Assembly: GCA_025056865.1 (NCBI GenBank)
Contig: JANWVO010000052.1
Coordinates: forward strand, 1 to 64,000
Origin: Bryobacteraceae bacterium
Lineage (GTDB): Bacteria > Acidobacteriota > Terriglobia > Bryobacterales > Bryobacteraceae
Direction: 5' to 3'
DNA: 64,000 bases
Numbering within the stretch: the first letter of the stretch is position 1; every line of letters starts with the position of its first letter. The notes under the pieces were generated by a model. The model had not been told where the DNA came from. It saw nothing but the letters and a program-made list of their open reading frames with translations, and searched no databases. Shown piece after piece: positions 1-64,000 of this stretch. Made by a program: the position numbers and the translations under genes.

Positions 1-348
1 AGGTCTTACCTTGGGACATCCGCTGTCCTGCCGCCCGAAGGCGACGAGGCTGCCTGGTACCGGTGAAAGCCGCCGAAGCGGCCGCCCTACTGAGGCTGTC
101 CGGTCCAAGCGGGGCGACTCTGGCCAGAGATTCGCATCCCCCGCAACAAAGAGTCTCGCACGCCCGCACAAGCATCGGCCTGCAAGTGAATGATTCCACA
201 CGCGCAATTTCCTGTGACGGCACCGCGCGGGCGCGGCGCCGGAGGGCGCCGACGCGCAGCGCAGGCACCGGGCGGCTCCGCGGCGCGATGCGGAGAGTCC
301 GGAGGAAGCCCGGAGAGGACCGCGCGGAGAAAGCAGCGGGCAGAGGCG
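1..348. other. gene-free left edge, rich in short hairpins
   Basis: I see no convincing gene in this stretch; the short reading frames here are GC-driven. Bases 1-125 contain back-to-back short inverted repeats: AGGT/ACCT at 1-11, GGACA/TGTCC at 14-28, GCC/GGC around CGAA near 33-42, GCCGC/GCGGC around CGAA near 69-82, and CTCTGGCCAGAG near 118-129. Two of the loops read cTTCGg on the minus strand, the classic stable tetraloop. A structured RNA is possible, but I cannot name a family. The rest, up to the epimerase stop, shows nothing specific. Confidence 0.3.
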
Positions 349-1320
349 TCACAGCAGGCCGAGCCAACGGACCATGCGGCGGATGCCCTCCTCGAGAGGC
401 GTCTGCGGAGACCATCCAAGAAGCTGGCGCGCCTTGCGGATGTCGGCGTAGGTGATGGGGACGTCGCCGGGCTGCGGCGGCTGGCGGTCGATGACGGCAG
501 CGCGGCCGAGGACGCGCTCGAGGGTGGCGATCATGTCGCGCAGCAGGACCGGGCTGGAATTGCCCAGGTTGAAGACTTCGAAGGGGGCCGGATAGCGCAG
601 GGCGGCGAGGATGCCGGCCACGATGTCGTCGATGTAGGTGTAGTCGCGCCCGGTGGACCCGTCGCCGAAGACGGGGATGGGACGGCCGGCGGCGATGGCT
701 TCGGCGAACTTGCGGATGGCGAGGTCGGGGCGCTGGCGCGGCCCGTAGACGGTGAAGAAGCGCAGGCAGACGGTGCGAATGCCGTAGAGGTGCGAGTAGA
801 CGTGGCAGAGCGCCTCGCCGGCGATTTTCGAAGCGGCATAGGGCGAGATGGGCGCGCGGACGGGATCCTCCTCGGAGAACGGCACGCGGCTGGCGGCCCC
901 GTAGACGGAGCTGGAGGAGGCGAACAGGAACAGCGGCACGCCGCAACGGCGCGCCGCCTCGAGCAGCACGGCAGTGCCCTCGACGTTCACGCGCTGGTAG
1001 AGCGCGGGCTGCTCGAGCGACGGGCGCACGCCGGCGCGGGCGGCGAGGTGGATGACGGCCTCGGGCCGGAAGCGCGAGAAGAGGCCATCGACGAGCGGCG
1101 CGTCGCAGATATCGCCGCAGACGAACTCGAAGCTGCCGGCGCGGCGGACCTGCTCGAGGTTGGCGCGCTTGAGCGACGGGTCGTAGTAGGGGTTGAGATC
1201 GTCGAGGATGAGGAGCCGGCAGCCGCGGCCGAGCAGAGCTTCGGCGAGGTGGGAGCCGATGAAGCCGGCGCCGCCGGTGAGCAGGATGCGGGAAGGAATG
1301 CTGGCGGATGGTTCGCTCAT
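349..1320 (-). CDS. NAD-dependent nucleotide-sugar epimerase/dehydratase (UDP-glucuronate 4-epimerase-like)
   Basis: This is an extended short-chain dehydrogenase of 323 residues, the usual length for sugar-nucleotide 4-epimerases. The NAD-binding glycine motif GGAGFIG is at residues 16-22. HLAARAGVRPS near 91-101 and the YxxxK pair (Y161, K165 in SPYAASK), with serines at about 136-138, are typical of the GalE/UDP-glucuronate epimerase group. The segment FFTVYGPRQRPDLA also fits that group. Its likely role is to supply an epimerised UDP-sugar for envelope polysaccharide. The upstream glycosyltransferase overlaps its start by four bases (ATGA), so the two are translationally coupled. UDP-glucose 4-epimerase is the main alternative; the substrate cannot be fixed from sequence. 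Confidence 0.9.
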   Translation of the reverse strand: MSEPSASIPSRILLTGGAGFIGSHLAEALLGRGCRLLILDDLNPYYDPSLKRANLEQVRRAGSFEFVCGDICDAPLVDGLFSRFRPEAVIHLAARAGVRPSLEQPALYQRVNVEGTAVLLEAARRCGVPLFLFASSSSVYGAASRVPFSEEDPVRAPISPYAASKIAGEALCHVYSHLYGIRTVCLRFFTVYGPRQRPDLAIRKFAEAIAAGRPIPVFGDGSTGRDYTYIDDIVAGILAALRYPAPFEVFNLGNSSPVLLRDMIATLERVLGRAAVIDRQPPQPGDVPITYADIRKARQLLGWSPQTPLEEGIRRMVRWLGLL

Positions 1321-2573
1321 GCGGGCCTCGAAGAAACAGAGGACATAAGAATTGATTCAAACAGATCACGGACTTCCCGTGCGACCTGATCCCAGCTCCT
1401 CGAGGCCGCGCGCCGCGCGATGGCATCGCGGTCGAACGGGCGGCGCAGGGCGCGGAGGATGCCATCGAGCAGGGCCGCGTCGTCGCCGGGCGGCACGACG
1501 ATGCCGCACTCTTCCCCTGCGATCATGTCCTCGACGGCTCCCACGCGGGTGGCGACGACGGGGGCTCCGCACGCCATCGCCTCGTGGACGACGTTGGGCC
1601 AGCCTTCGCGGGTGCTGGCGAGGCAGAACAGGTCGCAGGCCGCCATGTAGCCGGCAAGCGTGTCCGGACCGGCCGGGCCGACCAGATGCACGAAAGGCTG
1701 GAGCCGGCGGGTCTCGATGAGGCGGGCCAACCCGGCGCGGATGTCGCCTTCCTGGCCGGGACCGCCGACGATCCAGAGGTCGGCCGGGAGGCCGGCTGCG
1801 TGGAGAGCGGGCAGCAGGGCGACGAGCCGGTGATGGCCCTTGCGCGGGATCAGGTAGCCGGCCGAGAGCAGGTGGATGCGGTCCGGCGCCATGCCGAGCT
1901 GTGCGCGCAGGGCCTCGCGCGGGCGCGGATGGAAGATGGCGGTGTCGACGCCGTTTCCGATGACATGGCAACGTTCTGGCGGCGCGCCCAGGCTGACGGC
2001 GAAGTCGCGCAGGGGGCGGGAGACGGCGATGACGGCAGCGGCGCGTTGCAGGGCTTCCGCGATCAGGGCACGCTTTGCGGGCGAGGCGGCATGGGCCGTC
2101 TCGTTGCCGCGGAGCGTGACGGTGAAGGGCCTGCCGAGCTGCCGGGCGAGGAGGCAGGCGGCGGCTCCCTCGGGATAGCCGAAGTGGGCGTCGATGAGGT
2201 GGAAAGGCTCCTCGCGGGCGAGGCGGCGGAACACGGACGCGGAGGCTGCGGCGAGGCAGCGGGCATGCAGGGATCCGAAGCCCGGAGGATACAGCCAACG
2301 CGGATGCTCGACGGGGAGAGCGCCGCGCTGGAGCCGACGCGGAATGCCGCGGGCCGTCAGGCGGAGGCGGCCGTGGCGGATTTCGGCGAGAGGCACGGGA
2401 GCGACCACGCGCACGGGCACGAGCCTCGCCAACGCCTGGAGGCGGCGTTCGACGAAGATGCCGAAGGCCGGCTCGGCGGGCCTCGGGAACACGGTCGTGA
2501 AGCTGAGCACCCTCACCTGGCCATGGCGCGGCGGCGGCGGCCTGCCGCCTGCGGCGCTGCACCTATCGTACAA
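1317..2573 (-). CDS. glycosyltransferase family 4 (TuaC-like)
   Basis: A retaining GT-B glycosyltransferase with an N-terminal acceptor domain and a C-terminal group 1 donor domain. The donor domain carries SAGYLIPRKGHHRL and the diagnostic EGWPNVVHEAMACGAPVV block, with the E-x7-E donor-binding glutamates. N-terminal similarity to TuaC-type transferases (FTTVFPRPAEPAFGIFVERR) suggests transfer of a sugar to a lipid-linked or cell-wall polysaccharide. The reading frame opens at a TTG. The first 20 residues are low-complexity, and a GTG about 20 codons further in (VRVLSFTTVF) is the more natural N-terminus, so the true protein may be about 398 residues. It overlaps the downstream epimerase by four bases, forming a two-gene unit. 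Confidence 0.88.
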   Translation of the reverse strand: MYDRCSAAGGRPPPPRHGQVRVLSFTTVFPRPAEPAFGIFVERRLQALARLVPVRVVAPVPLAEIRHGRLRLTARGIPRRLQRGALPVEHPRWLYPPGFGSLHARCLAAASASVFRRLAREEPFHLIDAHFGYPEGAAACLLARQLGRPFTVTLRGNETAHAASPAKRALIAEALQRAAAVIAVSRPLRDFAVSLGAPPERCHVIGNGVDTAIFHPRPREALRAQLGMAPDRIHLLSAGYLIPRKGHHRLVALLPALHAAGLPADLWIVGGPGQEGDIRAGLARLIETRRLQPFVHLVGPAGPDTLAGYMAACDLFCLASTREGWPNVVHEAMACGAPVVATRVGAVEDMIAGEECGIVVPPGDDAALLDGILRALRRPFDRDAIARRAASRSWDQVAREVRDLFESILMSSVSSRPA

Positions 2574-2645
2574 TTCCCGCGCCGCACGGCTTCAGGTATG
2601 CTGTGAGTTCGGGATCATCCGAGCTGAAAACTCCAAGGAGCCAAC

Positions 2646-3917
2646 ATGAGCCAGGAACTCTCTCGACGCAGCTTTGCCAGAAAGGCGGCCGTGCTGGCCG
2701 CGCCGGCAGTTCTTCCCGCGCTCGGCGCCAATGAAGCGGTGCGCGTGGGCGTGATCGGGACGGGCGGGCGGGGCCGGTATCTGATCGAGCGCGGCTACGA
2801 GGGCAACAGCGGCCGCTTCGCGGTGGAGGCGGTGTGCGACACCTACGCAGGCAACCTGGCCAAGGGCAAGGACGTGGTGGCGACGCGCAGCGGGAAGACG
2901 CCGCGCGCCTACGTCGACTACCGGGAGCTGCTGGCGGAGAAGGAGCTCGACGCCGTGATCATCGCCACGCCAGAGCATCTGCATCACCGCATGCTGCTCG
3001 ACGCGCTGGCGGCGGGCAAGCATGTGTACGTGGAGAAGCCGCTGGCGCACACGATCGAAGAGTGCCAGGACATCATGAAGGCGGTGGCGAAGAGCAGGAG
3101 CGTGGTGCAGGTGGGCACGCAGAACCGCTCGAACAGCCTGTATCAGATGGCAAAGACGATGATCGCGCAGGGGCTGATCGGCGACTGCCATTACGTGCGC
3201 GCCTTCTGGTACCGCAACGCGCTGCCCAACGGGGCGCCGGCGTGGCGCTACTCGATTCCGGAAGATGCGACGCCGGAAAACACGGACTGGAAGCGGTTCC
3301 TCGGCCCTGCGCCGGAACGCCCGTTCAGCAAGCCGCGGTATTTCCAGTGGCGGCTTTACTGGGACTATTCGAGCGGCATCGCCACGGACCTGATGGTGCA
3401 TCAGACCGACATCACGGCCTTCGTGATGGGCAAGGGGATTCCCGACAGCGTGGTGGCGACCGGAGGCGTGTACCGGTGGACGGAGAACGACGACCGCGAC
3501 GTGCCCGACACCTGGAGCGTGCTGATGGACTACACGCGCGACCGGTTCCACATCAACTACTCGTGCTATCTGGGCAACGCGCGTTTCGGCTACGGCGAGC
3601 AGTTTCTTGGCAACGAGGGCATGATCGAGGTGATCAGCCGGCAGACGCTGAACTTCTATCCCGAGTCCTACCCAGGCGTGCCGGAGAAGGTGAAGGCGCG
3701 CAAGGAGCTGTCGATCACGATTCCGAACAACGACCATCTGGCGGTGGAAGCGCACATCCGGAACTGGCTGAACGCGATCCGGGGCATCGAGAAGTGCGTG
3801 GCGCCGCCGCAGGCGGGCTATGAGGCGGCGATTCCCGGCTTCATGAGCGTGATCAGCTACCGGGAGGGCAAGAAGGTTCTTTGGGACCACAAGGCGGACC
3901 GCTACCGGTTCGCGTGA
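2646..3917 (+). CDS. Gfo/Idh/MocA family oxidoreductase with Tat signal
   Basis: An NAD(P)-dependent sugar or inositol oxidoreductase-type protein, 423 residues. The N-terminus has a twin-arginine signal (SRRSFARK at residues 6-13) and a hydrophobic alanine-rich stretch ending before residue 30, so it is exported folded to the periplasm. The Rossmann motif GVIGTGGRGR follows at about 36-45. The family EKP motif (VYVEKPLAHTIEEC) and the GTQNRS segment are present. An AAGGAG ribosome site at 2635-2640 supports the ATG. Exported members of this family are abundant in Solibacter-like acidobacteria and Planctomycetes and are linked to oxidation of glycosides and amino sugars. The substrate is unknown. 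It stands alone, divergent from the epimerase/GT pair. Confidence 0.92.
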   Translation: MSQELSRRSFARKAAVLAAPAVLPALGANEAVRVGVIGTGGRGRYLIERGYEGNSGRFAVEAVCDTYAGNLAKGKDVVATRSGKTPRAYVDYRELLAEKELDAVIIATPEHLHHRMLLDALAAGKHVYVEKPLAHTIEECQDIMKAVAKSRSVVQVGTQNRSNSLYQMAKTMIAQGLIGDCHYVRAFWYRNALPNGAPAWRYSIPEDATPENTDWKRFLGPAPERPFSKPRYFQWRLYWDYSSGIATDLMVHQTDITAFVMGKGIPDSVVATGGVYRWTENDDRDVPDTWSVLMDYTRDRFHINYSCYLGNARFGYGEQFLGNEGMIEVISRQTLNFYPESYPGVPEKVKARKELSITIPNNDHLAVEAHIRNWLNAIRGIEKCVAPPQAGYEAAIPGFMSVISYREGKKVLWDHKADRYRFA

Positions 3918-3987
3918 GCGAACCGTTGCAGGCAACGGGCGGGCGCGGCAGCGATGGAAGGCGGGCGGGGCTGATCCGGAAGCCGGT

Positions 3988-3993
3988 TAGACT
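3988..3993 (+). promoter_or_regulatory. -10-like box before the heptose adenylyltransferase gene
   Basis: TAGACT lies 17 nt before the ATG at 4011 and resembles a sigma-70 -10 element. I see no clear -35. It would give a leader of about 10 nt. Confidence 0.35.
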
Positions 3994-4010
3994 GGAAGCA
4001 GAACCGCCTG

Positions 4011-4490
4011 ATGGGGATCCTGTATACGCGACCGGAACTGCTGGCAGCGCGGCGGCGCTGGCGGGAGCAGGGCCTGACGGTTGTCTTCACCAACGGCTGT
4101 TATGACATCCTGCATCCGGGCCATGTGAGGACGCTCGAGCGCGCGCGCTCGCTGGGCGACCTGCTGGTGCTGGCGCTGAACAGCGACCCGAGCGTGCGGC
4201 GGATGAAAGGGCCGTCGCGGCCGGTGATTCCGGAGGCCGAGCGCGCGGCGCTGGCCTGCGCGCTGGAAGCGGTGGACGCGGTGACGCTGTTCGACGAGGA
4301 CACGCCGCGCGATCTGATCGCCGCGCTGCTGCCGGATGTGCTCGTCAAAGGCAGCGACTGGAGCCACTTCGTCGCCGGGCGCGAGGAAGTGGAGGCGGCC
4401 GGGGGCCGCGTGGTGCTGCTTCCGCTGGAGCCCGGCTATTCGACCACGGCCACGGTGGAGCAGATCCTCGGGCGGCGGAGCCCGCGATGA
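4011..4490 (+). CDS. hldC: D-glycero-beta-D-manno-heptose 1-phosphate adenylyltransferase (HldE C-domain type)
   Basis: A 159-residue stand-alone nucleotidyltransferase matching the C-terminal half of HldE/RfaE. The cytidylyltransferase-fold signature TNGCYDILHPGH is at residues 27-38, including the HxGH ATP-binding motif, followed by LALNSDPSVRRMKGPSRPV, KGSDW and GYSTTATVEQI. The enzyme would convert heptose 1-phosphate and ATP to ADP-heptose and pyrophosphate in the cytosol, for LPS core or S-layer glycans. Its kinase partner (RfaE1 type) is not adjacent; a PfkB kinase and a GmhA-like isomerase lie about 10 kb downstream (14754-17184). The stop overlaps the mfd start (ATGA), so the two genes are coupled. 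The symbol rests on family resemblance. Confidence 0.88.
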   Translation: MGILYTRPELLAARRRWREQGLTVVFTNGCYDILHPGHVRTLERARSLGDLLVLALNSDPSVRRMKGPSRPVIPEAERAALACALEAVDAVTLFDEDTPRDLIAALLPDVLVKGSDWSHFVAGREEVEAAGGRVVLLPLEPGYSTTATVEQILGRRSPR

Positions 4491-7400
4491 CGCACCCGGC
4501 AGCCCGCGATCTATTCCTGCCGCTCGTGCGGTCTCAGCCGTTCCAGCAACTGGCGCGCCAGCTGGCGGCGCAGCAGGCGCGCAGCGTCCGCCTGAGCGGC
4601 CTGACGCCGACGGTGAAGGCGCTGTATGCGGCGCTGCTGTGGGAGGCGCTGGGGCAGCCGCTGCTGGTGATCACCGGGTCGCAGGCGGCGGCCGAAGCCT
4701 GGATCGAGGCGCTGGACACCTTTCACGCGATGCTGCACGCGGGCGTGCCGGCCCCGGCGCCGCTGCTGGTGCCTGCGTGGGACGTGCTGCCCGGGCAGGG
4801 CCTGTCGCCGCACAGCGAGATCAAGGAACAGCGGGCGGCGGCGCTGTGCCGACTGGCCTCAGGCCGCGCCTCGATTGTCGTGACGCCGGTGGAAAGCGCG
4901 CTGCAAAGGCTGCGAAGGCCGGAGGCCTACCTGCAAATGGCGGTGACGCTGCGCAAAGGCGACGAAATCGCCATGGAGGACCTGGCGGCCCATCTGGTTT
5001 CCATCGGTTATCAAAAGAGGGAGCCGGTGGAAATGGAGGGGGAATTTTCGATCCGCGGCGGTATTTTCGACGTATTTCCCGCAGAGGCCGCGCGCCCGGT
5101 GCGGATCGAATTTTTCGGGGATACGGTGGAAAGCCTGCGCCGGTTCGATCCGGAAACGCAGCGGTCGGTGCTGGCCATCAGCGAGGCGACAATCTATCCG
5201 ATCGAGGAAGTGCCGCTGAACCGGACGAAGCTGGAGGAGCTGGCGGCGCGCGCCGGGCTGACGGTTCCGCCCGGCGGGGAGCCGTTTTCCGGCTGGGAAT
5301 TCCTGGCCCTGGCCGAAGAAAATCCCACTTCGAGCCTTGAGGATTTCCTCGATTCGCCGGTCGTGATTTACGACGAGCCGGAAACGTTGCGTACCGCTTC
5401 CGACAGGCTCTGGAAGAAGCTCGAGTCGCTGGCAGAACAGTCGCCTGCGAAGCCGGAGCAGCTCTATTTCCATTGGGGCGAGCTTTCCGCCCGGAGGCCC
5501 GAGCGGCGGGAGATCGAGCTGCGGGAGCTGCTGCTCGAAAGCGGCCCTGCGCCGGATGCGGCGTCCGTGGAGGTGCGCTCGCAGCCGGGCACGGCCTACC
5601 GGAACAACCTGCGCGCGGCGATCGACGAGGCGCGGGATCTGGCGGCGCAGGGCTGGCAGGTGGCCTTTTTCGCGCCGACGGCGGGCGACCTGGAACGGCT
5701 GGCGGACGTCTTCAGCGAGTATTCCCTGCCCTTCCAGCTTTGGGCGGACGAGAAAGCCGGGGCGGCGGGACGCCCGTTCATGGCGGTGGAGGGCGCGGCG
5801 GTGCACCTGGTGCAGGGGCGGCTGCCGCGGGGGGCGCGCCTGCCGGAGGAGAGGCTCGCGCTCGTAGGCAGCCGGGACCTGTTCGAGGCGGTCTATGACG
5901 CGCAGCCGGCGCGCGCGCGCCCGCACGCGGCGCTGTTCACGCCGGAGACGCTGGAGCTGAAGCCTGGCGATTATGTGGTCCACGCGCAGCACGGCATTGG
6001 CCGCTTTACGGCGCTGCGGCAGATCACGACCGGGGGCGTCACCGAAGATTTCATGGTGGTGGAGTACGCGGGGGGCGACCGGCTCTACGTGCCGCTGACG
6101 CGGCTCGACCTGATCCAGAAATACCGCGGCTCGGGCGAAGCGGCTCCGTCGCTGGACCGGCTGGGCGGCGTGACTTGGGCGAAGACGAAGGCGCGCGTCA
6201 AGGCGAAGATGCGCGACATGGCCGAGGAGCTGCTGAAGCTCTATGCGGCGCGCAAGATCGCGGAGGGGTTCGCGTTTTCGCCGGACTCGGCGTGGCAGCG
6301 GGAGTTCGAAGACGCGTTCGAGTTCACGCCGACGCGGGACCAGCTCCAGGCGGCGGCGGAGATCAAGCGCGACATGGAGTCGCCGCACCCGATGGACCGG
6401 CTGCTGTGCGGCGACGTCGGCTTCGGCAAGACGGAAGTGGCGATGCGGGCGGCGTTCAAGGCGCTGGGGGACGGCAAGCAGGTGGCGGTGCTGGCTCCGA
6501 CGACGGTGCTGGCGCTGCAACACTTCGAGACATTCAAGAAGCGCTTCGCGCCGTTTCCGGTGCGGGTGGAGATGCTGAGCCGGTTCCGCACCCCGCGGGA
6601 GATCAAGGCAGTGCTGGCCGATCTGGCCGAGGGCAAGGTGGACATCCTGATCGGGACGCACCGGATCCTTTCCAAGGACGTTGTGTTCGCCGATCTGGGG
6701 CTGCTGATCATCGACGAGGAGCAGCGGTTCGGCGTGCGCCACAAGGAGCGGCTCAAGCAACTGCGGCAGAGCGTGGACGTGCTGACGATGTCGGCGACGC
6801 CGATTCCGCGGACGCTGCACATGGCGCTGCTGGGGCTGCGCGACATGAGCGTGATCGAGACGCCGCCGAAGGACCGGCTGGCGGTGCAGACGGTGGTGGC
6901 GAAGTTTCATCCTGAGCTGATCCGCACGGCGATCGAGCAGGAGCTGGACCGCGGGGGGCAGGTCTATTTCATCCACAACCGGGTGGACTCGATCTGGTCG
7001 CGGGCGGCGATGCTGCAAGAGCTGGTGCCGCGGGCGCGCATCGCGGTGGGGCACGGGCAGATGGGCGAGGAAGAGCTGGAGCGCGTGCTGCTGTCGTTCA
7101 TGCGGCGCGAGAGCGACGTGTTCGTCTGCACGACGATCGTGGAGAACGGGCTGGACATTCCGCTGGCCAACACGATGATCATCGAGAACGCGCAGAACTA
7201 CGGGCTGAGCGAGCTGTATCAGTTGCGCGGACGGGTGGGGCGCTCCAACCGGCGGGCCTATGCCTACCTGCTGGTGCCGGACGACGGGGAGTTGACCGAG
7301 GTGGCGCGGAAGCGGCTGGCGGCGCTGAAGGAGTTTTCCGACCTGGGGTCGGGCTTCAAGATCGCGGCGCTGGACCTGGAGCTGCGGGGCGCGGGCAACC

Positions 7401-7945
7401 TTCTGGGAGGAGAGCAGCACGGCCACATCGCGAGCGTCGGCTACGAGACTTACGTGAAGCTGCTGGAGGAGACGGCGCGGGAGCTGCGCGGCGAGCCGGT
7501 GGCGCCGGAGCTGCACTCTTCGCTGAATCTCGGGCTGGACGTGCGGATCCCGCAGGAATACATCAGCGACGAGCAGCAGCGGCTGCGTGCCTACAAGCGG
7601 ATTGCGGACTCGGGCGACCCGGAGAAGGCGCAGGCGCTGCTGGAGGAGCTGGCGGACCGTTACGGCCCCGCGCCGGAGGCGGTGCGGCTGCTGGTGGAGT
7701 TTTCGCAACTGAAATCGCTGGCCGAGCGCTGCGGGGTGGAATCGATCGACCGGCGCGGCGGAGCCGTGCTGATCAAATTCCATCCGGGCGCGCAGATCGA
7801 TCCGGAGCGGCTGATGCATCTGGTTTCGACGACGCCGCAGGCGCAGTTCACCCCGGCGGGCGTGCTGCGCGTGCCGGCGCCGGGGGGCGGGGCGGCCGGG
7901 CTGCTGGGCTTTCTGCGCGGGCTGCTGGAGGAGCTGCGCGGCTGA
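4487..7945 (+). CDS. mfd: transcription-repair coupling factor Mfd
   Basis: A DNA translocase of 1152 residues, full length for Mfd. It releases RNA polymerase stalled at lesions and recruits UvrA. The UvrB-like N-terminal part (about 1-350) includes the SIRGGIFDVFP segment. The CarD/TUDOR-like RNA-polymerase-binding domain spans about 490-545 (KPGDYVVHAQHGIGRF). The RecG-like motor has Walker A GDVGFGKTE near 640, DEEQ near 742 (LLIIDEEQRFG), the SATPIPRTLH motif and the QLRGRVGRSNR motif VI. The C-terminal UvrA-masking domain follows (about 1000-1152). It starts within the stop of the upstream adenylyltransferase gene. All expected motifs are intact. Confidence 0.98.
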   Translation: MTHPAARDLFLPLVRSQPFQQLARQLAAQQARSVRLSGLTPTVKALYAALLWEALGQPLLVITGSQAAAEAWIEALDTFHAMLHAGVPAPAPLLVPAWDVLPGQGLSPHSEIKEQRAAALCRLASGRASIVVTPVESALQRLRRPEAYLQMAVTLRKGDEIAMEDLAAHLVSIGYQKREPVEMEGEFSIRGGIFDVFPAEAARPVRIEFFGDTVESLRRFDPETQRSVLAISEATIYPIEEVPLNRTKLEELAARAGLTVPPGGEPFSGWEFLALAEENPTSSLEDFLDSPVVIYDEPETLRTASDRLWKKLESLAEQSPAKPEQLYFHWGELSARRPERREIELRELLLESGPAPDAASVEVRSQPGTAYRNNLRAAIDEARDLAAQGWQVAFFAPTAGDLERLADVFSEYSLPFQLWADEKAGAAGRPFMAVEGAAVHLVQGRLPRGARLPEERLALVGSRDLFEAVYDAQPARARPHAALFTPETLELKPGDYVVHAQHGIGRFTALRQITTGGVTEDFMVVEYAGGDRLYVPLTRLDLIQKYRGSGEAAPSLDRLGGVTWAKTKARVKAKMRDMAEELLKLYAARKIAEGFAFSPDSAWQREFEDAFEFTPTRDQLQAAAEIKRDMESPHPMDRLLCGDVGFGKTEVAMRAAFKALGDGKQVAVLAPTTVLALQHFETFKKRFAPFPVRVEMLSRFRTPREIKAVLADLAEGKVDILIGTHRILSKDVVFADLGLLIIDEEQRFGVRHKERLKQLRQSVDVLTMSATPIPRTLHMALLGLRDMSVIETPPKDRLAVQTVVAKFHPELIRTAIEQELDRGGQVYFIHNRVDSIWSRAAMLQELVPRARIAVGHGQMGEEELERVLLSFMRRESDVFVCTTIVENGLDIPLANTMIIENAQNYGLSELYQLRGRVGRSNRRAYAYLLVPDDGELTEVARKRLAALKEFSDLGSGFKIAALDLELRGAGNLLGGEQHGHIASVGYETYVKLLEETARELRGEPVAPELHSSLNLGLDVRIPQEYISDEQQRLRAYKRIADSGDPEKAQALLEELADRYGPAPEAVRLLVEFSQLKSLAERCGVESIDRRGGAVLIKFHPGAQIDPERLMHLVSTTPQAQFTPAGVLRVPAPGGGAAGLLGFLRGLLEELRG

Positions 7946-7968
7946 GGCGCGCCGTTGGCGCCGTTTTG

Positions 7969-7974
7969 GATAAT
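7969..7974 (+). promoter_or_regulatory. -10-like box placed for a leaderless start of the SurA-like gene
   Basis: GATAAT is followed by exactly six bases (ggagtc) and then the ATG at 7981. If it works as a -10 element, transcription would start at or beside the start codon. The spacer also contains GGAG, but too close to the ATG for a normal ribosome site. Confidence 0.4.
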
Positions 7975-7980
7975 GGAGTC

Positions 7981-9129
7981 ATGAGAATTTTGCGGCTGGG
8001 CCTTGCGGCCGCGCTCGCCGCAGCGGGACTGAGCGCGGGCGATCCGGTGATTGTCGAGCAGATCATCGCCAAAGTGAACGGCGACATCATCACGCGCTCC
8101 GATCTGGCGCGGGCGAGGCAGGAGCTGGAAGCGGGCCTGCGGCAGCGCGGGCTGCCGCAGGCGCGGATCGCCGAGGCGCTGGCCGAGGCCGAGAAGGACC
8201 TGCTGCGCGACAAGATCGACAACCTGCTGCTGATCCAGCGCGGCAAGGAGCTGAACCTGAACGTCGACAACGAGGTCTCCAAGTATCTGGGCCAGATCCA
8301 GTCGGAGAACAAGATCGCCGATCCGGAGAAGTTCCAGCAGTGGATCCGCGAGAACACCGGGATGAGCTATGAGGACTTCCGCGCCGAGCTGAAGAACAAC
8401 TTCCTTGCGCAGCGCGTGCTGGGACAGGAGGTGTACAGCAAGGTGAACATCCCGCGGCGGCAGATTGAAGAGTATTACGAGAAGAACAAGGAGTCGTTCA
8501 TCCGCAAGGAACGGGTGATCCTGCGGGAGATTCTGGTGAGCACGCAGGGGATGGACGAGGCGGGCGTGGCGGCGGCGGAGAAGAAGGCGCGCGACATCGT
8601 GGCGCGGGCGCGCAAGGGCGAACGCTTCACCGAGCTGGTGCGGGAGTTCAGCGAAAGCGTGACGGCGCGGCAGGGCGGGCTGCTGGACCCGTTCGAGAAG
8701 GGCATCCTGGACCCGAAGCTGGAGGCGCTGGTCTGGGACAAGGAGAAGGGATACGTGACGGATCCGATCCGCGTGCCGGCGGGCTGGCTGATCCTGCGCG
8801 TCGAGGACCACCAGAAGGAAGGGCTGGCGGAGCTGAGCGAGGTGGAGGGGGAGATCCGGGAGCGGCTGGCGAGCCAGATCATGATGCCGAAGGTGCGCGA
8901 ATATCTGAGCGAGCTGCGCCGCAACTCGTTCATCGAGATCCGCCAGCCGTGGGTGGACACGGGCGCGGTGCCGGGGCAGCGCACCGACTGGAACGATCCG
9001 GCGCTGCTGCGCGCGGAAACCGTCACCAAGGAAGAGGTGGCGGCGCAGGCGCGGCTGAAGCGGCTGCTGTACTTCCTGCCCATTCCGGGCACTTCGATCA
9101 CCGACACAAGCAAGTCTTCCAGCAAATAG
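7981..9129 (+). CDS. SurA-like periplasmic peptidyl-prolyl isomerase/chaperone
   Basis: Exported parvulin-type foldase of 382 residues. A signal peptide covers residues 1-19 (MRILRLGLAAALAAAGLSAG), followed by a SurA N-terminal-like chaperone domain (VEQIIAKVNGDIITRSDL) and one PPIC domain (about 175-270; VILREILVST, GGLLDPFEKG, VPAGWLILRVED). SurA of E. coli has two parvulin domains; this protein has one, like many acidobacterial homologues. It would escort unfolded outer-membrane proteins across the periplasm. The ATG at 7981 is preferred to a TTG five codons upstream because it gives a clean signal peptide. The next gene starts 10 bases after its stop. Confidence 0.88.
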   Translation: MRILRLGLAAALAAAGLSAGDPVIVEQIIAKVNGDIITRSDLARARQELEAGLRQRGLPQARIAEALAEAEKDLLRDKIDNLLLIQRGKELNLNVDNEVSKYLGQIQSENKIADPEKFQQWIRENTGMSYEDFRAELKNNFLAQRVLGQEVYSKVNIPRRQIEEYYEKNKESFIRKERVILREILVSTQGMDEAGVAAAEKKARDIVARARKGERFTELVREFSESVTARQGGLLDPFEKGILDPKLEALVWDKEKGYVTDPIRVPAGWLILRVEDHQKEGLAELSEVEGEIRERLASQIMMPKVREYLSELRRNSFIEIRQPWVDTGAVPGQRTDWNDPALLRAETVTKEEVAAQARLKRLLYFLPIPGTSITDTSKSSSK

Positions 9130-9138
9130 AATTTCCCC

Positions 9139-10203
9139 ATGAAGTCCCCCATGTGCAGCGACCTCGCCCCGGGGCAAAGCGTGCAGGGCGTTTTTCTTGT
9201 GCAGTCGAAGGACATCCGCCAGAAGCGGACCGGCGAGCCTTATCTTTCGCTGGTGCTGACGGACCGCACCGGCGAGATCGACGCAAAGATGTGGGACAAC
9301 GTCGCCGACGTGGCGGACACGTTCGACCGCGACGATTTTGTCCGCGTGCGCGGAGAGACGCAGCTTTACCAGAACAGGCTGCAACTGACGATCTATTCGC
9401 TCCAGCGGCTCCCGGACAGCGAAGTCGATCTCGAGGATTTCCTGCCCGTTTCGCGGCGCAACGCGGAGGAGATGTGGGCCGAGCTGCGGTCGGTGATCGA
9501 GTCGATCGGCAATCCGGACCTGAAGGAGCTGCTGAAAGCGATATTCGATGATCCGGAGATTGCGGAGGCCTATCGGCAGGCTCCGGCGGCAAAGGGCATC
9601 CACCATGCATGGCTGGGCGGACTGCTGGAGCATGTGCTGAGCATGTGCGCGCTGGCGCGGTTCATGGCGTCGCACTACGCGGGAATCGATCTGGACCTGC
9701 TGCTGGCGGGCGTGCTGCTGCATGACATCGGCAAGATCCGCGAGCTGGACTACTCGCGGAGCTTTTCCTACACGGTGGAAGGCGGGCTGGTAGGGCACAT
9801 CCAGATCGGTCTGCGCATCGTGGCGGACCATCTGCCTCCCGGCTTCCCGCCGAAGCTGCGCAACCTGCTGGAGCACATGATCCTGAGCCATCACGGGCAG
9901 CTCGAGTTCGGCAGCCCGAAGCTGCCGAGCTTTCCCGAGGCGATGCTGCTGCACCTGCTGGACCTGACCGACTCGCGGATGGCGGCGATGGCGGCGTCGA
10001 TCGAGAAAGAGAAGAATTCGGCAGGGGTCTGGACGGGCTACAATGCCGCATTGGAGCGCAACCTGCTGGACCGCGAGAAATACATGAGGGAGCCCGAGCC
10101 TCCGAAGCCTGCGCCGGCTCCGAAAAACGCGAAGAGCCCCCGGCCTTCATCGCCGTTCGCGCAGGCGCTGCTGTCCGCGCTGAACGAAGGAAAGGGGAAG
10201 TAA
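9139..10203 (+). CDS. YhaM-like 3'-5' exonuclease (OB-fold plus HD domain)
   Basis: A 354-residue protein with an N-terminal nucleic-acid-binding OB fold (about 12-95; VFLVQSKDIRQKRTGEPYLS, DRTGEIDAKMWD) and a central HD phosphohydrolase domain (about 155-275). Metal-binding motifs include HHAWLGGLLEHVLSM and LLHDIGK. This is the architecture of YhaM/CBF1, which removes nucleotides from 3' ends of RNA and single-stranded DNA in Firmicutes. The tail (about 315-354) is rich in Pro and Lys and probably disordered. It lies 10 bases after the SurA-like gene and 4 bases before a BlaI-type regulator, so the three may be co-transcribed. Confidence 0.88.
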   Translation: MKSPMCSDLAPGQSVQGVFLVQSKDIRQKRTGEPYLSLVLTDRTGEIDAKMWDNVADVADTFDRDDFVRVRGETQLYQNRLQLTIYSLQRLPDSEVDLEDFLPVSRRNAEEMWAELRSVIESIGNPDLKELLKAIFDDPEIAEAYRQAPAAKGIHHAWLGGLLEHVLSMCALARFMASHYAGIDLDLLLAGVLLHDIGKIRELDYSRSFSYTVEGGLVGHIQIGLRIVADHLPPGFPPKLRNLLEHMILSHHGQLEFGSPKLPSFPEAMLLHLLDLTDSRMAAMAASIEKEKNSAGVWTGYNAALERNLLDREKYMREPEPPKPAPAPKNAKSPRPSSPFAQALLSALNEGKGK

Positions 10204-10207
10204 AGCG

Positions 10208-10597
10208 ATGCCCCGCAAGGCGCGCGACATTCCTCCGCCGCTGGAGCTGCGCTGCCTGGCGGCGCTGTGGAAGCTGGGCGAGGCCAACGTGCGGGCCGTC
10301 CGCGAGTTCCTTGCGCCGCGGAGGCCGCTGGCCTACACGACGGTGATGACGATGCTGGAGCGGCTGACGCGGAAGCAGTTTCTGACGAGGCGCAAGGTGG
10401 GGCGGTCTTTTGTGTACCGGCCGGTGGTGTCGCGGGACGTGATCCGCTCGCTGGCGGTGCAGGAGCTGCTGGATCTGCTGTTCGACGGCAGTCCGCAGGG
10501 GCTGATTCAGTTTTTGGGGGGCGCGCCCCCGGAGGCACCCCCTGGAGCGCCGGCGGAGGAATCGGAGGGGCGGCCGCTGGATGCGGCCCTGCTTTGA
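10208..10597 (+). CDS. BlaI/MecI/CopY family transcriptional repressor
   Basis: A 129-residue winged-helix repressor. The segment LELRCLAALWKLGEANVRAV, the YTTVMTMLERLTRKQFLTRR recognition region and the wing (GRSFVYRPVVSRD) are typical. Such proteins are usually released by a BlaR1/MecR1 membrane protease-sensor, but none is encoded beside it. It follows the YhaM-like gene by 4 bases and precedes a TPR lipoprotein. The C-terminal tail after residue about 100 is Pro/Glu/Gly-rich and unlike the dimerisation helices of BlaI. Its target may be its own operon or the downstream lipoprotein/protease pair (inference). Confidence 0.85.
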   Translation: MPRKARDIPPPLELRCLAALWKLGEANVRAVREFLAPRRPLAYTTVMTMLERLTRKQFLTRRKVGRSFVYRPVVSRDVIRSLAVQELLDLLFDGSPQGLIQFLGGAPPEAPPGAPAEESEGRPLDAALL

Positions 10598-10718
10598 CCG
10601 GCCATCGGCCCGGGTGTGGCGGGCGGGCTCGGCGGGCGGCCCCGATCCGTTATGCTGGATGCAATCCCATGCGGAAGGCGCACCCGGAAAGACCCTGTCG
10701 AGAGGAGGGAATGGGCCA

Positions 10719-13052
10719 ATGAGGATGCTGCGCAGAAGCCTGCCAGCGGCCCTGCTGGCGCTGTCGATCCTTGCGGGCTCCTGCTCGCGGGACACGGAGA
10801 AGGCCAAGCGGCGTTACGTCGACAACGGCAACCGCTATCTGCAACAGGGCAAGGTAAGGGAAGCCATCATCATGTACCGCAACGCCCTCAAGCGCGACCC
10901 GCGCTACGGAGAGGCGTGGCTGAAGCTGGGCGATGCCGAGATGCGGCGCGGCATGCCGGCGCAGGCGGTGGCGGCCTACCGGCGCGCGGTGGAGCTGTAC
11001 GCGAATCCGGAAGAGCCGGCCAGCAAGCTGGCCGACATTTTTCTGGCCGCCTATGTGCTGTCACCGAAGAAAGATCCGGCGCTGCTGAAGGAGGTGGAGG
11101 AGCTGGCGTCGGCGCTGGCGGCGAAGAATCCGAACTCCTACCAGGCGCTGCGGCTGCGGGCCTTCCTGCATCTGGCCGATCCGAACGACCGGACGCAGGA
11201 GCACCTTTTCCGTGCCATCGAGTATTTCCGGAAGGCCGACGCGGCAAAGCCGAAGCAGCCTGAGCTGCGCCTGGCGATGGTGCAGACGCTGGCGCAGACC
11301 GGGCAGTTCGATGAAGCCGAGAAGATCGCTCGGGAGATGATCAGCGACACGCCGCAGGCGACGGGGGCCTACTGGTTTCTCAGCCGGCTGTATCTGCAAC
11401 AGAACCGCCTGAAGGAAGCGGATGCGGTGGTGGACCGGCTGGTGGAGAACAACGCGTCTTCGCCAGGATTCCGCGTGGACCGCGCCGAATACCTGTTCGC
11501 GACGCAGCGCAAGGACGCGGCGCTGGCGGAGCTGGATGCGCTGGCGGCATCGCAGGCAGCCGACGCTTCGCTGCTGAAGCGGATCGGCGAGACCTACCTG
11601 CGGTTCCGCGAGCCGAAAAAGGCCGAGGAGCTGTTCATTCGGGCGATGCAGAGATTCCCGGATCAGAAGACGGAGTTCCGCCTGCGGATGATTCCCGCGC
11701 TGCTGGCGATGCAGAGGAAAGAGGACGCCATCCGCCTAGGGGAGGCGACGGTGAAAGAGGATCCGAACAGCAACGCGGCGCTGTCGATGCGGGCGTCGCT
11801 GTGGCTGAATTTCGGGACGAAGGAGCAGTTCGAGGCCGCAGTAAAGGATTTGCAGCAGCTCATCGCCAAGGAGCCGGGCAACGCGGTGATCCGCTACAAC
11901 CTGGGGCGCGCCTACCAGGCCCGCGGGGAGCTGGACGCGGCGCGGACGCAGTATGCCGAAGCCGTGAAGATCTCGCGCTATCTCACCGCCGCGCATCTGG
12001 GGCTGGGCCTTGTGGCGCTGGCCAAGGGGGATCATGGCAAGGCGGTCAGCGAGGCGGACGAGATCCTCTCCTATGATCCAACCAGCCTGTCGGCCCGGGT
12101 GCTGCGCATCAACGGCCTGCTGGCGGGAGGGAACACGAACCAGGCGCGCATCGACATCAACACCTACCTGAAGGACACGCCCGACAATGCCGACCTGCGC
12201 TACCTGCTGGCGATGACGAATTTCATGGACCGGCGCTACCAGGAGGCGGAGGCGCAGTTGCGCGCGCTACAGAAGCAGTTCCCGAACGATCTGCGGCTGC
12301 TGTTCGCCGTGGCGGAAGTGATGATGCGCACGAACCGCCAGGCGGACGCCCTGCGGACGGTGCAGGAAGTCTACCGGCAGAATCCGTCGAACCCTGCGCT
12401 GAAGCTGGCGCTGGCGACCAGCGCCATGCGCGTGAACCAGCTCGATCAGGCCGAGCAGCTTCTGCGCGAGCTGCTGGCCGCCAATGCGGAGTCGACCGAT
12501 CTGGCCATGCGCCTGGGCGACGTGCTGCGGAGGAAGGGGCAGATCCCCGCGGCGCTTGATGTGCTGAAGCAGGCCCATGCGAAGAACCCGTCTCACTCCG
12601 GACTGGCGCTCCAGCTTGCGCTGACGCATGAAGCCGCAGGAGACTGGCGCTCGGCGGTGCCGCTGTACGAGGCGATCCTGCGGCAGGATCCGAACCATCT
12701 GATCGCGCTCAACAACCTTGCCTACCGCTACGCCGACATGGGCAAGGATCTGGATACGGCGCTGACCTATGCGCAACGGGCCCAGCAGAGGGCGCCCACG
12801 AACGAGGACATCATCGACACGCTGGCGTGGGTCTACATCCGGAAGAACCTCAACGACACTGCGATCTCCCTGCTCCGCCCGCTGGTGACGAAGCAGCCGC
12901 GAAATCCCCTGTATCACTACCATCTGGGGCTGGCGCTGCTTCAGAAGGGCGACCGCACGGCGGCGCGGCAGAGCCTTCAGACGGCGCTGTCGCTGAACCC
13001 TTCGAAGGAAGACGAGCAGAAGATCCGCGAGGCGCTGGCCAAGGCGGGCTGA
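10719..13052 (+). CDS. TPR-repeat lipoprotein (PEP-CTERM system TPR type)
   Basis: An outer-envelope lipoprotein of about 777 residues made almost entirely of tetratricopeptide repeats. The N-terminus MRMLRRSLPAALLALSILAG ends in a lipobox-like AGSC. Repeats recur about every 34 residues, for example GNRYLQQGKVREAIIMYRNA, YNLGRAYQARGELDAARTQY and YEAILRQDPNHLIALNNLAY. Length and architecture resemble the large TPR lipoproteins of exosortase/PEP-CTERM loci. The next gene, an exosortase-associated CAAX-like protease, supports that link. The ATG at 10719 is chosen over an upstream in-frame start because it gives the lipoprotein signal and follows GAGGAGGGA by nine bases. A -10-like TATGCT is at 10649-10654. 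Confidence 0.85.
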   Translation: MRMLRRSLPAALLALSILAGSCSRDTEKAKRRYVDNGNRYLQQGKVREAIIMYRNALKRDPRYGEAWLKLGDAEMRRGMPAQAVAAYRRAVELYANPEEPASKLADIFLAAYVLSPKKDPALLKEVEELASALAAKNPNSYQALRLRAFLHLADPNDRTQEHLFRAIEYFRKADAAKPKQPELRLAMVQTLAQTGQFDEAEKIAREMISDTPQATGAYWFLSRLYLQQNRLKEADAVVDRLVENNASSPGFRVDRAEYLFATQRKDAALAELDALAASQAADASLLKRIGETYLRFREPKKAEELFIRAMQRFPDQKTEFRLRMIPALLAMQRKEDAIRLGEATVKEDPNSNAALSMRASLWLNFGTKEQFEAAVKDLQQLIAKEPGNAVIRYNLGRAYQARGELDAARTQYAEAVKISRYLTAAHLGLGLVALAKGDHGKAVSEADEILSYDPTSLSARVLRINGLLAGGNTNQARIDINTYLKDTPDNADLRYLLAMTNFMDRRYQEAEAQLRALQKQFPNDLRLLFAVAEVMMRTNRQADALRTVQEVYRQNPSNPALKLALATSAMRVNQLDQAEQLLRELLAANAESTDLAMRLGDVLRRKGQIPAALDVLKQAHAKNPSHSGLALQLALTHEAAGDWRSAVPLYEAILRQDPNHLIALNNLAYRYADMGKDLDTALTYAQRAQQRAPTNEDIIDTLAWVYIRKNLNDTAISLLRPLVTKQPRNPLYHYHLGLALLQKGDRTAARQSLQTALSLNPSKEDEQKIREALAKAG

Positions 13053-13057
13053 GCGGC

Positions 13058-13726
13058 ATGTCCCTGCGTCACCCGGCCGTACCCTACGCCGCGCCGTTCC
13101 TGTATTTCCTGCTCTGCCTGGCGGCGCTGCCGAAGCTGGGACTGCCGCCGCGGGCGGAGCTGTCCCTGTGGCTCGTGTCCGGGTTTGCGGTTGTATTCTG
13201 GCTGAGCCGGAGCGTGCTGGACTTCCGGCTGCGCGCTCCGCTGGCGAGCCTGGCGGCCGGCGCCGCGGTGTTCGTCCTCTGGATTGCTCCGGACCTGCTT
13301 GTGCCGGGCTGGCGCAGCCACTGGATGTTTTCCAACGCGCTGCTGGGGCGTCCGGAATCGTCCCTGTCCGCCGCGGCACTGAGCGATCCCGTGGCGCTGG
13401 CGCTGCGGGTAGCGCGCGCCGTCCTGCTGGTTCCTGTGGTGGAAGAGCTGTTCTGGCGCGGATGGCTGATGCGCTGGCTGGAACGCGAGGATTTCCGGCA
13501 GGTGCCGCTGGGCTCTTACAACGCGCGCGCCTTCTGGATCACGGCGGCGCTGTTCGCGCTGGAGCATGGCTCCTACTGGGACGTGGGCTTTCTTGCCGGC
13601 GCAGCGTACAACGCTTGGATGGTGCGCACGAAGAGCCTGGCGGACCTGATGCTGGCGCATGCGGTGACCAACGGCTGCCTCTCGGCCTACGTTCTCTGGA
13701 GCGGGCGTTTCGAGTATTGGCTGTGA
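13058..13726 (+). CDS. exosortase-associated CAAX prenyl protease-like membrane protein (CPBP)
   Basis: An integral membrane protein of 222 residues with about six hydrophobic segments. It carries the three CPBP/Rce1 motifs: EELFWR at 129-134 (EExxxR), FALEHG with H170, and HAVTNG with H201 and N205. The sequence around them (VPVVEELFWRGWLMRWL, DFRQVPLGS, DLMLAHAVTN) matches the subfamily found with exosortases rather than general CPBP proteases. It starts five bases after the TPR lipoprotein stop, so the pair is co-translated. No exosortase (EpsH/XrtA) or PEP-CTERM substrate is in the window. The catalytic role is inferred from the family. Confidence 0.85.
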   Translation: MSLRHPAVPYAAPFLYFLLCLAALPKLGLPPRAELSLWLVSGFAVVFWLSRSVLDFRLRAPLASLAAGAAVFVLWIAPDLLVPGWRSHWMFSNALLGRPESSLSAAALSDPVALALRVARAVLLVPVVEELFWRGWLMRWLEREDFRQVPLGSYNARAFWITAALFALEHGSYWDVGFLAGAAYNAWMVRTKSLADLMLAHAVTNGCLSAYVLWSGRFEYWL

Positions 13727-13776
13727 CGGCGCGGCCGCGGGCACGGCGTGTGATTTACTGAAATGTTGTACCGCTG

Positions 13777-14757
13777 ATGCCTTCCCGATACCCGCTGTTT
13801 GACCGTTCGCGCCTGAGCATCCTGCCGCTGGCCGAGCGCACGCACGATCTCCACATTGGCCACTGGATGGCGCTGGCGGATCCGGCGCCGCCGTTTGAGC
13901 ATCCGGATCTGGCGGCGGTGGCGGAGCGCTGGGCGCGGGCGCACCGCGCGGGCGCGGCGCGGATCCTGATGATGGGCGCGCACCTGATCCGGGCGGGCGT
14001 CAACCGCCACATCATCGACCTGCTGGAGCGCGGCGCGCTGTCGGTGATCGCGATGAACGGGGCGGGCATGATCCACGACTACGAACTGGCGCGGATCGGC
14101 GCCACGACGGAAAGCGTCGCCCGCTACATCCGCGAAGGACAGTTCGGGCTGTGGCGCGAGACGGGCGAGCTGAACGACTGGATCCGCGACGCGGCGTCGG
14201 CGGGCGAGGGGCTGGGCGAGCATGTGGGGCGGCGGATCTGGGAGTCCGGCTTCCCCTACCGGGACGTGAGCGTGCTGGCGGCGGCGTGGCGCTGCGGGGT
14301 GCCGGTCACCGTTCATGCGGGCATCGGCTACGACATCCTGCATGAGCATCCCAACTGCGACGGAGCGGCGCTTGGCGAGACGAGCTACCGCGATTTCCTG
14401 ATCTTCGCGCGCGTCGTCGAGGGCCTGGAGGGCGGGCTGCTCATGTCGTTCGGCTCGGCCATCATGGGGCCGGAGGTGTATCTGAAGGCGCTGGCGATGG
14501 CGCGCAACGTGGCGCATCAGCAGGGGCGGACGATCCGGCATTTCACGACGGCGGTGTTCGATCTGGTGCCCATCCGCGGGGATTTCCGCCGCGAGCTGCC
14601 GAAGACCGACCCGGGCTACTACTTCCGCCCGCACAAGACGATGCTGGTGCGCACGGTGGCCGACGGAGGCGAGAGCTTTTATTTCTGCGGCGACCACCGC
14701 GCGACGTTTCCGGCGCTGCGGGCGGCATTCCTTCGCGCTCTGGAGGAGAACGCGTGA
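13777..14757 (+). CDS. deoxyhypusine-synthase-like protein of unknown function, sugar-cluster associated
   Basis: A soluble 326-residue protein. Segments such as HLIRAGVNRHIIDLLERGAL, VIAMNGAGMIHDYELARIG and VTVHAGIGYDILHEHPN follow the order of the NAD-binding fold of deoxyhypusine synthase, but the catalytic lysine region (GWKI-like) of true DHS is not visible. Bacteria with this gene order have no eIF5A to modify, so hypusine formation is unlikely. It is the first of four overlapping genes; its stop overlaps the GTG of the PfkB kinase. That ties it to sugar-phosphate metabolism, perhaps an NAD-dependent or carbonyl-handling step. The fold call is moderate and the function is unknown. Confidence 0.6.
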   Translation: MPSRYPLFDRSRLSILPLAERTHDLHIGHWMALADPAPPFEHPDLAAVAERWARAHRAGAARILMMGAHLIRAGVNRHIIDLLERGALSVIAMNGAGMIHDYELARIGATTESVARYIREGQFGLWRETGELNDWIRDAASAGEGLGEHVGRRIWESGFPYRDVSVLAAAWRCGVPVTVHAGIGYDILHEHPNCDGAALGETSYRDFLIFARVVEGLEGGLLMSFGSAIMGPEVYLKALAMARNVAHQQGRTIRHFTTAVFDLVPIRGDFRRELPKTDPGYYFRPHKTMLVRTVADGGESFYFCGDHRATFPALRAAFLRALEENA

Positions 14758-15743
14758 CTCCGCAGGAGATTCTTTCCGCCATCCCGCGGCTGCGGGCGCT
14801 GGTGGCGGGCGACATCTGCCTGGACCGCTGGTGCCGCTATGATCCGCGGCTGACCGAGCCTTCGCGGGAGACGGGACTGGACCGCATCGCGGTGGTGGCC
14901 ACCGAGTGCACGCCGGGCGCCGGGGGGACGGTCGCGTCGAATCTGGCGGCGCTGGGCTGCGGGCGGGTGGCGGTGCTGGGCACGCTGGGCGACGACGGGC
15001 ACGGCTACGAGCTGCGCGCCGCGCTCGACCGCCGCGGCATCGACCACTCGCTGATGGTGACCGCGCCGGGGCAGACGTTCACTTACACGAAGCTGATCAA
15101 CACCTACACGGAGGTGGAGGACCTGGGGCGCGTGGACTTCGTCACGTTCCCGCCGCCGCCGGAGGTGGAACAGGAGGTGCTGCGGCGGCTGGAGGCCGCG
15201 GCTCCGCAGTTCGACGTGATCCTTGTCTCCGACCAGATGGAGACGGCCGCCGGAGCGGTGGTGACGCCGCGGATGCGGGAGCTGCTGGAGCGGCTGGCGA
15301 AACATTTTCCGGACCTTCTGATCTGGGTCGATTCGCGGATGCACATCGAGCAGTTCCGCGGCCTCGTGCTGAAGCCCAACGAACGCGAGGCGCGCGAGGC
15401 CTGCGAGCGGCTGGGGCTGGGCGGGCCGGATTACGCGGCGCTGCGCCAAGCCACGGCCTCGCCGCTGGTGATGGTGACGCACGGCGGCGACGGCGTGACG
15501 CTGGCCACGGAGGCGGGGCTCGAACACGTGCCGACGCGGCGCGTGGAGCACCCGGTGGACATCTGCGGTGCGGGCGACAGCTTTTCGGCAGGAGCGGCGC
15601 TGGCGCTGCGCGCCGGGGCGACGGCGCGGGAGGCGGCGCTGTTCGGGCATCTGGTGGCGAGCGTGACCATCATGAAGCCGGGCACGGGGACGGCATCGCC
15701 GGCGGAGGTGCTGGCCGCGGCCCGGAGGATGGAGGAAGCATGA
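14754..15743 (+). CDS. PfkB-family sugar kinase (RfaE/HldE kinase-domain-like)
   Basis: A ribokinase-fold kinase of 329 residues. The segment LVAGDICLDRWCRYDP, the glycine-rich GAGGTVASNLAALGCGRV and the C-terminal anion-hole motif CGAGDSFSAGAAL (about 272-284) mark the PfkB family, and the N-terminus most resembles the heptose-7-phosphate kinase domain of HldE (GDIMLDRY). The likely reaction is phosphorylation of a heptose or related sugar phosphate at C1. The gene starts with GTG inside the stop of the preceding gene and ends inside the ATG of the ROK kinase. The matching adenylyltransferase domain is encoded separately at 4011-4490. Confidence 0.85.
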   Translation: MTPQEILSAIPRLRALVAGDICLDRWCRYDPRLTEPSRETGLDRIAVVATECTPGAGGTVASNLAALGCGRVAVLGTLGDDGHGYELRAALDRRGIDHSLMVTAPGQTFTYTKLINTYTEVEDLGRVDFVTFPPPPEVEQEVLRRLEAAAPQFDVILVSDQMETAAGAVVTPRMRELLERLAKHFPDLLIWVDSRMHIEQFRGLVLKPNEREAREACERLGLGGPDYAALRQATASPLVMVTHGGDGVTLATEAGLEHVPTRRVEHPVDICGAGDSFSAGAALALRAGATAREAALFGHLVASVTIMKPGTGTASPAEVLAAARRMEEA

Positions 15744-16609
15744 GCATCCTGGCGCTGGACATTGGCGGCACGAAATTTTCGGCGGCGCTGTTCCGCAACG
15801 GAAGCATGACGCGGCGCGAGACGCGCCGCACGGACCGCGAGGGCGGCCGCGAGTGGATGCTGGAGCAACTGGCCGGGATCGGGCGCCGCTGGCGGGAGGA
15901 AGAGGAATTCACCGCGGTGGGCGTGGGCTTCGGCGGGCCGGTGGACTATGCGAAACAGCAGGTGGTGCTGTCGACGCACGTGGGCGGCTGGCAGGGCTTC
16001 GACCTGCCGGGCTGGCTGCGCGCCGAATTCGGCGTGCCGGTGCGGATGGACAACGACGCCAACGCCGGGGCGCTGGGCGAGGGGCTGCATGGCGCGGGCC
16101 GGGGCGCGCGGCCGCTGTTCTACATGACGCTTTCGACGGGGATCGGCGGCGGCATCCTGCTGGAAGAGGGCGTGTACCGCGGGGCGGACTCCTATGCGGG
16201 CGAGATCGGGCATCTGAACGTAAGGCCGGACGGGCCGCCGTGCCTGTGCGGGTCCAACGGCTGCCTGGAGCGCATGTGCTGCGGGCTGTGGCTGGAGCGC
16301 GACTACGGGCGCACGGCGGAGGAGCTGATGCGCGACCCGGCGTTTGTCGAGCTGTACGTGATGGACCTGGCGCGCGGACTGAAGGCCGCGATCATGCTGC
16401 TGAATCCGGCGCGCATCGTGATAGGCGGGGGCATCAGCAAGGCCGGCGAGGCGCTGTTCGGGCCGCTGCGGACGGAGCTGCGGCGGCAGATCACATCGTG
16501 GTCGCGCGCGCGGATCGACGTGGTGCCCGCGGCCCTCGGCGACGACAGCGTGCTGTGGGGGGCCTACGAGCTGGGCCTCGAGGCACAGGAGACAATGGAA
16601 GAAGAATGA
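15740..16609 (+). CDS. ROK-family sugar kinase (glucokinase-like)
   Basis: A 289-residue ROK kinase. The N-terminal phosphate-binding motif LALDIGGTKFSAALF is at 4-18 and the zinc-binding ROK signature CLCGSNGCLE is near 168-177. STGIGGGILLEEGVYRG and GEIGHLNVRPDG carry the sugar-contacting Glu and His. It would phosphorylate a free hexose or N-acyl hexosamine. The start ATG overlaps the upstream PfkB stop and its own stop overlaps the downstream GmhA-like start (ATGA at both ends), so it belongs firmly to the four-gene unit. A ROK kinase is not part of the textbook ADP-heptose route. Confidence 0.88.
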   Translation: MSILALDIGGTKFSAALFRNGSMTRRETRRTDREGGREWMLEQLAGIGRRWREEEEFTAVGVGFGGPVDYAKQQVVLSTHVGGWQGFDLPGWLRAEFGVPVRMDNDANAGALGEGLHGAGRGARPLFYMTLSTGIGGGILLEEGVYRGADSYAGEIGHLNVRPDGPPCLCGSNGCLERMCCGLWLERDYGRTAEELMRDPAFVELYVMDLARGLKAAIMLLNPARIVIGGGISKAGEALFGPLRTELRRQITSWSRARIDVVPAALGDDSVLWGAYELGLEAQETMEEE

Positions 16610-17184
16610 CGCCACTGGAATTTGCCGCCGCATATCAGAGACAGCTTGCCGAGACGCTGGCCCGGATTCCGCTGGAGCGCGTGGCCGAGGCCGCCGCCTG
16701 GCTGCGGGAGGCGCGCGACGCGGGACGGCAGATTTTCGTCTGCGGCAACGGCGGCAGCGCCGCCACGGCCTCGCACTTCGTCTGCGACGTGCTCAAGGGG
16801 TGCTCCTACGGGCGCGACAGCCGCTTCCGCATCCTCGCCCTGCATGACAATCTGCCGACGCTGACGGCCTATTCCAACGATGTGAGCTACGAGCAGGCAC
16901 TGGTGGAGACGCTGAAGAACTACGCGCGGCCGGGCGACGTGCTGATGGCGCTCAGCGGCAGCGGCAACTCGCCAAACGTGCTGCGCGCGGTGGAATGGGC
17001 CAACGCGGGCGGCCTCCGCACGATCGGCCTGACGGGCCGGGACGGCGGCAGGCTGGGCGCGTTGGTGCAGCTTCAGATCCACGTGCCCGACATGCACATG
17101 GGCCGGATCGAGGACGGGCACATGATCGTATGCCACATGCTCGCCTATTACTTCATGGAGACGGAAGGCGGGGCCGGCTGCTGA
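16606..17184 (+). CDS. SIS-domain phosphosugar isomerase (GmhA-like)
   Basis: A 192-residue SIS-fold protein. The motif CGNGGSAATASHF (about 46-58) corresponds to the phosphate-binding loop and active-site His of GmhA, and ALSGSGNSPNVLRAVEWA is the second SIS motif. GRIEDGHMIVCHMLAYYF near 166-183 aligns with the C-terminal helix that carries the catalytic His of GmhA. GmhA converts sedoheptulose 7-phosphate to D-glycero-D-manno-heptose 7-phosphate. The Glu that follows the HF pair in GmhA (HFAEEL) reads HFVCDVL here, so the substrate may differ. It is the last gene of the four-gene unit and overlaps the ROK kinase stop. Confidence 0.85.
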   Translation: MTPLEFAAAYQRQLAETLARIPLERVAEAAAWLREARDAGRQIFVCGNGGSAATASHFVCDVLKGCSYGRDSRFRILALHDNLPTLTAYSNDVSYEQALVETLKNYARPGDVLMALSGSGNSPNVLRAVEWANAGGLRTIGLTGRDGGRLGALVQLQIHVPDMHMGRIEDGHMIVCHMLAYYFMETEGGAGC

Positions 17185-17204
17185 GGGCGGGCGGCGGATT
17201 CTGT

Positions 17205-17210
17205 TAGAAT
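17205..17210 (+). promoter_or_regulatory. -10-like box before polysaccharide deacetylase
   Basis: TAGAAT lies 12 bases before the ATG at 17223. It forms the right side of a small inverted repeat, GGATTC/GAATCC, at 17196-17212. Confidence 0.35.
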
Positions 17211-17222
17211 CCGTGGCGCCCC

Positions 17223-18017
17223 ATGATGAAGCGCCGCATTCTTTTCCTCGTGCTGATTGCCGGCTGCGCCGGGCCTCTGAGCGGGCAGGCGGCGAAGTTC
17301 TCCTGGCCGGAGGGCAAGCGCGCGGCCGTCAGCCTTACCTTTGATGATGGGCGTCCGAGCCAGATCGACACGGGCCTGCCGCTGCTGGCGAAGCTCGGCA
17401 TCCGCGCCACCTTCTACGTGCTGCCCGGCAACGTGGAGAAGCGGCTGGACGGGTGGAAGAAGGCGGTGCAGGCGGGCCACGAGATCGGCAACCATTCGAT
17501 GACGCATCCCTGCACGGCCAATTACGCCTTTTCACGCGCCAACGCGCTGGAGGACTACGATCTGGAACGGATCGCCAAGGACATCGACGCGGCGCAGCAG
17601 GCCATCGCCCGGATGCTGGGCGTGACGCCGGCGAGCTTCGCCTATCCGTGCGGGCAGAGCTTCGTGGGGCGCGGGCGCGCGGCGCGGAGCTACGTTCCGC
17701 TGGTGGCCGAGCGGTTCGTGCTGGGACGCGGCTACATGGGCGAAGCGGCGAACGATGTGGCGGTGTTCGATGCGGCGCAGGCAATGGGGACGCCGTTCGA
17801 CGACATGGCGCCGGGCGATGCGCTGAAGCTGCTGGAGGCGGCAGCCAAAGACGGGCGGTGGATCATTTTCGTCGGCCACGATATCGGGCCGCGGAAGTTC
17901 CAGTCTGTGGATGCGGCCACCATCGAGGCGATCGCCGCCTATGCGAAGGATCCCGCCAACGGGATCTGGCTGGAGCCGGCGGGCGCGGTGGCGCGCTACA
18001 TCGCATCCCGGCGCTGA
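17223..18017 (+). CDS. exported polysaccharide deacetylase (CE4/NodB fold)
   Basis: A 264-residue exported carbohydrate esterase. Motif 1 is TFDDG at 39-43, with the catalytic Asp and metal-binding Asp. Motif 2 is GNHSMTHP (about 90-97), with the two metal-binding His. FAYPCGQSF is motif 3. The N-terminus has a signal peptide that can be read as a lipobox (LIAGC, Cys15) or as a type I site near residue 23. It would remove N- or O-acetyl groups from a cell-surface glycan. A -10-like TAGAAT just upstream suggests its own promoter rather than read-through from the sugar cluster, which ends 38 bases earlier. Confidence 0.88.
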   Translation: MMKRRILFLVLIAGCAGPLSGQAAKFSWPEGKRAAVSLTFDDGRPSQIDTGLPLLAKLGIRATFYVLPGNVEKRLDGWKKAVQAGHEIGNHSMTHPCTANYAFSRANALEDYDLERIAKDIDAAQQAIARMLGVTPASFAYPCGQSFVGRGRAARSYVPLVAERFVLGRGYMGEAANDVAVFDAAQAMGTPFDDMAPGDALKLLEAAAKDGRWIIFVGHDIGPRKFQSVDAATIEAIAAYAKDPANGIWLEPAGAVARYIASRR

Positions 18018-18022
18018 CAGCG

Positions 18023-18040
18023 CGGCGGCGCGGGCCGCCG
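18023..18040. terminator. possible bidirectional hairpin between convergent genes
   Basis: CGGCGG and CCGCCG form a six-bp GC stem with a six-base loop between the stops of the deacetylase and the ABC ATPase. There is no T-run, so any terminator role is weakly supported. Confidence 0.25.
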
Positions 18041-18064
18041 GACGCGGCCGGCGCAGGGCGGGGA

Positions 18065-18742
18065 TCAGCTTTCCCGGACGACCCTGCCGTCGCGCATATG
18101 CAGGATGCGGTCGGCGTAGGCGGCGGCTTCGGGGTTGTGGGTGATCATCAGGATCGTCTGCCCGAAGCCGTGGTTGAGGTCGCGCAGGAGGCCGAGGACG
18201 GCCTCGCTGTTCTCGCTGTCGAGATTGCCGGTAGGCTCGTCGGCCAGCAGGATGGCCGGGCGGTTGACCAGCGCGCGGGCGATGGCGACGCGCTGCTGCT
18301 CGCCGCCGGACAGGGCGCGCGGCTTGTGGTGGAGGCGGTGCTCGATGCCGAGCAGGCGGATGATTTCGCGGAATTCGGGATCGAGCGGCCCGGTATTGCC
18401 GCCGAAATAGCGGGCGATTTCGATGTTGCCGAGGGCTGTGAGGGTCGGCAGCAGGTTATAGCGCTGGAACACGAAGCCCACCTTTTTCCGCCGCAGCCTT
18501 GTCCTCTCGCTGTCGGTGAGCTGCGAAAGGTCCTGGCCGTCGACGACCACCTGGCCGGAAGTGATGGAAGTGAGCCCGCCGATGATGTGAAACAGCGTGG
18601 ACTTGCCGGAGCCTGAAGGGCCGACGATGCTGACGAATTCGCCTTTGGGCACCTCGAGGGAGACGCCGCGCAGGGCATGCACGTCGACTTCGCCGACGTG
18701 GTAGATCTTGCGGAGGTCGCGAACGATGATGATCGGTTCCAC
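18065..18742 (-). CDS. ABC transporter ATP-binding protein (MacB/LolD type)
   Basis: A 225-residue ATPase of the family that drives mechanotransmission-type transporters. Walker A GPSGSGKST is at 41-49, the signature LSGGEQQRVAIARAL near 143-157, and Walker B ILLADEPTGNLDSE near 164-177. It lies 14 bases downstream of an FtsX-fold permease, forming an ATPase/permease pair. No membrane-fusion protein is adjacent. The pair could act in lipoprotein release or in export through an outer-membrane channel such as the TolC-like protein at 54979 (inference). The substrate is unknown. Confidence 0.92.
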   Translation of the reverse strand: MEPIIIVRDLRKIYHVGEVDVHALRGVSLEVPKGEFVSIVGPSGSGKSTLFHIIGGLTSITSGQVVVDGQDLSQLTDSERTRLRRKKVGFVFQRYNLLPTLTALGNIEIARYFGGNTGPLDPEFREIIRLLGIEHRLHHKPRALSGGEQQRVAIARALVNRPAILLADEPTGNLDSENSEAVLGLLRDLNHGFGQTILMITHNPEAAAYADRILHMRDGRVVRES

Positions 18743-18756
18743 TCGCTGAGGTCCTT

Positions 18757-19857
18757 CTACTCGTAAGAAAGGGCTTCAATGGCGTCCTGCCGGGCGGCGC
18801 GCAGGCCCGGATAGAGAGCTCCGAGAAGGCTGGCCGCAAGGCTGACGGCGAGGGCGATGGGCCACCAGTCTGGCGCGATTTCGCTCTGGAGATTGGCGCG
18901 CACGTGCGTGTTGATGAGCCAGTGGGCGCCGACCGAGAGCAGGATGCCCGCCACCCAGCCGGCGATGGCGAGCATCACCGTCTCCCGCACGAGGATGCCG
19001 ACGATATCCATCGGCCCCGCACCGAGCGCCTTCAGGATGCCGATTTCGCGGGTGCGCTCGAGCACGGTGGTGTACATGGTGAGGCCGACGACGAGGAACC
19101 CGATGATGAGAGAAAGGCCGATGATGACGTAAATGAACGCTTTCAGCCCGGGCACGTTGTTCATCGAGAAAAGGCTGAGGAATTCCTCGATGGAATAGAT
19201 GGAATATCCGGCCAGTTCCGGCTGGCTTTTCAGGTACTGGACCACTTCCTGCGTGCGCCGGGGATCGTCGAGCTTGAGGAAAGCCTGGTTCAGCTTGCCC
19301 TCGCTGCCAGTGAGCTCCTGAAGGCGGCGCAGGCGCACGAAGAGCCGGGCCAGCTTGCCCGGCTCGACGACGCCGCAGACGCGCCATTCGTGGTTGAGAA
19401 TGCGCACGCGGTCGCCGGTCCTCAGCTTCTGCTGTTCGGCGTAATACTGGTCGATGATCACGTCGTCGTCGGACTGGAACGGGCCGCCTTCCAGAAAACG
19501 GAACGGGCCGCTCATGGCGACGAATTCGTCGTAGTCGATGCCGGTGATGGTGCTGATGCCGCCGATCGGCTGGACGGCGGTGCCGGTGGCGAGCCGCACG
19601 TGGGGGACCTGGCGGAAATATTTCAGCACGCTCTGGGGCATGCTGGCGCCGCTGAGCGAGATGGCGCTGGCGCCGGGCGGCTTGATCCAGATGTCGGCGC
19701 CGACGCCTTTGGCGCGGTTCATCGAGTCCTGCAACATGCCGCGGCTGAGGCCGGCGACGGCGAGGATCATGGTGACCTGGAAGCCGATGGAGAGGGCGCT
19801 CAGCGTGGTGCGCAGCTTGCGGTGCTTGAGGTTTTCAATGACGAGTCTGTTGATCAA
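18757..19857 (-). CDS. ABC transporter permease (FtsX/MacB/DevC fold)
   Basis: A 366-residue permease. There is one N-terminal membrane helix (about 18-40), a large periplasmic domain (about 45-235), then three C-terminal helices (about 240-265, 285-310 and 328-352) containing the FtsX-domain segment RTREIGILKALGAGPMDIVGI. Size and topology fit DevC/MacB-like or LolC/E-like permeases. It is the first gene of the pair with the downstream ATPase. The 71 bases before it separate it from the corrinoid transporter genes, so membership of the same operon is uncertain. Confidence 0.9.
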   Translation of the reverse strand: MINRLVIENLKHRKLRTTLSALSIGFQVTMILAVAGLSRGMLQDSMNRAKGVGADIWIKPPGASAISLSGASMPQSVLKYFRQVPHVRLATGTAVQPIGGISTITGIDYDEFVAMSGPFRFLEGGPFQSDDDVIIDQYYAEQQKLRTGDRVRILNHEWRVCGVVEPGKLARLFVRLRRLQELTGSEGKLNQAFLKLDDPRRTQEVVQYLKSQPELAGYSIYSIEEFLSLFSMNNVPGLKAFIYVIIGLSLIIGFLVVGLTMYTTVLERTREIGILKALGAGPMDIVGILVRETVMLAIAGWVAGILLSVGAHWLINTHVRANLQSEIAPDWWPIALAVSLAASLLGALYPGLRAARQDAIEALSYE

Positions 19858-19928
19858 CGGCAGCAGGGCCCTCCGGCCGAATCACCATTCTAACCGTTGG
19901 GCTGTGTCCGACGCCCGCCGGAAGGCGC

Positions 19929-20933
19929 TCAGAGCCAGAGGCTGCGGCGGCGGCTGCGCAGCAGGAAGATGAAAACCGGGCCGCCGACCAGCGCGGTGAC
20001 GACGCTCACGGGAAGCTCGACGCTGAGCAGCGTGCGGGCGGCGGTGTCGCACAGGGCGAGGAAGGCGCCGCCGACCAGGAAGGAGGCGGGCATGAGCACG
20101 CGGTGATCGCTGCCGATGCGGAGGCGCAACGCGTGCGGCACCACCAGCCCGACGAAGCCGATGGGCCCGGTGACGGCGGTGACGGCGGCGGCGAGCACGC
20201 TGCCGGCCAGATAGCCTCCAAGGAGCAGCCGCTGCGGCGAGGCCCCGCGGGCCGCGGCCCACTCTTCGCCCACCGCCATCAGGTTCCACTGCCGCGCGGT
20301 AGCGCAGGCGGCAACGGAAACCGGGAGCACGATGAGCGCCAGCCCGGCGAGGGTGGGCGCGGGGACGGGGTCGATGTTGCCCATCAGCCAGTGCACGATG
20401 GCGAAGCTCTGCCCGACGGTGGCGAGGTTGTGCAGCAGCATGATGAGCGAAGAGGCGATGCTGTTGATGGCGACGCCAGCCAGCAGCAGCGTGAACGAAG
20501 AGACGCGGCGGCCCTCGGCGGCGACGCTGACGACGACGACGAGCACGGCCAGGGCGCCGAGGGCGGCGCCCAGCCAGAGCGCCGGCAGCCCCCAGACGGT
20601 GTGCAGGCCGAGCACGATCATGAGCACCGCGCCGAGGCTGGCGCCGCTCGAGACGCCGAGCGTGAAGGGCGAAGCCAGCGGATCCCGCAGCAGGGCCTGG
20701 AACAGCACGCCGGCCAGGGCGAGCGCGCCGCCGCTGAGCATGGCAAGCAGGGTGCGCGGCCAGCGGACGCCGAAAAACATCTGGGCGTCCGGGAACTCGC
20801 CGCGCCAGGCCTTCAGTAGATCGATCCGGACGGGGCCAGCCAGCGGCGTGACGAGCATTACGGCGAGGGCCAGCAGCGCCGCCGCGGCGAGGATGCGCGC
20901 GGCGCGGCCCGGAGTGAGCGGCTTAGTCCCCAT
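19929..20933 (-). CDS. FecCD-family ABC permease (BtuC-like, corrinoid or Fe-siderophore)
   Basis: A polytopic permease of 334 residues, normal length for BtuC/FhuB-type proteins with ten helices. Conserved family blocks include VRWPRTLLAMLSGGALALAG, FQALLRDPLASPFTLGVSSG, GPIGFVGLVVPH and LVGGAFLALCDTAARTL. It moves the ligand handed over by a periplasmic binding protein. Its start lies 11 bases inside the ATPase gene upstream, and the set BtuF-like, BtuD-like, BtuC-like is contiguous. The neighbouring CobD-like and CobQ-like genes favour a corrinoid over a siderophore as cargo (inference from context). Confidence 0.9.
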   Translation of the reverse strand: MGTKPLTPGRAARILAAAALLALAVMLVTPLAGPVRIDLLKAWRGEFPDAQMFFGVRWPRTLLAMLSGGALALAGVLFQALLRDPLASPFTLGVSSGASLGAVLMIVLGLHTVWGLPALWLGAALGALAVLVVVVSVAAEGRRVSSFTLLLAGVAINSIASSLIMLLHNLATVGQSFAIVHWLMGNIDPVPAPTLAGLALIVLPVSVAACATARQWNLMAVGEEWAAARGASPQRLLLGGYLAGSVLAAAVTAVTGPIGFVGLVVPHALRLRIGSDHRVLMPASFLVGGAFLALCDTAARTLLSVELPVSVVTALVGGPVFIFLLRSRRRSLWL

Positions 20934-21693
20934 AGGCGATCCAGGCGCCTCCTCCGCTGCGGCGGAGCCACTCGGCGTTGACGCCGAAGACCTCCCGGAT
21001 GCGCTCGGCCGAGAGCGCGTCGCAGGGGGTGGCGTCGGCGACGACGCGGCCGGCGCGCAGCGCGATGACGCGGTCCGAGTAGGACGCCGCGAGGTTCACG
21101 TCGTGCGTCACGGCGATGACCAGCAGGCCGCCGCGCGCCAGTTGGCGCAGCAGGGAGTAGATCATGAGCTGGTGGTGGAGGTCGAGGAAGGCGGCGGGCT
21201 CGTCGAGCAGGAGCGCCCGCGGCCGCTGGGCGAGGGCCGCAGCCAGCATCACGCGCTGGCGCTCGCCGCCGCTGAGGGAGCGGAAGTCGCGCCCGGCGAG
21301 GGCGAGCGTGTCGGTGGCCTGCATGGCTTCGCGCGCGGCCTGCCAGTCCTCGTCGCTGTCGAAAAAGCCGCCTGCGTAAGGGGTGCGGCCCATGAGGACC
21401 ACCTCGTCGGCGGTGAAGGGGAAGTCGAAGCGCAGCGTCTGCGGCACGAAGGCGACCTTGCGGGCGAATTCGCGGCGGCGCCAGTCGAGCACGGGGCGCC
21501 CGTCCAGCAGGCAGCGGCCGTCGAAGCCGCGGCGCAGTCCGGCCATGATGTTCAGCAGGGTGGACTTCCCTGCCCCGTTGGGGCCGATGAGGGTTACCAG
21601 TTCAGGCCGCGCGAACTCGAGGGTGACATCCTGGAGGACGGCGGCTCCGTCGAAGCGCATGCCGACGCGCTCGAGCTGGTAGCGGACGCTCAT
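20923..21693 (-). CDS. ABC ATPase (BtuD/FepC-like)
   Basis: A 256-residue ATPase of the vitamin B12/siderophore import class. Walker A GPNGAGKST is at 37-45, the signature SLSGGERQRVMLAAAL and Walker B ALLLDEPAAFLD follow, with the H-loop VIAVTHDVNLA. It overlaps the binding-protein gene upstream by four bases (ATGA) and the permease downstream by 11, so the three subunits are translationally coupled. The last 30 residues (RIREVFGVNAEWLRRSGGGA) resemble the C-terminal extension of siderophore and B12 ATPases. Confidence 0.92.
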   Translation of the reverse strand: MSVRYQLERVGMRFDGAAVLQDVTLEFARPELVTLIGPNGAGKSTLLNIMAGLRRGFDGRCLLDGRPVLDWRRREFARKVAFVPQTLRFDFPFTADEVVLMGRTPYAGGFFDSDEDWQAAREAMQATDTLALAGRDFRSLSGGERQRVMLAAALAQRPRALLLDEPAAFLDLHHQLMIYSLLRQLARGGLLVIAVTHDVNLAASYSDRVIALRAGRVVADATPCDALSAERIREVFGVNAEWLRRSGGGAWIAYGD

Positions 21694-22541
21694 GGCAGCC
21701 GCACTCCGTGGATCGCTTCCAGAAACAGCTTCGCCGCTTCGCCGACCCGCGGCCCGGGCCGGATGAAGACTTCCGAAGCGACCTGCTTCACGGCGCGCTG
21801 TTGCACGGCCTTCAGCATCGGATAGGAGGACCAGAGGCGCAGCAGTTCGGCCTGGCTCTCGATCGGTTTTCCTTCATGGTGCGCGAAGTCGCCCATGTCG
21901 AGGATCACATCGGGGTCGGCGGCGAGGATCTGTTCCATCGACACGCGCGGATAGGCGATGGGGGACGAAGCCAGCACGTTTTCACCGCCGGCGAGGCGGA
22001 TGAGCTCGTCGAGGAAGTTGCCCGGGCCCGCGCCCACCATGCCCTGCAACGTGCCCGGGGAACGGCCGACGAGGAACAGCACGCGGCGCCGCGGCAACGC
22101 GGCGGCGCGCCGGCGCACGGCGGACAGGTCGGCCTCGATGCGCGCGGCGAGCGCTTGGGCCTGCGCCGCGGCTCCGGCCATGCGGCCGATGGCGCGGATG
22201 GAAGCGAGGATTTCCGGGATCGTGTCCTGCGGCACCTCTTCAGCGCGCAGGCCGAGCCGCCGCAGCTTTTCCGCAAGCTGCACGGGATTGCGGACAACGA
22301 GCACGAGATCCGGCTTCAGCGCGAGGATGCGCTCGAAGTTCGGCTCGAGAAACGTGCCGATTTTCGGCTTCGCGGCGGCTTCGGGCGGGTATCGGCAGAA
22401 TTCGGTGACGCCGGCGACGCGCGGCCCGAGGCCGAGGGCGAACAGCGTCTCGGTGAGCGAGGGAGCCGTGGAGACGATGCGCTGCGGCGGCGCGGCCCAT
22501 GCCGCGGCTGAAGCCAGCAGGAGCAGGGTCAGCGCGCGCAA
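21690..22541 (-). CDS. periplasmic corrinoid-binding protein (BtuF-like)
   Basis: A class III substrate-binding protein of 283 residues from a TTG start. The open frame reaches further upstream, but only from the TTG does one obtain a clean signal peptide (LRALTLLLLASAAAWA) followed at once by the BtuF-type opening RIVSTAPSLTETLFALGLG and VTEFCRYP. GGGAG lies five bases before that TTG. The gene starts 13 bases inside the upstream CobD-like gene. Later segments ILALKPDLVL and ILAADPDVIL are the paired family repeats. The best reading is B12 or cobinamide capture for the downstream permease and ATPase; haem or siderophore binding is the alternative. Confidence 0.88.
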   Translation of the reverse strand: MRALTLLLLASAAAWAAPPQRIVSTAPSLTETLFALGLGPRVAGVTEFCRYPPEAAAKPKIGTFLEPNFERILALKPDLVLVVRNPVQLAEKLRRLGLRAEEVPQDTIPEILASIRAIGRMAGAAAQAQALAARIEADLSAVRRRAAALPRRRVLFLVGRSPGTLQGMVGAGPGNFLDELIRLAGGENVLASSPIAYPRVSMEQILAADPDVILDMGDFAHHEGKPIESQAELLRLWSSYPMLKAVQQRAVKQVASEVFIRPGPRVGEAAKLFLEAIHGVRLP

Positions 22542-23548
22542 AACAGCTCCCGCCCCGTTTCGACGAACCGCTCGTTTTCGGCCCGGGTGCGCACGGCGAA
22601 GCGGATGGCTTCGCCGTCGACGCCGGGCAGCCGGGAGCAGTTCCGCAGCAGGATCTTGCGTTCGAGGAACCACTCGCACACCTCGGCGGCGGGCCTGTCG
22701 GTGTAGGCCAGCAGGAAGTTGGCCTCGCCGGGCAGGACGCGCAGGCCGTTCCAGGTGGAGAGCATCTCGAGCAGCCACTGGCGCTCCTGTTCGACGACCT
22801 CCCGGGTGCGGCGCGCGTGTTCCGTGTCGCGCACCGCGGCGAGGGCCGCCGCTTCGGCCAGCGTGCCCACCTGCCAGGGCTCGCGCTTGCGGTTAAGGCG
22901 CCGCATCCACTCCCGCGAGCCGACCAGCGCGCCGACGCGCAGCCCGGGCAGGGCGTAGAACTTCGACAGCGAGCGGAGCACGAGCAGATTGGGGTGATCC
23001 AGCGTCCAGCGCACGGCCGGCTCGAGCCGCGTGAATTCGATGAAGCTTTCGTCGATCAGCACCGGCCCTTCGCGGCTGGCGATGGCGCGCTTAACGATTT
23101 CCGGCGGCAGGGCGAGGCCGGTCGGGTTGCCCGGCTGGCTGAGCACGAGCAGGCCGCGCTGCGGCCATTTTTCCGGCTCGTCGGCGCGCACGCGCAATGC
23201 GTGGGGAAAGGCGCGGTAGAACTCCGACCAGACGGGCACGGCCAGTGCCGCGGGGCCGCTCCAGCCCGCGCGCGCCAGGAAGTGCACCAGCTCGGTGGCT
23301 CCGCCGCCGACCATCACCTGGCCGGGCTCGACGCCCCATGCGTCGGCCAGAGCCTGCTCGAGCTCGCCCGGAATCTGGTCGGGATAGAGAGCGATGCGGT
23401 CCAGAGCCTCTTCGATTGCAGGACGGACTGCGGGCGAGGGCCCGAGCGGATTGATGCTGGCGCTCAGGTCGAGGATCTCGCGCCAGTCCCAGCCGCGCTC
23501 CCTGGCAACGGCCAACACGTTCCCACCATGCGTGACGATCAATGTCAT
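22529..23548 (-). CDS. cobD: CobD-like L-threonine-O-3-phosphate decarboxylase (class I/II PLP aminotransferase fold)
   Basis: A PLP enzyme of about 339 residues of the HisC/CobD group. The opening VTHGGNVLAVARERGWDW with DLSASINPLGPSPAV is characteristic of CobD rather than HisC (HGGN and SxNxNPLGP). The PLP lysine is in LRSLSKFYALPGLRVG. CobD makes (R)-1-amino-2-propanol phosphate for the lower ligand arm of cobalamin. Placement between a corrinoid importer and a CobQ-like gene supports this. The ATG at 23548 sits directly after GGGGAGG, too close for ideal spacing; a TTG two codons later has better spacing, and a longer N-terminus (to 23584) is open. Confidence 0.82.
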   Translation of the reverse strand: MTLIVTHGGNVLAVARERGWDWREILDLSASINPLGPSPAVRPAIEEALDRIALYPDQIPGELEQALADAWGVEPGQVMVGGGATELVHFLARAGWSGPAALAVPVWSEFYRAFPHALRVRADEPEKWPQRGLLVLSQPGNPTGLALPPEIVKRAIASREGPVLIDESFIEFTRLEPAVRWTLDHPNLLVLRSLSKFYALPGLRVGALVGSREWMRRLNRKREPWQVGTLAEAAALAAVRDTEHARRTREVVEQERQWLLEMLSTWNGLRVLPGEANFLLAYTDRPAAEVCEWFLERKILLRNCSRLPGVDGEAIRFAVRTRAENERFVETGRELFCAR

Positions 23549-23700
23549 CCTCCCCGCGCGGCCATTGCGCCCGGACCGGGCCACCCTGTTGCCGCCGCGG
23601 CACCGCTTCCACCCGCCTGCGCTGGCAGGCCTATCCGTGCGGCCTGCTTTCCGCCCCTGCTCTCAATCTACTACGGACACGGCAGAGCTTCCGCGCGGCC

Positions 23701-24579
23701 TCACAGCAGGGGCGCCAACAGCGAGGAGCGCTCTGCCCAGCCAGAAATCCAGAGGGCAAGCCGGTCGTAGGTTTCGTCGGCGGGAAGCGGCGGCGGCAGC
23801 CGCCGTCCCATCAGCAGAGAGAGCCGGCGGTAGTCTGTCAGATCCTCCCGCTCGATGCGCCGCGCGCCGGGAACATCCCAGCCGCAACTGACCACCATGG
23901 CGCCCTGGGCGGCCTGCTCCTGAAGCCACAGGTCGAGTCCGGTCTCGCGCAGCCAGAGGGCGTCATGCGCCGGGTTGGTTGTGGCGGGCGCGACGAGGAA
24001 ATCAAATTGCCCGATGCCGGCGGCGGTCAGCCATTCGGCCCCGCGCATCAGCGCGAGGTCGCTGAAGTCGGCCAGATGGGGGAGGCTGAGCACTCCGGTG
24101 CGGGGCGCGGCGGCCGGCTCCCACTCGGGCAGGCCTTCCATCTCCGGCCAGGGTTCCGGCGTCAGCACGTCTTCCGAAAGCGGCACGTCCACGCCGTTCA
24201 GCCGCACGCCGGCTGCGCCGCGCTCGACTTCGAGCACGGGAAGGCCGCACGAGCGAGCTTCTTCCTGGCCTGCTTCGACGATGATGAGATCGCCGATGCG
24301 GCTGAGCGGATCCAGGCTCTCCCAGCCGCTTTCAAACAGCGGATCCGCCTCGAGGCGGCAGGCTTCGGCCAGCATCGCCGTGGGGCGCCAGAGAGAGACG
24401 CCGCCCGGACAGGCCACGCGCAGGCCGGCGCGGGTGGAAAGCTGGAGAGGGACGGGCTGGCATCCGCGCTGAAGCAGCCAACGGCTGAGCGCGCAGGCGA
24501 CGTGGGTCTTGCCGGCGCCCGGGCGGAGGCTCGTGACCGCGAGCGCGCGGGCGCGGAAAGAAGAAGGCGTGTCTGGCAT
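23701..24579 (-). CDS. compact CobQ-like P-loop protein, cobalamin cluster
   Basis: A 292-residue protein that follows cobyric acid synthase (CobQ/CbiP) in order but is about 200 residues shorter. The P-loop SLRPGAGKTHVACALSRWL is at 16-34, and DLIIVEAGQEEA is the Walker-B-like segment. GVLSLPHLADFSDLALM matches the CobQ block with RLPxISNFTDF. DALWLRETGLDLWLQEQA leads to a Cys (MVVSCGWD) where the amidotransferase nucleophile (GICGGYQ) would be. The C-terminal half of the amidotransferase with its catalytic His/Glu is missing, so glutamine hydrolysis looks unlikely. It is the first gene of the corrinoid block, 152 bases before cobD. BioD-type ligases share the P-loop and are the alternative. 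Confidence 0.65.
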   Translation of the reverse strand: MPDTPSSFRARALAVTSLRPGAGKTHVACALSRWLLQRGCQPVPLQLSTRAGLRVACPGGVSLWRPTAMLAEACRLEADPLFESGWESLDPLSRIGDLIIVEAGQEEARSCGLPVLEVERGAAGVRLNGVDVPLSEDVLTPEPWPEMEGLPEWEPAAAPRTGVLSLPHLADFSDLALMRGAEWLTAAGIGQFDFLVAPATTNPAHDALWLRETGLDLWLQEQAAQGAMVVSCGWDVPGARRIEREDLTDYRRLSLLMGRRLPPPLPADETYDRLALWISGWAERSSLLAPLL

Positions 24580-24681
24580 AGAGTTCAGGCAGGCGGGCAG
24601 CGGGCCGCCTCTTCCAGCTTAGAAGCCGGCCAACCGCTGCCGCCACCGCGGGCGGCTCGGGGCCGCGGGGCCACAGCCGGC

Positions 24682-25182
24682 TCAGCTCACGCTGAGCCTG
24701 GGCACCGAACTGGCCGCTTCAGCGCCTGCCGCGGCCACAAGCTGCTGAAGGAACCCCTTCATTTCCTGCTCGTTCTTGAGCAGATCCCGAAGCGTGGTGC
24801 GCGTGAGGATGGCGTCCAGGTTCTTCTGCACCGCCGCCCAGAGGATCTTCAGCGAGCAGTCTCCGGCATGCGTGCAGGAGCGCTCCAGCCCTGCATGACG
24901 GTCGCAGAAATGCGCGTTGAAGAAGCTCCCGCCGAGCAGCGAGAGCACCTCGGCGACGGTGATTTCGCTGGCGGGCCGGGCCAGCGTGTAACCGCCCGCC
25001 TGGCCGCGCACGCTCTGGACCAGCCCCCCGAGCCGGAGGATCCGCATCAGCTTGGCCACGTTCGGCACCGAGAGTCCCTCGGCGCGGCTGATTTCCGGGA
25101 TGCTGTGGCTCCTCTCTTCCCCGTGGCGCGCCATGTAGAGAAGGCAACGCAAACCGTACTCTTCCTGAGCGCTCAGCTTCAT
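24682..25182 (-). CDS. Rrf2-family regulator with Fe-S-type cysteines
   Basis: A 166-residue winged-helix regulator with the family start MKLSAQEEYGLRCLLYMA. The recognition region LSVPNVAKLMRILRLGGLV and wing VRGQAGGYTLARP follow. Cys93, Cys103 and Cys109 (C-x9-C-x5-C) occupy the region of the [2Fe-2S] ligands of IscR, so it may sense Fe-S status, iron or NO. The ATG at 25182 is chosen because it gives the canonical N-terminus and lies six bases after TACAAT; a TTG six codons upstream overlaps that box. It is divergent from glycogen phosphorylase; the nearest same-strand genes are the corrinoid block. The regulatory target is not evident. Confidence 0.88.
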   Translation of the reverse strand: MKLSAQEEYGLRCLLYMARHGEERSHSIPEISRAEGLSVPNVAKLMRILRLGGLVQSVRGQAGGYTLARPASEITVAEVLSLLGGSFFNAHFCDRHAGLERSCTHAGDCSLKILWAAVQKNLDAILTRTTLRDLLKNEQEMKGFLQQLVAAAGAEAASSVPRLSVS

Positions 25183-25188
25183 GCTTTC

Positions 25189-25194
25189 ATTGTA
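25189..25194 (-). promoter_or_regulatory. -10 box for a leaderless Rrf2 transcript
   Basis: TACAAT on the minus strand is followed by six bases (gaaagc) and the ATG at 25182. That spacing would put the transcript start at the initiation codon. This AT-rich divergent intergenic region (25183-25399) probably also holds the glgP promoter; TAGAAC at 25373-25378 is a weak candidate. Confidence 0.45.
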
Positions 25195-25399
25195 CGTCAA
25201 GATGGGATAAATCGAGATAAAAAGATTTCAATGCCGCAAAATCCTGATTCGGGCATGGCCCGGGGCCGCCGCCGGCTTCCTGCTGCCGGGCGCTTCCGGG
25301 GGCATCCAATCCAGCAGAGGGGGAAAAGCGCGGCGAGCACTGCTGCGAGCCGGCGGCAGCCCTCTGCTAACGTAGAACAAGGGAAACCGAGGTATCCAG

Positions 25400-27952
25400 A
25401 TGGCCTATCACGTCCGCCCGGTGAAGGAGTTTCTTGTCAGCCCGGCTCTGCCGCCCGAGCTGTCGCGGCTGGGCGAGCTGGCGTTCAACTTCCTCTGGAG
25501 CTGGAAACAGTCCATCCGCACGGTGTTCCGCCGGCTGGACCCGGCACTGTGGAAGGAGTGCCGGCGCAACCCGGTGCTGATGCTGGGGCGCGTGCCGCAG
25601 GAGACGCTGGCCAAGGCGGCCGCCGACCCCCGGTACGTGGCGCAGTATCAGGCCGCCTGCCGCGAGTTTGACGAATACATGGCGCAACAGCCGCCGGCCG
25701 GCGGGATCCGGGTGGCCTATTTCTCGATGGAGTACGGGCTGCTGGAATCCGTCAGCATCTACTCCGGCGGCCTGGGCATCCTTTCTGGCGATTATCTGAA
25801 AGCGGCCAGCGATGCCAATTTCGGCCTTGTCGGCGTGGGCCTGCTGTATCAGAAGGGCTATCTGGAGCAGCACCTGAACCCGGACGGCTGGCAGGTGGAG
25901 AAGTATCCGATCAACGACTTCTTCACGTGGCCGGTGCAGCCGGCCGTGGATGGCGAGGGCAACGAGGTCCTCGTCGAGCTGCGGCTGCCGAGAGGCAAGT
26001 GCTACGTCAAGGTGTGGAAGATGCAGGTGGGCCGCGTGCCGCTGCTGCTGCTGGACACCAACATTCCGCAAAACACGACCGAGGAATATCGCGACATCAC
26101 GGACCAGCTTTACGGCGGCGACGCGGTGACGCGCATCCAGCAGGAGTTCGTGCTGGGCGTGGGGGGCCTGCGGGCGCTGAAGGCGCTGGGCTTCGAGCCG
26201 ACGGTGTTCCACATGAACGAGGGGCACTCGGCGTTTCTGGCGCTGGAGCGGATGCGCCTGCTGATGCAGGAGCAGGGGCTGAGCTGGGAGGAAGCGCTGG
26301 AAGCGGCGCGGGCGAACAACGTCTTCACGACGCACACGCCGGTGCCCGCGGGCATCGACATGTTCGACCCAGGCCTGATCTACGAGTATTTCCACGCTTA
26401 CTGCGAGCGCAACAACGTCCCCTTCGACCGGTTCCTGGCGCTGGGCCAGGGAGGGACGGAGGAGCAGGGCGACCGCTTCTCGATGGCGGTGCTGGCGCTG
26501 AAGACGTCGGCCTACCGCAACGCCGTCAGCCGCCTGCATTCGGAGGTCAGCCGGAACATGTTCAGCCGCCTGTGGCCGGACTTTCCGGTGCACGAGGTGC
26601 CGATCCTGCCGATCACCAATGGCGTGCATCTGCCCACGTGGATCCATCCGGATCTGGCGGCCCTGTACGACCAGTATCTGGCGCCGGGCTGGCGCGAGCA
26701 GTACATGGATCCCGCCATCTGGGCGCAGGTGAAGGACATCCCGGACGAAGAGCTGTGGGAGATCCGGCGCCGCCGCAAGCGCCGCCTCATCGCGTTCATC
26801 CGCGAGCGGCTGTTGCAGCGCGCCCAGGAGCGCCATGCGCCAAGCACCGAGCTGAAGCGGCTTTCGGAGATCTTCGATCCCGAAGTGTTCACCATCGGCT
26901 TTGCGCGCCGCTTCGCCACCTACAAGCGCGCCACGCTGCTGTTCCGCGACATCGGCCGGCTGAAAAAGATCCTGACCGATGCGAAGATGCCGGTGCAGGT
27001 GGTGATCGCCGGCAAGGCGCACCCGAAAGACACGCCGGGCAAGACGCTGATCCGGGAAATCATCCAGATCACGCGCGACCCGGAGCTGGCGCGCCACATC
27101 GTGTTCATCGAGGACTACGACATCGAGGTGGGGCGGGAGCTGGTGCAGGGCGTCGACCTCTGGCTGAACACGCCGCGGCGGGGCGAAGAAGCCTGCGGCA
27201 CCAGCGGCATGAAGGCGGCGATCAACGGGACGCTGAACCTGTCGATCCTCGATGGATGGTTCGACGAGGCCTATGAGGTGAGCGGCGGCTGGGCGATCGG
27301 GGACCGGGACCCGTACACGCCGGATCTCGACGACGTGCATGCGTCGTCGATCTACTCGCTGCTGGAGACCGAGATCCTGCCGATGTACTACCGCAACCGC
27401 GAGGAGGGCGTGCCGCAGGCGTGGATGAAGCGGGTGAAGACGTCGATCATGAACCTGAGCCCGACGTTCAACTGCCAGCGGATGATCCGGGATTACATTG
27501 AGCGGATGTACGAGCCGGCGCACCTGGCGGGGCTGCGCGCGAGCGAGGACGGCTACCGCTGGGCGCGGGAGAAGGCGGAATGGAACCGCAAGGTGGAGCG
27601 GGCGTGGCCGCAGGTCAGCATTGAGGACGTGTCGGGCGCGGTGGGGCGTGCGATTGTGACGGGCGCGGCCATCGCGCTGCGCGCGCTGGTGGACCTGGCA
27701 GGGCTGGCGCCGGGCGACGTGCGCGTGGAAGCGGTGGTGGGGCGAGTGAATCCGGACGGGGAGCTGTACGACACGACGGTGCTGAGCCTGCCTTTCCTGA
27801 AAGAACAGGACGGCAAGTTTTTGTTTGGAAGGGATTTCGTGCCGCACCAGACGGGGCGCATCGGCTACACGCTGCGCATCAGCCCCAACCGCAGCGAGGA
27901 TCCGGTGACGCGGCCCTGCTATCTGCCGGTGAAGTGGACCGTGCGCAATTAG
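25400..27952 (+). CDS. glgP: alpha-glucan (glycogen) phosphorylase, GT35
   Basis: A PLP-dependent phosphorylase of 850 residues with an N-terminal DUF3417-like segment (about 10-110), as in the alpha-1,4-glucan phosphorylases of many non-enteric bacteria. It releases glucose 1-phosphate from glycogen or maltodextrins. Landmarks are VAYFSMEYGLLESVSIYSGG, NVFTTHTPVPAGID and the PLP-lysine motif EACGTSGMKAAINGTLN near residue 597-613. Residues 490-520 (GFARRFATYKRA) form part of the phosphate/glucose site. A GAGG about ten bases upstream may be the ribosome site. It stands alone, divergent from the Rrf2 regulator. Confidence 0.95.
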   Translation: MAYHVRPVKEFLVSPALPPELSRLGELAFNFLWSWKQSIRTVFRRLDPALWKECRRNPVLMLGRVPQETLAKAAADPRYVAQYQAACREFDEYMAQQPPAGGIRVAYFSMEYGLLESVSIYSGGLGILSGDYLKAASDANFGLVGVGLLYQKGYLEQHLNPDGWQVEKYPINDFFTWPVQPAVDGEGNEVLVELRLPRGKCYVKVWKMQVGRVPLLLLDTNIPQNTTEEYRDITDQLYGGDAVTRIQQEFVLGVGGLRALKALGFEPTVFHMNEGHSAFLALERMRLLMQEQGLSWEEALEAARANNVFTTHTPVPAGIDMFDPGLIYEYFHAYCERNNVPFDRFLALGQGGTEEQGDRFSMAVLALKTSAYRNAVSRLHSEVSRNMFSRLWPDFPVHEVPILPITNGVHLPTWIHPDLAALYDQYLAPGWREQYMDPAIWAQVKDIPDEELWEIRRRRKRRLIAFIRERLLQRAQERHAPSTELKRLSEIFDPEVFTIGFARRFATYKRATLLFRDIGRLKKILTDAKMPVQVVIAGKAHPKDTPGKTLIREIIQITRDPELARHIVFIEDYDIEVGRELVQGVDLWLNTPRRGEEACGTSGMKAAINGTLNLSILDGWFDEAYEVSGGWAIGDRDPYTPDLDDVHASSIYSLLETEILPMYYRNREEGVPQAWMKRVKTSIMNLSPTFNCQRMIRDYIERMYEPAHLAGLRASEDGYRWAREKAEWNRKVERAWPQVSIEDVSGAVGRAIVTGAAIALRALVDLAGLAPGDVRVEAVVGRVNPDGELYDTTVLSLPFLKEQDGKFLFGRDFVPHQTGRIGYTLRISPNRSEDPVTRPCYLPVKWTVRN

Positions 27953-28199
27953 CGCGAAAGGGCTGGATTCCGCCGCGGAAGCGTGATATGTATGGGGAGT
28001 GCCGGGCGACAGGCCGGCGCCGGGTCCGGATGGGACGGCGCACGGTGGAAACGGCACGAAGGCTGGTGCGAAGATCCCTCCCTGACGGCTGACCTCCGGG
28101 CGGTGGCCCGCGCCAGGAGACGGATCCCCTCAAGCCTGCCCGACAGAACGATCCGCACCGAACCGATCGACGAACGTTCCACAAGGAGTTCACTCCCAA

Positions 28200-28679
28200 A
28201 TGGAAGGCGACCGCAAGTACAGACAGCGGGGCTACATGGATTACGAGACCCCCGCCGGCGGAGAGCGCGAGCGGCCCAAGCCGAAGGGTCCGCGCCCGCC
28301 GATTGACGTCACCGGCCCGAGGCTGCCGCGCATGGTCGAGGCCGTCACCGCGGCCCGCTGCTACAACTGCGCGACGCCGTTCCCGCCGGACATGGATTTT
28401 TCGGGCAACTGCCCGAAGTGCGGCGCGGAGCTGCACTGCTGCAAGCAGTGCGCGTTTTTCGAGCCCTCCACGCGGTTCCAGTGCACGAAGCCGATTCCGG
28501 CGCGCATCCCATACAAGGACCGGGCCAACGACTGCCAGTTCTTCCGCCCGCGCGTGACGGTGGCGCGGGACAGCGCACCGCCGTCCTCGGTGATCCGCAT
28601 GAGCGACCGTCCGGACATCGCAGCGCCAAAAAGCGCCGCTGACGCGCGCCTCGCTTTCGACCGGCTGTTCAAGAAGTAG
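28200..28679 (+). CDS. cysteine-rich putative zinc-ribbon protein
   Basis: A 159-residue soluble protein without signal peptide. Residues 1-50 are charged and Pro-rich, probably flexible. The core has nine cysteines: C54, C57, C71, C74, C80, C81, C84, C95 and C112. The first four (CxxC-13-CxxC) fit a zinc ribbon, and the CC-x2-C group with C95 and C112 could bind a second metal. AAGGAG at 28183-28188 lies 11 bases before the ATG. The next gene, a zinc alcohol dehydrogenase, starts 14 bases after its stop, so the two are probably co-transcribed. I do not recognise a named family with certainty. Confidence 0.75.
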   Translation: MEGDRKYRQRGYMDYETPAGGERERPKPKGPRPPIDVTGPRLPRMVEAVTAARCYNCATPFPPDMDFSGNCPKCGAELHCCKQCAFFEPSTRFQCTKPIPARIPYKDRANDCQFFRPRVTVARDSAPPSSVIRMSDRPDIAAPKSAADARLAFDRLFKK

Positions 28680-28693
28680 CCCGACGCCCGGCC

Positions 28694-29725
28694 ATGTCCG
28701 TTGCCCTGCTGACCCGCCTCCGCACGTTCGAAGTGCGGCCGTACGAGCCGGAGCCGCCGGGGCCCGGCGAAGTGCAGGTGCGCGTGGCGGCAGTGGGCGT
28801 GTGCGGCAGCGACCTGCACAACTTCGCCGAAGGCGGCGTGGGCGGCATGCCGTGCGTGTATCCCATGGTGCTGGGCCATGAGCCAACGGGCGTGGTCAGC
28901 GCCGTGGGGGCGGGCGTGACGCAGTGGTCGCCCGGAGACCGCGTGGCGCTGGAGGCGGCGCATTACTGCTACCACTGCGAATTCTGCATGAGCGGCAGGC
29001 ACAACCTGTGCCACCATGTGCGCTTCCTTTCCAATCCGGGCGAGCCCGGCTTTTTCCGCGACCACGTCAACCTGCCCGCCGTAAATCTGCTGCCGCTGCC
29101 GGAGAAGCTGGGCATGGCCGAGGGCACGCTGTTCGAACCGATCAGCATTGCGCTGCATTCGTTCCGGTTCGGGCAGCCGAAGCTGGGCGAGACGGCGGCG
29201 GTGATCGGGGCCGGGCCGATCGGGCTGGTGACGATCGCCTGCCTGCGGCTGGCCGGCGCGGGGCGGATCTGGGCGGTGGAGCCGGTGGCGCACCGGCGTG
29301 AAATGGCGCGGCTGTGCGGCGCCGATGCGGTGATCGATCCCGCGCAGGCCGATCCGGTGAAAGAGGTGCTGCGGGACACCGGCGGGCGCGGCGTCGACAT
29401 GGTGTTCGACTGCGCCGGCAAAGACGACACGCACAACCAGGCGATCCAGATGGGCGCGCCAGCAGCGCGCATCGTCATCACCGCCCTGCCGGGCGAGGAT
29501 CGGCTGCCGATTGACTTCTTCACGCTGCGCCGCAAGGAGCAGTGGTTTTTCCCCGTGCGCCGCTCCAACCACCGGAGCGAGCTCGCCCTGAAACTGCTTG
29601 CCGAACACACGGCCCGGTTCGCGCACATGGTCACGCACCGTTGGCCGCTCGAGCGCGCCCAACAGGCCTTTGAAACGCTGGAAGCCTACGCCGACGGCGT
29701 GGGAAAGATCGTCCTGCTGCCCTGA
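28694..29725 (+). CDS. zinc-dependent medium-chain alcohol/sorbitol dehydrogenase
   Basis: An MDR-family dehydrogenase of 343 residues. Catalytic zinc ligands are C37 (CGSDLHNF) and H62-E63 (GHEPTG). The structural zinc site has four cysteines, C92, C95, C98 and C106 (CYHCEFCMSGRHNLC). The NAD-binding motif VIGAGPIGLV is near 165-174, followed by acidic E-P at the ribose position, which favours NAD. It resembles sorbitol and threonine dehydrogenases and would oxidise a secondary alcohol of a polyol or amino acid. It sits 14 bases after the cysteine-rich protein gene. The exact substrate is open. Confidence 0.9.
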   Translation: MSVALLTRLRTFEVRPYEPEPPGPGEVQVRVAAVGVCGSDLHNFAEGGVGGMPCVYPMVLGHEPTGVVSAVGAGVTQWSPGDRVALEAAHYCYHCEFCMSGRHNLCHHVRFLSNPGEPGFFRDHVNLPAVNLLPLPEKLGMAEGTLFEPISIALHSFRFGQPKLGETAAVIGAGPIGLVTIACLRLAGAGRIWAVEPVAHRREMARLCGADAVIDPAQADPVKEVLRDTGGRGVDMVFDCAGKDDTHNQAIQMGAPAARIVITALPGEDRLPIDFFTLRRKEQWFFPVRRSNHRSELALKLLAEHTARFAHMVTHRWPLERAQQAFETLEAYADGVGKIVLLP

Positions 29726-29808
29726 CGCCCCCTACGGGCACAGCCTGCTGCCCAAGCCCCGCAGGAGGGCACGCTGCGCCCGATGCAGGCTTTCGGCATG
29801 GTCGTCTG

Positions 29809-31092
29809 TCAGCGGAGGCCGCCCTTCGCGTCGATCCATTCCGCGTTCAGATACGGGCGCAGCGCTTCGGGCAGCAGCACGGAGCCGTCCTCCTGCTGGT
29901 AGTTCTCCACCACCGCCACCCAGGTCCGCCCCACGGCGAGCCCGCTGCCGTTCAGCGTGTGCGCGTAGTCGCCCTTGCCCTTGCCGGAACGGAAGCGGAT
30001 GCCGGCGCGGCGCGCCTGGAAGCTTTCGAAGTTCGAGCAGGAGCTGATTTCCCGGAAGGCCTGCTGACCCGGCATCCACACTTCGAGGTCGTAGGTTTTG
30101 GCCGAGGCGAAGCCCATGTCGCCGGTGCAGAGCACCACGCGGCGGTAAGGCAGGCCGAGCCGTTCGAGCACGCGCTCGGCGCATTCGGTGAGCCGCTCGA
30201 GCTCGCCGTAGCTCTGGTCGGGCCGCGCGAAGGCCACCAGCTCCACCTTCTGGAACTGGTGCTGACGGATGATTCCCCGCACGTCGCGCCCGTACGAGCC
30301 CGCTTCGCTGCGGAAGCAGGGCGTGAAGGCGCAGTAACGGATGGGCAGCGCATCGCCGTCGAGGGTCTCCTCGCGGTGCAGGTTCGTCACCGGCACTTCG
30401 GCGGTGGGGATGAGCCAGAAGTCGAAGTTCTCGCACTTGAACAGGTCGGCGGCGAACTTCGGCAGTTGCCCGGTGCCGAACAGCGAAGCGGAGTTGACCA
30501 GGAACGGCGGCAGCACCTCGGTGTAGCCATGCTCGCGGGTGTGGAGGTCGAGCATGAAGTTGATGAGCGCCCGTTCGAGCTTCGCGCCGGCGCCCATGTA
30601 GACGGCGAAACGCGCCCCGGTGATCTTGGCCGCGCGCTCGAAGTCGAGGATGCCGAGCCGCGGGCCCAGATCCCAATGGGCTTTGGGCGGGAAGGAGAAC
30701 TCGCGCGGCTGGCCCCAGCGTTTGATTTCGACATTGTCTTCGCTCGAGGCGCCGACGGGCACGGAGTCGTGCGGAATGTTGGGCACCGAGGCGAGCTTCT
30801 CGCGGAACTCCTCCTCGAGCGCCTCCACCTGCTCTTCCAGTTCTCCGATGCGGTCGCCGAGCGCCCGCACCTCGGCCTGCAATGCGGATGTGTCCTCGCC
30901 GGCGCGCTTCAGCCGGCCGATCTCCTGGCTTTGCAGGTTGCGGCGCGCGCGCAACTGCTCGGCTTCGGTGATGGCGGCGCGGCGGCGCTCGTCGAGGGAA
31001 CGGAACCCGTCGACGTCGAGCGTGAAGCCGCGATCGGCCAGCCGGCGGGCGATCGCCTCGAGATTCGAGCGGAAGAACGACAGGTCGTGCAT
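29809..31092 (-). CDS. serS: seryl-tRNA synthetase
   Basis: A class II aminoacyl-tRNA synthetase of 427 residues, standard length. The N-terminal coiled-coil arm that grips the tRNA-Ser variable loop spans about 30-105 ([40 protein letters not shown]). The catalytic core has motif 2 ([21 protein letters not shown]) and motif 3 ([20 protein letters not shown]). It charges tRNA-Ser and tRNA-Sec. TACAAT on the minus strand at 31103-31108, ten bases before the ATG, is a good -10 element and implies a very short leader. It is single-gene and divergent from the E1 fusion gene. Confidence 0.97.
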
Positions 31093-31102
31093 GGAACTTC
31101 AC

Positions 31103-31108
31103 ATTGTA
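31103..31108 (-). promoter_or_regulatory. -10 box for serS
   Basis: TACAAT on the minus strand lies ten bases before the serS ATG. On the plus strand a TAAACT at 31145-31150 serves as the matching candidate for the divergent E1 gene, which also has a GGAGGAAGG ribosome site. Confidence 0.45.
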
Positions 31109-31171
31109 GCGCCTTGACGGGATTGGCGATCCCCGTTGAACGGGTAAACTGGGAGGAAGGGACGCAAGCCG

Positions 31172-33280
31172 ATGGCGACAGCCCGAACCGTGACCGTGCC
31201 AGCACAAAGCTCCGCAGCCGGATCCTGCGGTCTGGACCGCGAAGCCCTTCAGCGCGCCTTCCGCATCATGCAAATGTCGCGGCGGCTGGACGACCGCGAA
31301 GTGATGCTGAAGCGGCAGAACCGCATTTTCTTCCAGATCAGCGGCGCCGGCCACGAGGCCATCCAGACCGCCGCCGGCATGGCGCTGCGTCCCGGCCACG
31401 ACTGGTTCCACCTGTACTACCGCGACCGCGCGCTCGCCCTGGCGCTGGGGGTCACGGCGGAACAGATGCTGCTGGAAAGCGTGGGCGCGGCGGCAGGCCC
31501 GGCGTCCGGCGGACGCCAGATGCCCTCGCACTGGTCCAGCCCGGAGCTGCACATCTTCACCGGCTCCTCCCCCACGGGCACGCAGTATCTTCAGGCAGTG
31601 GGCTGCGCGGAAGCCTCGCGGTATCTCCGGCCGGAGTCCGACGAAGTCACGCTGGTTTCGGGCGGAGAAGGCTCCACGAGCGAGGGCGAGTTCTGGGAAG
31701 CGCTCAACGCGGCCTGTCTGAACCGCCTGCCGGTGATCTTCCTCATCCAGGACAACGGCTGGGCCATCTCCGTGCCGGTGGAGAAGCAGACGCCCGGCGG
31801 CAGCATTTCGAAGCTGGTCACGGGCTTCCCGAATCTGAAAATCCTCGAGTGCGACGGCACGGACTTCCTCGCCTCGTGGCAGGCGATGATCGAGGCCGCG
31901 GCCCATGCGCGCTCCGGCGCCGGGCCGGCTCTCGTCCACGCGCACTGCATCCGGCCCTACTCGCACTCGCTGAGCGACGACGAACGGCTCTACAAGACCG
32001 AAGCCGAACGCGCCGCCGAGGCCGCGCGCGACCCGATCATCAACTTCCCCCGCTGGCTGATCGCCGAAGGGCTGCTCGAGGAAGTGGCCTACAAGCGCAT
32101 CTGCCATGAAGTGGACGTCGAGATCGCCGAGACGACCGAGCGCGTGCTGAAGGCGGAGCCGCCCCACCCCTCGACGGCGCTGCGCTTCCTGTATTCGCCC
32201 GACATCGACCCCTGCTCGGACGCCTTCGCCCGCGAGCCGCACCTGGAGGGCGAGCCGCGCACGATGGTCGAGGAGATCAACCTCACGCTCGCCGAAGAGA
32301 TGGAGCGCAACCCGAACATGGTCATCTTCGGCGAGGACGTGGCCGATTGCAGCCGCGAGGAGAATCTGCGCGAGGTGAAGGGCAAGGGAGGCGTCTTCAA
32401 GGCGACGCACGGCCTCCAGATGCGCTTCGGATCGCGCCGCGTCTTCAACGCGCCCATCGCCGAAGCCGCCATTGTCGGGCGCGCCATCGGCATGGCGAGC
32501 CGCGGCATGAAGCCGGTGGTCGAGATCCAGTTTTTCGACTACATCTGGCCGGCGATGATGCAGATCCGCGACGAGCTGGCCAACATCCGCTGGCGGTCGA
32601 ACAACGGCTGGAAGGCTCCGGTGGTGATCCGGGTGGCGATCGGCGGCTATCTGAACGGCGGGGCGATCTACCACAGCCAGTGCGGCGAGGTCGCCTTCAC
32701 GCACATCCCGGGGCTGCGCGTCGTCATGCCTTCCAACGCGCTCGACGCCTGCGGGCTGCTGCGCACGGCCATCCGCTGCGACGATCCGGTGCTCTTCCTC
32801 GAGCACAAGCGCCTGTACCGCGAGCCCTACAACCGGAGCCCCCACCCGGGGCCCGACTTCACCATTCCCTTCGGACGCGCGCGCATCGTCAAGCCGGGCA
32901 ACGACCTGACGATCATCACCTACGGCATGACCGTGCAGAAATCGCTGGTGGCGGCAAGCTGGATCGAGCAGAAGAATCCGGCGCGGTCGGTGGAGATCAT
33001 CGACCTGCGCACGCTGGCCCCCTACGACTGGGAGACGATCGCGCACAGCGTGAAGAAGACGAGCCGCGCGCTGGTCGTGCACGAGGACACGCTGAGCTTC
33101 GGCTACGGCGCCGAGATCGCCGCGCGGATCGCCGGCGAGCTGTTCGAGCATCTGGACGCGCCCGTGGGGCGCGTGGCGGCGCTGGACACCTGGGTGGGCT
33201 ACCACCCGGACCTGGAAGACGCCATCCTGCCGCAGACGTCCGACATCCAGCGCGAGGCGGAACGGCTGCTGGCCTACTGA
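31172..33280 (+). CDS. 2-oxoacid dehydrogenase E1 component, alpha and beta fused
   Basis: A thiamine-diphosphate enzyme of 702 residues in which E1-alpha (about 20-345) is joined to E1-beta (about 365-702). In the alpha part [20 protein letters not shown] and [11 protein letters not shown] form the ThDP/Mg-binding motif. The beta part opens with [20 protein letters not shown] and includes [20 protein letters not shown] and [19 protein letters not shown]. Sequence character is closest to branched-chain 2-oxoacid (2-oxoisovalerate) E1. It decarboxylates the 2-oxoacid and passes the acyl group to lipoyl E2; E2 and E3 are not in the window. GGAGGAAGG upstream is the ribosome site. The last seven bases overlap the convergent HAD gene. 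Confidence 0.92.
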
Positions 33281-33885
33281 TTCCAGCGGACGCCGCGGCG
33301 GGCGAGTTCGCGCTCGAGCGCCGCCTGCCCCTCGAAGACGACCGCGTCGATGCCGAAGCGCCGGGCGGCCTCGACATATTCGGGGATGTCGTCGGTGAAG
33401 AAGCACTCGCCGGGAGCGCAGCGCGCGGCGCGGACGGCCGCCTCGTAGATCGGCGCGTCCGGCTTCATCGCGCCCGCCTCGTAGGAGAGCACGAAGGCGT
33501 CGAAATGCCGCAGGGCCGGATACCGCTCCCGGATCATTTCGAAGTGGAGCGGATTCGTGTTGGAGAGGAGCACAAGACGATAATTCGTGTGGAGTTTTTC
33601 GAGAAAATCATCAGAAATCAGAGTTTCCGGCAGGAAAATGGAAAACCATATCTCGCGGAATTCTTCGAATTCCACGCCGGTTTCCAGCAATTGCTGCACG
33701 CGCCGGTGGAAATCCCGGGCCCCCATGCCGCCGGACTCGAAGGCGCGGACGAGCCCGTCGGAGGCGAGCCGCGCCCGGACTTCCTCCGGAGGCAGCCCGC
33801 AGCGGGCCGACATCGCCTCGTAGCCGCGGCGGAAATCGAACGGGACGATGACGCGGCCCAGGTCGAAAATCAGCGTGCGGATCAC
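33274..33885 (-). CDS. HAD-superfamily phosphatase (YihX-like, subfamily IA)
   Basis: A 203-residue HAD hydrolase. Motif I reads FDLGRVIV (D8-x-G10), the form seen in YihX-type sugar-phosphate phosphatases, in which the second Asp is replaced by Gly. Motif [13 protein letters not shown], the motif III lysine in [13 protein letters not shown] and motif [17 protein letters not shown] are intact. YihX hydrolyses alpha-glucose 1-phosphate and related sugar phosphates. The GTG at 33885 is chosen because the motif starts at residue 7 and the codon lies six bases after TACAAT. It overlaps the upstream esterase-like gene by four bases (GTGA). Confidence 0.85.
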
Positions 33886-35708
33886 TTTTCCATTGTAGCG
33901 GCCGTTTCGGGCAGGCCGCCGCGGTCCGCCAGCCGGAGCAGCGTGGCGACGCCGCCGGCGTAGGCGATGCCGGGGCTGGCCAGCAGTTCCGCCAGCCTGT
34001 CGGGGAACGGATCGCGCAGGAGGGCGGCGGCTTCGAGCGGGCAGTCTTCCCGTGCGACGGCCGCTGCCAGCAGGCACCACGAGCGGGCGTTGCCGTGGCA
34101 GTTCAGCTCGACCGGCCTGCCGCCGGCGAAGGGGGCGACGTAGGCAGCGGCGGTGAGAATGTCCTGCACGCGCTCGGCCAGATGGCTGCGGTGGAAGGTG
34201 GCCCGCTCCAGGTCGAACGGCGGCAGGGGCGCGTTGGCGCGGAAGACCTCGACGACCAGCCGGGCGGGAACCGGGCCTTGCCCCTCCGGCAGTTTCAGGC
34301 AGTCGCCGCAGGCGAGTCCCTCCGGGCTGAGCGCAATCTCGTAGCGCGGAGCCTCCGGGGAAGGCGGGGACGCCCAGCGGACCCGCACCGGCGTGCCTGT
34401 GTCGGTGCGCAGCAGCAAGAGTTCGTTTGTCGCCGAAGGCGTTGTCACCTGGGCGGGCAGCGACACGTGGAAAAGGGCGGCGAAGCGTTCGCGCAATTCC
34501 TCGTCTTTCATGGAGGCGGTCCGCTCGATCGCCATCTTCCGCCACTCCGCGAGCACGTCGGCTGCGGCGGCGCGCGCCACCTGCCGGATGGCATCGCCGA
34601 TCAGCAGCTCCTCGCGCGAAGGCAGCGGCAGCGAAGGATTCTCCGCGGGCGCAGGCGCAAGCCAGGAGCGGCGGGCCAGCACGCGGTGGAAGAACGCGTA
34701 GACCGCTTCCCTGCTCTGCCGGTTGGAATTATGTCCGGCGTCGATCATCGCCGCCGAAGCGCGGCGGGCCTGCCCGTACAGCGCGTAGACGGAACGGATG
34801 GCCGGCAGTTCGACGCGCGGCGTCTCGCGCGTCCAGTCGCCGGTGGCGGCCACCAGCATGAGGTTGCGCGGAGCAATGAGCGAGGTCAGCTCGACGTTGT
34901 TCGTGTCGATGCGCAGCCCCGGCGCCATCTCGCAGACGTCGTCGCCCTGAAAGGAAGCAGAGACCATGCCGCCGGGCGCGGCAGCGCGGATGCGCTCGTC
35001 GATGGCAGCGAGAAGAAAGGTCTGCGTGCCGCCGCCGGAGGTGCCGGTCATGCCGATCAGGGACCGGTTGACCTCCGGCAGCGACTCGATGAAATCGAGC
35101 GCGCGGATGGCGTTCCACAACTGAAGGCTGAAAGGAGAAAACAGCCAGGCGAGCTCGTCCGGCGAGCTTCCGAACTCGTGCGGGAGCTGATGCGTGTCGC
35201 CGTAGCCGACCATGTCCCATGCGAGCACCACGTAGCCCTGCGCCGCGAGATTGGCGCAGAGCGCGGGCACGGAGTAGTCCTCGGCATGGTGGGTCCTGCC
35301 GTACTTCCAGTGCCCGTGAGCGACGAGGACGGCGGGCGCGGGCCGCTCGAGCCGCGCGGGCAAGTACAGGTTGGCGCCGACGACGAAGCCGGGCAGCGTC
35401 TCCAATGCGATCTTCTCGACGACATACGGGCCCTTGGCCAGCTTTCCGAAGCGGTGCACGGGTACCGGCGGGCGCGGCCGCAGCGGATACAGGCCCGCAG
35501 AGACGAGAATCTGACGCCGCAGTTCGATGCGGCGCGCTTCCCATGCCCGAAGGTCGCTGTGATACCGGGGAGAAAACCGGGTCCTGGAGGTGAGGTTCAG
35601 AGATTCGCGCGGATCCGGGGGAGAGCTGCCACGCAGGCCTGTGATCAGAGCTGCCCCGAGCAGAACGGCCAACAATGGCTCCGGCTGCCGCCGCCGGCGC
35701 CTGGGCAC
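33882..35708 (-). CDS. exported alpha/beta-hydrolase (acetyl-xylan-esterase-like)
   Basis: An exported protein of about 608 residues. From the GTG at 35708 it has a basic n-region (PRRRRRQPEP) and hydrophobic core (LLAVLLGAALITGL); a longer open frame to a TTG at 35792 lacks a signal. The hydrolase domain (about 100-350) includes the oxyanion segment VLVAHGHWKYGR, VLAWDMVGYGD and the nucleophile elbow GMTGTSGGGTQTF (Ser near 222), with DAGHNSNR near the family His position. Residues after about 350 form a second region of unknown role. Relatives in Solibacter and Planctomycetes are annotated as acetyl xylan esterases or dienelactone-type hydrolases. Its stop overlaps the HAD gene. Confidence 0.8.
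   Translation of the reverse strand: MPRRRRRQPEPLLAVLLGAALITGLRGSSPPDPRESLNLTSRTRFSPRYHSDLRAWEARRIELRRQILVSAGLYPLRPRPPVPVHRFGKLAKGPYVVEKIALETLPGFVVGANLYLPARLERPAPAVLVAHGHWKYGRTHHAEDYSVPALCANLAAQGYVVLAWDMVGYGDTHQLPHEFGSSPDELAWLFSPFSLQLWNAIRALDFIESLPEVNRSLIGMTGTSGGGTQTFLLAAIDERIRAAAPGGMVSASFQGDDVCEMAPGLRIDTNNVELTSLIAPRNLMLVAATGDWTRETPRVELPAIRSVYALYGQARRASAAMIDAGHNSNRQSREAVYAFFHRVLARRSWLAPAPAENPSLPLPSREELLIGDAIRQVARAAAADVLAEWRKMAIERTASMKDEELRERFAALFHVSLPAQVTTPSATNELLLLRTDTGTPVRVRWASPPSPEAPRYEIALSPEGLACGDCLKLPEGQGPVPARLVVEVFRANAPLPPFDLERATFHRSHLAERVQDILTAAAYVAPFAGGRPVELNCHGNARSWCLLAAAVAREDCPLEAAALLRDPFPDRLAELLASPGIAYAGGVATLLRLADRGGLPETAATMEK
33892..33897 (-). promoter_or_regulatory. -10 box for a leaderless HAD transcript, inside the upstream gene
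   Basis: TACAAT on the minus strand is followed by six bases (ggaaaa) and the GTG at 33885. It lies in the last codons of the esterase-like gene, so the HAD gene may be expressed separately. Confidence 0.4.
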
Positions 35709-35806
35709 ACTGAGAGATTCTGCCTGTGGAAGATCCACGCTGAAGACGACGTTGCGGGGACGCGGGAGGTTTCCCTTGCGGCAGGCATTCAAAAAAGCCG
35801 CGTGTT

Positions 35807-37066
35807 TCAGCAGGAAAAACTGCGAATCGCCTGCACCGTTTCTTCGATGGCGTCCGCATCATGCGCCGCGGAAACAAAGGCGGCTTCAAATTGGGACGGC
35901 GGGAAATAGACGCCGCGCTCGAGCAAATGGTGGAAGAATGCCGCGTAGCGCTCCGTGTTGCAGGTGGCGGCGTCTTCCCAGCTTCGTACAGGCCGGTCCG
36001 TGAAGAAGAAGGTGAACATGGAGCCGACGCGCTGCACGGTGACGCCTGCCGGAGCCGCCTGGCAGATTCTTGCGGCGGCTGCGTCGATTTGTGAATAAAT
36101 TTCCGGATGATCCATCAGATAACGCAGCACGGCAATTCCGGCGGCCACGGCGCACGGATTGCCGGAAAGCGTTCCGGCCTGATAGACGTTGCCCGCGGGC
36201 GCCACGTGCTGCATGATGTCGGCGCGCCCGCCGTAGGCGGCAATGGGCAGGCCGCCGCCGATGATCTTTCCGAGCGTCGTCAGGTCGGGCCGGATTCCGT
36301 AAAGCTGCTGCGCTCCGCCGAGCGCGAGCCGGAACCCGGTCATGACTTCATCGAAGATCAGCAGCGCGCCGTGCCGCGTGCAGAGCTCGCGCATCGCCTC
36401 CAGAAAGCCCGGCTGCGGCGGCACGCAGCCCATATTGCCGACCACCGGCTCGACGATGACGGCGGCGATCTGCGCGCCGTGCTTTTCGAAGGCCGCTTCC
36501 AGAGCCGGCACGGAGTTGTAGGGAAGAGCAATCGTGGTGCGCGCGAACTCCTCGGGGACGCCCGCCGTGCCGCTGATGCCGAGCGTGGCCACGCCGCTGC
36601 CCGCCTTGACGAGGAGCGAATCGACGTGGCCGTGGTAGCAGCCTTCGAACTTCACCGTGAGCGTTCGCCCGGTGAAGCCGCGCGCCAGCCGCAGCGCGCT
36701 CATCGTGGCTTCGGTGCCCGAGTTGACGAGGCGGACCATTTCGATGGAGGGCACGGCGCGGGTGATGAGTTCCGCCAGCTCGACTTCGCGCTCGGTGGGG
36801 GCGCCGAAGCTGGAGCCGTGCCCGAGGGCTTCGCGCACCGCTTCGACGACCGGCGCGAAGCAGTGGCCGAGGATCAGCGGCCCCCAGGAGCCGATGTAGT
36901 CGATATAGGAGTTGCCGTCGGCGTCTGTCATCCGGCAGCCTTCGCCGCGGCGGATGAAGCGCGGCGTGCCGCCCACGCTGCGGAAGGCGCGCACCGGCGA
37001 ATTCACGCCGCCGGGAATCAGGCGCCGGGCCCGTTCGAAGAGCGCGGCGCTGCGCGAGGTATCCAT
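35807..37066 (-). CDS. hemL: glutamate-1-semialdehyde 2,1-aminomutase
   Basis: A PLP aminomutase of 419 residues, normal length for HemL. It makes 5-aminolevulinate, the first dedicated step to haem and corrinoids by the C5 route. Landmarks are the start [18 protein letters not shown], the [19 protein letters not shown] block, [20 protein letters not shown] and the PLP lysine in [18 protein letters not shown] (about K266). The ATG at 37066 follows a GAGGAGGG ribosome site. It lies five bases after the FAD-reductase gene and is the last of a three-gene operon. The supply of ALA would suit the corrinoid genes elsewhere in the window, though these suggest salvage. Confidence 0.97.
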
Positions 37067-37071
37067 GCGAT

Positions 37072-38247
37072 TCAGCCCTCCTCTGCTACCTGATGCCCCA
37101 GCATGGAGCCGAACAGAATTTCCTTCATCGTGCCGTTGAGGCTGCTGAGGATGCGGTCCTTGAGATCGAGATAGCGCTGCGTGCCGGCGAACAGGTCCTG
37201 GACGATGTCGCGCATCCGCGCCGAGTGGCGCATCAGCTCGATCATCCGCGCGGGCACGCTGGAAAAGAGGATTTCCTGGAGGAAGAAACGCTTGGCCAGA
37301 CCGGCGCCATAGATGAGATCCTCGAGGAATTCTCCCCGCAGCAGCGAATCGTAGATGGCGTGGCGGCGGCCCGGCTCCAGCCTGTCGTGCAGGATGGCCT
37401 GCGCCGCGAGGTCGCCGGAGCGGATCGCATAGAAGAGCCCTTCGCCAGTGACCGGATCCACGAGGCCGGCGGCATCGCCCGCGGCCACCCAATGCGGCCC
37501 GCTGATGCGGTTGGAGCGCCACGAGGGGCGCTCGAGCGCGGGGATCACATGGGCGTAGAAGCGCGCGTCCCGGCGCGACAGGCCGTGCTCGTCCATGTAG
37601 CGGTGCAGCAGCTCGCGCGCCTTCTGCGAGGGCACGCCCTTGCCGCAGATGCCGACCGAAAGGTGATCCGTGCGCGGGAAGACCCAGATATAGCCCTCGA
37701 AGTTCGGGAAAAACTGAATGTCGACGCGCGGCCTGGTTTCGGGCACATAGTAGCCGAGCGCGCACATGGTGTCCTGCGGCTTCCATTCGGTGCCGAGATG
37801 GCGCAGCGTGTTGCGGGCTCCCGTGGCGACGACGAGGTAGTCGGCGTCAAGGCTCCCGCTGCGGGTGCGCACGCGCCAGCCCTGCCCGAGCGGCTCGGCA
37901 GCCAGCACGCGTTCGCGCTCGATCTGCGCGCCGGAACGCGCGGCGCGGTCCAGCAGGAACTGATTCAGATCCCGCCGCGAGTAGATGAGCAGCGGATGGC
38001 GGAGGCGCATGGCGACGCTTCCGCCGCGCGGCTCGGAAAGGCGCGCCTCGGTGATCTTCTTTTTCGGGACGGCGTTGTCGAGCAGGAACGGGTACTGGCG
38101 GTATGCCTTGTAGGTGATGCCGCCGCCGCAGGGCTTCTCCCAGGCGAGCTTCTCGTCGAACAGGACCGTGCGCACGCCGGCGGAGGCCAGCGCCGCTGCG
38201 GCCATCGAGCCCGCCGGTCCGCCGCCAAGCACAGCCACCAGCTTCAC
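37072..38247 (-). CDS. FAD-dependent geranylgeranyl-reductase-family oxidoreductase
   Basis: A 391-residue flavoprotein. The FAD-binding GxGxxG motif [19 protein letters not shown] starts at residue 6, followed by the family signature [12 protein letters not shown] (about 37-48). [20 protein letters not shown] is the second FAD motif. Members of this family reduce isoprenoid double bonds in chlorophyll side chains, archaeal lipids or menaquinone. In an acidobacterium the quinone side chain is the likeliest target (inference). Its start overlaps the stop of the upstream lipoprotein gene (ATGA), and hemL follows five bases after its own stop. Confidence 0.88.
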
Positions 38248-38648
38248 TGTTTGCGCTCCGTTTCCCCCACGGGCGGATGGCCGGGCGGCAGTCCGCCCTC
38301 ACCCTGCTTGGGAGCGTCTGCTGACGGGGGCATCATCCCGTGGCCCATGCCGGAGTCCATCTTCTTCTTCACCACCCATTCATTGCCCTTCCGCTCGAGC
38401 GTGTAGCGCATGGACATGCCGCTCATCGCGCCGCCGCCCTTCGGCCTGAAGCCGACCACGGCGTCGGCCTCGTTGTCGCGGAAGGTGACGCTCGTCACCT
38501 CGATGTCCATCGAGGCGAGGTTCAGGCCGCTGTTCTGCGAGAGGTGCTTGATGACCCCCTGCCGCACGGCTTCGTTCGTCTGGATGTTCTTCGAGCAGCC
38601 GGCCACAAGGGCCAGCGCGAGAGCGAGCGGAATGGTGGCTGTCTTCAC
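38244..38648 (-). CDS. small lipoprotein of unknown function
   Basis: A 134-residue lipoprotein. The signal MKTATIPLALALALVAGC ends in a lipobox with Cys18. The mature part (VRQGVIKHLSQNSGLNLASM, ADAVVGFRPKGG) looks like a small alpha/beta domain; the C-terminal 30 residues are Gly/Met/Pro-rich and probably disordered. I do not recognise a named family. It begins with GTG seven bases after a perfect TATAAT, so the mRNA probably lacks a leader. It overlaps the reductase gene by four bases and opens the three-gene operon that ends with hemL. Confidence 0.78.
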   Translation of the reverse strand: MKTATIPLALALALVAGCSKNIQTNEAVRQGVIKHLSQNSGLNLASMDIEVTSVTFRDNEADAVVGFRPKGGGAMSGMSMRYTLERKGNEWVVKKKMDSGMGHGMMPPSADAPKQGEGGLPPGHPPVGETERKQ

Positions 38649-38655
38649 ACCAGTG

Positions 38656-38661
38656 ATTATA
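38656..38661 (-). promoter_or_regulatory. TATAAT -10 box of the lipoprotein–reductase–hemL operon
   Basis: A consensus TATAAT on the minus strand stands seven bases before the GTG at 38648. With the oppositely oriented TAGACT at 38681-38686 it forms a compact 44-base divergent promoter region in which both genes appear leaderless. Confidence 0.5.
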
Positions 38662-38680
38662 CCGGCCCGCCCTGCTGCGA

Positions 38681-38686
38681 TAGACT
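38681..38686 (+). promoter_or_regulatory. -10 box for a leaderless DUF1080 transcript
   Basis: TAGACT is followed by six bases (ctgctc) and the ATG at 38693. Confidence 0.45.
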
Positions 38687-38692
38687 CTGCTC

Positions 38693-39622
38693 ATGCCGAT
38701 GTTGCAGAGATGGATTCCGGCCCTTGTGATGGGCACAGTCTTTCTGGCTGCGCAGCCGAACCCGTTTCTCGGCCGCTGGAATTTCAACATCCAGACCCCG
38801 GCGGGCCAGCGCGCGAGCTGGCTGGGCATCTATGACCGCGGCAACGGGCTGGAGGTCTGGTACCAGCCCACGGGCGGCAACGTTTTTCAGCTAAAAGACG
38901 TGAAGGTGGAAGGCGGCAGACTCATCCTGACGATTCCCGCCACCGGGCCCACGCGGCCCGCGACAGTGTGGGAGCTGGAAGCGCGCGGCGACCGGCTGAC
39001 CGGGCAGATGCGCCGCGGCGACAGCGCCACGCCGCTCGAGGGCAAGCGCGCACCCGAGCTGAAAAGGCCCGAGCCGAAGGCGTGGACCGAGCCGCGCCCG
39101 CTGTTCAACGGCCGCGACCTGACGGGCTGGGAACCTGCCGGAAACCCGGCCAACAGCCACTGGAAGGCCATCGATGGAGAGCTGGTAAACGAGAAGCTGG
39201 GCGCCAATCTGAAAACCACGGAGAAATTCGAAGACTTCCGGCTTCATTTCGAGGTGATGCTGCCGGAGCACACCAACAGCGGCTTCTATCTGCGGGGGCG
39301 GTATGAGATCCAACTGGAGAACGAGCCCGGCGGCGCCAGCCCGCCGGAGCGCCGCATGGGCTCCGTGTACGGGCGGATCGCGCCGAAGCCCGCGCCGGCC
39401 AACCGTCCCGGGCAGTGGGACGTGTTCGACGTGACGCTGGTGGGGCGCACGCTCACGGTGGTGCAGAACGGCGTGGTGACGATCGACCGCCAGGAGATTG
39501 AAGGCATCACCGGCGGCGCGCTCGACGCTGACGAGGAGCTGCCGGGGCCGTTCCTGATCCAGGGCGACCACGCCGGCGGCGTCCGCTTCCGCAACATCAC
39601 CGTGAGCGTGCCGAAGAAGTAG
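38693..39622 (+). CDS. exported DUF1080 (3-keto-disaccharide hydrolase-like) protein
   Basis: A 309-residue exported protein. A signal peptide occupies residues 1 to about 19 (LQRWIPALVMGTVFLA). The DUF1080 concanavalin-like domain spans about 135-308, with the characteristic RPLFNGRDLTGWEP opening, GFYLRGRYEIQLEN, QWDVFDVTLVGRTLTVVQNG and the closing GVRFRNITV. Some members of this family hydrolyse 3-keto-glycosides produced by Gfo/Idh/MocA oxidoreductases, which gives a possible functional link to the Tat-exported oxidoreductase at 2646 (inference). The N-terminal 100 residues form an extra beta-rich module. It is divergent from the lipoprotein operon. Confidence 0.9.
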   Translation: MPMLQRWIPALVMGTVFLAAQPNPFLGRWNFNIQTPAGQRASWLGIYDRGNGLEVWYQPTGGNVFQLKDVKVEGGRLILTIPATGPTRPATVWELEARGDRLTGQMRRGDSATPLEGKRAPELKRPEPKAWTEPRPLFNGRDLTGWEPAGNPANSHWKAIDGELVNEKLGANLKTTEKFEDFRLHFEVMLPEHTNSGFYLRGRYEIQLENEPGGASPPERRMGSVYGRIAPKPAPANRPGQWDVFDVTLVGRTLTVVQNGVVTIDRQEIEGITGGALDADEELPGPFLIQGDHAGGVRFRNITVSVPKK

Positions 39623-39628
39623 CCGCGC

Positions 39629-39634
39629 TATGCT
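39629..39634 (+). promoter_or_regulatory. -10-like box for a leaderless aminotransferase transcript
   Basis: TATGCT is followed by six bases (gaaggc) and the ATG at 39641. It lies in the 18-base gap after the DUF1080 stop. Confidence 0.4.
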
Positions 39635-39640
39635 GAAGGC

Positions 39641-40891
39641 ATGAACCGAAGGGACGCCGTGGCGCTGTCGCTGTTCGGCGTGGCCGCGCGCGGCCTGGCT
39701 GCGGACGTGCGCCCGCTGCCGGATCCGGCGCTGCTCGAAAAGGACCCGGAGAAGTACTGGCTCCAGGTGCGGCGCGAGCAGTTCCTGCTGCCCGGCTGGC
39801 GCGCCTTTCTGAACAATGGCAGCCTCGGCGTGGCGCCGCGCCCGGTGGTGCGGGCGGTGACGGACTATCTGGAAACCGCCGCCGCGCTGGTGCACGATGA
39901 ATACCCGCGCTGGGGCTACGAGGAGCTGGACGCCGAACGCGCGGAAATGGCCGCCTTCGTGGGCTGCAAGAAGGAAGAGCTTGCCTTCACCCACTGCGCC
40001 ACCGAGGCGATGAGCGTCATTGCCAACGGCATCGACCTCAGGCCGGGCGACGAGGTGCTGATCACCGACCACGAGCACCCGAGCGGCATCGCGCCCTGGG
40101 CGCTGCGGGCGCAGCGGCACGGCATCAGCGTGCGCGAAGCCAAGATCCCGCACCCGCCGCAGAGCCCGGAGCAGCTTGCCGACATTCTCATTTCCGCCAT
40201 CGGCCCCCGCACGCGGGTGCTGAGCTTCTCGGGCATCCTCAGCCCCACCGGCGTGCTGATGCCGGTGCGGGAAATCTGCCGCGCCGCCCGGGCCAAGGGC
40301 GTGCTGACCGTGGTCGATGGCGCGCACATGAACGGGCAGGTGCCGTTCCGCATCGCCGACCTCGAATGCGACTACTTCGCCGGGAGCCCGCACAAGTGGA
40401 TGTTCGCCCCCGCCGGCTGCGGCCTGCTCTACATCCGCGAGGAGCACCTGGACCGCCACTGGCCGGTGATCGTCACCGGCGACTGGGACCGCAAGGAGCT
40501 GAAGGCGGCGCGGTTCATGAAGATCGGCACCAACAACCGCGCGATCATCGCCGGGATGATGGCGGGCAAGCGCTTCCTGGAGGCGCTGGGGCCGGAGAAG
40601 GTCTACGCCCGCATTCACGAGCTTGCGCGCCGCGTGCATGCGATGGCGAAGCAGCGGCCTTACCTGAAGCTGCTCAGCTCCGGCGACGACCGGCTCTACG
40701 GCGCGCTGGTCACGGTGACATTTCCCGAGAAGTTTGATTTCGCGCAGCTCTGGCGCAAGGCGCGCGAGCGGCGCATCTGGCTGTACGGCTCGCAGCGGCT
40801 CCGGATCTCGACGCCCATCCACCTGCGGATGTCGGACATCGAAGCCGCCTTCGAGCTTTTCGACGAAGTGGCAGGACACCGGGCCGCATGA
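39641..40891 (+). CDS. class V PLP aminotransferase (isopenicillin-N epimerase-like), exported?
   Basis: A 416-residue fold-type I PLP enzyme. The PLP lysine is in YFAGSPHKWMFAPAG (about K252), and VVDGAHMNGQVPF has the cofactor-binding Asp. The family includes cysteine desulfurases, kynureninases and isopenicillin-N epimerases, and the closest character is the last. The N-terminus MNRRDAVALSLFGVAARGLA has a twin-arginine-like motif and hydrophobic stretch, so export by Tat is possible, as for several other proteins here. The downstream PPOX gene overlaps its stop by four bases. The substrate is unknown. Confidence 0.87.
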   Translation: MNRRDAVALSLFGVAARGLAADVRPLPDPALLEKDPEKYWLQVRREQFLLPGWRAFLNNGSLGVAPRPVVRAVTDYLETAAALVHDEYPRWGYEELDAERAEMAAFVGCKKEELAFTHCATEAMSVIANGIDLRPGDEVLITDHEHPSGIAPWALRAQRHGISVREAKIPHPPQSPEQLADILISAIGPRTRVLSFSGILSPTGVLMPVREICRAARAKGVLTVVDGAHMNGQVPFRIADLECDYFAGSPHKWMFAPAGCGLLYIREEHLDRHWPVIVTGDWDRKELKAARFMKIGTNNRAIIAGMMAGKRFLEALGPEKVYARIHELARRVHAMAKQRPYLKLLSSGDDRLYGALVTVTFPEKFDFAQLWRKARERRIWLYGSQRLRISTPIHLRMSDIEAAFELFDEVAGHRAA

Positions 40892-41340
40892 AGGAACCGC
40901 TGGCCGAAGCCGCGCTGCTGCTCGACTCGCAGCGGACGATGGTGCTCAGCGTCGCCCTGGAAGGCGGCGGCAGCCATGCCGCGCCTCTCTATTTCGTACG
41001 CGGCGAGGGCTTCGCGCTGTACTGGCTGTCCTCGGCCGAGAGCCTGCACAGCCGCGAGATCGCGCGCACGGGGGAAGCGGCGGCGGCGGTGTTCCGCCCC
41101 TCGCGGCGCTGGGCGGATCTGCGGGGGTTGCAGATCCGCGGCCGCGCCGCCCGCGTGCGCCGCAGCCGCGCGCTGATCGAAAAGTACAAGGCGAAGTTCG
41201 GCCTGGGAAACGAGCTGGACCGCGTGATCGCCAGGAGCGCCCTCTATGTGCTCCGGCCGCGGTGGATGCGCCTGATCGACAACCGCCGCGGATTCGGCTG
41301 GAACATGGAATGGGAATTTCCTGAAAGCGGGGAAGAATAG
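40888..41340 (+). CDS. pyridoxamine-5'-phosphate-oxidase-family (split-barrel flavin-binding) protein
   Basis: A 150-residue split-beta-barrel protein. The opening LLDSQRTMVLSVALEGGGSH, the strand AAPLYFVRGEGFALYWLSS and VLRPRWMRLIDNRRGFGWNM match small PPOX/FMN-binding proteins of about this size. Such proteins bind FMN, F420 or haem and reduce varied substrates. True PdxH is longer. It overlaps the class V PLP enzyme gene by four bases; a B6-related partnership is conceivable but not shown. The M28 peptidase gene starts three bases after its stop. Confidence 0.8.
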   Translation: MKEPLAEAALLLDSQRTMVLSVALEGGGSHAAPLYFVRGEGFALYWLSSAESLHSREIARTGEAAAAVFRPSRRWADLRGLQIRGRAARVRRSRALIEKYKAKFGLGNELDRVIARSALYVLRPRWMRLIDNRRGFGWNMEWEFPESGEE

Positions 41341-41343
41341 GGG

Positions 41344-42804
41344 ATGCCATTGCGCAGAATTTCCGCCTTTTTATTCATCGCTGCGGCCGCGCAGGCGGCG
41401 CTGGCGCCGTCAGAAAGCCGGCTGCTGGGCTGGATCACCGCCGACCTGCTGCGCGCGCACGTGTCGTTCCTCGCCTCCGACGCGCTGGAAGGCCGCGACA
41501 CGCCTTCGCGGGGCCTCGATGCCGCCGCGGAGTACATCGCCAGCCAGTTCCGGCGCATCGGACTGAAGCCGGCGGCCGGCGGCAGCTATTTCCAGACCGC
41601 GCGGATGGAAGCGGTGCGGCAGACGATGGAAGGCTTCACGCTCGAACTCCGCTGGAGCAGCGGCAGTTTCCGGGTGGATCCTTCGCGCGCCGCCGTGATG
41701 AACGGCGAGGCCCTCGAGCTGGCGGGCGCTCCGGTGGTCCGCGTGGCCTGGCAGTCCGCGGAGGATCCATTGCCGCCGCGCGAAGCGGTGGAAGGCAGGG
41801 TCGTGGTGCTGAGCGCGCCCTCGCGGGGCGCGGCATGGGCGGAGAAGCGGCGTCAGCTTGCGGCGCTCGGCCCGGCGGTTGTCATTGCCGCAGGGCCTGC
41901 TTTCCGGCCAAGGACGCTGCTGGAAGAGCGGCAGGAGGGGGGACGGCGGCGCACGCCGTTGGTCCTGGTGTCGGACCCTGAATTTGGCCGGATCGCGGAG
42001 AAGCTCGACGGAACGGCCACGGCGACGGTGCGGATTCCCGCGCCGGAACGCCAGCCGGTGGAACTGAAGAACGTGGCCGCGGTGCTGGAAGGGGCCGACC
42101 CCAGGCTGCGCCACGAATACATCCTGCTGACCGCGCATTACGACCACGTCGGCGTGGGCGGAGAAGGCGGAGGGGACCGCATTTTCAATGGCGCCAACGA
42201 CAATGCCAGCGGCACGGCGACGGTGCTGGCGCTGGCCGAGGCCTTCGCCCGGCACGGTGAAAGGCCGCGCCGCACGCTGGTTTTCCTGCTTTATTTCGGC
42301 GAAGAGAAGGGCCTGGTGGGCTCGCGTTACTATGCCCGCCACCCGCTTTTCCCGCTCGAGCACACCGTGGCCAACCTGAATTTCGAGCAGATGGGCCGCA
42401 TCGACGACAACTCCGGGCCGCGCGCCGGCAAGCTCACCGCCTCCGGCTTCGACTACACGACGCTCGGAGAGCTGCTGGCAGCGGCGGGCGCCGACACGGG
42501 CGTGGAAGCGGCCAAGGACGGCGCCAACAGCGACGCGTTCTTCGCCCGCAGCGACAATCAGGCGCTGGCCGACGCCGGCGTGCCCGCCATCACCGTCGCC
42601 GTCGCCTGGACATTCGCCGACTACCACCGCCCGGGCGATGAGTGGGAGCGGCTGGATTACGCCAACATGGAGCGAGCCGTGCGGACCTGCGCCGTTGCCG
42701 TCTGGCGCGCGGCCAACGCGGAGAGCGCGCCGGCATGGATCGAGACCAACGCCAACGCGGCCCGTTACGCAGAGGCCGCCCGCCGGCTCCGCGCCACGCA
42801 GTGA
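41344..42804 (+). CDS. exported M28-family zinc peptidase
   Basis: A 486-residue exported aminopeptidase-type protein. A signal peptide covers about 1-20 (RISAFLFIAAAAQAALA). A PA-like inserted domain occupies about 100-235. The catalytic domain carries the metal ligands in order: His in TAHYDHVG, Asp in FNGANDNASG, the catalytic Glu and ligand in YFGEEKGLVGS, Glu in NFEQMGR and His in DYHRPGDEWE. It would cleave N-terminal residues from peptides outside the cytoplasm. It lies three bases after the PPOX gene, completing a run of three closely spaced genes. Confidence 0.92.
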   Translation: MPLRRISAFLFIAAAAQAALAPSESRLLGWITADLLRAHVSFLASDALEGRDTPSRGLDAAAEYIASQFRRIGLKPAAGGSYFQTARMEAVRQTMEGFTLELRWSSGSFRVDPSRAAVMNGEALELAGAPVVRVAWQSAEDPLPPREAVEGRVVVLSAPSRGAAWAEKRRQLAALGPAVVIAAGPAFRPRTLLEERQEGGRRRTPLVLVSDPEFGRIAEKLDGTATATVRIPAPERQPVELKNVAAVLEGADPRLRHEYILLTAHYDHVGVGGEGGGDRIFNGANDNASGTATVLALAEAFARHGERPRRTLVFLLYFGEEKGLVGSRYYARHPLFPLEHTVANLNFEQMGRIDDNSGPRAGKLTASGFDYTTLGELLAAAGADTGVEAAKDGANSDAFFARSDNQALADAGVPAITVAVAWTFADYHRPGDEWERLDYANMERAVRTCAVAVWRAANAESAPAWIETNANAARYAEAARRLRATQ

Positions 42805-42830
42805 GCGGATGCTACCCTTGATAGTTCCGG

Positions 42831-44996
42831 ATGGGCACTCTCCGTTACACGACCAGGCACGGCATCACCGTCACCCGCACGCGCAGCCGGCTTCCCTACC
42901 GGCGCGGGCTCGAGCATCTGCTGTCTGAGCTCGACCGCCGCCGCGGAATCTATCTCTCTTCCGGCTACGAGTACCCGGAGCGGTATTCGCGGTGGGACAT
43001 CGCGAGCGTGAATCCGCCGCTGGAGATCTGCGGCGAAGGCCGCGCGATCGAATTCCGCCCGCTGAACCTGCGCGGACAGATGCTGGCGGAAATGTTTTAT
43101 CACGTGCTGCGGGACCACCCGCACTGGGCATCGCTGGAACTGGCCGCGGGCGGGCTGCGAGGCCGGCTGCGGCCGCTTCCGGCGCTTTTCCCCGAAGAAG
43201 AGCGCTCCAAGCAGCCCTCGTTCTTCTCCATCCTGCGGGCGCTGGTGGAGGAGTTCCGGCATCCGCGCGACAACCGGCTGGCGCTGGTGGGGGCCTTCGG
43301 CTACGACCTTCTGTTCCAGTTCGACCCGATCCGCCTGCGGCTGCCCCGTTCCGGGCAGAAGGACCTGCGCCTGTTCCTCTGCGACGACATCTGCTTCATG
43401 GACCGCAAGAAGGAGGTGATCGAGCGGTTCGAGTACGACTTCGACTTCGAAGGCCTGTCGACGCTCGGCCTGCCGCGGACGGGCGAGGATGTCCAGCCTG
43501 CCCCCGCAGCCGCGCCGCCCGAAATCGCCAGCGATCATACGCCCGAGGAGTACATGGCCAAGGTGGAGCGCGTGCGCGAGGGGATGAAGCGCGGCGACTA
43601 CTACGAAGTGGTGCTGCGGCAGACCTTCTCGGCGGGCTTCGCCGGCAGCGTCTCGCAACTGTTCCGCCGCATCCAGCGGGGCAGCCCGAGCCCGTACGAG
43701 TTCCTGCTCCAGTTCGGCGACGAGCAGCTTGCCGGGGCCTCGCCGGAGATGTTCGTGCGCGTCGAGGGGCGGCGCGTCGAGACCTGCCCCATCTCCGGCA
43801 CGGTGCGCCGCACCGGCGACCCGCTGCGCGACCACGACCTCATCCGCGAGCTGCTCAACTCTCCCAAGGAGGAGAGCGAGCTCACCATGTGCACGGACGT
43901 CGACCGCAACGACAAGTCGCGCGTGTGCAGGCCCGGCTCGGTGCGCGTCATCGGCCGGCGCCTGATCGAGCGCTATGCGGGGCTGTTCCACACGGTGGAC
44001 CATGTCGAAGGCGAGCTGGCCGAGGGCTACGACGCGCTGGACGCGTTCCTGTCCCACATGTGGGCGGTGACGGTGATCGGAGCCCCGAAGAAGGCAGCGG
44101 CGCAGGCGATCGAGGACCTGGAGAAGGACGCCCGCGGCTGGTACGGAGGCGCGGTGGGAATGCTGTCGCTGAACGGCGACATCAATACGGGCATCCTCAT
44201 CCGCACGGTGCACCTGAAGGACGGACTGGCCCGCTACGGGGCCGGCGCCACCATCCTGTACGATTCCGATCCGGCGGCCGAGGAGCGGGAGACGCGGCTG
44301 AAGGCGACGGGCTTCTTCCGCTCGCTGGAGCAGGAGCCGCAGCCGCGGCGGACGGCGCGGCGGGCGCTGCCGGGCCGCGGCATGCGCGTGCTGCTGGTGG
44401 ACAACGACGACTGCTTCATCCAGACGCTGGCCAACTACGTCCGTCAGACCGGCGCCGAGGTGGTCACCTACCGCGCCGGATTCCCGCCGGAAGTGTTTGA
44501 AACATTCCGGCCGGATTTTGTACTGGTCTCGCCCGGCCCGGGACGGCCCGAGGATTTCGGCGTGCCCGCCCTGGTGCGCGACTGCGTGCGGCGCGGCGTT
44601 CCGGTCTTTGGCGTCTGCCTGGGTTTGCAGGGCGTCGTGGAAGCCTTCGGCGGCGAGCTGGGCGTGCTGCCCTACCCGATGCACGGCAAGCCGTCGCGCA
44701 TCCGGCACGACGGGCGCGGCGTCTTCGCCGGGCTTCCGCAGGACATCAAGGTGGGCCGGTACCACTCGCTGTACGCGGTCCGCGAGAAGCTGCCTGCGGA
44801 GCTGGAAATCACTGCTGAAAGCGACGATGGCGTCATCATGGGGGTGCGCCACCGCGAGCTGCCGGTGGAAGCCGTGCAGTTCCATCCCGAGAGCCTTCTC
44901 TCGCAGGACGGCGGGCATGGGCTCGCGATGATGGAAAACGTGGTGAAGATGTTCCGCCGGCGCAAGGGAGCGAAGAGCGCCGCCGGGCAGGAGTGA
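42831..44996 (+). CDS. trpE(G): anthranilate synthase, components I and II fused (TrpE-TrpG)
   Basis: A fused enzyme of 721 residues. The TrpE part (about 1-500) has the chorismate-binding blocks PSPYEFLLQFGDEQLAGASP, CPISGTVRRTG, TMCTDVDRNDKSRVCRPGSV and GAPKKAAAQAIEDLEK. The TrpG glutaminase begins near 518 (VLLVDNDDCFIQTLANYVRQ) and keeps its triad: Cys in FGVCLGLQG, and His and Glu in QFHPES. It converts chorismate and glutamine to anthranilate. The fused form is known from rhizobia, phenazine loci and other groups. No other trp gene is adjacent. GATAGT at 42820-42825 is a possible -10 element with almost no leader. Confidence 0.95.
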   Translation: MGTLRYTTRHGITVTRTRSRLPYRRGLEHLLSELDRRRGIYLSSGYEYPERYSRWDIASVNPPLEICGEGRAIEFRPLNLRGQMLAEMFYHVLRDHPHWASLELAAGGLRGRLRPLPALFPEEERSKQPSFFSILRALVEEFRHPRDNRLALVGAFGYDLLFQFDPIRLRLPRSGQKDLRLFLCDDICFMDRKKEVIERFEYDFDFEGLSTLGLPRTGEDVQPAPAAAPPEIASDHTPEEYMAKVERVREGMKRGDYYEVVLRQTFSAGFAGSVSQLFRRIQRGSPSPYEFLLQFGDEQLAGASPEMFVRVEGRRVETCPISGTVRRTGDPLRDHDLIRELLNSPKEESELTMCTDVDRNDKSRVCRPGSVRVIGRRLIERYAGLFHTVDHVEGELAEGYDALDAFLSHMWAVTVIGAPKKAAAQAIEDLEKDARGWYGGAVGMLSLNGDINTGILIRTVHLKDGLARYGAGATILYDSDPAAEERETRLKATGFFRSLEQEPQPRRTARRALPGRGMRVLLVDNDDCFIQTLANYVRQTGAEVVTYRAGFPPEVFETFRPDFVLVSPGPGRPEDFGVPALVRDCVRRGVPVFGVCLGLQGVVEAFGGELGVLPYPMHGKPSRIRHDGRGVFAGLPQDIKVGRYHSLYAVREKLPAELEITAESDDGVIMGVRHRELPVEAVQFHPESLLSQDGGHGLAMMENVVKMFRRRKGAKSAAGQE

Positions 44997-45085
44997 GTCA
45001 GCGGAATTCCGGGGCTTTTTCCGTGGAAAGCAGCAGAAATCCCCTGGGGTACTGGTACCGGCAAGCCATTGCGCGGGGAGGCCGG

Positions 45086-45226
45086 ATGCAGGAGACTGGC
45101 TTCAGAGGCATGTCTTTTTCCGACGTCATCTACGTCCTGTTCCTGCTGATCTGCGCCTGGCTTGCCCTCGCCTGGGATTCGGAGGGCGGCGGCGGCAAGA
45201 GGGCGCGCCTGCCGCTTCGCGCCTGA
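45086..45226 (+). CDS. 46-residue single-span membrane peptide upstream of hpnE
   Basis: A small open frame whose ATG follows GGGGAGG by four bases. The product has a short polar N-terminus, one membrane span (SDVIYVLFLLICAWLALAW) and a charged Gly/Arg-rich tail. An upstream in-frame GTG at 44993 also exists, but the ribosome site favours the ATG. Its TGA is followed immediately by the ATG of hpnE, so the two are coupled. This suggests either a leader peptide that sets hpnE translation or a small partner that keeps a hopanoid enzyme at the membrane (inference). No family recognised. Confidence 0.5.
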   Translation: MQETGFRGMSFSDVIYVLFLLICAWLALAWDSEGGGGKRARLPLRA

Positions 45227-46546
45227 ATGGCACGCGTCGCGATCGCCGGGGCGGGGCTGGCGGGGATCTCCGCGGCCGCAGCGCTGGCGCAGGCGGGCCA
45301 CGAGGCGGCGCTGCTGGAAGCGCGCCCCGCGCCCGGAGGCCGGGCTTCCTCCATCGCGCTGCCCGGCAGCGGAGAAATCATCGATAATTGCCAGCATATT
45401 CTGCTGAAATGCTGCGTGAATCTGCTGGATCTTTACCGCCGGCTTGGCGTAGAAGGCCTGATTGAATTTCACCGGAAATTCTTCTACGTCGAGCCGGGAG
45501 GAAGGACCAGCGTCTTCGGGGCCGGCCTGCTGCCCGCGCCGCTCCACTTCGCCGGCAGCTTTGCCAGGCTGCGCTTCCTGACCCCCGCCGAGAAGCTCGA
45601 AGCCGCCCGCGGGCTGGCCGCGCTGCTCGGCGAGGCGGGGCGGCGGAAGGATCTGGATTCCCTTCCGATGCAGGCCTGGCTGGAAGAGAAGCGCCAGAGC
45701 CGCCGGGTGGTGGAGCGGTTCTGGGCCCCGGTGCTGGTGAGCGCGATCAACGAGGAGCTGGACCGCATGGCCGCCAGCCACGGCTTCCAGGTGTTCCGCG
45801 TGGCATTCTTTGGCGCGAAGGACGCTTATCAGATGGGCGTGCCGCGCGTGCCCCTGGGCGAGCTGTGCAGCGCGGAGCGGCTGGCGCGCATCCCGGGGCT
45901 GGAGATCCGGCTCCGAACGCGGGTGACCGGCATCGCCTTCGATGAAGGCGGCGGCGTCCGCGCCTTCCTGACGGAGTCCGGCCCGGTCGAGGCCGACGCC
46001 TTCATTTGTGCCCTGCCCTTCCCGGCGCTGCGCGCGCTGCTGCCGGAGGCGGTGCCGGACTGGGACGCGTTCCGCCACTCGCCGATTGCGGGCATCCACC
46101 TCTGGTTCGACCGGCCGATCACGGAGCTGCCCCACGCGGTGCTGCTCGATTCGCCCTACCAATGGCTGTTCAACAAGCGGGAAGGCAGACAGGTGCAACT
46201 GGTGGTGAGCGCGGCGCGGTTCCTGCTGGAGTGGCCGCGAGAGCGGATCCTCCGCGAGGCCGTGGAAGACCTGAAGCGCTACTTCCCTGCCGCCGCCCGC
46301 GCGGAACTGGAACGGGCTCACGTGGTGCGGGAAGTCCGGGCCACGTTTTCGGCTGCGCCGGGCCTGGAAGCGAAGAGGCCGCGCGCGGAGACGCGGTGGC
46401 CGAACCTGTTCCTGGCGGGCGAGTGGACGCAGACCGGCTGGCCTTCCACGATGGAAGGTGCGGTCCGCAGCGGCTACCGCGCCGCCGAAGCCGTCTGCCG
46501 CCTGCTGGGCGAATCCCGGCGGTTCGTGCTGCCTGACATCGCCTGA
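45227..46546 (+). CDS. hpnE: hydroxysqualene dehydroxylase
   Basis: A 439-residue FAD amine-oxidase-fold protein. The FAD motif VAIAGAGLAGISAAAALAQA is at the N-terminus. The HpnE hallmark after it is IIDNCQHILLKCCVNLLDLY, corresponding to DNGQHxxxGCC in the family. The C-terminal FAD motif LFLAGEWTQTGWPSTMEGAV is intact. HpnE reduces hydroxysqualene to squalene, the precursor of hopanoids. HpnC and HpnD are not in the window. It begins directly after the stop of a small membrane-peptide gene. Confidence 0.9.
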   Translation: MARVAIAGAGLAGISAAAALAQAGHEAALLEARPAPGGRASSIALPGSGEIIDNCQHILLKCCVNLLDLYRRLGVEGLIEFHRKFFYVEPGGRTSVFGAGLLPAPLHFAGSFARLRFLTPAEKLEAARGLAALLGEAGRRKDLDSLPMQAWLEEKRQSRRVVERFWAPVLVSAINEELDRMAASHGFQVFRVAFFGAKDAYQMGVPRVPLGELCSAERLARIPGLEIRLRTRVTGIAFDEGGGVRAFLTESGPVEADAFICALPFPALRALLPEAVPDWDAFRHSPIAGIHLWFDRPITELPHAVLLDSPYQWLFNKREGRQVQLVVSAARFLLEWPRERILREAVEDLKRYFPAAARAELERAHVVREVRATFSAAPGLEAKRPRAETRWPNLFLAGEWTQTGWPSTMEGAVRSGYRAAEAVCRLLGESRRFVLPDIA

Positions 46547-46599
46547 GCAGGCGGATGCAGCGGCGCGGCTTTCCGGATGACCTGCCACAGCGGCTGCCC

Positions 46600-46605
46600 T
46601 AGAAT
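46600..46605 (+). promoter_or_regulatory. -10 box for a leaderless transcript of the small exported protein
   Basis: TAGAAT is followed by six bases (ggaggc) and the ATG at 46612. The spacer contains GGAGG, but only one base from the ATG. Confidence 0.45.
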
Positions 46606-46611
46606 GGAGGC

Positions 46612-46989
46612 ATGGGAGCCAGAATCCGGCTGCTGATGCTCGCGATGCTCGTGCTGGCGCCGCTGAAGGCGGATCCGCCGATGACGAACCTGCGCATCGA
46701 GGTCAAGAGCCACACGGGGCGCCCCATCGCGCAGGCCAGCGTCGTGGTAAAGTTCGTGCGTGGCCGCAACTATCTGAAACTGGGCAAGAAAGTCTACACG
46801 AGCTGGCAGACGCGGACCAACCAGGAAGGCGTGGCCAAGATCCCGCCACTGCCGCAGGGGGAGATCCTCGTGCAGGTGATCGCCAAGGGCTATCAGACCT
46901 TCGGCGAGACGTTCGACGTGAACGAGGAAGAGCGGACCATCGAGGTGAAGCTGAACCCGCCGCAGCCGCCGCTGAGCATCTATCAGTAA
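46612..46989 (+). CDS. small exported protein with carboxypeptidase-regulatory-like fold
   Basis: A 125-residue protein with a signal peptide (about 1-20; RIRLLMLAMLVLAPLKA). The mature part looks like one Ig-like/transthyretin-type beta-sandwich of the carboxypeptidase regulatory class: LRIEVKSHTGRPIAQASVVV opens it, NQEGVAKIPPLPQGEILVQV is the middle and GETFDVNEEERTIEVKLNPP closes it. Such domains are common in acidobacterial TonB receptors and adhesins; here it stands alone. It is followed 50 bases later by another exported protein gene of unknown role. Confidence 0.78.
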   Translation: MGARIRLLMLAMLVLAPLKADPPMTNLRIEVKSHTGRPIAQASVVVKFVRGRNYLKLGKKVYTSWQTRTNQEGVAKIPPLPQGEILVQVIAKGYQTFGETFDVNEEERTIEVKLNPPQPPLSIYQ

Positions 46990-47038
46990 GCAGGGCGGAG
47001 GGCTAAACTTCCGCCGCCGCAGCGCCGATGGAGGGAGT

Positions 47039-47971
47039 ATGTGGCGGGCGCTGATTTTGCTGACCATCGCGGCGGGGCTGCAAGCCCAGCAGCAGGAATC
47101 CCGCACGTACGTCTACGACGCCAACGGGCGCCGCGTGGAATGGAGCGCGACGGCGCGCGGGCAGGGCTTTCAGTCGGAGACGATCCGCGACATCAACGGC
47201 CGGCAGGTGCCGGTGGAGCGGACTGAAGAGCGCGTCCTGCGGAAAGAGGCGGGACTCCAGGTGGTGGAAAGGCTCGTGAAACGCTACACGCCCGACGGCT
47301 CGCCCCTGCCTCCCGAAAAAGTGGTCATTGAGACGCGGACACGGCCGGACGGCTCGACGGAAGAGACCGCCCTGATCTACCGCGGAGATCTGAACGGCAA
47401 CCTCCGCCCTGCCGAGAGGATCCGCACCGAGACGCGGAAGAGCGGCGACACGGCTGTGAGCGAGACGAAGGTGGAGCGGGCTGGCCTGAGCGGAGGGTTT
47501 TCGCTGGTGGAAAAGCGGACGGCGACGGAAGTCGTGCGCGCATCCGACCGCAGCAGCGAGCGCGAGGAGCTGGTCTACGTGCCGGACACCAACGGACGGC
47601 TTGTGGCCGCGCAGAAGAAGGTTGTCCGCTCGCGGGAGCGCGACGGGACGCTCGAGCAGCAGACGGACGAGTACGAGGCGGCCACGACGGGCGCGCTGCG
47701 GCTGAGCCGGCAGTTGATGAGCGTGACGCGCCGCAACCCGGATGGCACCGAGAACACGGTGGTCGACGTCTACGGCGTCAACGCGCCTGGCCGGGCCATC
47801 GAACCCGGAGCCGGCCCCCGGCTGCGGGAACGCCAGATCTACACATCGCGGCAGAGCCCGGACGGCAGCGTCGTCACGGTCTTCGCCGTGCAACGTCCTT
47901 CGCTGAACAGCACTCGCGAACTGGGGCCGCCGGAAAGGGTCAGCGAGACGGTAACCCGCATCCAGAACTGA
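47039..47971 (+). CDS. exported protein with degenerate repeats, unknown function
   Basis: A 310-residue protein with a short signal peptide (MWRALILLTIAAGLQA). The mature chain is charged, rich in Arg, Glu and Thr, with no cysteine. It is built from degenerate units that begin with motifs such as YVYDANGRRVEW, RYTPDGSPLPPEK, IYRGDLNGNLRPAE and VYVPDTNGRLVAAQ and end in ERT/ETR-type beta strands. The D-x-NGR turns recall YD/RHS repeats but lack the conserved spacing. GGAGGGAG just before the ATG is a strong ribosome site; TAAACT at 47004-47009 is a possible -10 box. No family recognised. Confidence 0.72.
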   Translation: MWRALILLTIAAGLQAQQQESRTYVYDANGRRVEWSATARGQGFQSETIRDINGRQVPVERTEERVLRKEAGLQVVERLVKRYTPDGSPLPPEKVVIETRTRPDGSTEETALIYRGDLNGNLRPAERIRTETRKSGDTAVSETKVERAGLSGGFSLVEKRTATEVVRASDRSSEREELVYVPDTNGRLVAAQKKVVRSRERDGTLEQQTDEYEAATTGALRLSRQLMSVTRRNPDGTENTVVDVYGVNAPGRAIEPGAGPRLRERQIYTSRQSPDGSVVTVFAVQRPSLNSTRELGPPERVSETVTRIQN

Positions 47972-48047
47972 GCTGGCGGCGCTGCGCAACGGCGCCAGGA
48001 GGCCTATCCGGAGTCGCCGGGTTCCAGCAGGCGGGGCCTCTGCGGTC

Positions 48048-48230
48048 TCAGCGGTGGCCCAGGTACATCAGCCAGCCGAGGCCGAATACCGTCACGGCGA
48101 ACCAGCCCAGCGAGCGCATTCCGTAGCGGAAGCGCTCCTCGTCGGTCTTCTTGGTGACCACGGCCAGCACGGCGGAGATGAAGATGGCCAGGATGAGCGT
48201 CGCCTCAAAGTGCGTGAGCGTCATTTTCAT
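48048..48230 (-). CDS. 60-residue membrane protein
   Basis: A small protein with two predicted membrane spans: about 9-25 (EATLILAIFISAVLAVV) and 41-57 (GWFAVTVFGLGWLMYLG). A charged loop between them contains KKTDEERFRYGM. It starts three bases after the stop of the DUF6677-like gene and is the last gene of that minus-strand run. No family recognised; pairing with the upstream membrane protein suggests a small accessory subunit (inference). Confidence 0.65.
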   Translation of the reverse strand: MKMTLTHFEATLILAIFISAVLAVVTKKTDEERFRYGMRSLGWFAVTVFGLGWLMYLGHR

Positions 48231-48233
48231 GAG

Positions 48234-48653
48234 TCAGTCTTTCCTCCCCGAGGCGATCTCGAACGCATCGACCATGGCCAGAATGTTGAACAGGCCCGCG
48301 ATGACCATGAATTTCGTTCCGTAATCAACCGAGTGCCCGGCGACGTCCGGCGCGTTGTATCCGAAGATGCGCGCCAGAATGTAGAGCAGCCCGGTGGCGC
48401 GGTCGGCGATGGCGCCGCCGACGTAAATGATGGTGGTCAGCAGGTCGCCCGTCATCGGCTCGAACAGGTAGCCGCGCATCAGCAGGCCCAGCAGGAACAG
48501 GATGGTGGTGCACCCGCCCAGGATCGCCCCCCGGTAGTACCGCTTCAGGTAGAAATGACCGCCGCCAGGCACCAGCCATGCGATTACCACAGGCGGCAGC
48601 CACTGCTTCGCCGGCGGCAGCGGCGGCAGTGGCGCTGTCAGCTTCTCACTCAT
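48234..48653 (-). CDS. small polytopic membrane protein (DUF6677-like)
   Basis: A 139-residue membrane protein. After a Pro-rich N-terminus (LTAPLPPLPPAKQWLPP) come about four hydrophobic segments. The first contains AWLVPGGGHFYLKRYYRGA, like the conserved start of an acidobacterial DUF family with WLxPGxGHxYLGxxxRG. The family function is unknown. The ATG at 48653 is chosen because the upstream extension has no hydrophobic or conserved content. It lies eight bases after the nucleoside hydrolase stop. Confidence 0.72.
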   Translation of the reverse strand: MSEKLTAPLPPLPPAKQWLPPVVIAWLVPGGGHFYLKRYYRGAILGGCTTILFLLGLLMRGYLFEPMTGDLLTTIIYVGGAIADRATGLLYILARIFGYNAPDVAGHSVDYGTKFMVIAGLFNILAMVDAFEIASGRKD

Positions 48654-48661
48654 GACATTTC

Positions 48662-49615
48662 CTAGTGTCGCATGGCGTCCCGCGCCGGTTGCGAAGCCAG
48701 CCAGACCATCGCCTCGAGCGCTCTGGCGCGCTGCAAATCGTCCACTATGAGGTGCCGGTGCCGGCCGGCGGGATCGGGCTCGAACCGCGTCATGCCGCGT
48801 TCGTCGATCCGCACCCATCCGGGGCCGGACACTGTGAAGTAGCCGTCGGTGGGGCGTGCCGCATACAGGACCGCCGTCAGGTCCCACGTTTCGCGGTCGT
48901 AAGGGAATTTCATGTAGAGCCTGTAGCCATCGACGACCGGATGGCGCGGCGTCCAGGCGAAATCGCGCTCGATCGAGCGGGCCGGATACCGGATGGTCTT
49001 ACCCACTTCAAACCCGCTCCAGACGATCGGGCCGGGCCACTCGGCGGCCAGCTTCCGCGCCGACGGGATGTCCTCCTTCACGTTGTATTCGGGGCCGCCG
49101 CCGGTGAAATCGCCCGCCATCACCGACAGCAGCTTCACCTTCCGCGAGGCCAGTTCCCTGCCCCCGGGCGCATCGAGCAGGCGCGCCAGATTCGTGGAGA
49201 AGCCCACCTGCACGAGCACGACGCTGCCGTCCGCCTCTTCGGCTAATACGCGGCGCAGCAGGCCCACCGCTTCGGGGAAGTCCGTGTCGTGCGGCCAGCC
49301 TCCCTGCTCGATGGCGCGGCGCACGTAGTTGCCTTCCTCCCTCGTCACGCCCTCGCGCACCAGCCCGACGGGAATGTCCCCGCGTCCGTAGAAGCGGTTC
49401 ACCGCGCTCACATAGCGCGCAGCCCAGGGGTTGTCTTTGGTGACGGTCACCGCGAGCAGCCGGATTTCGCCGCGCGCATCGAGGGCATGCAGCATGGCCA
49501 GTGCGAGGGCGTCGTCGATGTCGTTGCCCATGTCGGTGTCGTAGATGACCGGCACGGGCGGGGCGGCCAGCGCCGCCAGCGTACAGAACAGAACGACGGC
49601 AAATTGTTTCTTCAT
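48662..49615 (-). CDS. exported nucleoside hydrolase-like protein
   Basis: A 317-residue protein of the inosine-uridine nucleoside hydrolase family. The calcium-binding signature VIYDTDMGNDIDDALALAML contains D26, D28 and D32-D35 in the DTDxGxDxDD pattern with Asn inserted at position 31. VGFSTNLARLLDAPGG is the second conserved block. A signal peptide (KKQFAVVLFCTLAALAAPP) precedes it, so it acts outside the cytoplasm and may scavenge ribosides. The catalytic HxxxD-type region near the C-terminus is weak, so the substrate is uncertain. Its ATG overlaps the truA stop (ATGA). Confidence 0.87.
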   Translation of the reverse strand: MKKQFAVVLFCTLAALAAPPVPVIYDTDMGNDIDDALALAMLHALDARGEIRLLAVTVTKDNPWAARYVSAVNRFYGRGDIPVGLVREGVTREEGNYVRRAIEQGGWPHDTDFPEAVGLLRRVLAEEADGSVVLVQVGFSTNLARLLDAPGGRELASRKVKLLSVMAGDFTGGGPEYNVKEDIPSARKLAAEWPGPIVWSGFEVGKTIRYPARSIERDFAWTPRHPVVDGYRLYMKFPYDRETWDLTAVLYAARPTDGYFTVSGPGWVRIDERGMTRFEPDPAGRHRHLIVDDLQRARALEAMVWLASQPARDAMRH

Positions 49616-50361
49616 GGCCCGTACTCCACTTTCACGAGGCACAGCCCGCTGGCCGGCATCGCCGGGCCCGCCTTGCCCGGAAAGCCCGGCGCAAGCCGCG
49701 CCTCCACGTCCTCCCGCGCGAGGTTTCCCTTGCCCGCCTCGACGAGCGTCCCCACCATCATCCGCACCATGTGCTTCAGGAACCCGCTGCCGCGCACGCG
49801 GTAGACGAGCTCGGCGCCCTCGCGCCACAGGCGCGACTCGAAGATCGTGCGCACCTTCGAGCCGCCCAACGCGTCGCGCTCGTCCGCCGCCGCAAAGGCC
49901 GAAAAGTCGTGTTCGCCTTCGAACAGCGGCGCCAGCCGGATCATCCGCTCCTCGTCAAGCGGATAGGGGAAATGGCAGAGGTAGAGCCGCCGCATCGGCG
50001 GGCAGACCTCCTCGCGCCAGATGCGGTATTCGTAGGTCTTGCTGCGCGCATGATAGCGCGGGTGGAAGTCGGCGGGCGCCTCCTCCACTTCCAGCACCCG
50101 GATCGCGGGCGGCAGCAGCCGGTTCATCGCCTTGCGCAGGTTCGGGCAGGGAATGCGGTTGCGCAGGGAGAACGCCGCCACCTGCCCCGTGGCGTGGACG
50201 CCCGCGTCGGTGCGTCCGCTGCCATGCACCTTCACCGGCCCGCCTTCGATCTCGGAGACCACCTTCTCGAGCCAGCCCTGGATGGTCGGCACGTCCGGCT
50301 GGATCTGCCAGCCGTGGAATTCCGTGCCATCGTAGGCGACGAGGATGCGGATCCGCCGCAT
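49612..50361 (-). CDS. truA: tRNA pseudouridine(38-40) synthase TruA
   Basis: A 249-residue pseudouridine synthase. The N-terminal strand IRILVAYDGTEFHGWQIQP and the catalytic motif GSGRTDAGVHATGQVAAF with D52 are canonical. FLKHMVRMMVGTLVEAGKGN closes the family pattern. It modifies U38-U40 in the anticodon stem-loop. It starts six bases after pyrE and its stop overlaps the nucleoside hydrolase start. Length is normal for bacterial TruA. Confidence 0.96.
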   Translation of the reverse strand: MRRIRILVAYDGTEFHGWQIQPDVPTIQGWLEKVVSEIEGGPVKVHGSGRTDAGVHATGQVAAFSLRNRIPCPNLRKAMNRLLPPAIRVLEVEEAPADFHPRYHARSKTYEYRIWREEVCPPMRRLYLCHFPYPLDEERMIRLAPLFEGEHDFSAFAAADERDALGGSKVRTIFESRLWREGAELVYRVRGSGFLKHMVRMMVGTLVEAGKGNLAREDVEARLAPGFPGKAGPAMPASGLCLVKVEYGP

Positions 50362-50367
50362 GGCGTC

Positions 50368-50946
50368 TCAGGCGGGCCGGGAACCCGGCTTCTCCTGGGG
50401 CAGCCCCTGCGCACACAGGGGGCACTGCTCCGGCGGCCATGCTTCCACGGAGAGCACCGCCAGCGCGCGCCTCGGCACGCCGAGGTCCGCCGAGCCGCCA
50501 CTGCGGTCGATGATCGAGACGGCCGCAACCACCTCTCCGCCGAGCCGGCGGACGAGGTCGGCGACCTCCTTCGAGCTGCCGCCGGTCGTGATAACGTCTT
50601 CAACGATCAGGGCGCGCTCGCCCGGCAGAATGCGGAAGCCGCGGCGCAGCGTCATCTGGCGGTCCGGCCCCCGTTCGGCAAAGATGTGCCGGACGCCGAG
50701 GGCGCGCGCCACTTCGTGGCCGATGATGAGTCCGCCCATGGCCGGGCTGACGACGACATCGGCGGCTTCCTTGACGAGCTCGGCCAGCGCCCGGCCGAGG
50801 GTTTCCGCGTGGCGGGGGTGCTGGAGGACGAGCGCGCACTGAAGGTATTTCGGCGAATGCAGGCCGCTGGATAGCCGGAAGTGGCCTTCCAGAAACGCGC
50901 CTGTCTGCCGGAAAAGATCAAGGACTTCCCTGTCGCTGAGCGGCAT
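50368..50946 (-). CDS. pyrE: orotate phosphoribosyltransferase
   Basis: A type I phosphoribosyltransferase of 192 residues. The PRPP-binding motif ALIVEDVITTGGSSKEVADL and the N-terminal FLEGHFRLSSGLHSPKYLQC are characteristic. FAERGPDRQMTLRRGF contains the catalytic-loop region. It makes OMP in pyrimidine synthesis. Its N-terminus overlaps the last 29 bases of the hybrid kinase gene; a TACACT at 50958-50963, inside that gene, is a possible promoter that would uncouple it. The C-terminal CPLCAQG pair of cysteines may bind a metal, an extra found in some PyrE proteins. Confidence 0.95.
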   Translation of the reverse strand: MPLSDREVLDLFRQTGAFLEGHFRLSSGLHSPKYLQCALVLQHPRHAETLGRALAELVKEAADVVVSPAMGGLIIGHEVARALGVRHIFAERGPDRQMTLRRGFRILPGERALIVEDVITTGGSSKEVADLVRRLGGEVVAAVSIIDRSGGSADLGVPRRALAVLSVEAWPPEQCPLCAQGLPQEKPGSRPA

Positions 50947-53275
50947 CGCTTCGCGTTGAGTGTAACAAAACCGGGTCGGGACCCAACGCCGTCCGGGCGG
51001 GCGTCCCGGCCGTTGGCGAAATCGCGCGCTCGAGAGCCCCGCGCAGTGTCTCGAGAGTGACCGGCTTGGTGATGACCGCGTTCATTCCGGACTCGAGACA
51101 GCGGGCCTGTTCGCTTTCGAGCGCGTGAGCCGTCAGCGCGATGATCGGGGTGCTGGCCGCGCGCCCTCCCATCTGGCGGATGGCCCGGGCCGCCTCGTAG
51201 CCGTCCATCACCGGCATCTGGCAGTCCATGAGGATTGCGTCGAATTCGGCCTGCCTGACGGCCGTGAGCGCTTCTTCGCCAGTGGAGGCGACCGTGACGC
51301 GGCAGCCGAGGCGCTCGAGCATGCGGGAAGAGACGATCTGGTTGACGCGGTTGTCCTCGACAAGAAGGACATGGGCCCGCAGCGGCTCAGTCCGGCCCGG
51401 GCCGGCCTGGCTGGCCTCCGTTTTCGGGGCGGCCTCCGGCAGGGGCACTTCGAACCAGAACAGGCTTCCGAGGCCCGGCTCGCTTTCGCAGCCCATTTCG
51501 CCGCCCATCAGCTCCACAAGCCTGCGGCTGATGGCCAGTCCGAGGCCGGTGCCTTCGGCCGCCCTGCCCGGAGCATTTGACTGGAAATAAGGCTCGAACA
51601 GCCGCGCGAGATCCTCGGGAGGAATGCCGGGGCCGGTATCTCGCACCTCGAACCGGATCCGCGGCGGCGCCGTCCCGGGCCGCGCGGCCAGCTCCACGCG
51701 GCCATGAGCCGTGAATTTCACCGCGTTGCTGAGCAGGTTCCAAAGGACCTGGCGGAGCCGGGTGAGGTCGCCTTCCACCCATGGCGGCAGGCCCTGATCT
51801 TCGATCGACAATTCCAGCCCTTTTTGTTCCGCCACGGGACGGAAGATGCGTTCGCACTCGCCCAGCAGGGCATTCAGATCCAGCGGCTCGCGGGCCAGCG
51901 CCAGCTTGCCGGCCTCGATCTTGGACAGGTCCAGGGTGTCGTTGACCACGGCCAGAAGGTGCTGGCCAGAGTTGAGAATCAGCGCGGCCGACTCCCGCTG
52001 TTCGCGCGACAGACCGCTCTCCATCAGCAGGTGCGTCATCCCGATGATGCCGTTGAGCGGCGTGCGGATCTCGTGGCTGATTTTGGCCAGGAAGCGGCTC
52101 TTGGCCTCGGTGCCTTCCTTCGCGAGCCGCAGCGCGCGGCGAAGCTGCCGGGTGCGCCGCCGCACCTCTCTCCGGACAAGGACATTTTGCCGGTGCAAGT
52201 GCAGGATGAAGAACTGCACGGCGGCAGTGATGAGCAGGCTTGCGGCCAGCAGCAGCCACGCCGGCCATGTCCTGCTGAAGGGGAGCGCGTAGGTTCCGGA
52301 ACAGACCACATGCCAGCGGCGGTCCGCCAGGTGGATGGTCCGCTCCACTGCCGGCGCGCGCAACGTCCTCCAGGAGCCGCCCGGCCCGCCGCCCACCGTC
52401 CGGCCGGCCAGCGGCACGCGTTCATCCCCGTGAATGCCTTCGTCATAGATACGCACTTCGAATCCCGCCCGCGCCGCCGGCAGCATCGCCCCCTCCAGCA
52501 GCGGCTGCACGCCGATGCCGATGGCGGCCAGCCCCAGCACGTCGTCCGGCCCGCCGCCGGCGCGGCGGTAGACAGGTGCGTATACGATCACGCTGGTCTG
52601 CCCGGGCGGATCCTGCGCCAGCTTGAAACCGGCCGTTGCCGCCAGCCGCCCGGACTTGCGCGCCCGCCAGATGGCCATCTGCGTCGCCGACGTGTGGCCC
52701 GAGTCCAGTCCGGCCATCGCGCCGTGCTCTTCCACCGGTTCGATCCACTGAACCACGTGATAGTAGGGACGGCCCGAGGCCGGCTTTCTCCCTCCCGCCG
52801 TGCCCGGCTGCCAGACCCTGTAGGACGGGTCGGCCCGCAACAGCCGCTGTTGCCTTTCGAACTGATCCAGCTCCTTCGCTGGAACCTGGCGGAGCCACTC
52901 GATCAGACGGAGCGAGCGGGCGTGTTTCGAATCCTGAAGCAGCTCCTCGTAGAAGCGCCGGAAGACCTTCCGGTCGACATTCGGATCGTGCTGGATCAGC
53001 GCCTTGAGGGCGAGCGCGAAATGCAGGCTGGCCTCCACCTGGCTCTCGATGGCGGCGATCTGGGTCTGCGCAAGGCGTTGGTGCTCGCGAAGAATCAGGC
53101 CCGCCTCGCGTTCCAGGGCCAGCAGGAACAGAGCGAATCCCAGCGCCGTCCCGGCCAGCGAGCAGCCAAGGACCGTCCATACGATCCGGGAGGGCCAGCG
53201 GAAGCGCAGCCAGCGGGGTGTCCGCCGTTCTTCGCGACCCCCCGCCGATCCCGGCGCGCGACCTTCGATATTCAT
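50918..53275 (-). CDS. hybrid sensor histidine kinase with CHASE-type periplasmic domain and receiver
   Basis: A 785-residue membrane-bound signalling protein. TM1 is about 30-54. A CHASE-like periplasmic sensor spans about 80-270 (RRFYEELLQDSKHARSLRLI, SYRVWQPGT). TM2 is about 335-357, followed by a short coiled coil. The HisKA H-box is FLAKISHEIRTPLNGIIGM (His near 402). The ATPase has LWNLLSNAVKFT, DTGPGIPPEDL and GTGLGLAISRR. The C-terminal receiver (about 635-755) has the acidic pair in LVEDNRVN and the phosphoacceptor Asp in ILMDCQMPVMDG. The output partner is not obvious; the HTH–TM protein upstream is a candidate. Its leader can fold into two alternative hairpins. Confidence 0.95.
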   Translation of the reverse strand: MNIEGRAPGSAGGREERRTPRWLRFRWPSRIVWTVLGCSLAGTALGFALFLLALEREAGLILREHQRLAQTQIAAIESQVEASLHFALALKALIQHDPNVDRKVFRRFYEELLQDSKHARSLRLIEWLRQVPAKELDQFERQQRLLRADPSYRVWQPGTAGGRKPASGRPYYHVVQWIEPVEEHGAMAGLDSGHTSATQMAIWRARKSGRLAATAGFKLAQDPPGQTSVIVYAPVYRRAGGGPDDVLGLAAIGIGVQPLLEGAMLPAARAGFEVRIYDEGIHGDERVPLAGRTVGGGPGGSWRTLRAPAVERTIHLADRRWHVVCSGTYALPFSRTWPAWLLLAASLLITAAVQFFILHLHRQNVLVRREVRRRTRQLRRALRLAKEGTEAKSRFLAKISHEIRTPLNGIIGMTHLLMESGLSREQRESAALILNSGQHLLAVVNDTLDLSKIEAGKLALAREPLDLNALLGECERIFRPVAEQKGLELSIEDQGLPPWVEGDLTRLRQVLWNLLSNAVKFTAHGRVELAARPGTAPPRIRFEVRDTGPGIPPEDLARLFEPYFQSNAPGRAAEGTGLGLAISRRLVELMGGEMGCESEPGLGSLFWFEVPLPEAAPKTEASQAGPGRTEPLRAHVLLVEDNRVNQIVSSRMLERLGCRVTVASTGEEALTAVRQAEFDAILMDCQMPVMDGYEAARAIRQMGGRAASTPIIALTAHALESEQARCLESGMNAVITKPVTLETLRGALERAISPTAGTPARTALGPDPVLLHSTRSDAAQRQGSP

Positions 53276-53279
53276 ACAG

Positions 53280-53322
53280 GGAATCCCCGTCTGGCCAACT
53301 TATCGGCCTGTTGGCCGATTCC
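53280..53322 (-). promoter_or_regulatory. mutually exclusive hairpins in the kinase leader
   Basis: On the minus strand, ATCGGCC-AACA-GGCCGAT (53319-53302) makes a perfect 7-bp tetraloop hairpin. Alternatively GGCCAAC (53316-53310) pairs with GTTGGCC (53299-53293), and the outer GGAATC (53322-53317) pairs with GATTCC (53285-53280). The two folds share bases and cannot coexist. The structure ends four bases before the ATG at 53275, so it could gate translation. Confidence 0.4.
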
Positions 53323-53466
53323 TTCCAGTCTGGCGCATCGGACAGAGTCGCGTCCCGGACGGCGTCCGGCAAAACGAACCCGGCTTCCCTATCGCTAGCC
53401 AGGAGCCGCCCCTTTGCAGCAGAGACCACGGTGCGCCGGGCATCAGGGGCGTGCTGCCATGACCCG

Positions 53467-54804
53467 CTAGATTGTGTTCCGCATCGTGGCCACGGGGACG
53501 GTCACAGTCCGCCACCCTTCGCCGGGCCTCCAGCGCTGCAAACGGAGCGGCTGCTGGAAGTCCGGACACCGGTCGAAAGAATGATCGAGGACTTTCCGTC
53601 TTTCCAGAAGGCGGTGGACGATCCCGCATGCGGAAGTGACGCGGACCACGCGCGGCTCGAGCGGGAGATCAAATTCGATCCGGAGCTGGCAGCCTTCCGC
53701 CGCTCCAACCTGGACGCGCGCCAACAGGCCGCCCGGCCTCGCCTCTATGGTGTAGATCGTATTCACATCCGACAACGTCGCCTCGGTCAGGTCGACCCGG
53801 GGAATGTAGAAGTAGACGGCGGGATCGGCTTCCGCGGCGTTTGCCATCCGGTAGCGCGCCGGTCCCCCATCCGGCGCCTTGCTGAAGCCCTTCGCCGGAT
53901 CGAGCAGCGCCAGGAAAGCCCCTTTCAGCGCATTCGTTGAACCGCCCGCCACCAGCCAGAGCCGCCCTTCCGATTCCACCGTGGCCAGGGAGTTCACATG
54001 CCCGTGATTGGCGAAGAGCATTCTCAGCGCCCCGTCGGGCATCACCTCGGCCACGACCCCGGGGAAACGGTCCCGGTGGGACAGCGTCACCCACGCACGG
54101 TCCCTGCCGCCATGGCGGGCCGTCAACAGGGAGGAGGCCCACCAGGCCGGCGTGAACCGGCGGCCCTCGGCGTCGAGCAGGCCGCAATCCGGCGCCCGCT
54201 TCCACACCAGCCGCCCTGACGCAGTAGTGCGGCTGAGCACATCAAAGCGTGAGACGCCGAGATCGCCAGGCTTGCCCGACTGGAATTGCTCCAGCGCCAG
54301 GACATCCCGTGAGCCGCCGCCGTCGAGATCCGCAAGTACGGCCACGGAGCCCTCAGGGTTCAGCGCTGCGGCAGACAGCCCCGGCGGCGGTTCTGGCCGC
54401 CGCCGCCAGAGTTCCTTTCCTTCGGCGTCGTAGGCCACCAACACCTCGCCTTCGAATCGCGCAGAGACCGGCCGCACCCATCGCGCGCGAAGACGCGGCC
54501 ATGCAGTCGCGGACAGCGCGGCGGCCGCGGCCAGCGCCAGAATGGCGATGCTGACAAACGTCCGCCGGTAGCGGTTGCGAAGCGACTTGGCCGCTTCCAG
54601 TTCCGCTCTCTCGCTCTGCATCCAGGCATCGAGCTCTTCCGCGATCGCGTAGACGCCGCCGCGCGCCCCGGGCAGCCTGCGCACGGGGAGTCCGCGCGTG
54701 CGCACCCACAACTGCGCGGTTCTCTCGGCAACGCCGAGATAATGTGCGATTCCTTTCCACGTCTTGATGCGCCGCCCTGTCCGCGCGGCGGGTGGGGAAT
54801 CCAT
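53467..54804 (-). CDS. HTH–transmembrane–beta-propeller-like protein
   Basis: A 445-residue protein with an N-terminal MerR/AlpA-like helix-turn-helix (about 14-62; TWKGIAHYLGVAERTAQLWV and VYAIAEELDAWM). One membrane span follows at about 83-102 (FVSIAILALAAAAALSATAW). The rest is periplasmic and beta-rich with FG-GAP-like calcium-loop features (VLADLDGGGSRDVLAL). The arrangement, a cytoplasmic DNA-binding head on a periplasmic domain, recalls ToxR/CadC-type one-component regulators and occurs widely in Solibacter-like genomes. It lies 191 bases upstream of the hybrid kinase on the same strand. TAGAAT at 54834-54839 on this strand is a possible -10 box. Confidence 0.75.
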   Translation of the reverse strand: MDSPPAARTGRRIKTWKGIAHYLGVAERTAQLWVRTRGLPVRRLPGARGGVYAIAEELDAWMQSERAELEAAKSLRNRYRRTFVSIAILALAAAAALSATAWPRLRARWVRPVSARFEGEVLVAYDAEGKELWRRRPEPPPGLSAAALNPEGSVAVLADLDGGGSRDVLALEQFQSGKPGDLGVSRFDVLSRTTASGRLVWKRAPDCGLLDAEGRRFTPAWWASSLLTARHGGRDRAWVTLSHRDRFPGVVAEVMPDGALRMLFANHGHVNSLATVESEGRLWLVAGGSTNALKGAFLALLDPAKGFSKAPDGGPARYRMANAAEADPAVYFYIPRVDLTEATLSDVNTIYTIEARPGGLLARVQVGAAEGCQLRIEFDLPLEPRVVRVTSACGIVHRLLERRKVLDHSFDRCPDFQQPLRLQRWRPGEGWRTVTVPVATMRNTI

Positions 54805-54978
54805 GGCCGCCTGCCCGCTCCCTCTTTCGCACGATTCTAGCGAATCGGCAGCAGGCAGGGAAAAGCCGCCCGCCGGGCGGGCCGCCGGAGGCTGCGATAC
54901 GATGAAGATTCCTGCGGGTAACTTCCTCCCTGCCGCAAGCGCTTGTTCAATTTAACGCCTTTTCTCCGAGTCTGTGTC

Positions 54979-56931
54979 ATGCGGAAACAAATTTTCACAA
55001 AATTGATCCGGCCCGCCGCGGCCGTCCTGCTCTCGGCGCTTCTGTCTCTGCCGCAAGCCGCCTTCGCCCAGGCCCAGCCCGGCGCAGCCCCGCCGCAGGC
55101 CGCGCGTTTCGAGCTGCCACACGCGGGCGGCCCTTGGTTCCTGCGGCCCTACCGGCGCGCCGAAGTGCCGCCGGTGCGGCTGGAGAATTCCAACCGGCTG
55201 GAATCGCTGCTGCGCGCGGGCATTCTCTACCTGAGCCTCGATGATGCGATCGCCATTGCGCTGGAGAACAACCTCGACCTTGAAGTTTCGCGCTACACGC
55301 CGCTGATTGCGCAGGCCGACCTGCTGCGCGCGCGCGCCGGCGGCCTGCTGCGCGGCGTGCCGACTGCGGTGCGGGCGGCGGCGCAGAGCGTGCAGGCGCA
55401 GGTGACCGGCGGCGCGCTCGGCGGCGCGGGCGTCTCCAGCGCCCAGGCGGCGCTCGCGGGCGAAGGCGCGGGCGTCGGCGGCGCGGTCATCACGCAGACG
55501 GGCGTGGCGGTCCCCACGCTCGATCCGTTCTTCTTCTCCACCGGCAACATCGCGCACCGCTCTTCGCCGCAGTCCAACATCGTCACCACCGGCACCACGG
55601 CCCTCGTCTTCGACACGCGTCAGTTCAACTTCGGCTACCAGCAGAACTTCCTCTCCGGCACCAGCCTGACCTTCGCCTGGAACAACAACTACTTCGAGTC
55701 CAACAACCGCAACTCGGGCATCAACCCCGGCTACAACCCGAACGCGCAGTTGCAGATCACGCAGCGGCTGCTCCAGGGCTTCGGCTTCGCCGTCAACAGC
55801 CGCAACATCCGCGTGGCGAAGAACAACCTGCGCGTCAGCGACCTCGTCTTCAAGCAGCAGGTCATGGTGACCGTCGCCGGCGTCGTCAATCTCTACTGGG
55901 ACCTGGTGAGCCTCCACGAAGACGTGAAAGTGAAACGCAAGGCGCTCGAGGTGGCGCAGAAATTCTACGAGGACAACCGCAAGCAGGTGGCCATCGGGAC
56001 GCTCGCCCCCATCGAAATCGTGCGCGCCGAAGCGCGCGTCGCCCAGGCCGAGCAGGATCTGACCAACGCCGAGACGGCGCTGCTTCAGCAGGAGACGATC
56101 CTGAAGAACGCGCTCAGCCGCACCGGCGTGGCCAGCCCGGCCATCGCCGAAGCCCGCATCATCCCCACCGACCGGCTCGCCGAACCGGAAGCAGAACGGC
56201 TGGACCGGCTCCCCGAGTATGTCGAACTCGCGCTGCGCTCCCGCCCGGATCTCGAACAGGCCCGCATCAACCTTGACAACAACCGGATCCAGATCGCGGG
56301 ATCGCGCAGCCAGCTCCTGCCCTCGCTCGACATCACCGCGACGCTTCAGAACAACGCGCTGGCCGGCAGTCGCAACGCGCTCCTTCCTCTGGGCAGCCCG
56401 CTGGCGCCCGATCCCTTCTTCATTGGCGGCTACGGCCACGCCCTCGCCCAGTTGTTCCGGCGCAACTTCCCGGACTACTCCATCGGATTCAATCTGAGCA
56501 TTCCCATCCGTAACCGCACCGCGCAGGCCGACTACATCCGCGACCAGATCACCCTGCGGCAGGCCGAGCTGAGCCAGCAGCGGCTGATCAATGACATCCG
56601 CGTGAACGTGCAGAACGCGCTCGTGGCGGTCATCCAGGCCAAGGCGCGCTACGAGTCCGCCGTGAAGGAGCGGAAGCTCCAGGAGCAGACGCTCGATGCC
56701 GAGAACAAGAAGTACGCCCTCGGCGCATCCACGGCCTTCCAGGTGGTGCAGACGCAGCGGGATCTGGCCCAGGCGCAGGCCAATGAGGTGGCCGCTCTGG
56801 CCGCCTACCAGCGCGCCCGCACGCAGCTCGATCTCCAGACGGCGCAGATCCTTGAGAAGTACGGCGTCACCATCGAGGAAGCCAAGTCCGCCCAGAGCCG
56901 CCGTCCCATCCATCCCCCGGCGGCGCCCTGA
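54979..56931 (+). CDS. TolC-family outer-membrane efflux channel
   Basis: A 650-residue outer-membrane factor. The signal peptide RPAAAVLLSALLSLPQAAFAQ ends near residue 31. Two OEP repeats follow, each with long coiled-coil helices: IAIALENNLDLEVSRYTPLI and VELALRSRPDLEQARINLDN mark their starts, and ALGASTAFQVVQTQRDLAQA lies near the end of the second. Residues 110-230 carry an Ala/Gly-rich insert. An upstream in-frame TTG is less likely because the ATG gives a clean signal. No RND, MFP or ABC gene is next to it, so its partner, perhaps the MacB-type pair at 18065, must be elsewhere. Confidence 0.92.
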   Translation: MRKQIFTKLIRPAAAVLLSALLSLPQAAFAQAQPGAAPPQAARFELPHAGGPWFLRPYRRAEVPPVRLENSNRLESLLRAGILYLSLDDAIAIALENNLDLEVSRYTPLIAQADLLRARAGGLLRGVPTAVRAAAQSVQAQVTGGALGGAGVSSAQAALAGEGAGVGGAVITQTGVAVPTLDPFFFSTGNIAHRSSPQSNIVTTGTTALVFDTRQFNFGYQQNFLSGTSLTFAWNNNYFESNNRNSGINPGYNPNAQLQITQRLLQGFGFAVNSRNIRVAKNNLRVSDLVFKQQVMVTVAGVVNLYWDLVSLHEDVKVKRKALEVAQKFYEDNRKQVAIGTLAPIEIVRAEARVAQAEQDLTNAETALLQQETILKNALSRTGVASPAIAEARIIPTDRLAEPEAERLDRLPEYVELALRSRPDLEQARINLDNNRIQIAGSRSQLLPSLDITATLQNNALAGSRNALLPLGSPLAPDPFFIGGYGHALAQLFRRNFPDYSIGFNLSIPIRNRTAQADYIRDQITLRQAELSQQRLINDIRVNVQNALVAVIQAKARYESAVKERKLQEQTLDAENKKYALGASTAFQVVQTQRDLAQAQANEVAALAAYQRARTQLDLQTAQILEKYGVTIEEAKSAQSRRPIHPPAAP

Positions 56932-56977
56932 CCGGAACTGCCAGAGCGCAGAGTCCAGAGACGCCCAGGTGTGCGAA

Positions 56978-57008
56978 GCTGTCCCGCGTGGAAGCGCAAC
57001 GGGACAGC
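56978..57008 (+). terminator. hairpin after tolC-like gene
   Basis: GCTGTCCCG (56978-56986) and CGGGACAGC (57000-57008) form a perfect 9-bp stem with a 13-base loop, 47 bases after the stop. No T-run follows, so it may be a rho-dependent pause or 3'-end stabiliser. Confidence 0.35.
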
Positions 57009-57319
57009 GCGGTGCTGCGCCTTCCCGGCGGACGCGGTTTTCCAGCGGCGGCGCAGCCCCCGGACCGCCGCATCGCGCAGCACGCGCCCGCGCCTGCCCT
57101 CGGCGTGCCCGGCGAGGACTTGCCGCGGTGCGGCAGGCGGTGCCTGTTCGGGTCCGGGACGCCGTTCCGGAAGCGTGCACCGCATCGGAACATGCAAAGG
57201 AAGGCGAGGCCCTCCGGCGCCGCATGGCATAAGTAACCGATGCAGTATCAACACGTTACCGGTTTGGCCTGCCGCGTGCTCCCTTGAGGGTGTGTGAGAA
57301 GAATCCAGGCCACAGGGTA

Positions 57320-57430
57320 GACTCAAGGCGCGAGGGCCGAACCTCTCCCTTTCCCTTTCCTACCTCCTCTCCCTCAACCGTCCCTGTGCCACCTCTTCCG
57401 CAGATGCCTACCGGCCCCGCGCCTTGAGTC
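57320..57430. repeat. inverted repeat enclosing a polypyrimidine segment
   Basis: GACTCAAGGCGCG (57320-57332) is the exact reverse complement of 57418-57430. Pairing continues with GGCC on both sides after a one- or two-base bulge. The enclosed segment contains 20 uninterrupted pyrimidines at 57342-57361 and another 13 at 57363-57375. The function is unknown. Confidence 0.55.
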
Positions 57431-57569
57431 CAAAGTTTTCATGGCTCCGCCCGCAGCCCGCCGCAGAGCCTGAGCAGAGGAAGCATCCATCGGTCCACGC
57501 CGCCGACAGCCTATCCTCGCAAGCGGCTGCACCGCGCCGGCACGGCACAAAGTCCGGCAGCGGGATGCC

Positions 57570-57647
57570 GCGCGCGGGTGTGCATTCGGAAGTTGCAGCC
57601 CGCCCGCAATGTCGGAGCCGGCTGCCCTGCGCGCGGGTGTGCGTTCG
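57570..57647. repeat. 19-base direct repeat
   Basis: The sequence GCGCGCGGGTGTGCATTCG at 57570-57588 recurs at 57629-57647 with one change (A to G), 59 bases apart. The intervening sequences are unrelated. Confidence 0.45.
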
Positions 57648-58267
57648 ATTCAGAAGGGGAGCTTCTTACCGGGAGGGCACGGCGGGCACTCCGGATCGAG
57701 CGGCTCAACGCACCGTGCCGACAACGGGTCCGGATCAGGGCGCGCATGGAAGGCACTGCCTGTTCCTCCCCGCTGCAAGCGCAATGGCCGCCCGCCGCTG
57801 CACGCGCTGACGCGTTGCGGCAGAAGAGCCGCAGCGTGCTCCCCGCCGGGTGACGCTGCCGGACGTGCAAAGAGGACGCCCCGCTGCGCGGGCGCAGCCA
57901 CCGCTCCGGGATGGGGCGTGAAGCAGCCCGGCAGCCGGGGATTCGTGTTCCGGACACGGCAACGGCGGCGCGTCTCAAAGACAAGACCCAAGGGTCTTGC
58001 GGCAGCCGCGGGCTTGTGTTGAAGCCAACGCAGCGCCGGAGCCTTTGCGCGACTCGGTCGCCGGGCCGCAGCGAGGGCTTCCCGCCGCTTCCAGGCCGGA
58101 CGATCCCCGGCCGGGAATCATCCGCCGTGCTCTTGCGTGGACACGGGAGGGCAGCCGGAACGCCATGCCGCAGCATCGCAGCGGCATCCAGGGCGCGCAT
58201 CGGGCAGGCCGGGCGAAAACGGCGGCCCGGCGGGAAGGCGGGACGCCGGGCCCGCCGCGGTGCGGCG

Positions 58268-58273
58268 TATAAT
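58268..58273 (+). promoter_or_regulatory. TATAAT -10 box for a leaderless methyltransferase transcript
   Basis: A consensus TATAAT is followed by six bases (ccggac) and the GTG at 58280. It supports this GTG as the true start even though the frame stays open far upstream. Confidence 0.5.
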
Positions 58274-58279
58274 CCGGAC

Positions 58280-59092
58280 GTGGCTTCCCGGCACCCGCCG
58301 CGTGTTTACCGGAGCCTTGCCGAGCACTACGATAAGATCTTTTCGCCGCTGCGCCATCCGCTCGATCTGGCCCGGAAGCGCCTGCTGGAACCTTTGCTCG
58401 GAAATGTGAAATCGGCCTGTGACCTAGGCTGCGGCACGGCGGCCACCGCTCTGGAGCTCGCCCGCCGCGGCATCCGGACGTTCGCGGTGGATCTGTCACC
58501 TGCGATGTGCCGCGTCGCGCGGGAGAAGGTCCGGCACGCCGCCTTGCCCGTGCAGGTCCTTTGCGCCGATATGCGTTCTTTCCGACTCCCCGAGCCGGTG
58601 GATCTGGTCCTGTGCGAGTGCGACGCCCTGAACCATCTCCCCGCCCGCGCCGATCTTGCCCGCGTGGCGCGAGCCGTGGCGCAGGCGCTGGCGCCGGGCG
58701 GCTGGTTCTACTTCGATGTCAACAACGCGCGCGGCTTCGAACGCTACTGGACGGGCGAATTCTGGATCGAGCGCGAAGGGCTCGCCGTGGCAATGCACAA
58801 TGGGTACGATCCAGTCCGGCGGCGCGCGTGGAGCAATGTGGATCTCTTCGTGCGCGAGGGGCGCCTTTGGCGCCGCTTGCAGGAGCGCGTGGAGGAGGTC
58901 TGCTGGACCGGCGCCGAAATCCGCGAAGCGCTGAAAGCCGCCGGTTTCACGGCGATCCGGTGCCACGATGCAGCCCCGTTTTTCCGCGGCTATCCCGATT
59001 TTGACCGCGGGTGCCGCTCGATCTACCTCGCCCGGAAGCAGCTCCGGAACTCGCCCGCCCCCTCCTCAGCGTCGCGCTCCACGAAGAAGTGA
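58280..59092 (+). CDS. class I SAM-dependent methyltransferase
   Basis: A 270-residue Rossmann-fold methyltransferase. Motif I is ACDLGCGTAATALELA (about 47-61), followed by the acidic TFAVDLSPAMCRVAREK, motif II VDLVLCECDALNHL and motif III ALAPGGWFYFDVNN. The second half (WTGEFWIEREGLAVAMHNGY) resembles methyltransferases acting on small molecules such as sugar nucleotides or lipids. The GTG start is chosen because homology begins there (HPPRVYRSLAEHYDKIF) and because of the -10 box. No operon partner. The substrate is unknown. Confidence 0.87.
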   Translation: MASRHPPRVYRSLAEHYDKIFSPLRHPLDLARKRLLEPLLGNVKSACDLGCGTAATALELARRGIRTFAVDLSPAMCRVAREKVRHAALPVQVLCADMRSFRLPEPVDLVLCECDALNHLPARADLARVARAVAQALAPGGWFYFDVNNARGFERYWTGEFWIEREGLAVAMHNGYDPVRRRAWSNVDLFVREGRLWRRLQERVEEVCWTGAEIREALKAAGFTAIRCHDAAPFFRGYPDFDRGCRSIYLARKQLRNSPAPSSASRSTKK

Positions 59093-59425
59093 CATCCGTG
59101 CTGGCAGAAACACAGGTGGCTTCGAGCAGCTTCCGAGAGTTCTGGCCGTGAGTGTTCCACTGGGAAACGTTTTTCAAATCGGCCCAAGGCTGGTCCATTT
59201 CCGGTGAGCAGGGAGCCGTTCTGAAGGAAACCGGAGCGCTTCCTTTCTACAGGAAGTACTGGAGCGAAGCACGAAGAAATCAATGGGAAAGCGGCACTTT
59301 CACGCCGCGATCCCTACCGCAGCCGCCCGGTTCCGCGTCCCCCCGGCTGGAAGAGCCGGCGGCGGTGCGCCGTCCTGTACGGACTCATCCGCTGCCCGAA
59401 AAACCCACTCCGGCTGCCGGACGCT
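59093..59425. other. intergenic stretch, convergent genes, nothing recognised
   Basis: This gap separates the methyltransferase and PilZ stops. Its GC content is somewhat lower than its surroundings between 59100 and 59300. Short frames on both strands show no conserved motif, and I see no tRNA or clear terminator. Confidence 0.4.
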
Positions 59426-59803
59426 TCACTGACCTTTGGGACGAGGGTAGTCCTGCTTCACCCGGTGCGGGGCGCGCTGCATCAACGTACGGGGATCGAG
59501 CAGGTGCATGGGGCGGAATTCCCGTTCATCCCACTTGTAGCCGGGTTCAAACTGCACGCCCACGAAGTAGCCAATGTCCTTGAACATGCAATAGCGGACC
59601 ACGCCGGCGAATTCTCCCTTGGCGTAGGAGATCCGCATCGGCGCGCCCACGGGCACCCTGGTTTCGAGCTGAAGGCAGGCGCCCGAAAAAGAGATGTCCT
59701 CCAGGTTGGCCACCGCCCGGCGCGTTTTTCCGTTCTGATCTTTCCAGCGGACGTCGACTAGATCCGCGCACAGCATCCTCGGTTCCGACCGCCGATCGAT
59801 CAT
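59426..59803 (-). CDS. PilZ-domain protein (probable c-di-GMP receptor)
   Basis: A 125-residue single-domain PilZ protein. Both ligand motifs are intact: RxxxR in RRSEPR (R5, R9) and the D/NxSxxG form in EDISFSGACL (D36, S38, G41). The barrel follows (VPVGAPMRISYAKGEFAGVV, YFVGVQFEPGY). It would bind cyclic di-GMP and act on motility, secretion or polysaccharide export machinery through protein contacts. No neighbour reveals the target. Start ATG at 59803 with GGAG about ten bases before it. Confidence 0.9.
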   Translation of the reverse strand: MIDRRSEPRMLCADLVDVRWKDQNGKTRRAVANLEDISFSGACLQLETRVPVGAPMRISYAKGEFAGVVRYCMFKDIGYFVGVQFEPGYKWDEREFRPMHLLDPRTLMQRAPHRVKQDYPRPKGQ

Positions 59804-59967
59804 ACACCCACTCCATCGGACGCCAGGCTCTTCCGTTTCATATCGCGCCGTGCCACTTTTTTGCCTTAGCCGAGATTAGGACAGCTCCTCAATCCCTGTC
59901 TTGAGACAGCCCTTTGCCCCCATAGTACCCTTAGTCCCGAAGGAATCCAAGAAATGCCCGGACAGGC

Positions 59968-60468
59968 TTACGATTTTTGCCTGAGCCATTCCCGCCGCGT
60001 CATGAAATCCCGCCCGCTGCGCGCATGGTCTACGGCGAGGATTCCGTCCAGATGATCCATCTCGTGCTGGATCAGCTCGCTCAGCGCCCACTCGGCCTCC
60101 AGCCGGTGCCGCTTGCCTTGCAGGTCCTCGTGCTCCAGGACGACGCGCACGTGCCGCCGCAGCCGCACCATGAGATCCGGGAAAGAGAAGCAGTCGTCCC
60201 ACAGCTCGAAGGTCTCCTCGCTTTTCTCGACATAGACGGGGTTGACGAGCTCGTAGCGGCGGCCTTCGACGTGCAGAAAGATCAGCCGCAGCGGCTCGCC
60301 GATCTGGATGGCGCTGATGCCGCGGCCGAAGCCGTGGCGTGCACGGAAATCGGCAAGCGTGTCTTCGAGATCCTGCATGACCCGGCGCGCGGTTCCGGGA
60401 TCGAGGGCAGGCGCGGAGACGCGCCGCAACGTTTCATCGCCCAGTTCGAGAATTCTCCTGACGGCCAT
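59968..60468 (-). CDS. def: peptide deformylase, divergent motif II
   Basis: A 166-residue metallo-hydrolase of the deformylase family. Motif III HEMDH (135-139) keeps both His ligands and the catalytic Glu. Motif I reads GRGISAIQ (48-55) for GxGxAAxQ. Motif II reads DDCFS (91-95) where canonical enzymes have EGCLS; the Cys ligand C93 remains. The altered motifs suggest a second-type deformylase or one with different peptide preference. The ATG at 60468 lies six bases after TAGCAT, a -10-like box, again suggesting a leaderless transcript. It is alone; no fmt gene is adjacent. Confidence 0.87.
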   Translation of the reverse strand: MAVRRILELGDETLRRVSAPALDPGTARRVMQDLEDTLADFRARHGFGRGISAIQIGEPLRLIFLHVEGRRYELVNPVYVEKSEETFELWDDCFSFPDLMVRLRRHVRVVLEHEDLQGKRHRLEAEWALSELIQHEMDHLDGILAVDHARSGRDFMTRREWLRQKS

Positions 60469-60474
60469 GCCTTC

Positions 60475-60480
60475 ATGCTA
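60475..60480 (-). promoter_or_regulatory. -10-like box for a leaderless deformylase transcript
   Basis: TAGCAT on the minus strand is followed by six bases (gaaggc) and the ATG at 60468. The same spacer sequence occurs before the aminotransferase gene at 39641. Confidence 0.4.
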
Positions 60481-60583
60481 CGGAATCGGCAGGCGGACGG
60501 TCGATCCGGTAAGCTGAGGCTGATGCGCAACGCGAAAATCCTGCTGCGGCGGTGGACAGGCAGGGCCGGCAAGGAGCGCGGAA

Positions 60584-61450
60584 ATGGGCGCCGTTGAGGC
60601 TGGCGCAGCGCAACGCGTGACGGTGACCGGCCTGCTGATTCGCGCCGGGCTGTTCCTGCTGTTTGTGCGCGTCGGCGGCTGGCTTTTTGGAGGCCTGCTT
60701 TACGCGCTTTTCGAAAGCCTGCTGGTGGCGGCCGCTGTGGGCCTGTTCCTGGCCGCGGCGGGGGCGACCGCGGTGGTGGTCCGCGTCTTTGAGCGGGGGC
60801 GGTTGGAGGACGTGGGCCTCGGCTGGTGGCCCCACGGCGGACGCAACCTGTTGGCCGGAACCCTGGCTGGGGTGGCTGCCGGACTAGGCGCCGTTCTGCT
60901 GCCGGCGGCCTTCGGGCTGGCGGAGATCGTGCGCGCCCCGGAGCCGGAGCTTGCCTTCTCCACAGGGAAGTTTCTGTTCGTGACGGCGCTGTTCTGGTTC
61001 GGCGCGGCGGGCGAGGAGCTGATGTTCCGCGGTTATGCGTTCCAGATTCTGTTGCGCCGATTCGGCCCGGCCTGGACTCTCGCCCCCTTCGCCGTCCTGT
61101 TCGCGCTGGCTCATGTGGGCAACCCCCATGCCAACTGGGCGGGGCTGGCAGTGACGGGGCTGTGGGGGCTGGTGCTGGGCTACGCATTCCACACGGGCGG
61201 GGACCTCTGGATGCCCATCGGGATCCACTTCGGCTGGAACTGGGCCCTTCCGTTGCTGGGGGTGAAGGTAAGCGGCTTTACAATGGGGTTGACGGGGCTG
61301 GCCGTCCGGTGGAAGGCTGGCCCGATCTGGAGCGGGGGCGAATATGGCATTGAAGGCGGCCTGCCCGGCGCAGCAGCCGCCGCCGCGCTGGGCATCTGGC
61401 TCTGGAAGCGGAAACGGCAACCGCAGACCGCGGCGAGCGTCTCATCCTAA
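60584..61450 (+). CDS. CPBP-family intramembrane metalloprotease
   Basis: A polytopic protein of 288 residues with about seven to eight membrane segments. The Abi/CAAX motifs are present: GEELMFRGYAFQILLRR (EExxxR near 144-149), the His in FALAHVGNP and GIHFGWNW near 215. It differs from the exosortase-associated protease at 13058, being longer and with the more common GEExxFRG form. The substrate is unknown; roles range from prenyl-protein processing to bacteriocin immunity. The next gene follows 16 bases after its stop. Confidence 0.88.
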   Translation: MGAVEAGAAQRVTVTGLLIRAGLFLLFVRVGGWLFGGLLYALFESLLVAAAVGLFLAAAGATAVVVRVFERGRLEDVGLGWWPHGGRNLLAGTLAGVAAGLGAVLLPAAFGLAEIVRAPEPELAFSTGKFLFVTALFWFGAAGEELMFRGYAFQILLRRFGPAWTLAPFAVLFALAHVGNPHANWAGLAVTGLWGLVLGYAFHTGGDLWMPIGIHFGWNWALPLLGVKVSGFTMGLTGLAVRWKAGPIWSGGEYGIEGGLPGAAAAAALGIWLWKRKRQPQTAASVSS

Positions 61451-61466
61451 GGGGAAGGCCGGAGCC

Positions 61467-62273
61467 ATGAAGCGGTTGTTCGCGCTGATTTTCGTCTGCC
61501 TGCTGCTGCCAGCGCAGCGCGGCAAGGAAGACCGCGTCCGCAAGCTGACCGACGAGGAGAAGATCGAGCTGCTGCGCGGGCTCACCGCCGAATTCGCCAC
61601 GGTGAAGGCTTTCATTCCCCGCGTCAAGCGCCCGGTCGAGATCCGCAGCGATGGCTCTTACGACAAGATCGAGTGGCGCGAAAAAGGAGACGAGTACGGC
61701 GCGGTGGCGCGAGTCGGCGAGCTCGTCCAGATCACAAAGGTGGAGATTGAGGACGACCGCATCATTCTCCAGATCAACGGCGGGCTGAACACGCGCGGCA
61801 AGTGGTATGAGCGCATCGAGGGCGGCGTGGGCACATCGGGGCGGACGGTGCCGATGTCGCGCAACATCACGCGTTCGGCGGGCACGACCATTGCGCTGGT
61901 CTTCCCCGGCAGGATCCCGCCGGAAACGAAGCCCTCCGACGTCAAGCAGATGCTCAGGCCCGTGCTGGAGTTCGACACGCGTTCTGCCACGCAGAACTAT
62001 TTCGACACGCTGCCGCCCGAGATCCAGGAGGCGATCAAGGCCAAGCGCGCCGAAGTGGGCATGACGCCCGAGCAGGTGAAAATGGCGCTCGGCCATCCGC
62101 GGGACAAGTGGCGCGAAACGGTGGACGGAGTGGAGACCGAGGACTGGGTGTACGGCTACCCGCCGGGCAAGATCACCTTCGTCACCTTCGCCAACGGCAA
62201 GGTGATCCGCGTGAAGGACACCTACGCGGGTCTCGGCGGACAGACCGTCCCCATGCCCCCGCCGCCCCGCTGA
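61467..62273 (+). CDS. exported protein with C-terminal BamE/OmlA-like segment
   Basis: A 268-residue exported protein. The signal peptide is MKRLFALIFVCLLLPAQ. The middle region (about 60-170; RPVEIRSDGSYDKIEWREKG, GRTVPMSRNITRSAGTTIAL) has no family I recognise. The last 60 residues start MTPEQVKMALGHPRDKWRET and continue WVYGYPPGKITFVTFANGKV, the pattern of SmpA/OmlA/BamE folds, in which a helix pair precedes a beta hairpin. The ATG at 61467 is chosen over upstream in-frame starts because it opens the signal peptide. It is probably co-transcribed with the CPBP gene. Confidence 0.78.
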   Translation: MKRLFALIFVCLLLPAQRGKEDRVRKLTDEEKIELLRGLTAEFATVKAFIPRVKRPVEIRSDGSYDKIEWREKGDEYGAVARVGELVQITKVEIEDDRIILQINGGLNTRGKWYERIEGGVGTSGRTVPMSRNITRSAGTTIALVFPGRIPPETKPSDVKQMLRPVLEFDTRSATQNYFDTLPPEIQEAIKAKRAEVGMTPEQVKMALGHPRDKWRETVDGVETEDWVYGYPPGKITFVTFANGKVIRVKDTYAGLGGQTVPMPPPPR

Positions 62274-62283
62274 GCTGCGCTCG

Positions 62284-63252
62284 TCAGGGCACCAGCAGGA
62301 GCTTTCCCGCCGTGCGGCGCGAGGCCAGATCCAGGTGCGCCTGAGCGGCGTCGGCCAGACGGTAGACCTTGTCGATGAGCAGGCGGAAGCGGCCCTCAAG
62401 CACCCAGCGCAGCACGTCACCGGCGCGCCACAGCAGCTCGTCGCGGGTGGCGCAGTAGTGCATCAGCGTAGGCCGGGTCAGGAACAGAGACCCCTTCTGG
62501 CTGAGCACGAGCGGCTGAAACGGCGGCACAGGGCCGCTGGCGTTGCCGAAGCTCACCATCATGCCGCGCGGGCGGATGCAGTTGAGGCTCTTCTCCCAGG
62601 TGTCGGCGCCGACCGAGTCGTAGACGACATCGACGCCGCGCCCGCCGGTGAGCTTTTTCGTTTCATATTCGAAGTCCTGCTCGGTGTAAAGAATGACCTC
62701 GTCACAGCCGGCTTCGCGGGCAATCCTGGCTTTCTCGGGCGTGGATGTGGTGCCGATGACGCGCGCCCCCCGGATCCTGGCCGCGGCTGCCACCCAGCGC
62801 CCCGTGCCGCCTGCGGCGGCGTGCACCAGGCAGGTCTCGCCCGGCTTCAGCGGCCAGGTGGAATGGGTGAGATAATGCGCCGTCATGCCCTGGAGCATCG
62901 AGGCAGCGGCGGACTGGAAATCGAGCTCCGCAGGAATCTGCACAAGCAGCCACGCCGGCACGGCGGCGTATTCGGCGTACGTGCCACGGTGCATCGCCCA
63001 GGCCACGCGGTCGCCCGGGCGTACTTCGGTTACGCCGGGCGCCACCTTCTCGACAACGCCCGCCGCTTCCATGCCCAGGACAACGGGCGGCGCCGCCGGG
63101 TAGAGCCCGGTGCGGTAGTAGATGTCAATGAAGTTGACGCCAATGGCATGGATCCGCACCAGCGCCTGCCCGTCGCCCAGCACGGGCGCCGGCAGATCCT
63201 CGTAGCGCAGTTTGTCGACTCCTCCGAATTCCGTGACGAAGACAGCTTTCAT
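62284..63252 (-). CDS. NADPH:quinone oxidoreductase (zinc-less MDR family)
   Basis: A 322-residue quinone oxidoreductase-type MDR protein. The start KAVFVTEFGGVDKLRYEDLP and RIHAIGVNFIDIYYRTGLYP are characteristic. The nucleotide motif is VHAAAGGTGRWVAAAARIRG, in which GxGR replaces the usual GxGQ. VDVVYDSVGADTWEKSLNCI and GMMVSFGNASGPVPPF match the QOR C-terminus. No zinc-binding cysteines. It would reduce quinones or enones with NADPH. The ATG at 63252 overlaps the stop of the upstream gene (ATGA); a longer open frame upstream is the shadow of that gene. Confidence 0.92.
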   Translation of the reverse strand: MKAVFVTEFGGVDKLRYEDLPAPVLGDGQALVRIHAIGVNFIDIYYRTGLYPAAPPVVLGMEAAGVVEKVAPGVTEVRPGDRVAWAMHRGTYAEYAAVPAWLLVQIPAELDFQSAAASMLQGMTAHYLTHSTWPLKPGETCLVHAAAGGTGRWVAAAARIRGARVIGTTSTPEKARIAREAGCDEVILYTEQDFEYETKKLTGGRGVDVVYDSVGADTWEKSLNCIRPRGMMVSFGNASGPVPPFQPLVLSQKGSLFLTRPTLMHYCATRDELLWRAGDVLRWVLEGRFRLLIDKVYRLADAAQAHLDLASRRTAGKLLLVP

Positions 63253-63794
63253 GCGCGCAGCGCCCTCCGCAGATGAACATACGCTGCAAAGGCGAGCAAG
63301 TAAAGTAGTACGAAAGGCACAAAAACGAGGCGCCCGAGCGTCGCCGCGCCCTCTGCTCCGGTGAGCCCGGCCCGGAACAGCAGGAAGTGAAGCATGGTGC
63401 GCCACTGGCTGATGTCGAACCAGAAGTAGTCGCAATTCTCGTTGACGATGAACACTTTTGCCGGCACCTGCCAGGCGAGCGCCCACTTCCACTTCGCCAT
63501 CACGGCTTCGTCCGAGCACAGGATGCCGACGGCGTCGTAGCCGCGCCGGCGGAGCATGGCATACAGCCTCTTGCGGGCGGCGCGGCCCTGCCAGTCGTGG
63601 GTGCGGAAGACCTCGCCGCGCGCCGGATCAAAGCCCTGCGGGATGCCGCTGAAGCAGGTGAAAAGATCGACGCGTTCGTTGACGGGTTGCGAGTAGATCC
63701 CCGGCAGCAGGGTTTCAATCAGGCGCCGCGAGCCGCTTTCCACCAGCAGGACGCGGCGCAACGGCGGGATGTACCTGGAGAAAAAATGCAGCAA
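63249..63794 (-). CDS. membrane-anchored protein of unknown function
   Basis: A protein of about 181 residues from a TTG start at 63794; the frame stays open to 63863. The soluble part (RVLLVESGSRRLIETLLPGI, VDLFTCFSGIPQGFDP, GRAARKRLYAMLRRRGYDAV) looks like half a Rossmann-type glycosyltransferase fold, with GILCSDEAVMAKWKWALAW recalling heptosyltransferase-like proteins. One membrane span near 148-172 (LVFVPFVLLYLLAFAAYVHL) ends the protein. TAAAAT stands seven bases before the TTG, consistent with a leaderless start. It is coupled to the quinone oxidoreductase gene by four bases. The function is unknown. Confidence 0.65.
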   Translation of the reverse strand: MLHFFSRYIPPLRRVLLVESGSRRLIETLLPGIYSQPVNERVDLFTCFSGIPQGFDPARGEVFRTHDWQGRAARKRLYAMLRRRGYDAVGILCSDEAVMAKWKWALAWQVPAKVFIVNENCDYFWFDISQWRTMLHFLLFRAGLTGAEGAATLGRLVFVPFVLLYLLAFAAYVHLRRALRA

Positions 63795-63801
63795 CCTACC
63801 G

Positions 63802-63807
63802 ATTTTA
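63802..63807 (-). promoter_or_regulatory. -10-like box before the unknown membrane protein
   Basis: TAAAAT on the minus strand, seven bases before the TTG at 63794. It helps to choose the TTG over longer open starts. Confidence 0.35.
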
Positions 63808-64000
63808 GCGCGGCCGCGCCGGCAGGCCGCCGGAAAGGCATCCGGCCCGGAGGAATCAGCCACTCCGCGGCGCGGCAGGCAGCGGCTGCCTCACGCGGCC
63901 CGCAGCGCCGCCCCCTTGCGGTCGACGGCTCTGCGGCCGGCGGGCGGGGGCGTCCAGAAGTCGCTCCAGCCGAGTCTGCATTCGCGCACCATGCGCCGCC

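Follow-up and report, generated by a model that had tools for sequence, protein, structure and literature searches.

The operon and its surroundings

We analysed a 64,000-nucleotide stretch of DNA from a Bryobacteraceae bacterium (the window), in which four genes on the forward strand follow one another between positions 13777 and 17184. The ORF coordinates give a 4-bp overlap at each of the junctions (GTGA, ATGA, ATGA), in agreement with the stop-to-start arrangement reported in a preliminary description of this DNA. The four genes and the features around them are as follows.

4011..4490, + strand: HldC-type heptose-1-phosphate adenylyltransferase (TIGR02199, 176.7 bits, cut-off 181.5)
10581..13052, + strand: neighbour, PrsT-like TPR protein of PEP-CTERM systems (TIGR02917, 295 bits, cut-off 312)
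13058..13726, + strand: neighbour, PEP-CTERM-associated CAAX protease (TIGR03008, 139 bits, cut-off 81), start codon picked by eye
13727..13776, + strand: gap between the CAAX protease and GSU2086 genes, where relatives (e.g. L056) have a HAD phosphatase gene
13777..14757, + strand: gene 1, GSU2086-family protein, 326 aa, ATG start
14754..15743, + strand: gene 2, PfkB sugar kinase, 329 aa, GTG start
15740..16609, + strand: gene 3, ROK-family sugar kinase, 289 aa, ATG start
16606..17184, + strand: gene 4, GmhA-like SIS isomerase, 192 aa, ATG start

The HldC-type gene, which had been noted earlier at 4011, is real; it lies 9.3 kb upstream of the operon, adjoins mfd and occupies the same position in the congeners L059 and L060. 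The CAAX protease is at most a candidate member of the pathway.

Conservation of the gene order

A check of gene-order conservation had been suggested, and the arrangement GSU2086-PfkB-(ROK)-SIS is conserved within the window's taxonomic order and is no accident. In the 25 loci of that taxonomic order that we compared, the GSU2086 and PfkB genes are always neighbours on the same strand, their junction is mostly an overlap or near-contact, and the ROK gene, the isomerase gene or both come next in most of these loci. The ROK gene is limited to one family, with the sister family (f3) reading GSU2086-PfkB-SIS, which suggests that the ROK protein is a lineage-specific addition.

We also surveyed a wider sample of 80 GSU2086 loci from at least 10 phyla, archaea included, some of them on short contigs. 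GSU2086 adjoins the kinase in 61 of the 80 loci and a HAD gene in 41; the isomerase is its neighbour in 30, and HldC-like nucleotidyltransferases (16 loci) and GmhB (3 loci) occur beside it less often. (A 56-locus upstream cluster was considered as GmhA alone and rejected, as it mixes GmhA with the HAD gene.) In other phyla the family accompanies HldC-like nucleotidyltransferases, nucleotidyltransferase-kinase (NT-kinase) fusions, GmhB and transketolase-like genes, the last lying close to some of the loci. Of the 49 loci whose flanks are complete, just 23 have the isomerase next to GSU2086, and at several loci GSU2086 has neither kinase nor isomerase beside it, so that the GSU2086 protein may act more widely than in this operon. 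A tree places the window protein in clade II, type B; the deeper clade I also adjoins an isomerase, namely GmhA in the Desulfobacterota phylum and MtnA in Acidobacteriota, and with intact GmhA or MtnA as its company the family may act on more than a single sugar.

Kinases, isomerase and the missing steps

The ADP-heptose pathway consists of GmhA, HldE or the pair HldA/HldC, GmhB and HldD, and it is the natural standard against which to read genes 2 to 4. Gene 2 is a PfkB kinase (PF00294, 107 bits) whose best NCBIfam match is rfaE domain I (TIGR02198, 124.2 bits, far below the cut-off of 345), so that its described resemblance to the N-terminal domain of HldE stands, though at a score below the cut-off. 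Elsewhere in the same genome there is a near-canonical HldA (337 bits against the cut-off of 345), to which the window kinase is 36% identical, and the window kinase is thus a second, divergent copy. With this HldA present, the HldC at 4011, itself near-canonical, may work in the HldA route instead of the operon. Gene 3 was correctly named as a ROK kinase (PF00480, 187 bits, over the gathering score); its nearest solved structure is a glucokinase (3vov).

Gene 4 is SIS_2/GmhA-like, with 109.8 bits to TIGR00441 (cut-off 209). The GmhA zinc ligands H64, E68, Q175 and H183 are said to be invariant (PMC5705639); a residue comparison shows that gene 4 keeps H64 and H183 but has D in place of E68 and E in place of Q175, so that the label "GmhA-like" is right as to the type of protein and fails at two of the zinc ligands. 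In contrast, the GmhA neighbours of clade I GSU2086 keep all zinc ligands in 14 of 18 Desulfobacterota-phylum loci. This D/E swap offers a simple annotation rule for separating the window-type isomerase from GmhA.

The phosphatase had been reported as missing. No HAD gene was found with the HAD profile in the operons of the window, L059 and L060, but the relatives normally carry one: the profile matches a gene directly upstream of GSU2086 in 20 of their loci, and among the compared relatives the operon HAD is missing only from the window's genus. The part of the window's genome that was read for a canonical GmhA and an operon-type HAD came to 28%, and no operon-type HAD was found in it; a GmhB-like protein is encoded in this genome at C15 (117 bits, cut-off 150). 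The reported lack of HldD extends to the whole genome, where a profile search gave no HldD over the family cut-off, and only 5 of 61 relatives have one. We also considered GSU2086 as a general replacement for HldD and rejected it: three of the 61 relatives carry both HldD and the GSU2086-PfkB pair, and GSU2086 is therefore not simply a stand-in.

Taken at face value, these matches could describe ordinary ADP-heptose synthesis, in which a diverged GmhA and HldA would make D-glycero-D-manno-heptose precursors for the HldC at 4011 and GSU2086 would be accessory or regulatory. GmhA and HldA/HldE are after all the best family matches of the isomerase and kinase, the window HldC is near-canonical, a GmhB-like protein is available, and use of the D,D form is compatible with the absence of HldD, whose step is dispensable for D,D-heptose. 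We nevertheless consider this reading rather unlikely, given an isomerase changed at two of the four ligands that clade I neighbours keep, a kinase far under the cut-off in a genome with a better HldA, and a GSU2086 protein that is the constant member of these loci and has a well-formed enzyme fold (AF2 model) with invariant polar residues (alignment).

Fold and relatives of the GSU2086 protein

In profile searches gene 1 belongs to the NCBIfam GSU2086 family (NF052581, 376.7 bits against a curated cut-off of 250) and shows a trace match to the Pfam deoxyhypusine synthase (DHS) family DS (E 0.0077, 16 bits, below the gathering score of 27). In a Planctomycetota panel 82 of 148 genomes have a GSU2086-family match over the cut-off, in a Desulfobacterota-phylum panel 117 of 197, and archaea also carry the family. 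The AF2 model of the protein (pLDDT 94.8) matches both the ornithine cyclodeaminase domain of AgrE (Z 19.4) and the DHS structure 7cmc (Z 18.8, 251 residues aligned). The earlier label "deoxyhypusine-synthase-like" thus holds at the level of the fold but not by sequence, where ornithine cyclodeaminases are nearer: they are the nearest sequence relatives of the family (hmmsearch E 2.5e-5 to ArgZ) and ArgZ shares with it an HDxE...G motif. The ornithine cyclodeaminase profile TIGR00300 gave no match to the window protein and 19 bits (cut-off 411) to a paralogue.

The shared DHS fold raises the question of whether GSU2086 could be a polyamine enzyme, of the deoxyhypusine or homospermidine synthase type, that sits in a sugar operon by chance. 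A lysine, K287, is invariant in clade II and lies near the catalytic lysine of DHS (SWGK), one residue off in the hhalign alignment. However, group A does not retain K287, a DS homologue distinct from gene 1 scores over the Pfam cut-off in the window's genome, the archaea of the set carry a canonical DHS alongside GSU2086, and the consistent partners of the family are sugar-phosphate enzymes, all of which makes a polyamine role very improbable. DHS and ornithine cyclodeaminase are established hidden-redox enzymes, and by analogy our best guess is that gene 1 encodes a hidden-redox isomerase or epimerase of a sugar phosphate.

Two candidate cofactors come into question for such an enzyme. LarC is a gene for making the nickel-pincer cofactor, and the window's genome has both LarC (223 bits) and LarE (307 bits). 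Almost all of the window's relatives carry LarC, whether they have GSU2086 or not; as these genomes are therefore uninformative, we turned to two other phyla, in which LarC co-occurs with the family (Mantel-Haenszel odds ratio 9.4; 21 and 5 for the phyla taken separately, kinship ignored in all three values). This co-occurrence makes a nickel-pincer sugar enzyme a testable, unproven proposal. In its full form, GSU2086 proteins would be nickel-pincer-nucleotide enzymes outside LarA that act as hidden-redox epimerases or isomerases of sugar phosphates, here supplying the precursor for a so far unrecognised stereoisomer of activated heptose, and we regard this full form as distinctly unlikely. 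In the literature library that was searched, one paper names GSU2086, and nothing links heptose with deoxyhypusine synthase or with nickel-pincer, nor nickel-pincer nucleotide with ornithine cyclodeaminase.

Alternatively, GSU2086 may be NAD-dependent like DHS, which uses NAD, and do without a nickel cofactor, with the LarC association arising from common descent or as a by-product of other enzymes of the nickel-pincer kind. The near-universality of LarC in the relatives fits this explanation, as does the solved AgrE complex 6lrg, which contains NAD+ according to its entry title, and no LarC match was found in 9 GSU2086-positive genomes across the panels of both phyla, nor in 7 of the 50 genomes that make up the cross-phylum set. 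Against it, the association appears within each phylum, LarE is over the cut-off in 9 of 10 tested genomes that are LarC-negative and GSU2086-positive, and NCBIfam names the family nearest to GSU2086 nickel-pincer nucleotide-dependent. We judge an NAD cofactor to be a real possibility, if somewhat short of an even bet, and it can stand together with the pathway proposed below.

A proposed sugar-phosphate pathway

Our main reading, to which we give a probability of roughly 0.45, is that the operon encodes a conserved sugar-phosphate pathway that is parallel to, yet distinct from, canonical ADP-heptose synthesis. The preliminary description had proposed a variant route to an activated heptose or related sugar; the conserved unit and the resemblance to ADP-heptose synthesis agree with it. 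The isomerase ligand changes and the separate HldA depart from ADP-heptose synthesis proper, and the route would lead to a different activated sugar than the ADP-heptose route.

What the computations establish is the fold, the conservation of the operon, the residue changes of the isomerase, the separate HldA and the co-occurrence with LarC; the individual reactions and their sequence, the substrate and the cofactor are our inferences, as follows. The pathway would start from a phosphorylated ketose, with sedoheptulose 7-phosphate or one of its isomers as the most probable candidate. The GSU2086 protein would rearrange this compound by transient oxidation with a tightly bound nicotinamide-type cofactor; with no net redox change, the outcome would be an epimerisation or isomerisation, in line with what the chemistry of the fold suggests. 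The variant GmhA-like enzyme would interconvert ketose and aldose, the HldA-like kinase would form a bisphosphate, and a HAD phosphatase, operon-encoded in relatives, would take off one phosphate; in the window's genus this phosphatase may be encoded elsewhere, or the GmhB-like protein may take its place. An HldC-type enzyme would then activate the sugar, with the ROK protein as a putative accessory kinase in the window's lineage.

If this is true, a widespread family gains a pathway and a chemistry that can be tested, and bacteria that for the most part have no HldD turn out to possess a second heptose-like pathway. The LarC association is in turn a possible answer to the question of which non-LarA enzymes use the nickel-pincer cofactor.

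Comparison with known systems

The proposed route and the ADP-heptose pathway have an equal number of steps and share a SIS isomerase, a PfkB kinase, a HAD phosphatase (in relatives) and an HldC-type nucleotidyltransferase. They differ in that the operon isomerase lacks two GmhA zinc ligands, the operon kinase is far below the HldA cut-off, the operon phosphatase of relatives falls outside the GmhB subfamily, no HldD is over the cut-off in the window's genome, the window operon has additional GSU2086 and ROK proteins, and the NT-kinase fusions of other GSU2086 loci reverse the domain order of HldE.

In Geobacter sulfurreducens the operon reads GSU2085 hldE - GSU2086 - GSU2087 gmhA, and mutants in hldE, GSU2086 and gmhA have similar electrode-growth scores of -3.1, -3.2 and -3.7 (PMC5585712). 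The family is the same as in the window, its gene there lying between one for a heptose kinase/nucleotidyltransferase and one of the GmhA-like type; unlike in the window, a single HldE-annotated protein replaces the separate PfkB kinase and there is no ROK. The clade to which the G. sulfurreducens protein would belong is judged from similar architectures.

The ornithine cyclodeaminase domain (TIGR00300; AgrE/ArgZ) shares the fold and is the nearest sequence relative, but identity by structure is about 15%, the second half aligns poorly, and the gene context of GSU2086 is one of sugars and not of amino acids. Deoxyhypusine synthase likewise shares the fold, but at 12-14% identity, with its SWGK catalytic motif not kept as such in GSU2086 and with a homologue of its own in the window's genome.

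Operon structure and family assignment

The four overlapping reading frames of the preliminary description are borne out at 13777-17184, with overlaps GTGA, ATGA and ATGA:

13777-14757, + strand, gene 1, GSU2086 family
14754-15743, + strand, gene 2, PfkB family match
15740-16609, + strand, gene 3, ROK family match
16606-17184, + strand, gene 4, SIS/GmhA-like family match

Gene 1 scores 376.7 bits (cut-off 250) against NCBIfam NF052581, whose name, 'GSU2086 family', gives no function. It had been called deoxyhypusine-synthase-like, which holds for the fold only, because the Pfam deoxyhypusine synthase family matches at just E 0.0077, the AF2 model (built with 53 natural sequences; pLDDT 94.8) aligns to deoxyhypusine synthase at Z 18.8 and to the AgrE ornithine cyclodeaminase domain at Z 19.4, and cyclodeaminases are closest by sequence (ArgZ, E 2.5e-5). 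A separate homologue above the Pfam deoxyhypusine synthase cut-off is also encoded in the window's genome. The original observation stands, and its interpretation finds partial support. What makes the locus interesting is the GSU2086 family, together with swapped residues in the isomerase; as an operon it is conserved and not restricted to the window.

A PrsT-like TPR gene and then a PEP-CTERM CAAX protease gene lie directly upstream (10581-13726), as in a relative, L056. A vitamin B12/heme/siderophore-type ABC transporter set (permease, ATPase, binding protein) occupies 19929-22778, minus strand.

Gene neighbourhood across genomes

The order GSU2086-PfkB-ROK-SIS recurs in the window's family, overlapping or nearly touching, with the isomerase or ROK gene missing in some members; the sister family keeps the same order without ROK. 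Scanning GTDB genomes, we recovered 80 GSU2086 loci from at least ten phyla, Methanoperedens among them. Counting same-strand genes no more than 3.5 kb away, we find a kinase in 61 loci (39 of the 49 with full flanks), an isomerase in 30/80, an HldC-like nucleotidyltransferase in 16/80 and GmhB in 3/80. Nitrospirota, archaeal, Elusimicrobiota and some deltaproteobacterial loci carry an HldC-like nucleotidyltransferase/HldA-like kinase fusion, the reverse of HldE order, for example:

L138:11468-13009
L113:8436-9971
L149:7844-9400

Transketolase-like genes (recognised from sequence, with no family search) lie near nine loci. In G. sulfurreducens a family member sits between hldE and gmhA, and mutants in the three genes show comparable electrode fitness (PMC5585712).

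The GmhB phosphatase had been described as missing. No HAD gene adjoins GSU2086 at the window locus or at those of two congeners, but HAD-family genes are usual elsewhere: 41/80 loci have one nearby (at 30 of these loci it ends no more than 60 bp from the GSU2086 match), and 20 loci of the window's relatives also have one. A GmhB-like protein is encoded elsewhere in the window's genome (L046:5786-6343, minus strand). The order in L056 is TPR-CAAX-HAD-GSU2086-PfkB-ROK-SIS, and therefore the window operon looks, from gene order, like an L056-type operon minus HAD. Either the GmhB-like protein or a relocated HAD may serve the pathway; no operon-type HAD gene occurs in the 28% of the genome that was read.

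Two clades of the GSU2086 family

A tree of 75 sequences has two clades. Clade I comprises group A, adjoining uvrA and mtnA in Acidobacteriota, and gmhA-linked Desulfobacterota copies; clade II comprises group B (the window type) and group C. The window's genome holds one group B and one group A copy:

L004:8426-9385 (contig C50), group A paralogue, 406 bits

This paralogue is flanked by uvrA and a CAAX protease gene, then mtnA (methylthioribose-1-phosphate isomerase), an order retained in several relatives. Positions that never change in any group include H69, H100, D101, E103, E112, H180, D186, D206, K237, N244, D262 and R284; K287 never varies within B or C but does in A. Group C members (L074, L075, L076) have a long branch and an inserted loop, and L076 adjoins hldD on the opposite strand. 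In Desulfobacterota-phylum loci L202-L210, L212-L214, L218 and L219, the gene immediately before GSU2086 is gmhA, its product having the canonical ligands; at five gmhA-GSU2086 loci of this phylum the next gene resembles hemC (recognised by eye).

Cofactor and proposed reaction

The nearest family, TIGR00300, is named nickel-pincer nucleotide-dependent by NCBIfam, despite NAD+ in the AgrE crystal complex. The window's genome encodes a member:

L005:8533-10140 (contig C29), ornithine cyclodeaminase, longer N-terminal region, 535 aa

If GSU2086 used the nickel-pincer cofactor, GSU2086 genomes would be expected to encode its synthesis. LarC, a gene for this cofactor, occurs in 81/84 GSU2086-positive versus 36/64 negative genomes of a Planctomycetota genome's phylum (Fisher p 2.6e-9; two split-frame copies scored positive), and in 111/117 versus 63/80 in a Desulfarculus genome's phylum (p 0.0011; one of six LarC-negative positives deduced from numbering, unmatched genomes not all listed). 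Pooling both phyla gives a Mantel-Haenszel odds ratio of 9.4, uncorrected for relatedness; the LarC statistics ignore kinship, and panel genomes were requested at 90% completeness, with actual completeness unreported. Across phyla, 43/50 positive genomes have LarC, and LarE, common in general, is present in 9/10 LarC-negative positives tested. This co-occurrence is no more than suggestive of a nickel-pincer cofactor.

In deoxyhypusine synthase and ornithine cyclodeaminase, a bound cofactor oxidises the substrate, which rearranges and is then re-reduced. Given this hidden oxidation-reduction chemistry of the fold, and the sugar-phosphate aldose-ketose isomerases encoded nearby (GmhA or GmhA-like in Desulfobacterota clade I and group B, MtnA in group A), an economical guess is that GSU2086 would be a redox-neutral epimerase or isomerase acting on a sugar phosphate. 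To a pathway parallel to ADP-heptose synthesis, with GSU2086 in this role, we give slightly less than even odds (about 0.45); a specifically nickel version is unlikely.

Comparison with the ADP-heptose pathway

In agreement with the reported lack of HldD, none above its cut-off was found in the window's genome (present in 5/61 relatives). The window's best HldD-like match, an NDP-sugar epimerase/dehydratase (349-1320, minus strand; GalE-like, 189 bits), is yet far under that cut-off.

The GmhA zinc ligands H64, E68, Q175 and H183 are reported to be fully conserved in orthologues, and their mutation reduces activity (PMC5705639). Unlike GmhA, the window isomerase has D at the E68 position and E at the Q175 position, as do the other operon-type isomerases compared except L089 and L215, which retain E and Q; the Desulfobacterota GmhA genes adjoining clade I GSU2086 retain both. 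Likewise, the window kinase scores 124 bits, far from the cut-off of 345, and a near-canonical HldA on contig C34 of the same genome scores 337 (36% identity to the window kinase). The genome thus encodes a canonical heptose kinase and nucleotidyltransferase, the HldC at 4011 being a candidate for one route or for both, next to a divergent set of enzymes.
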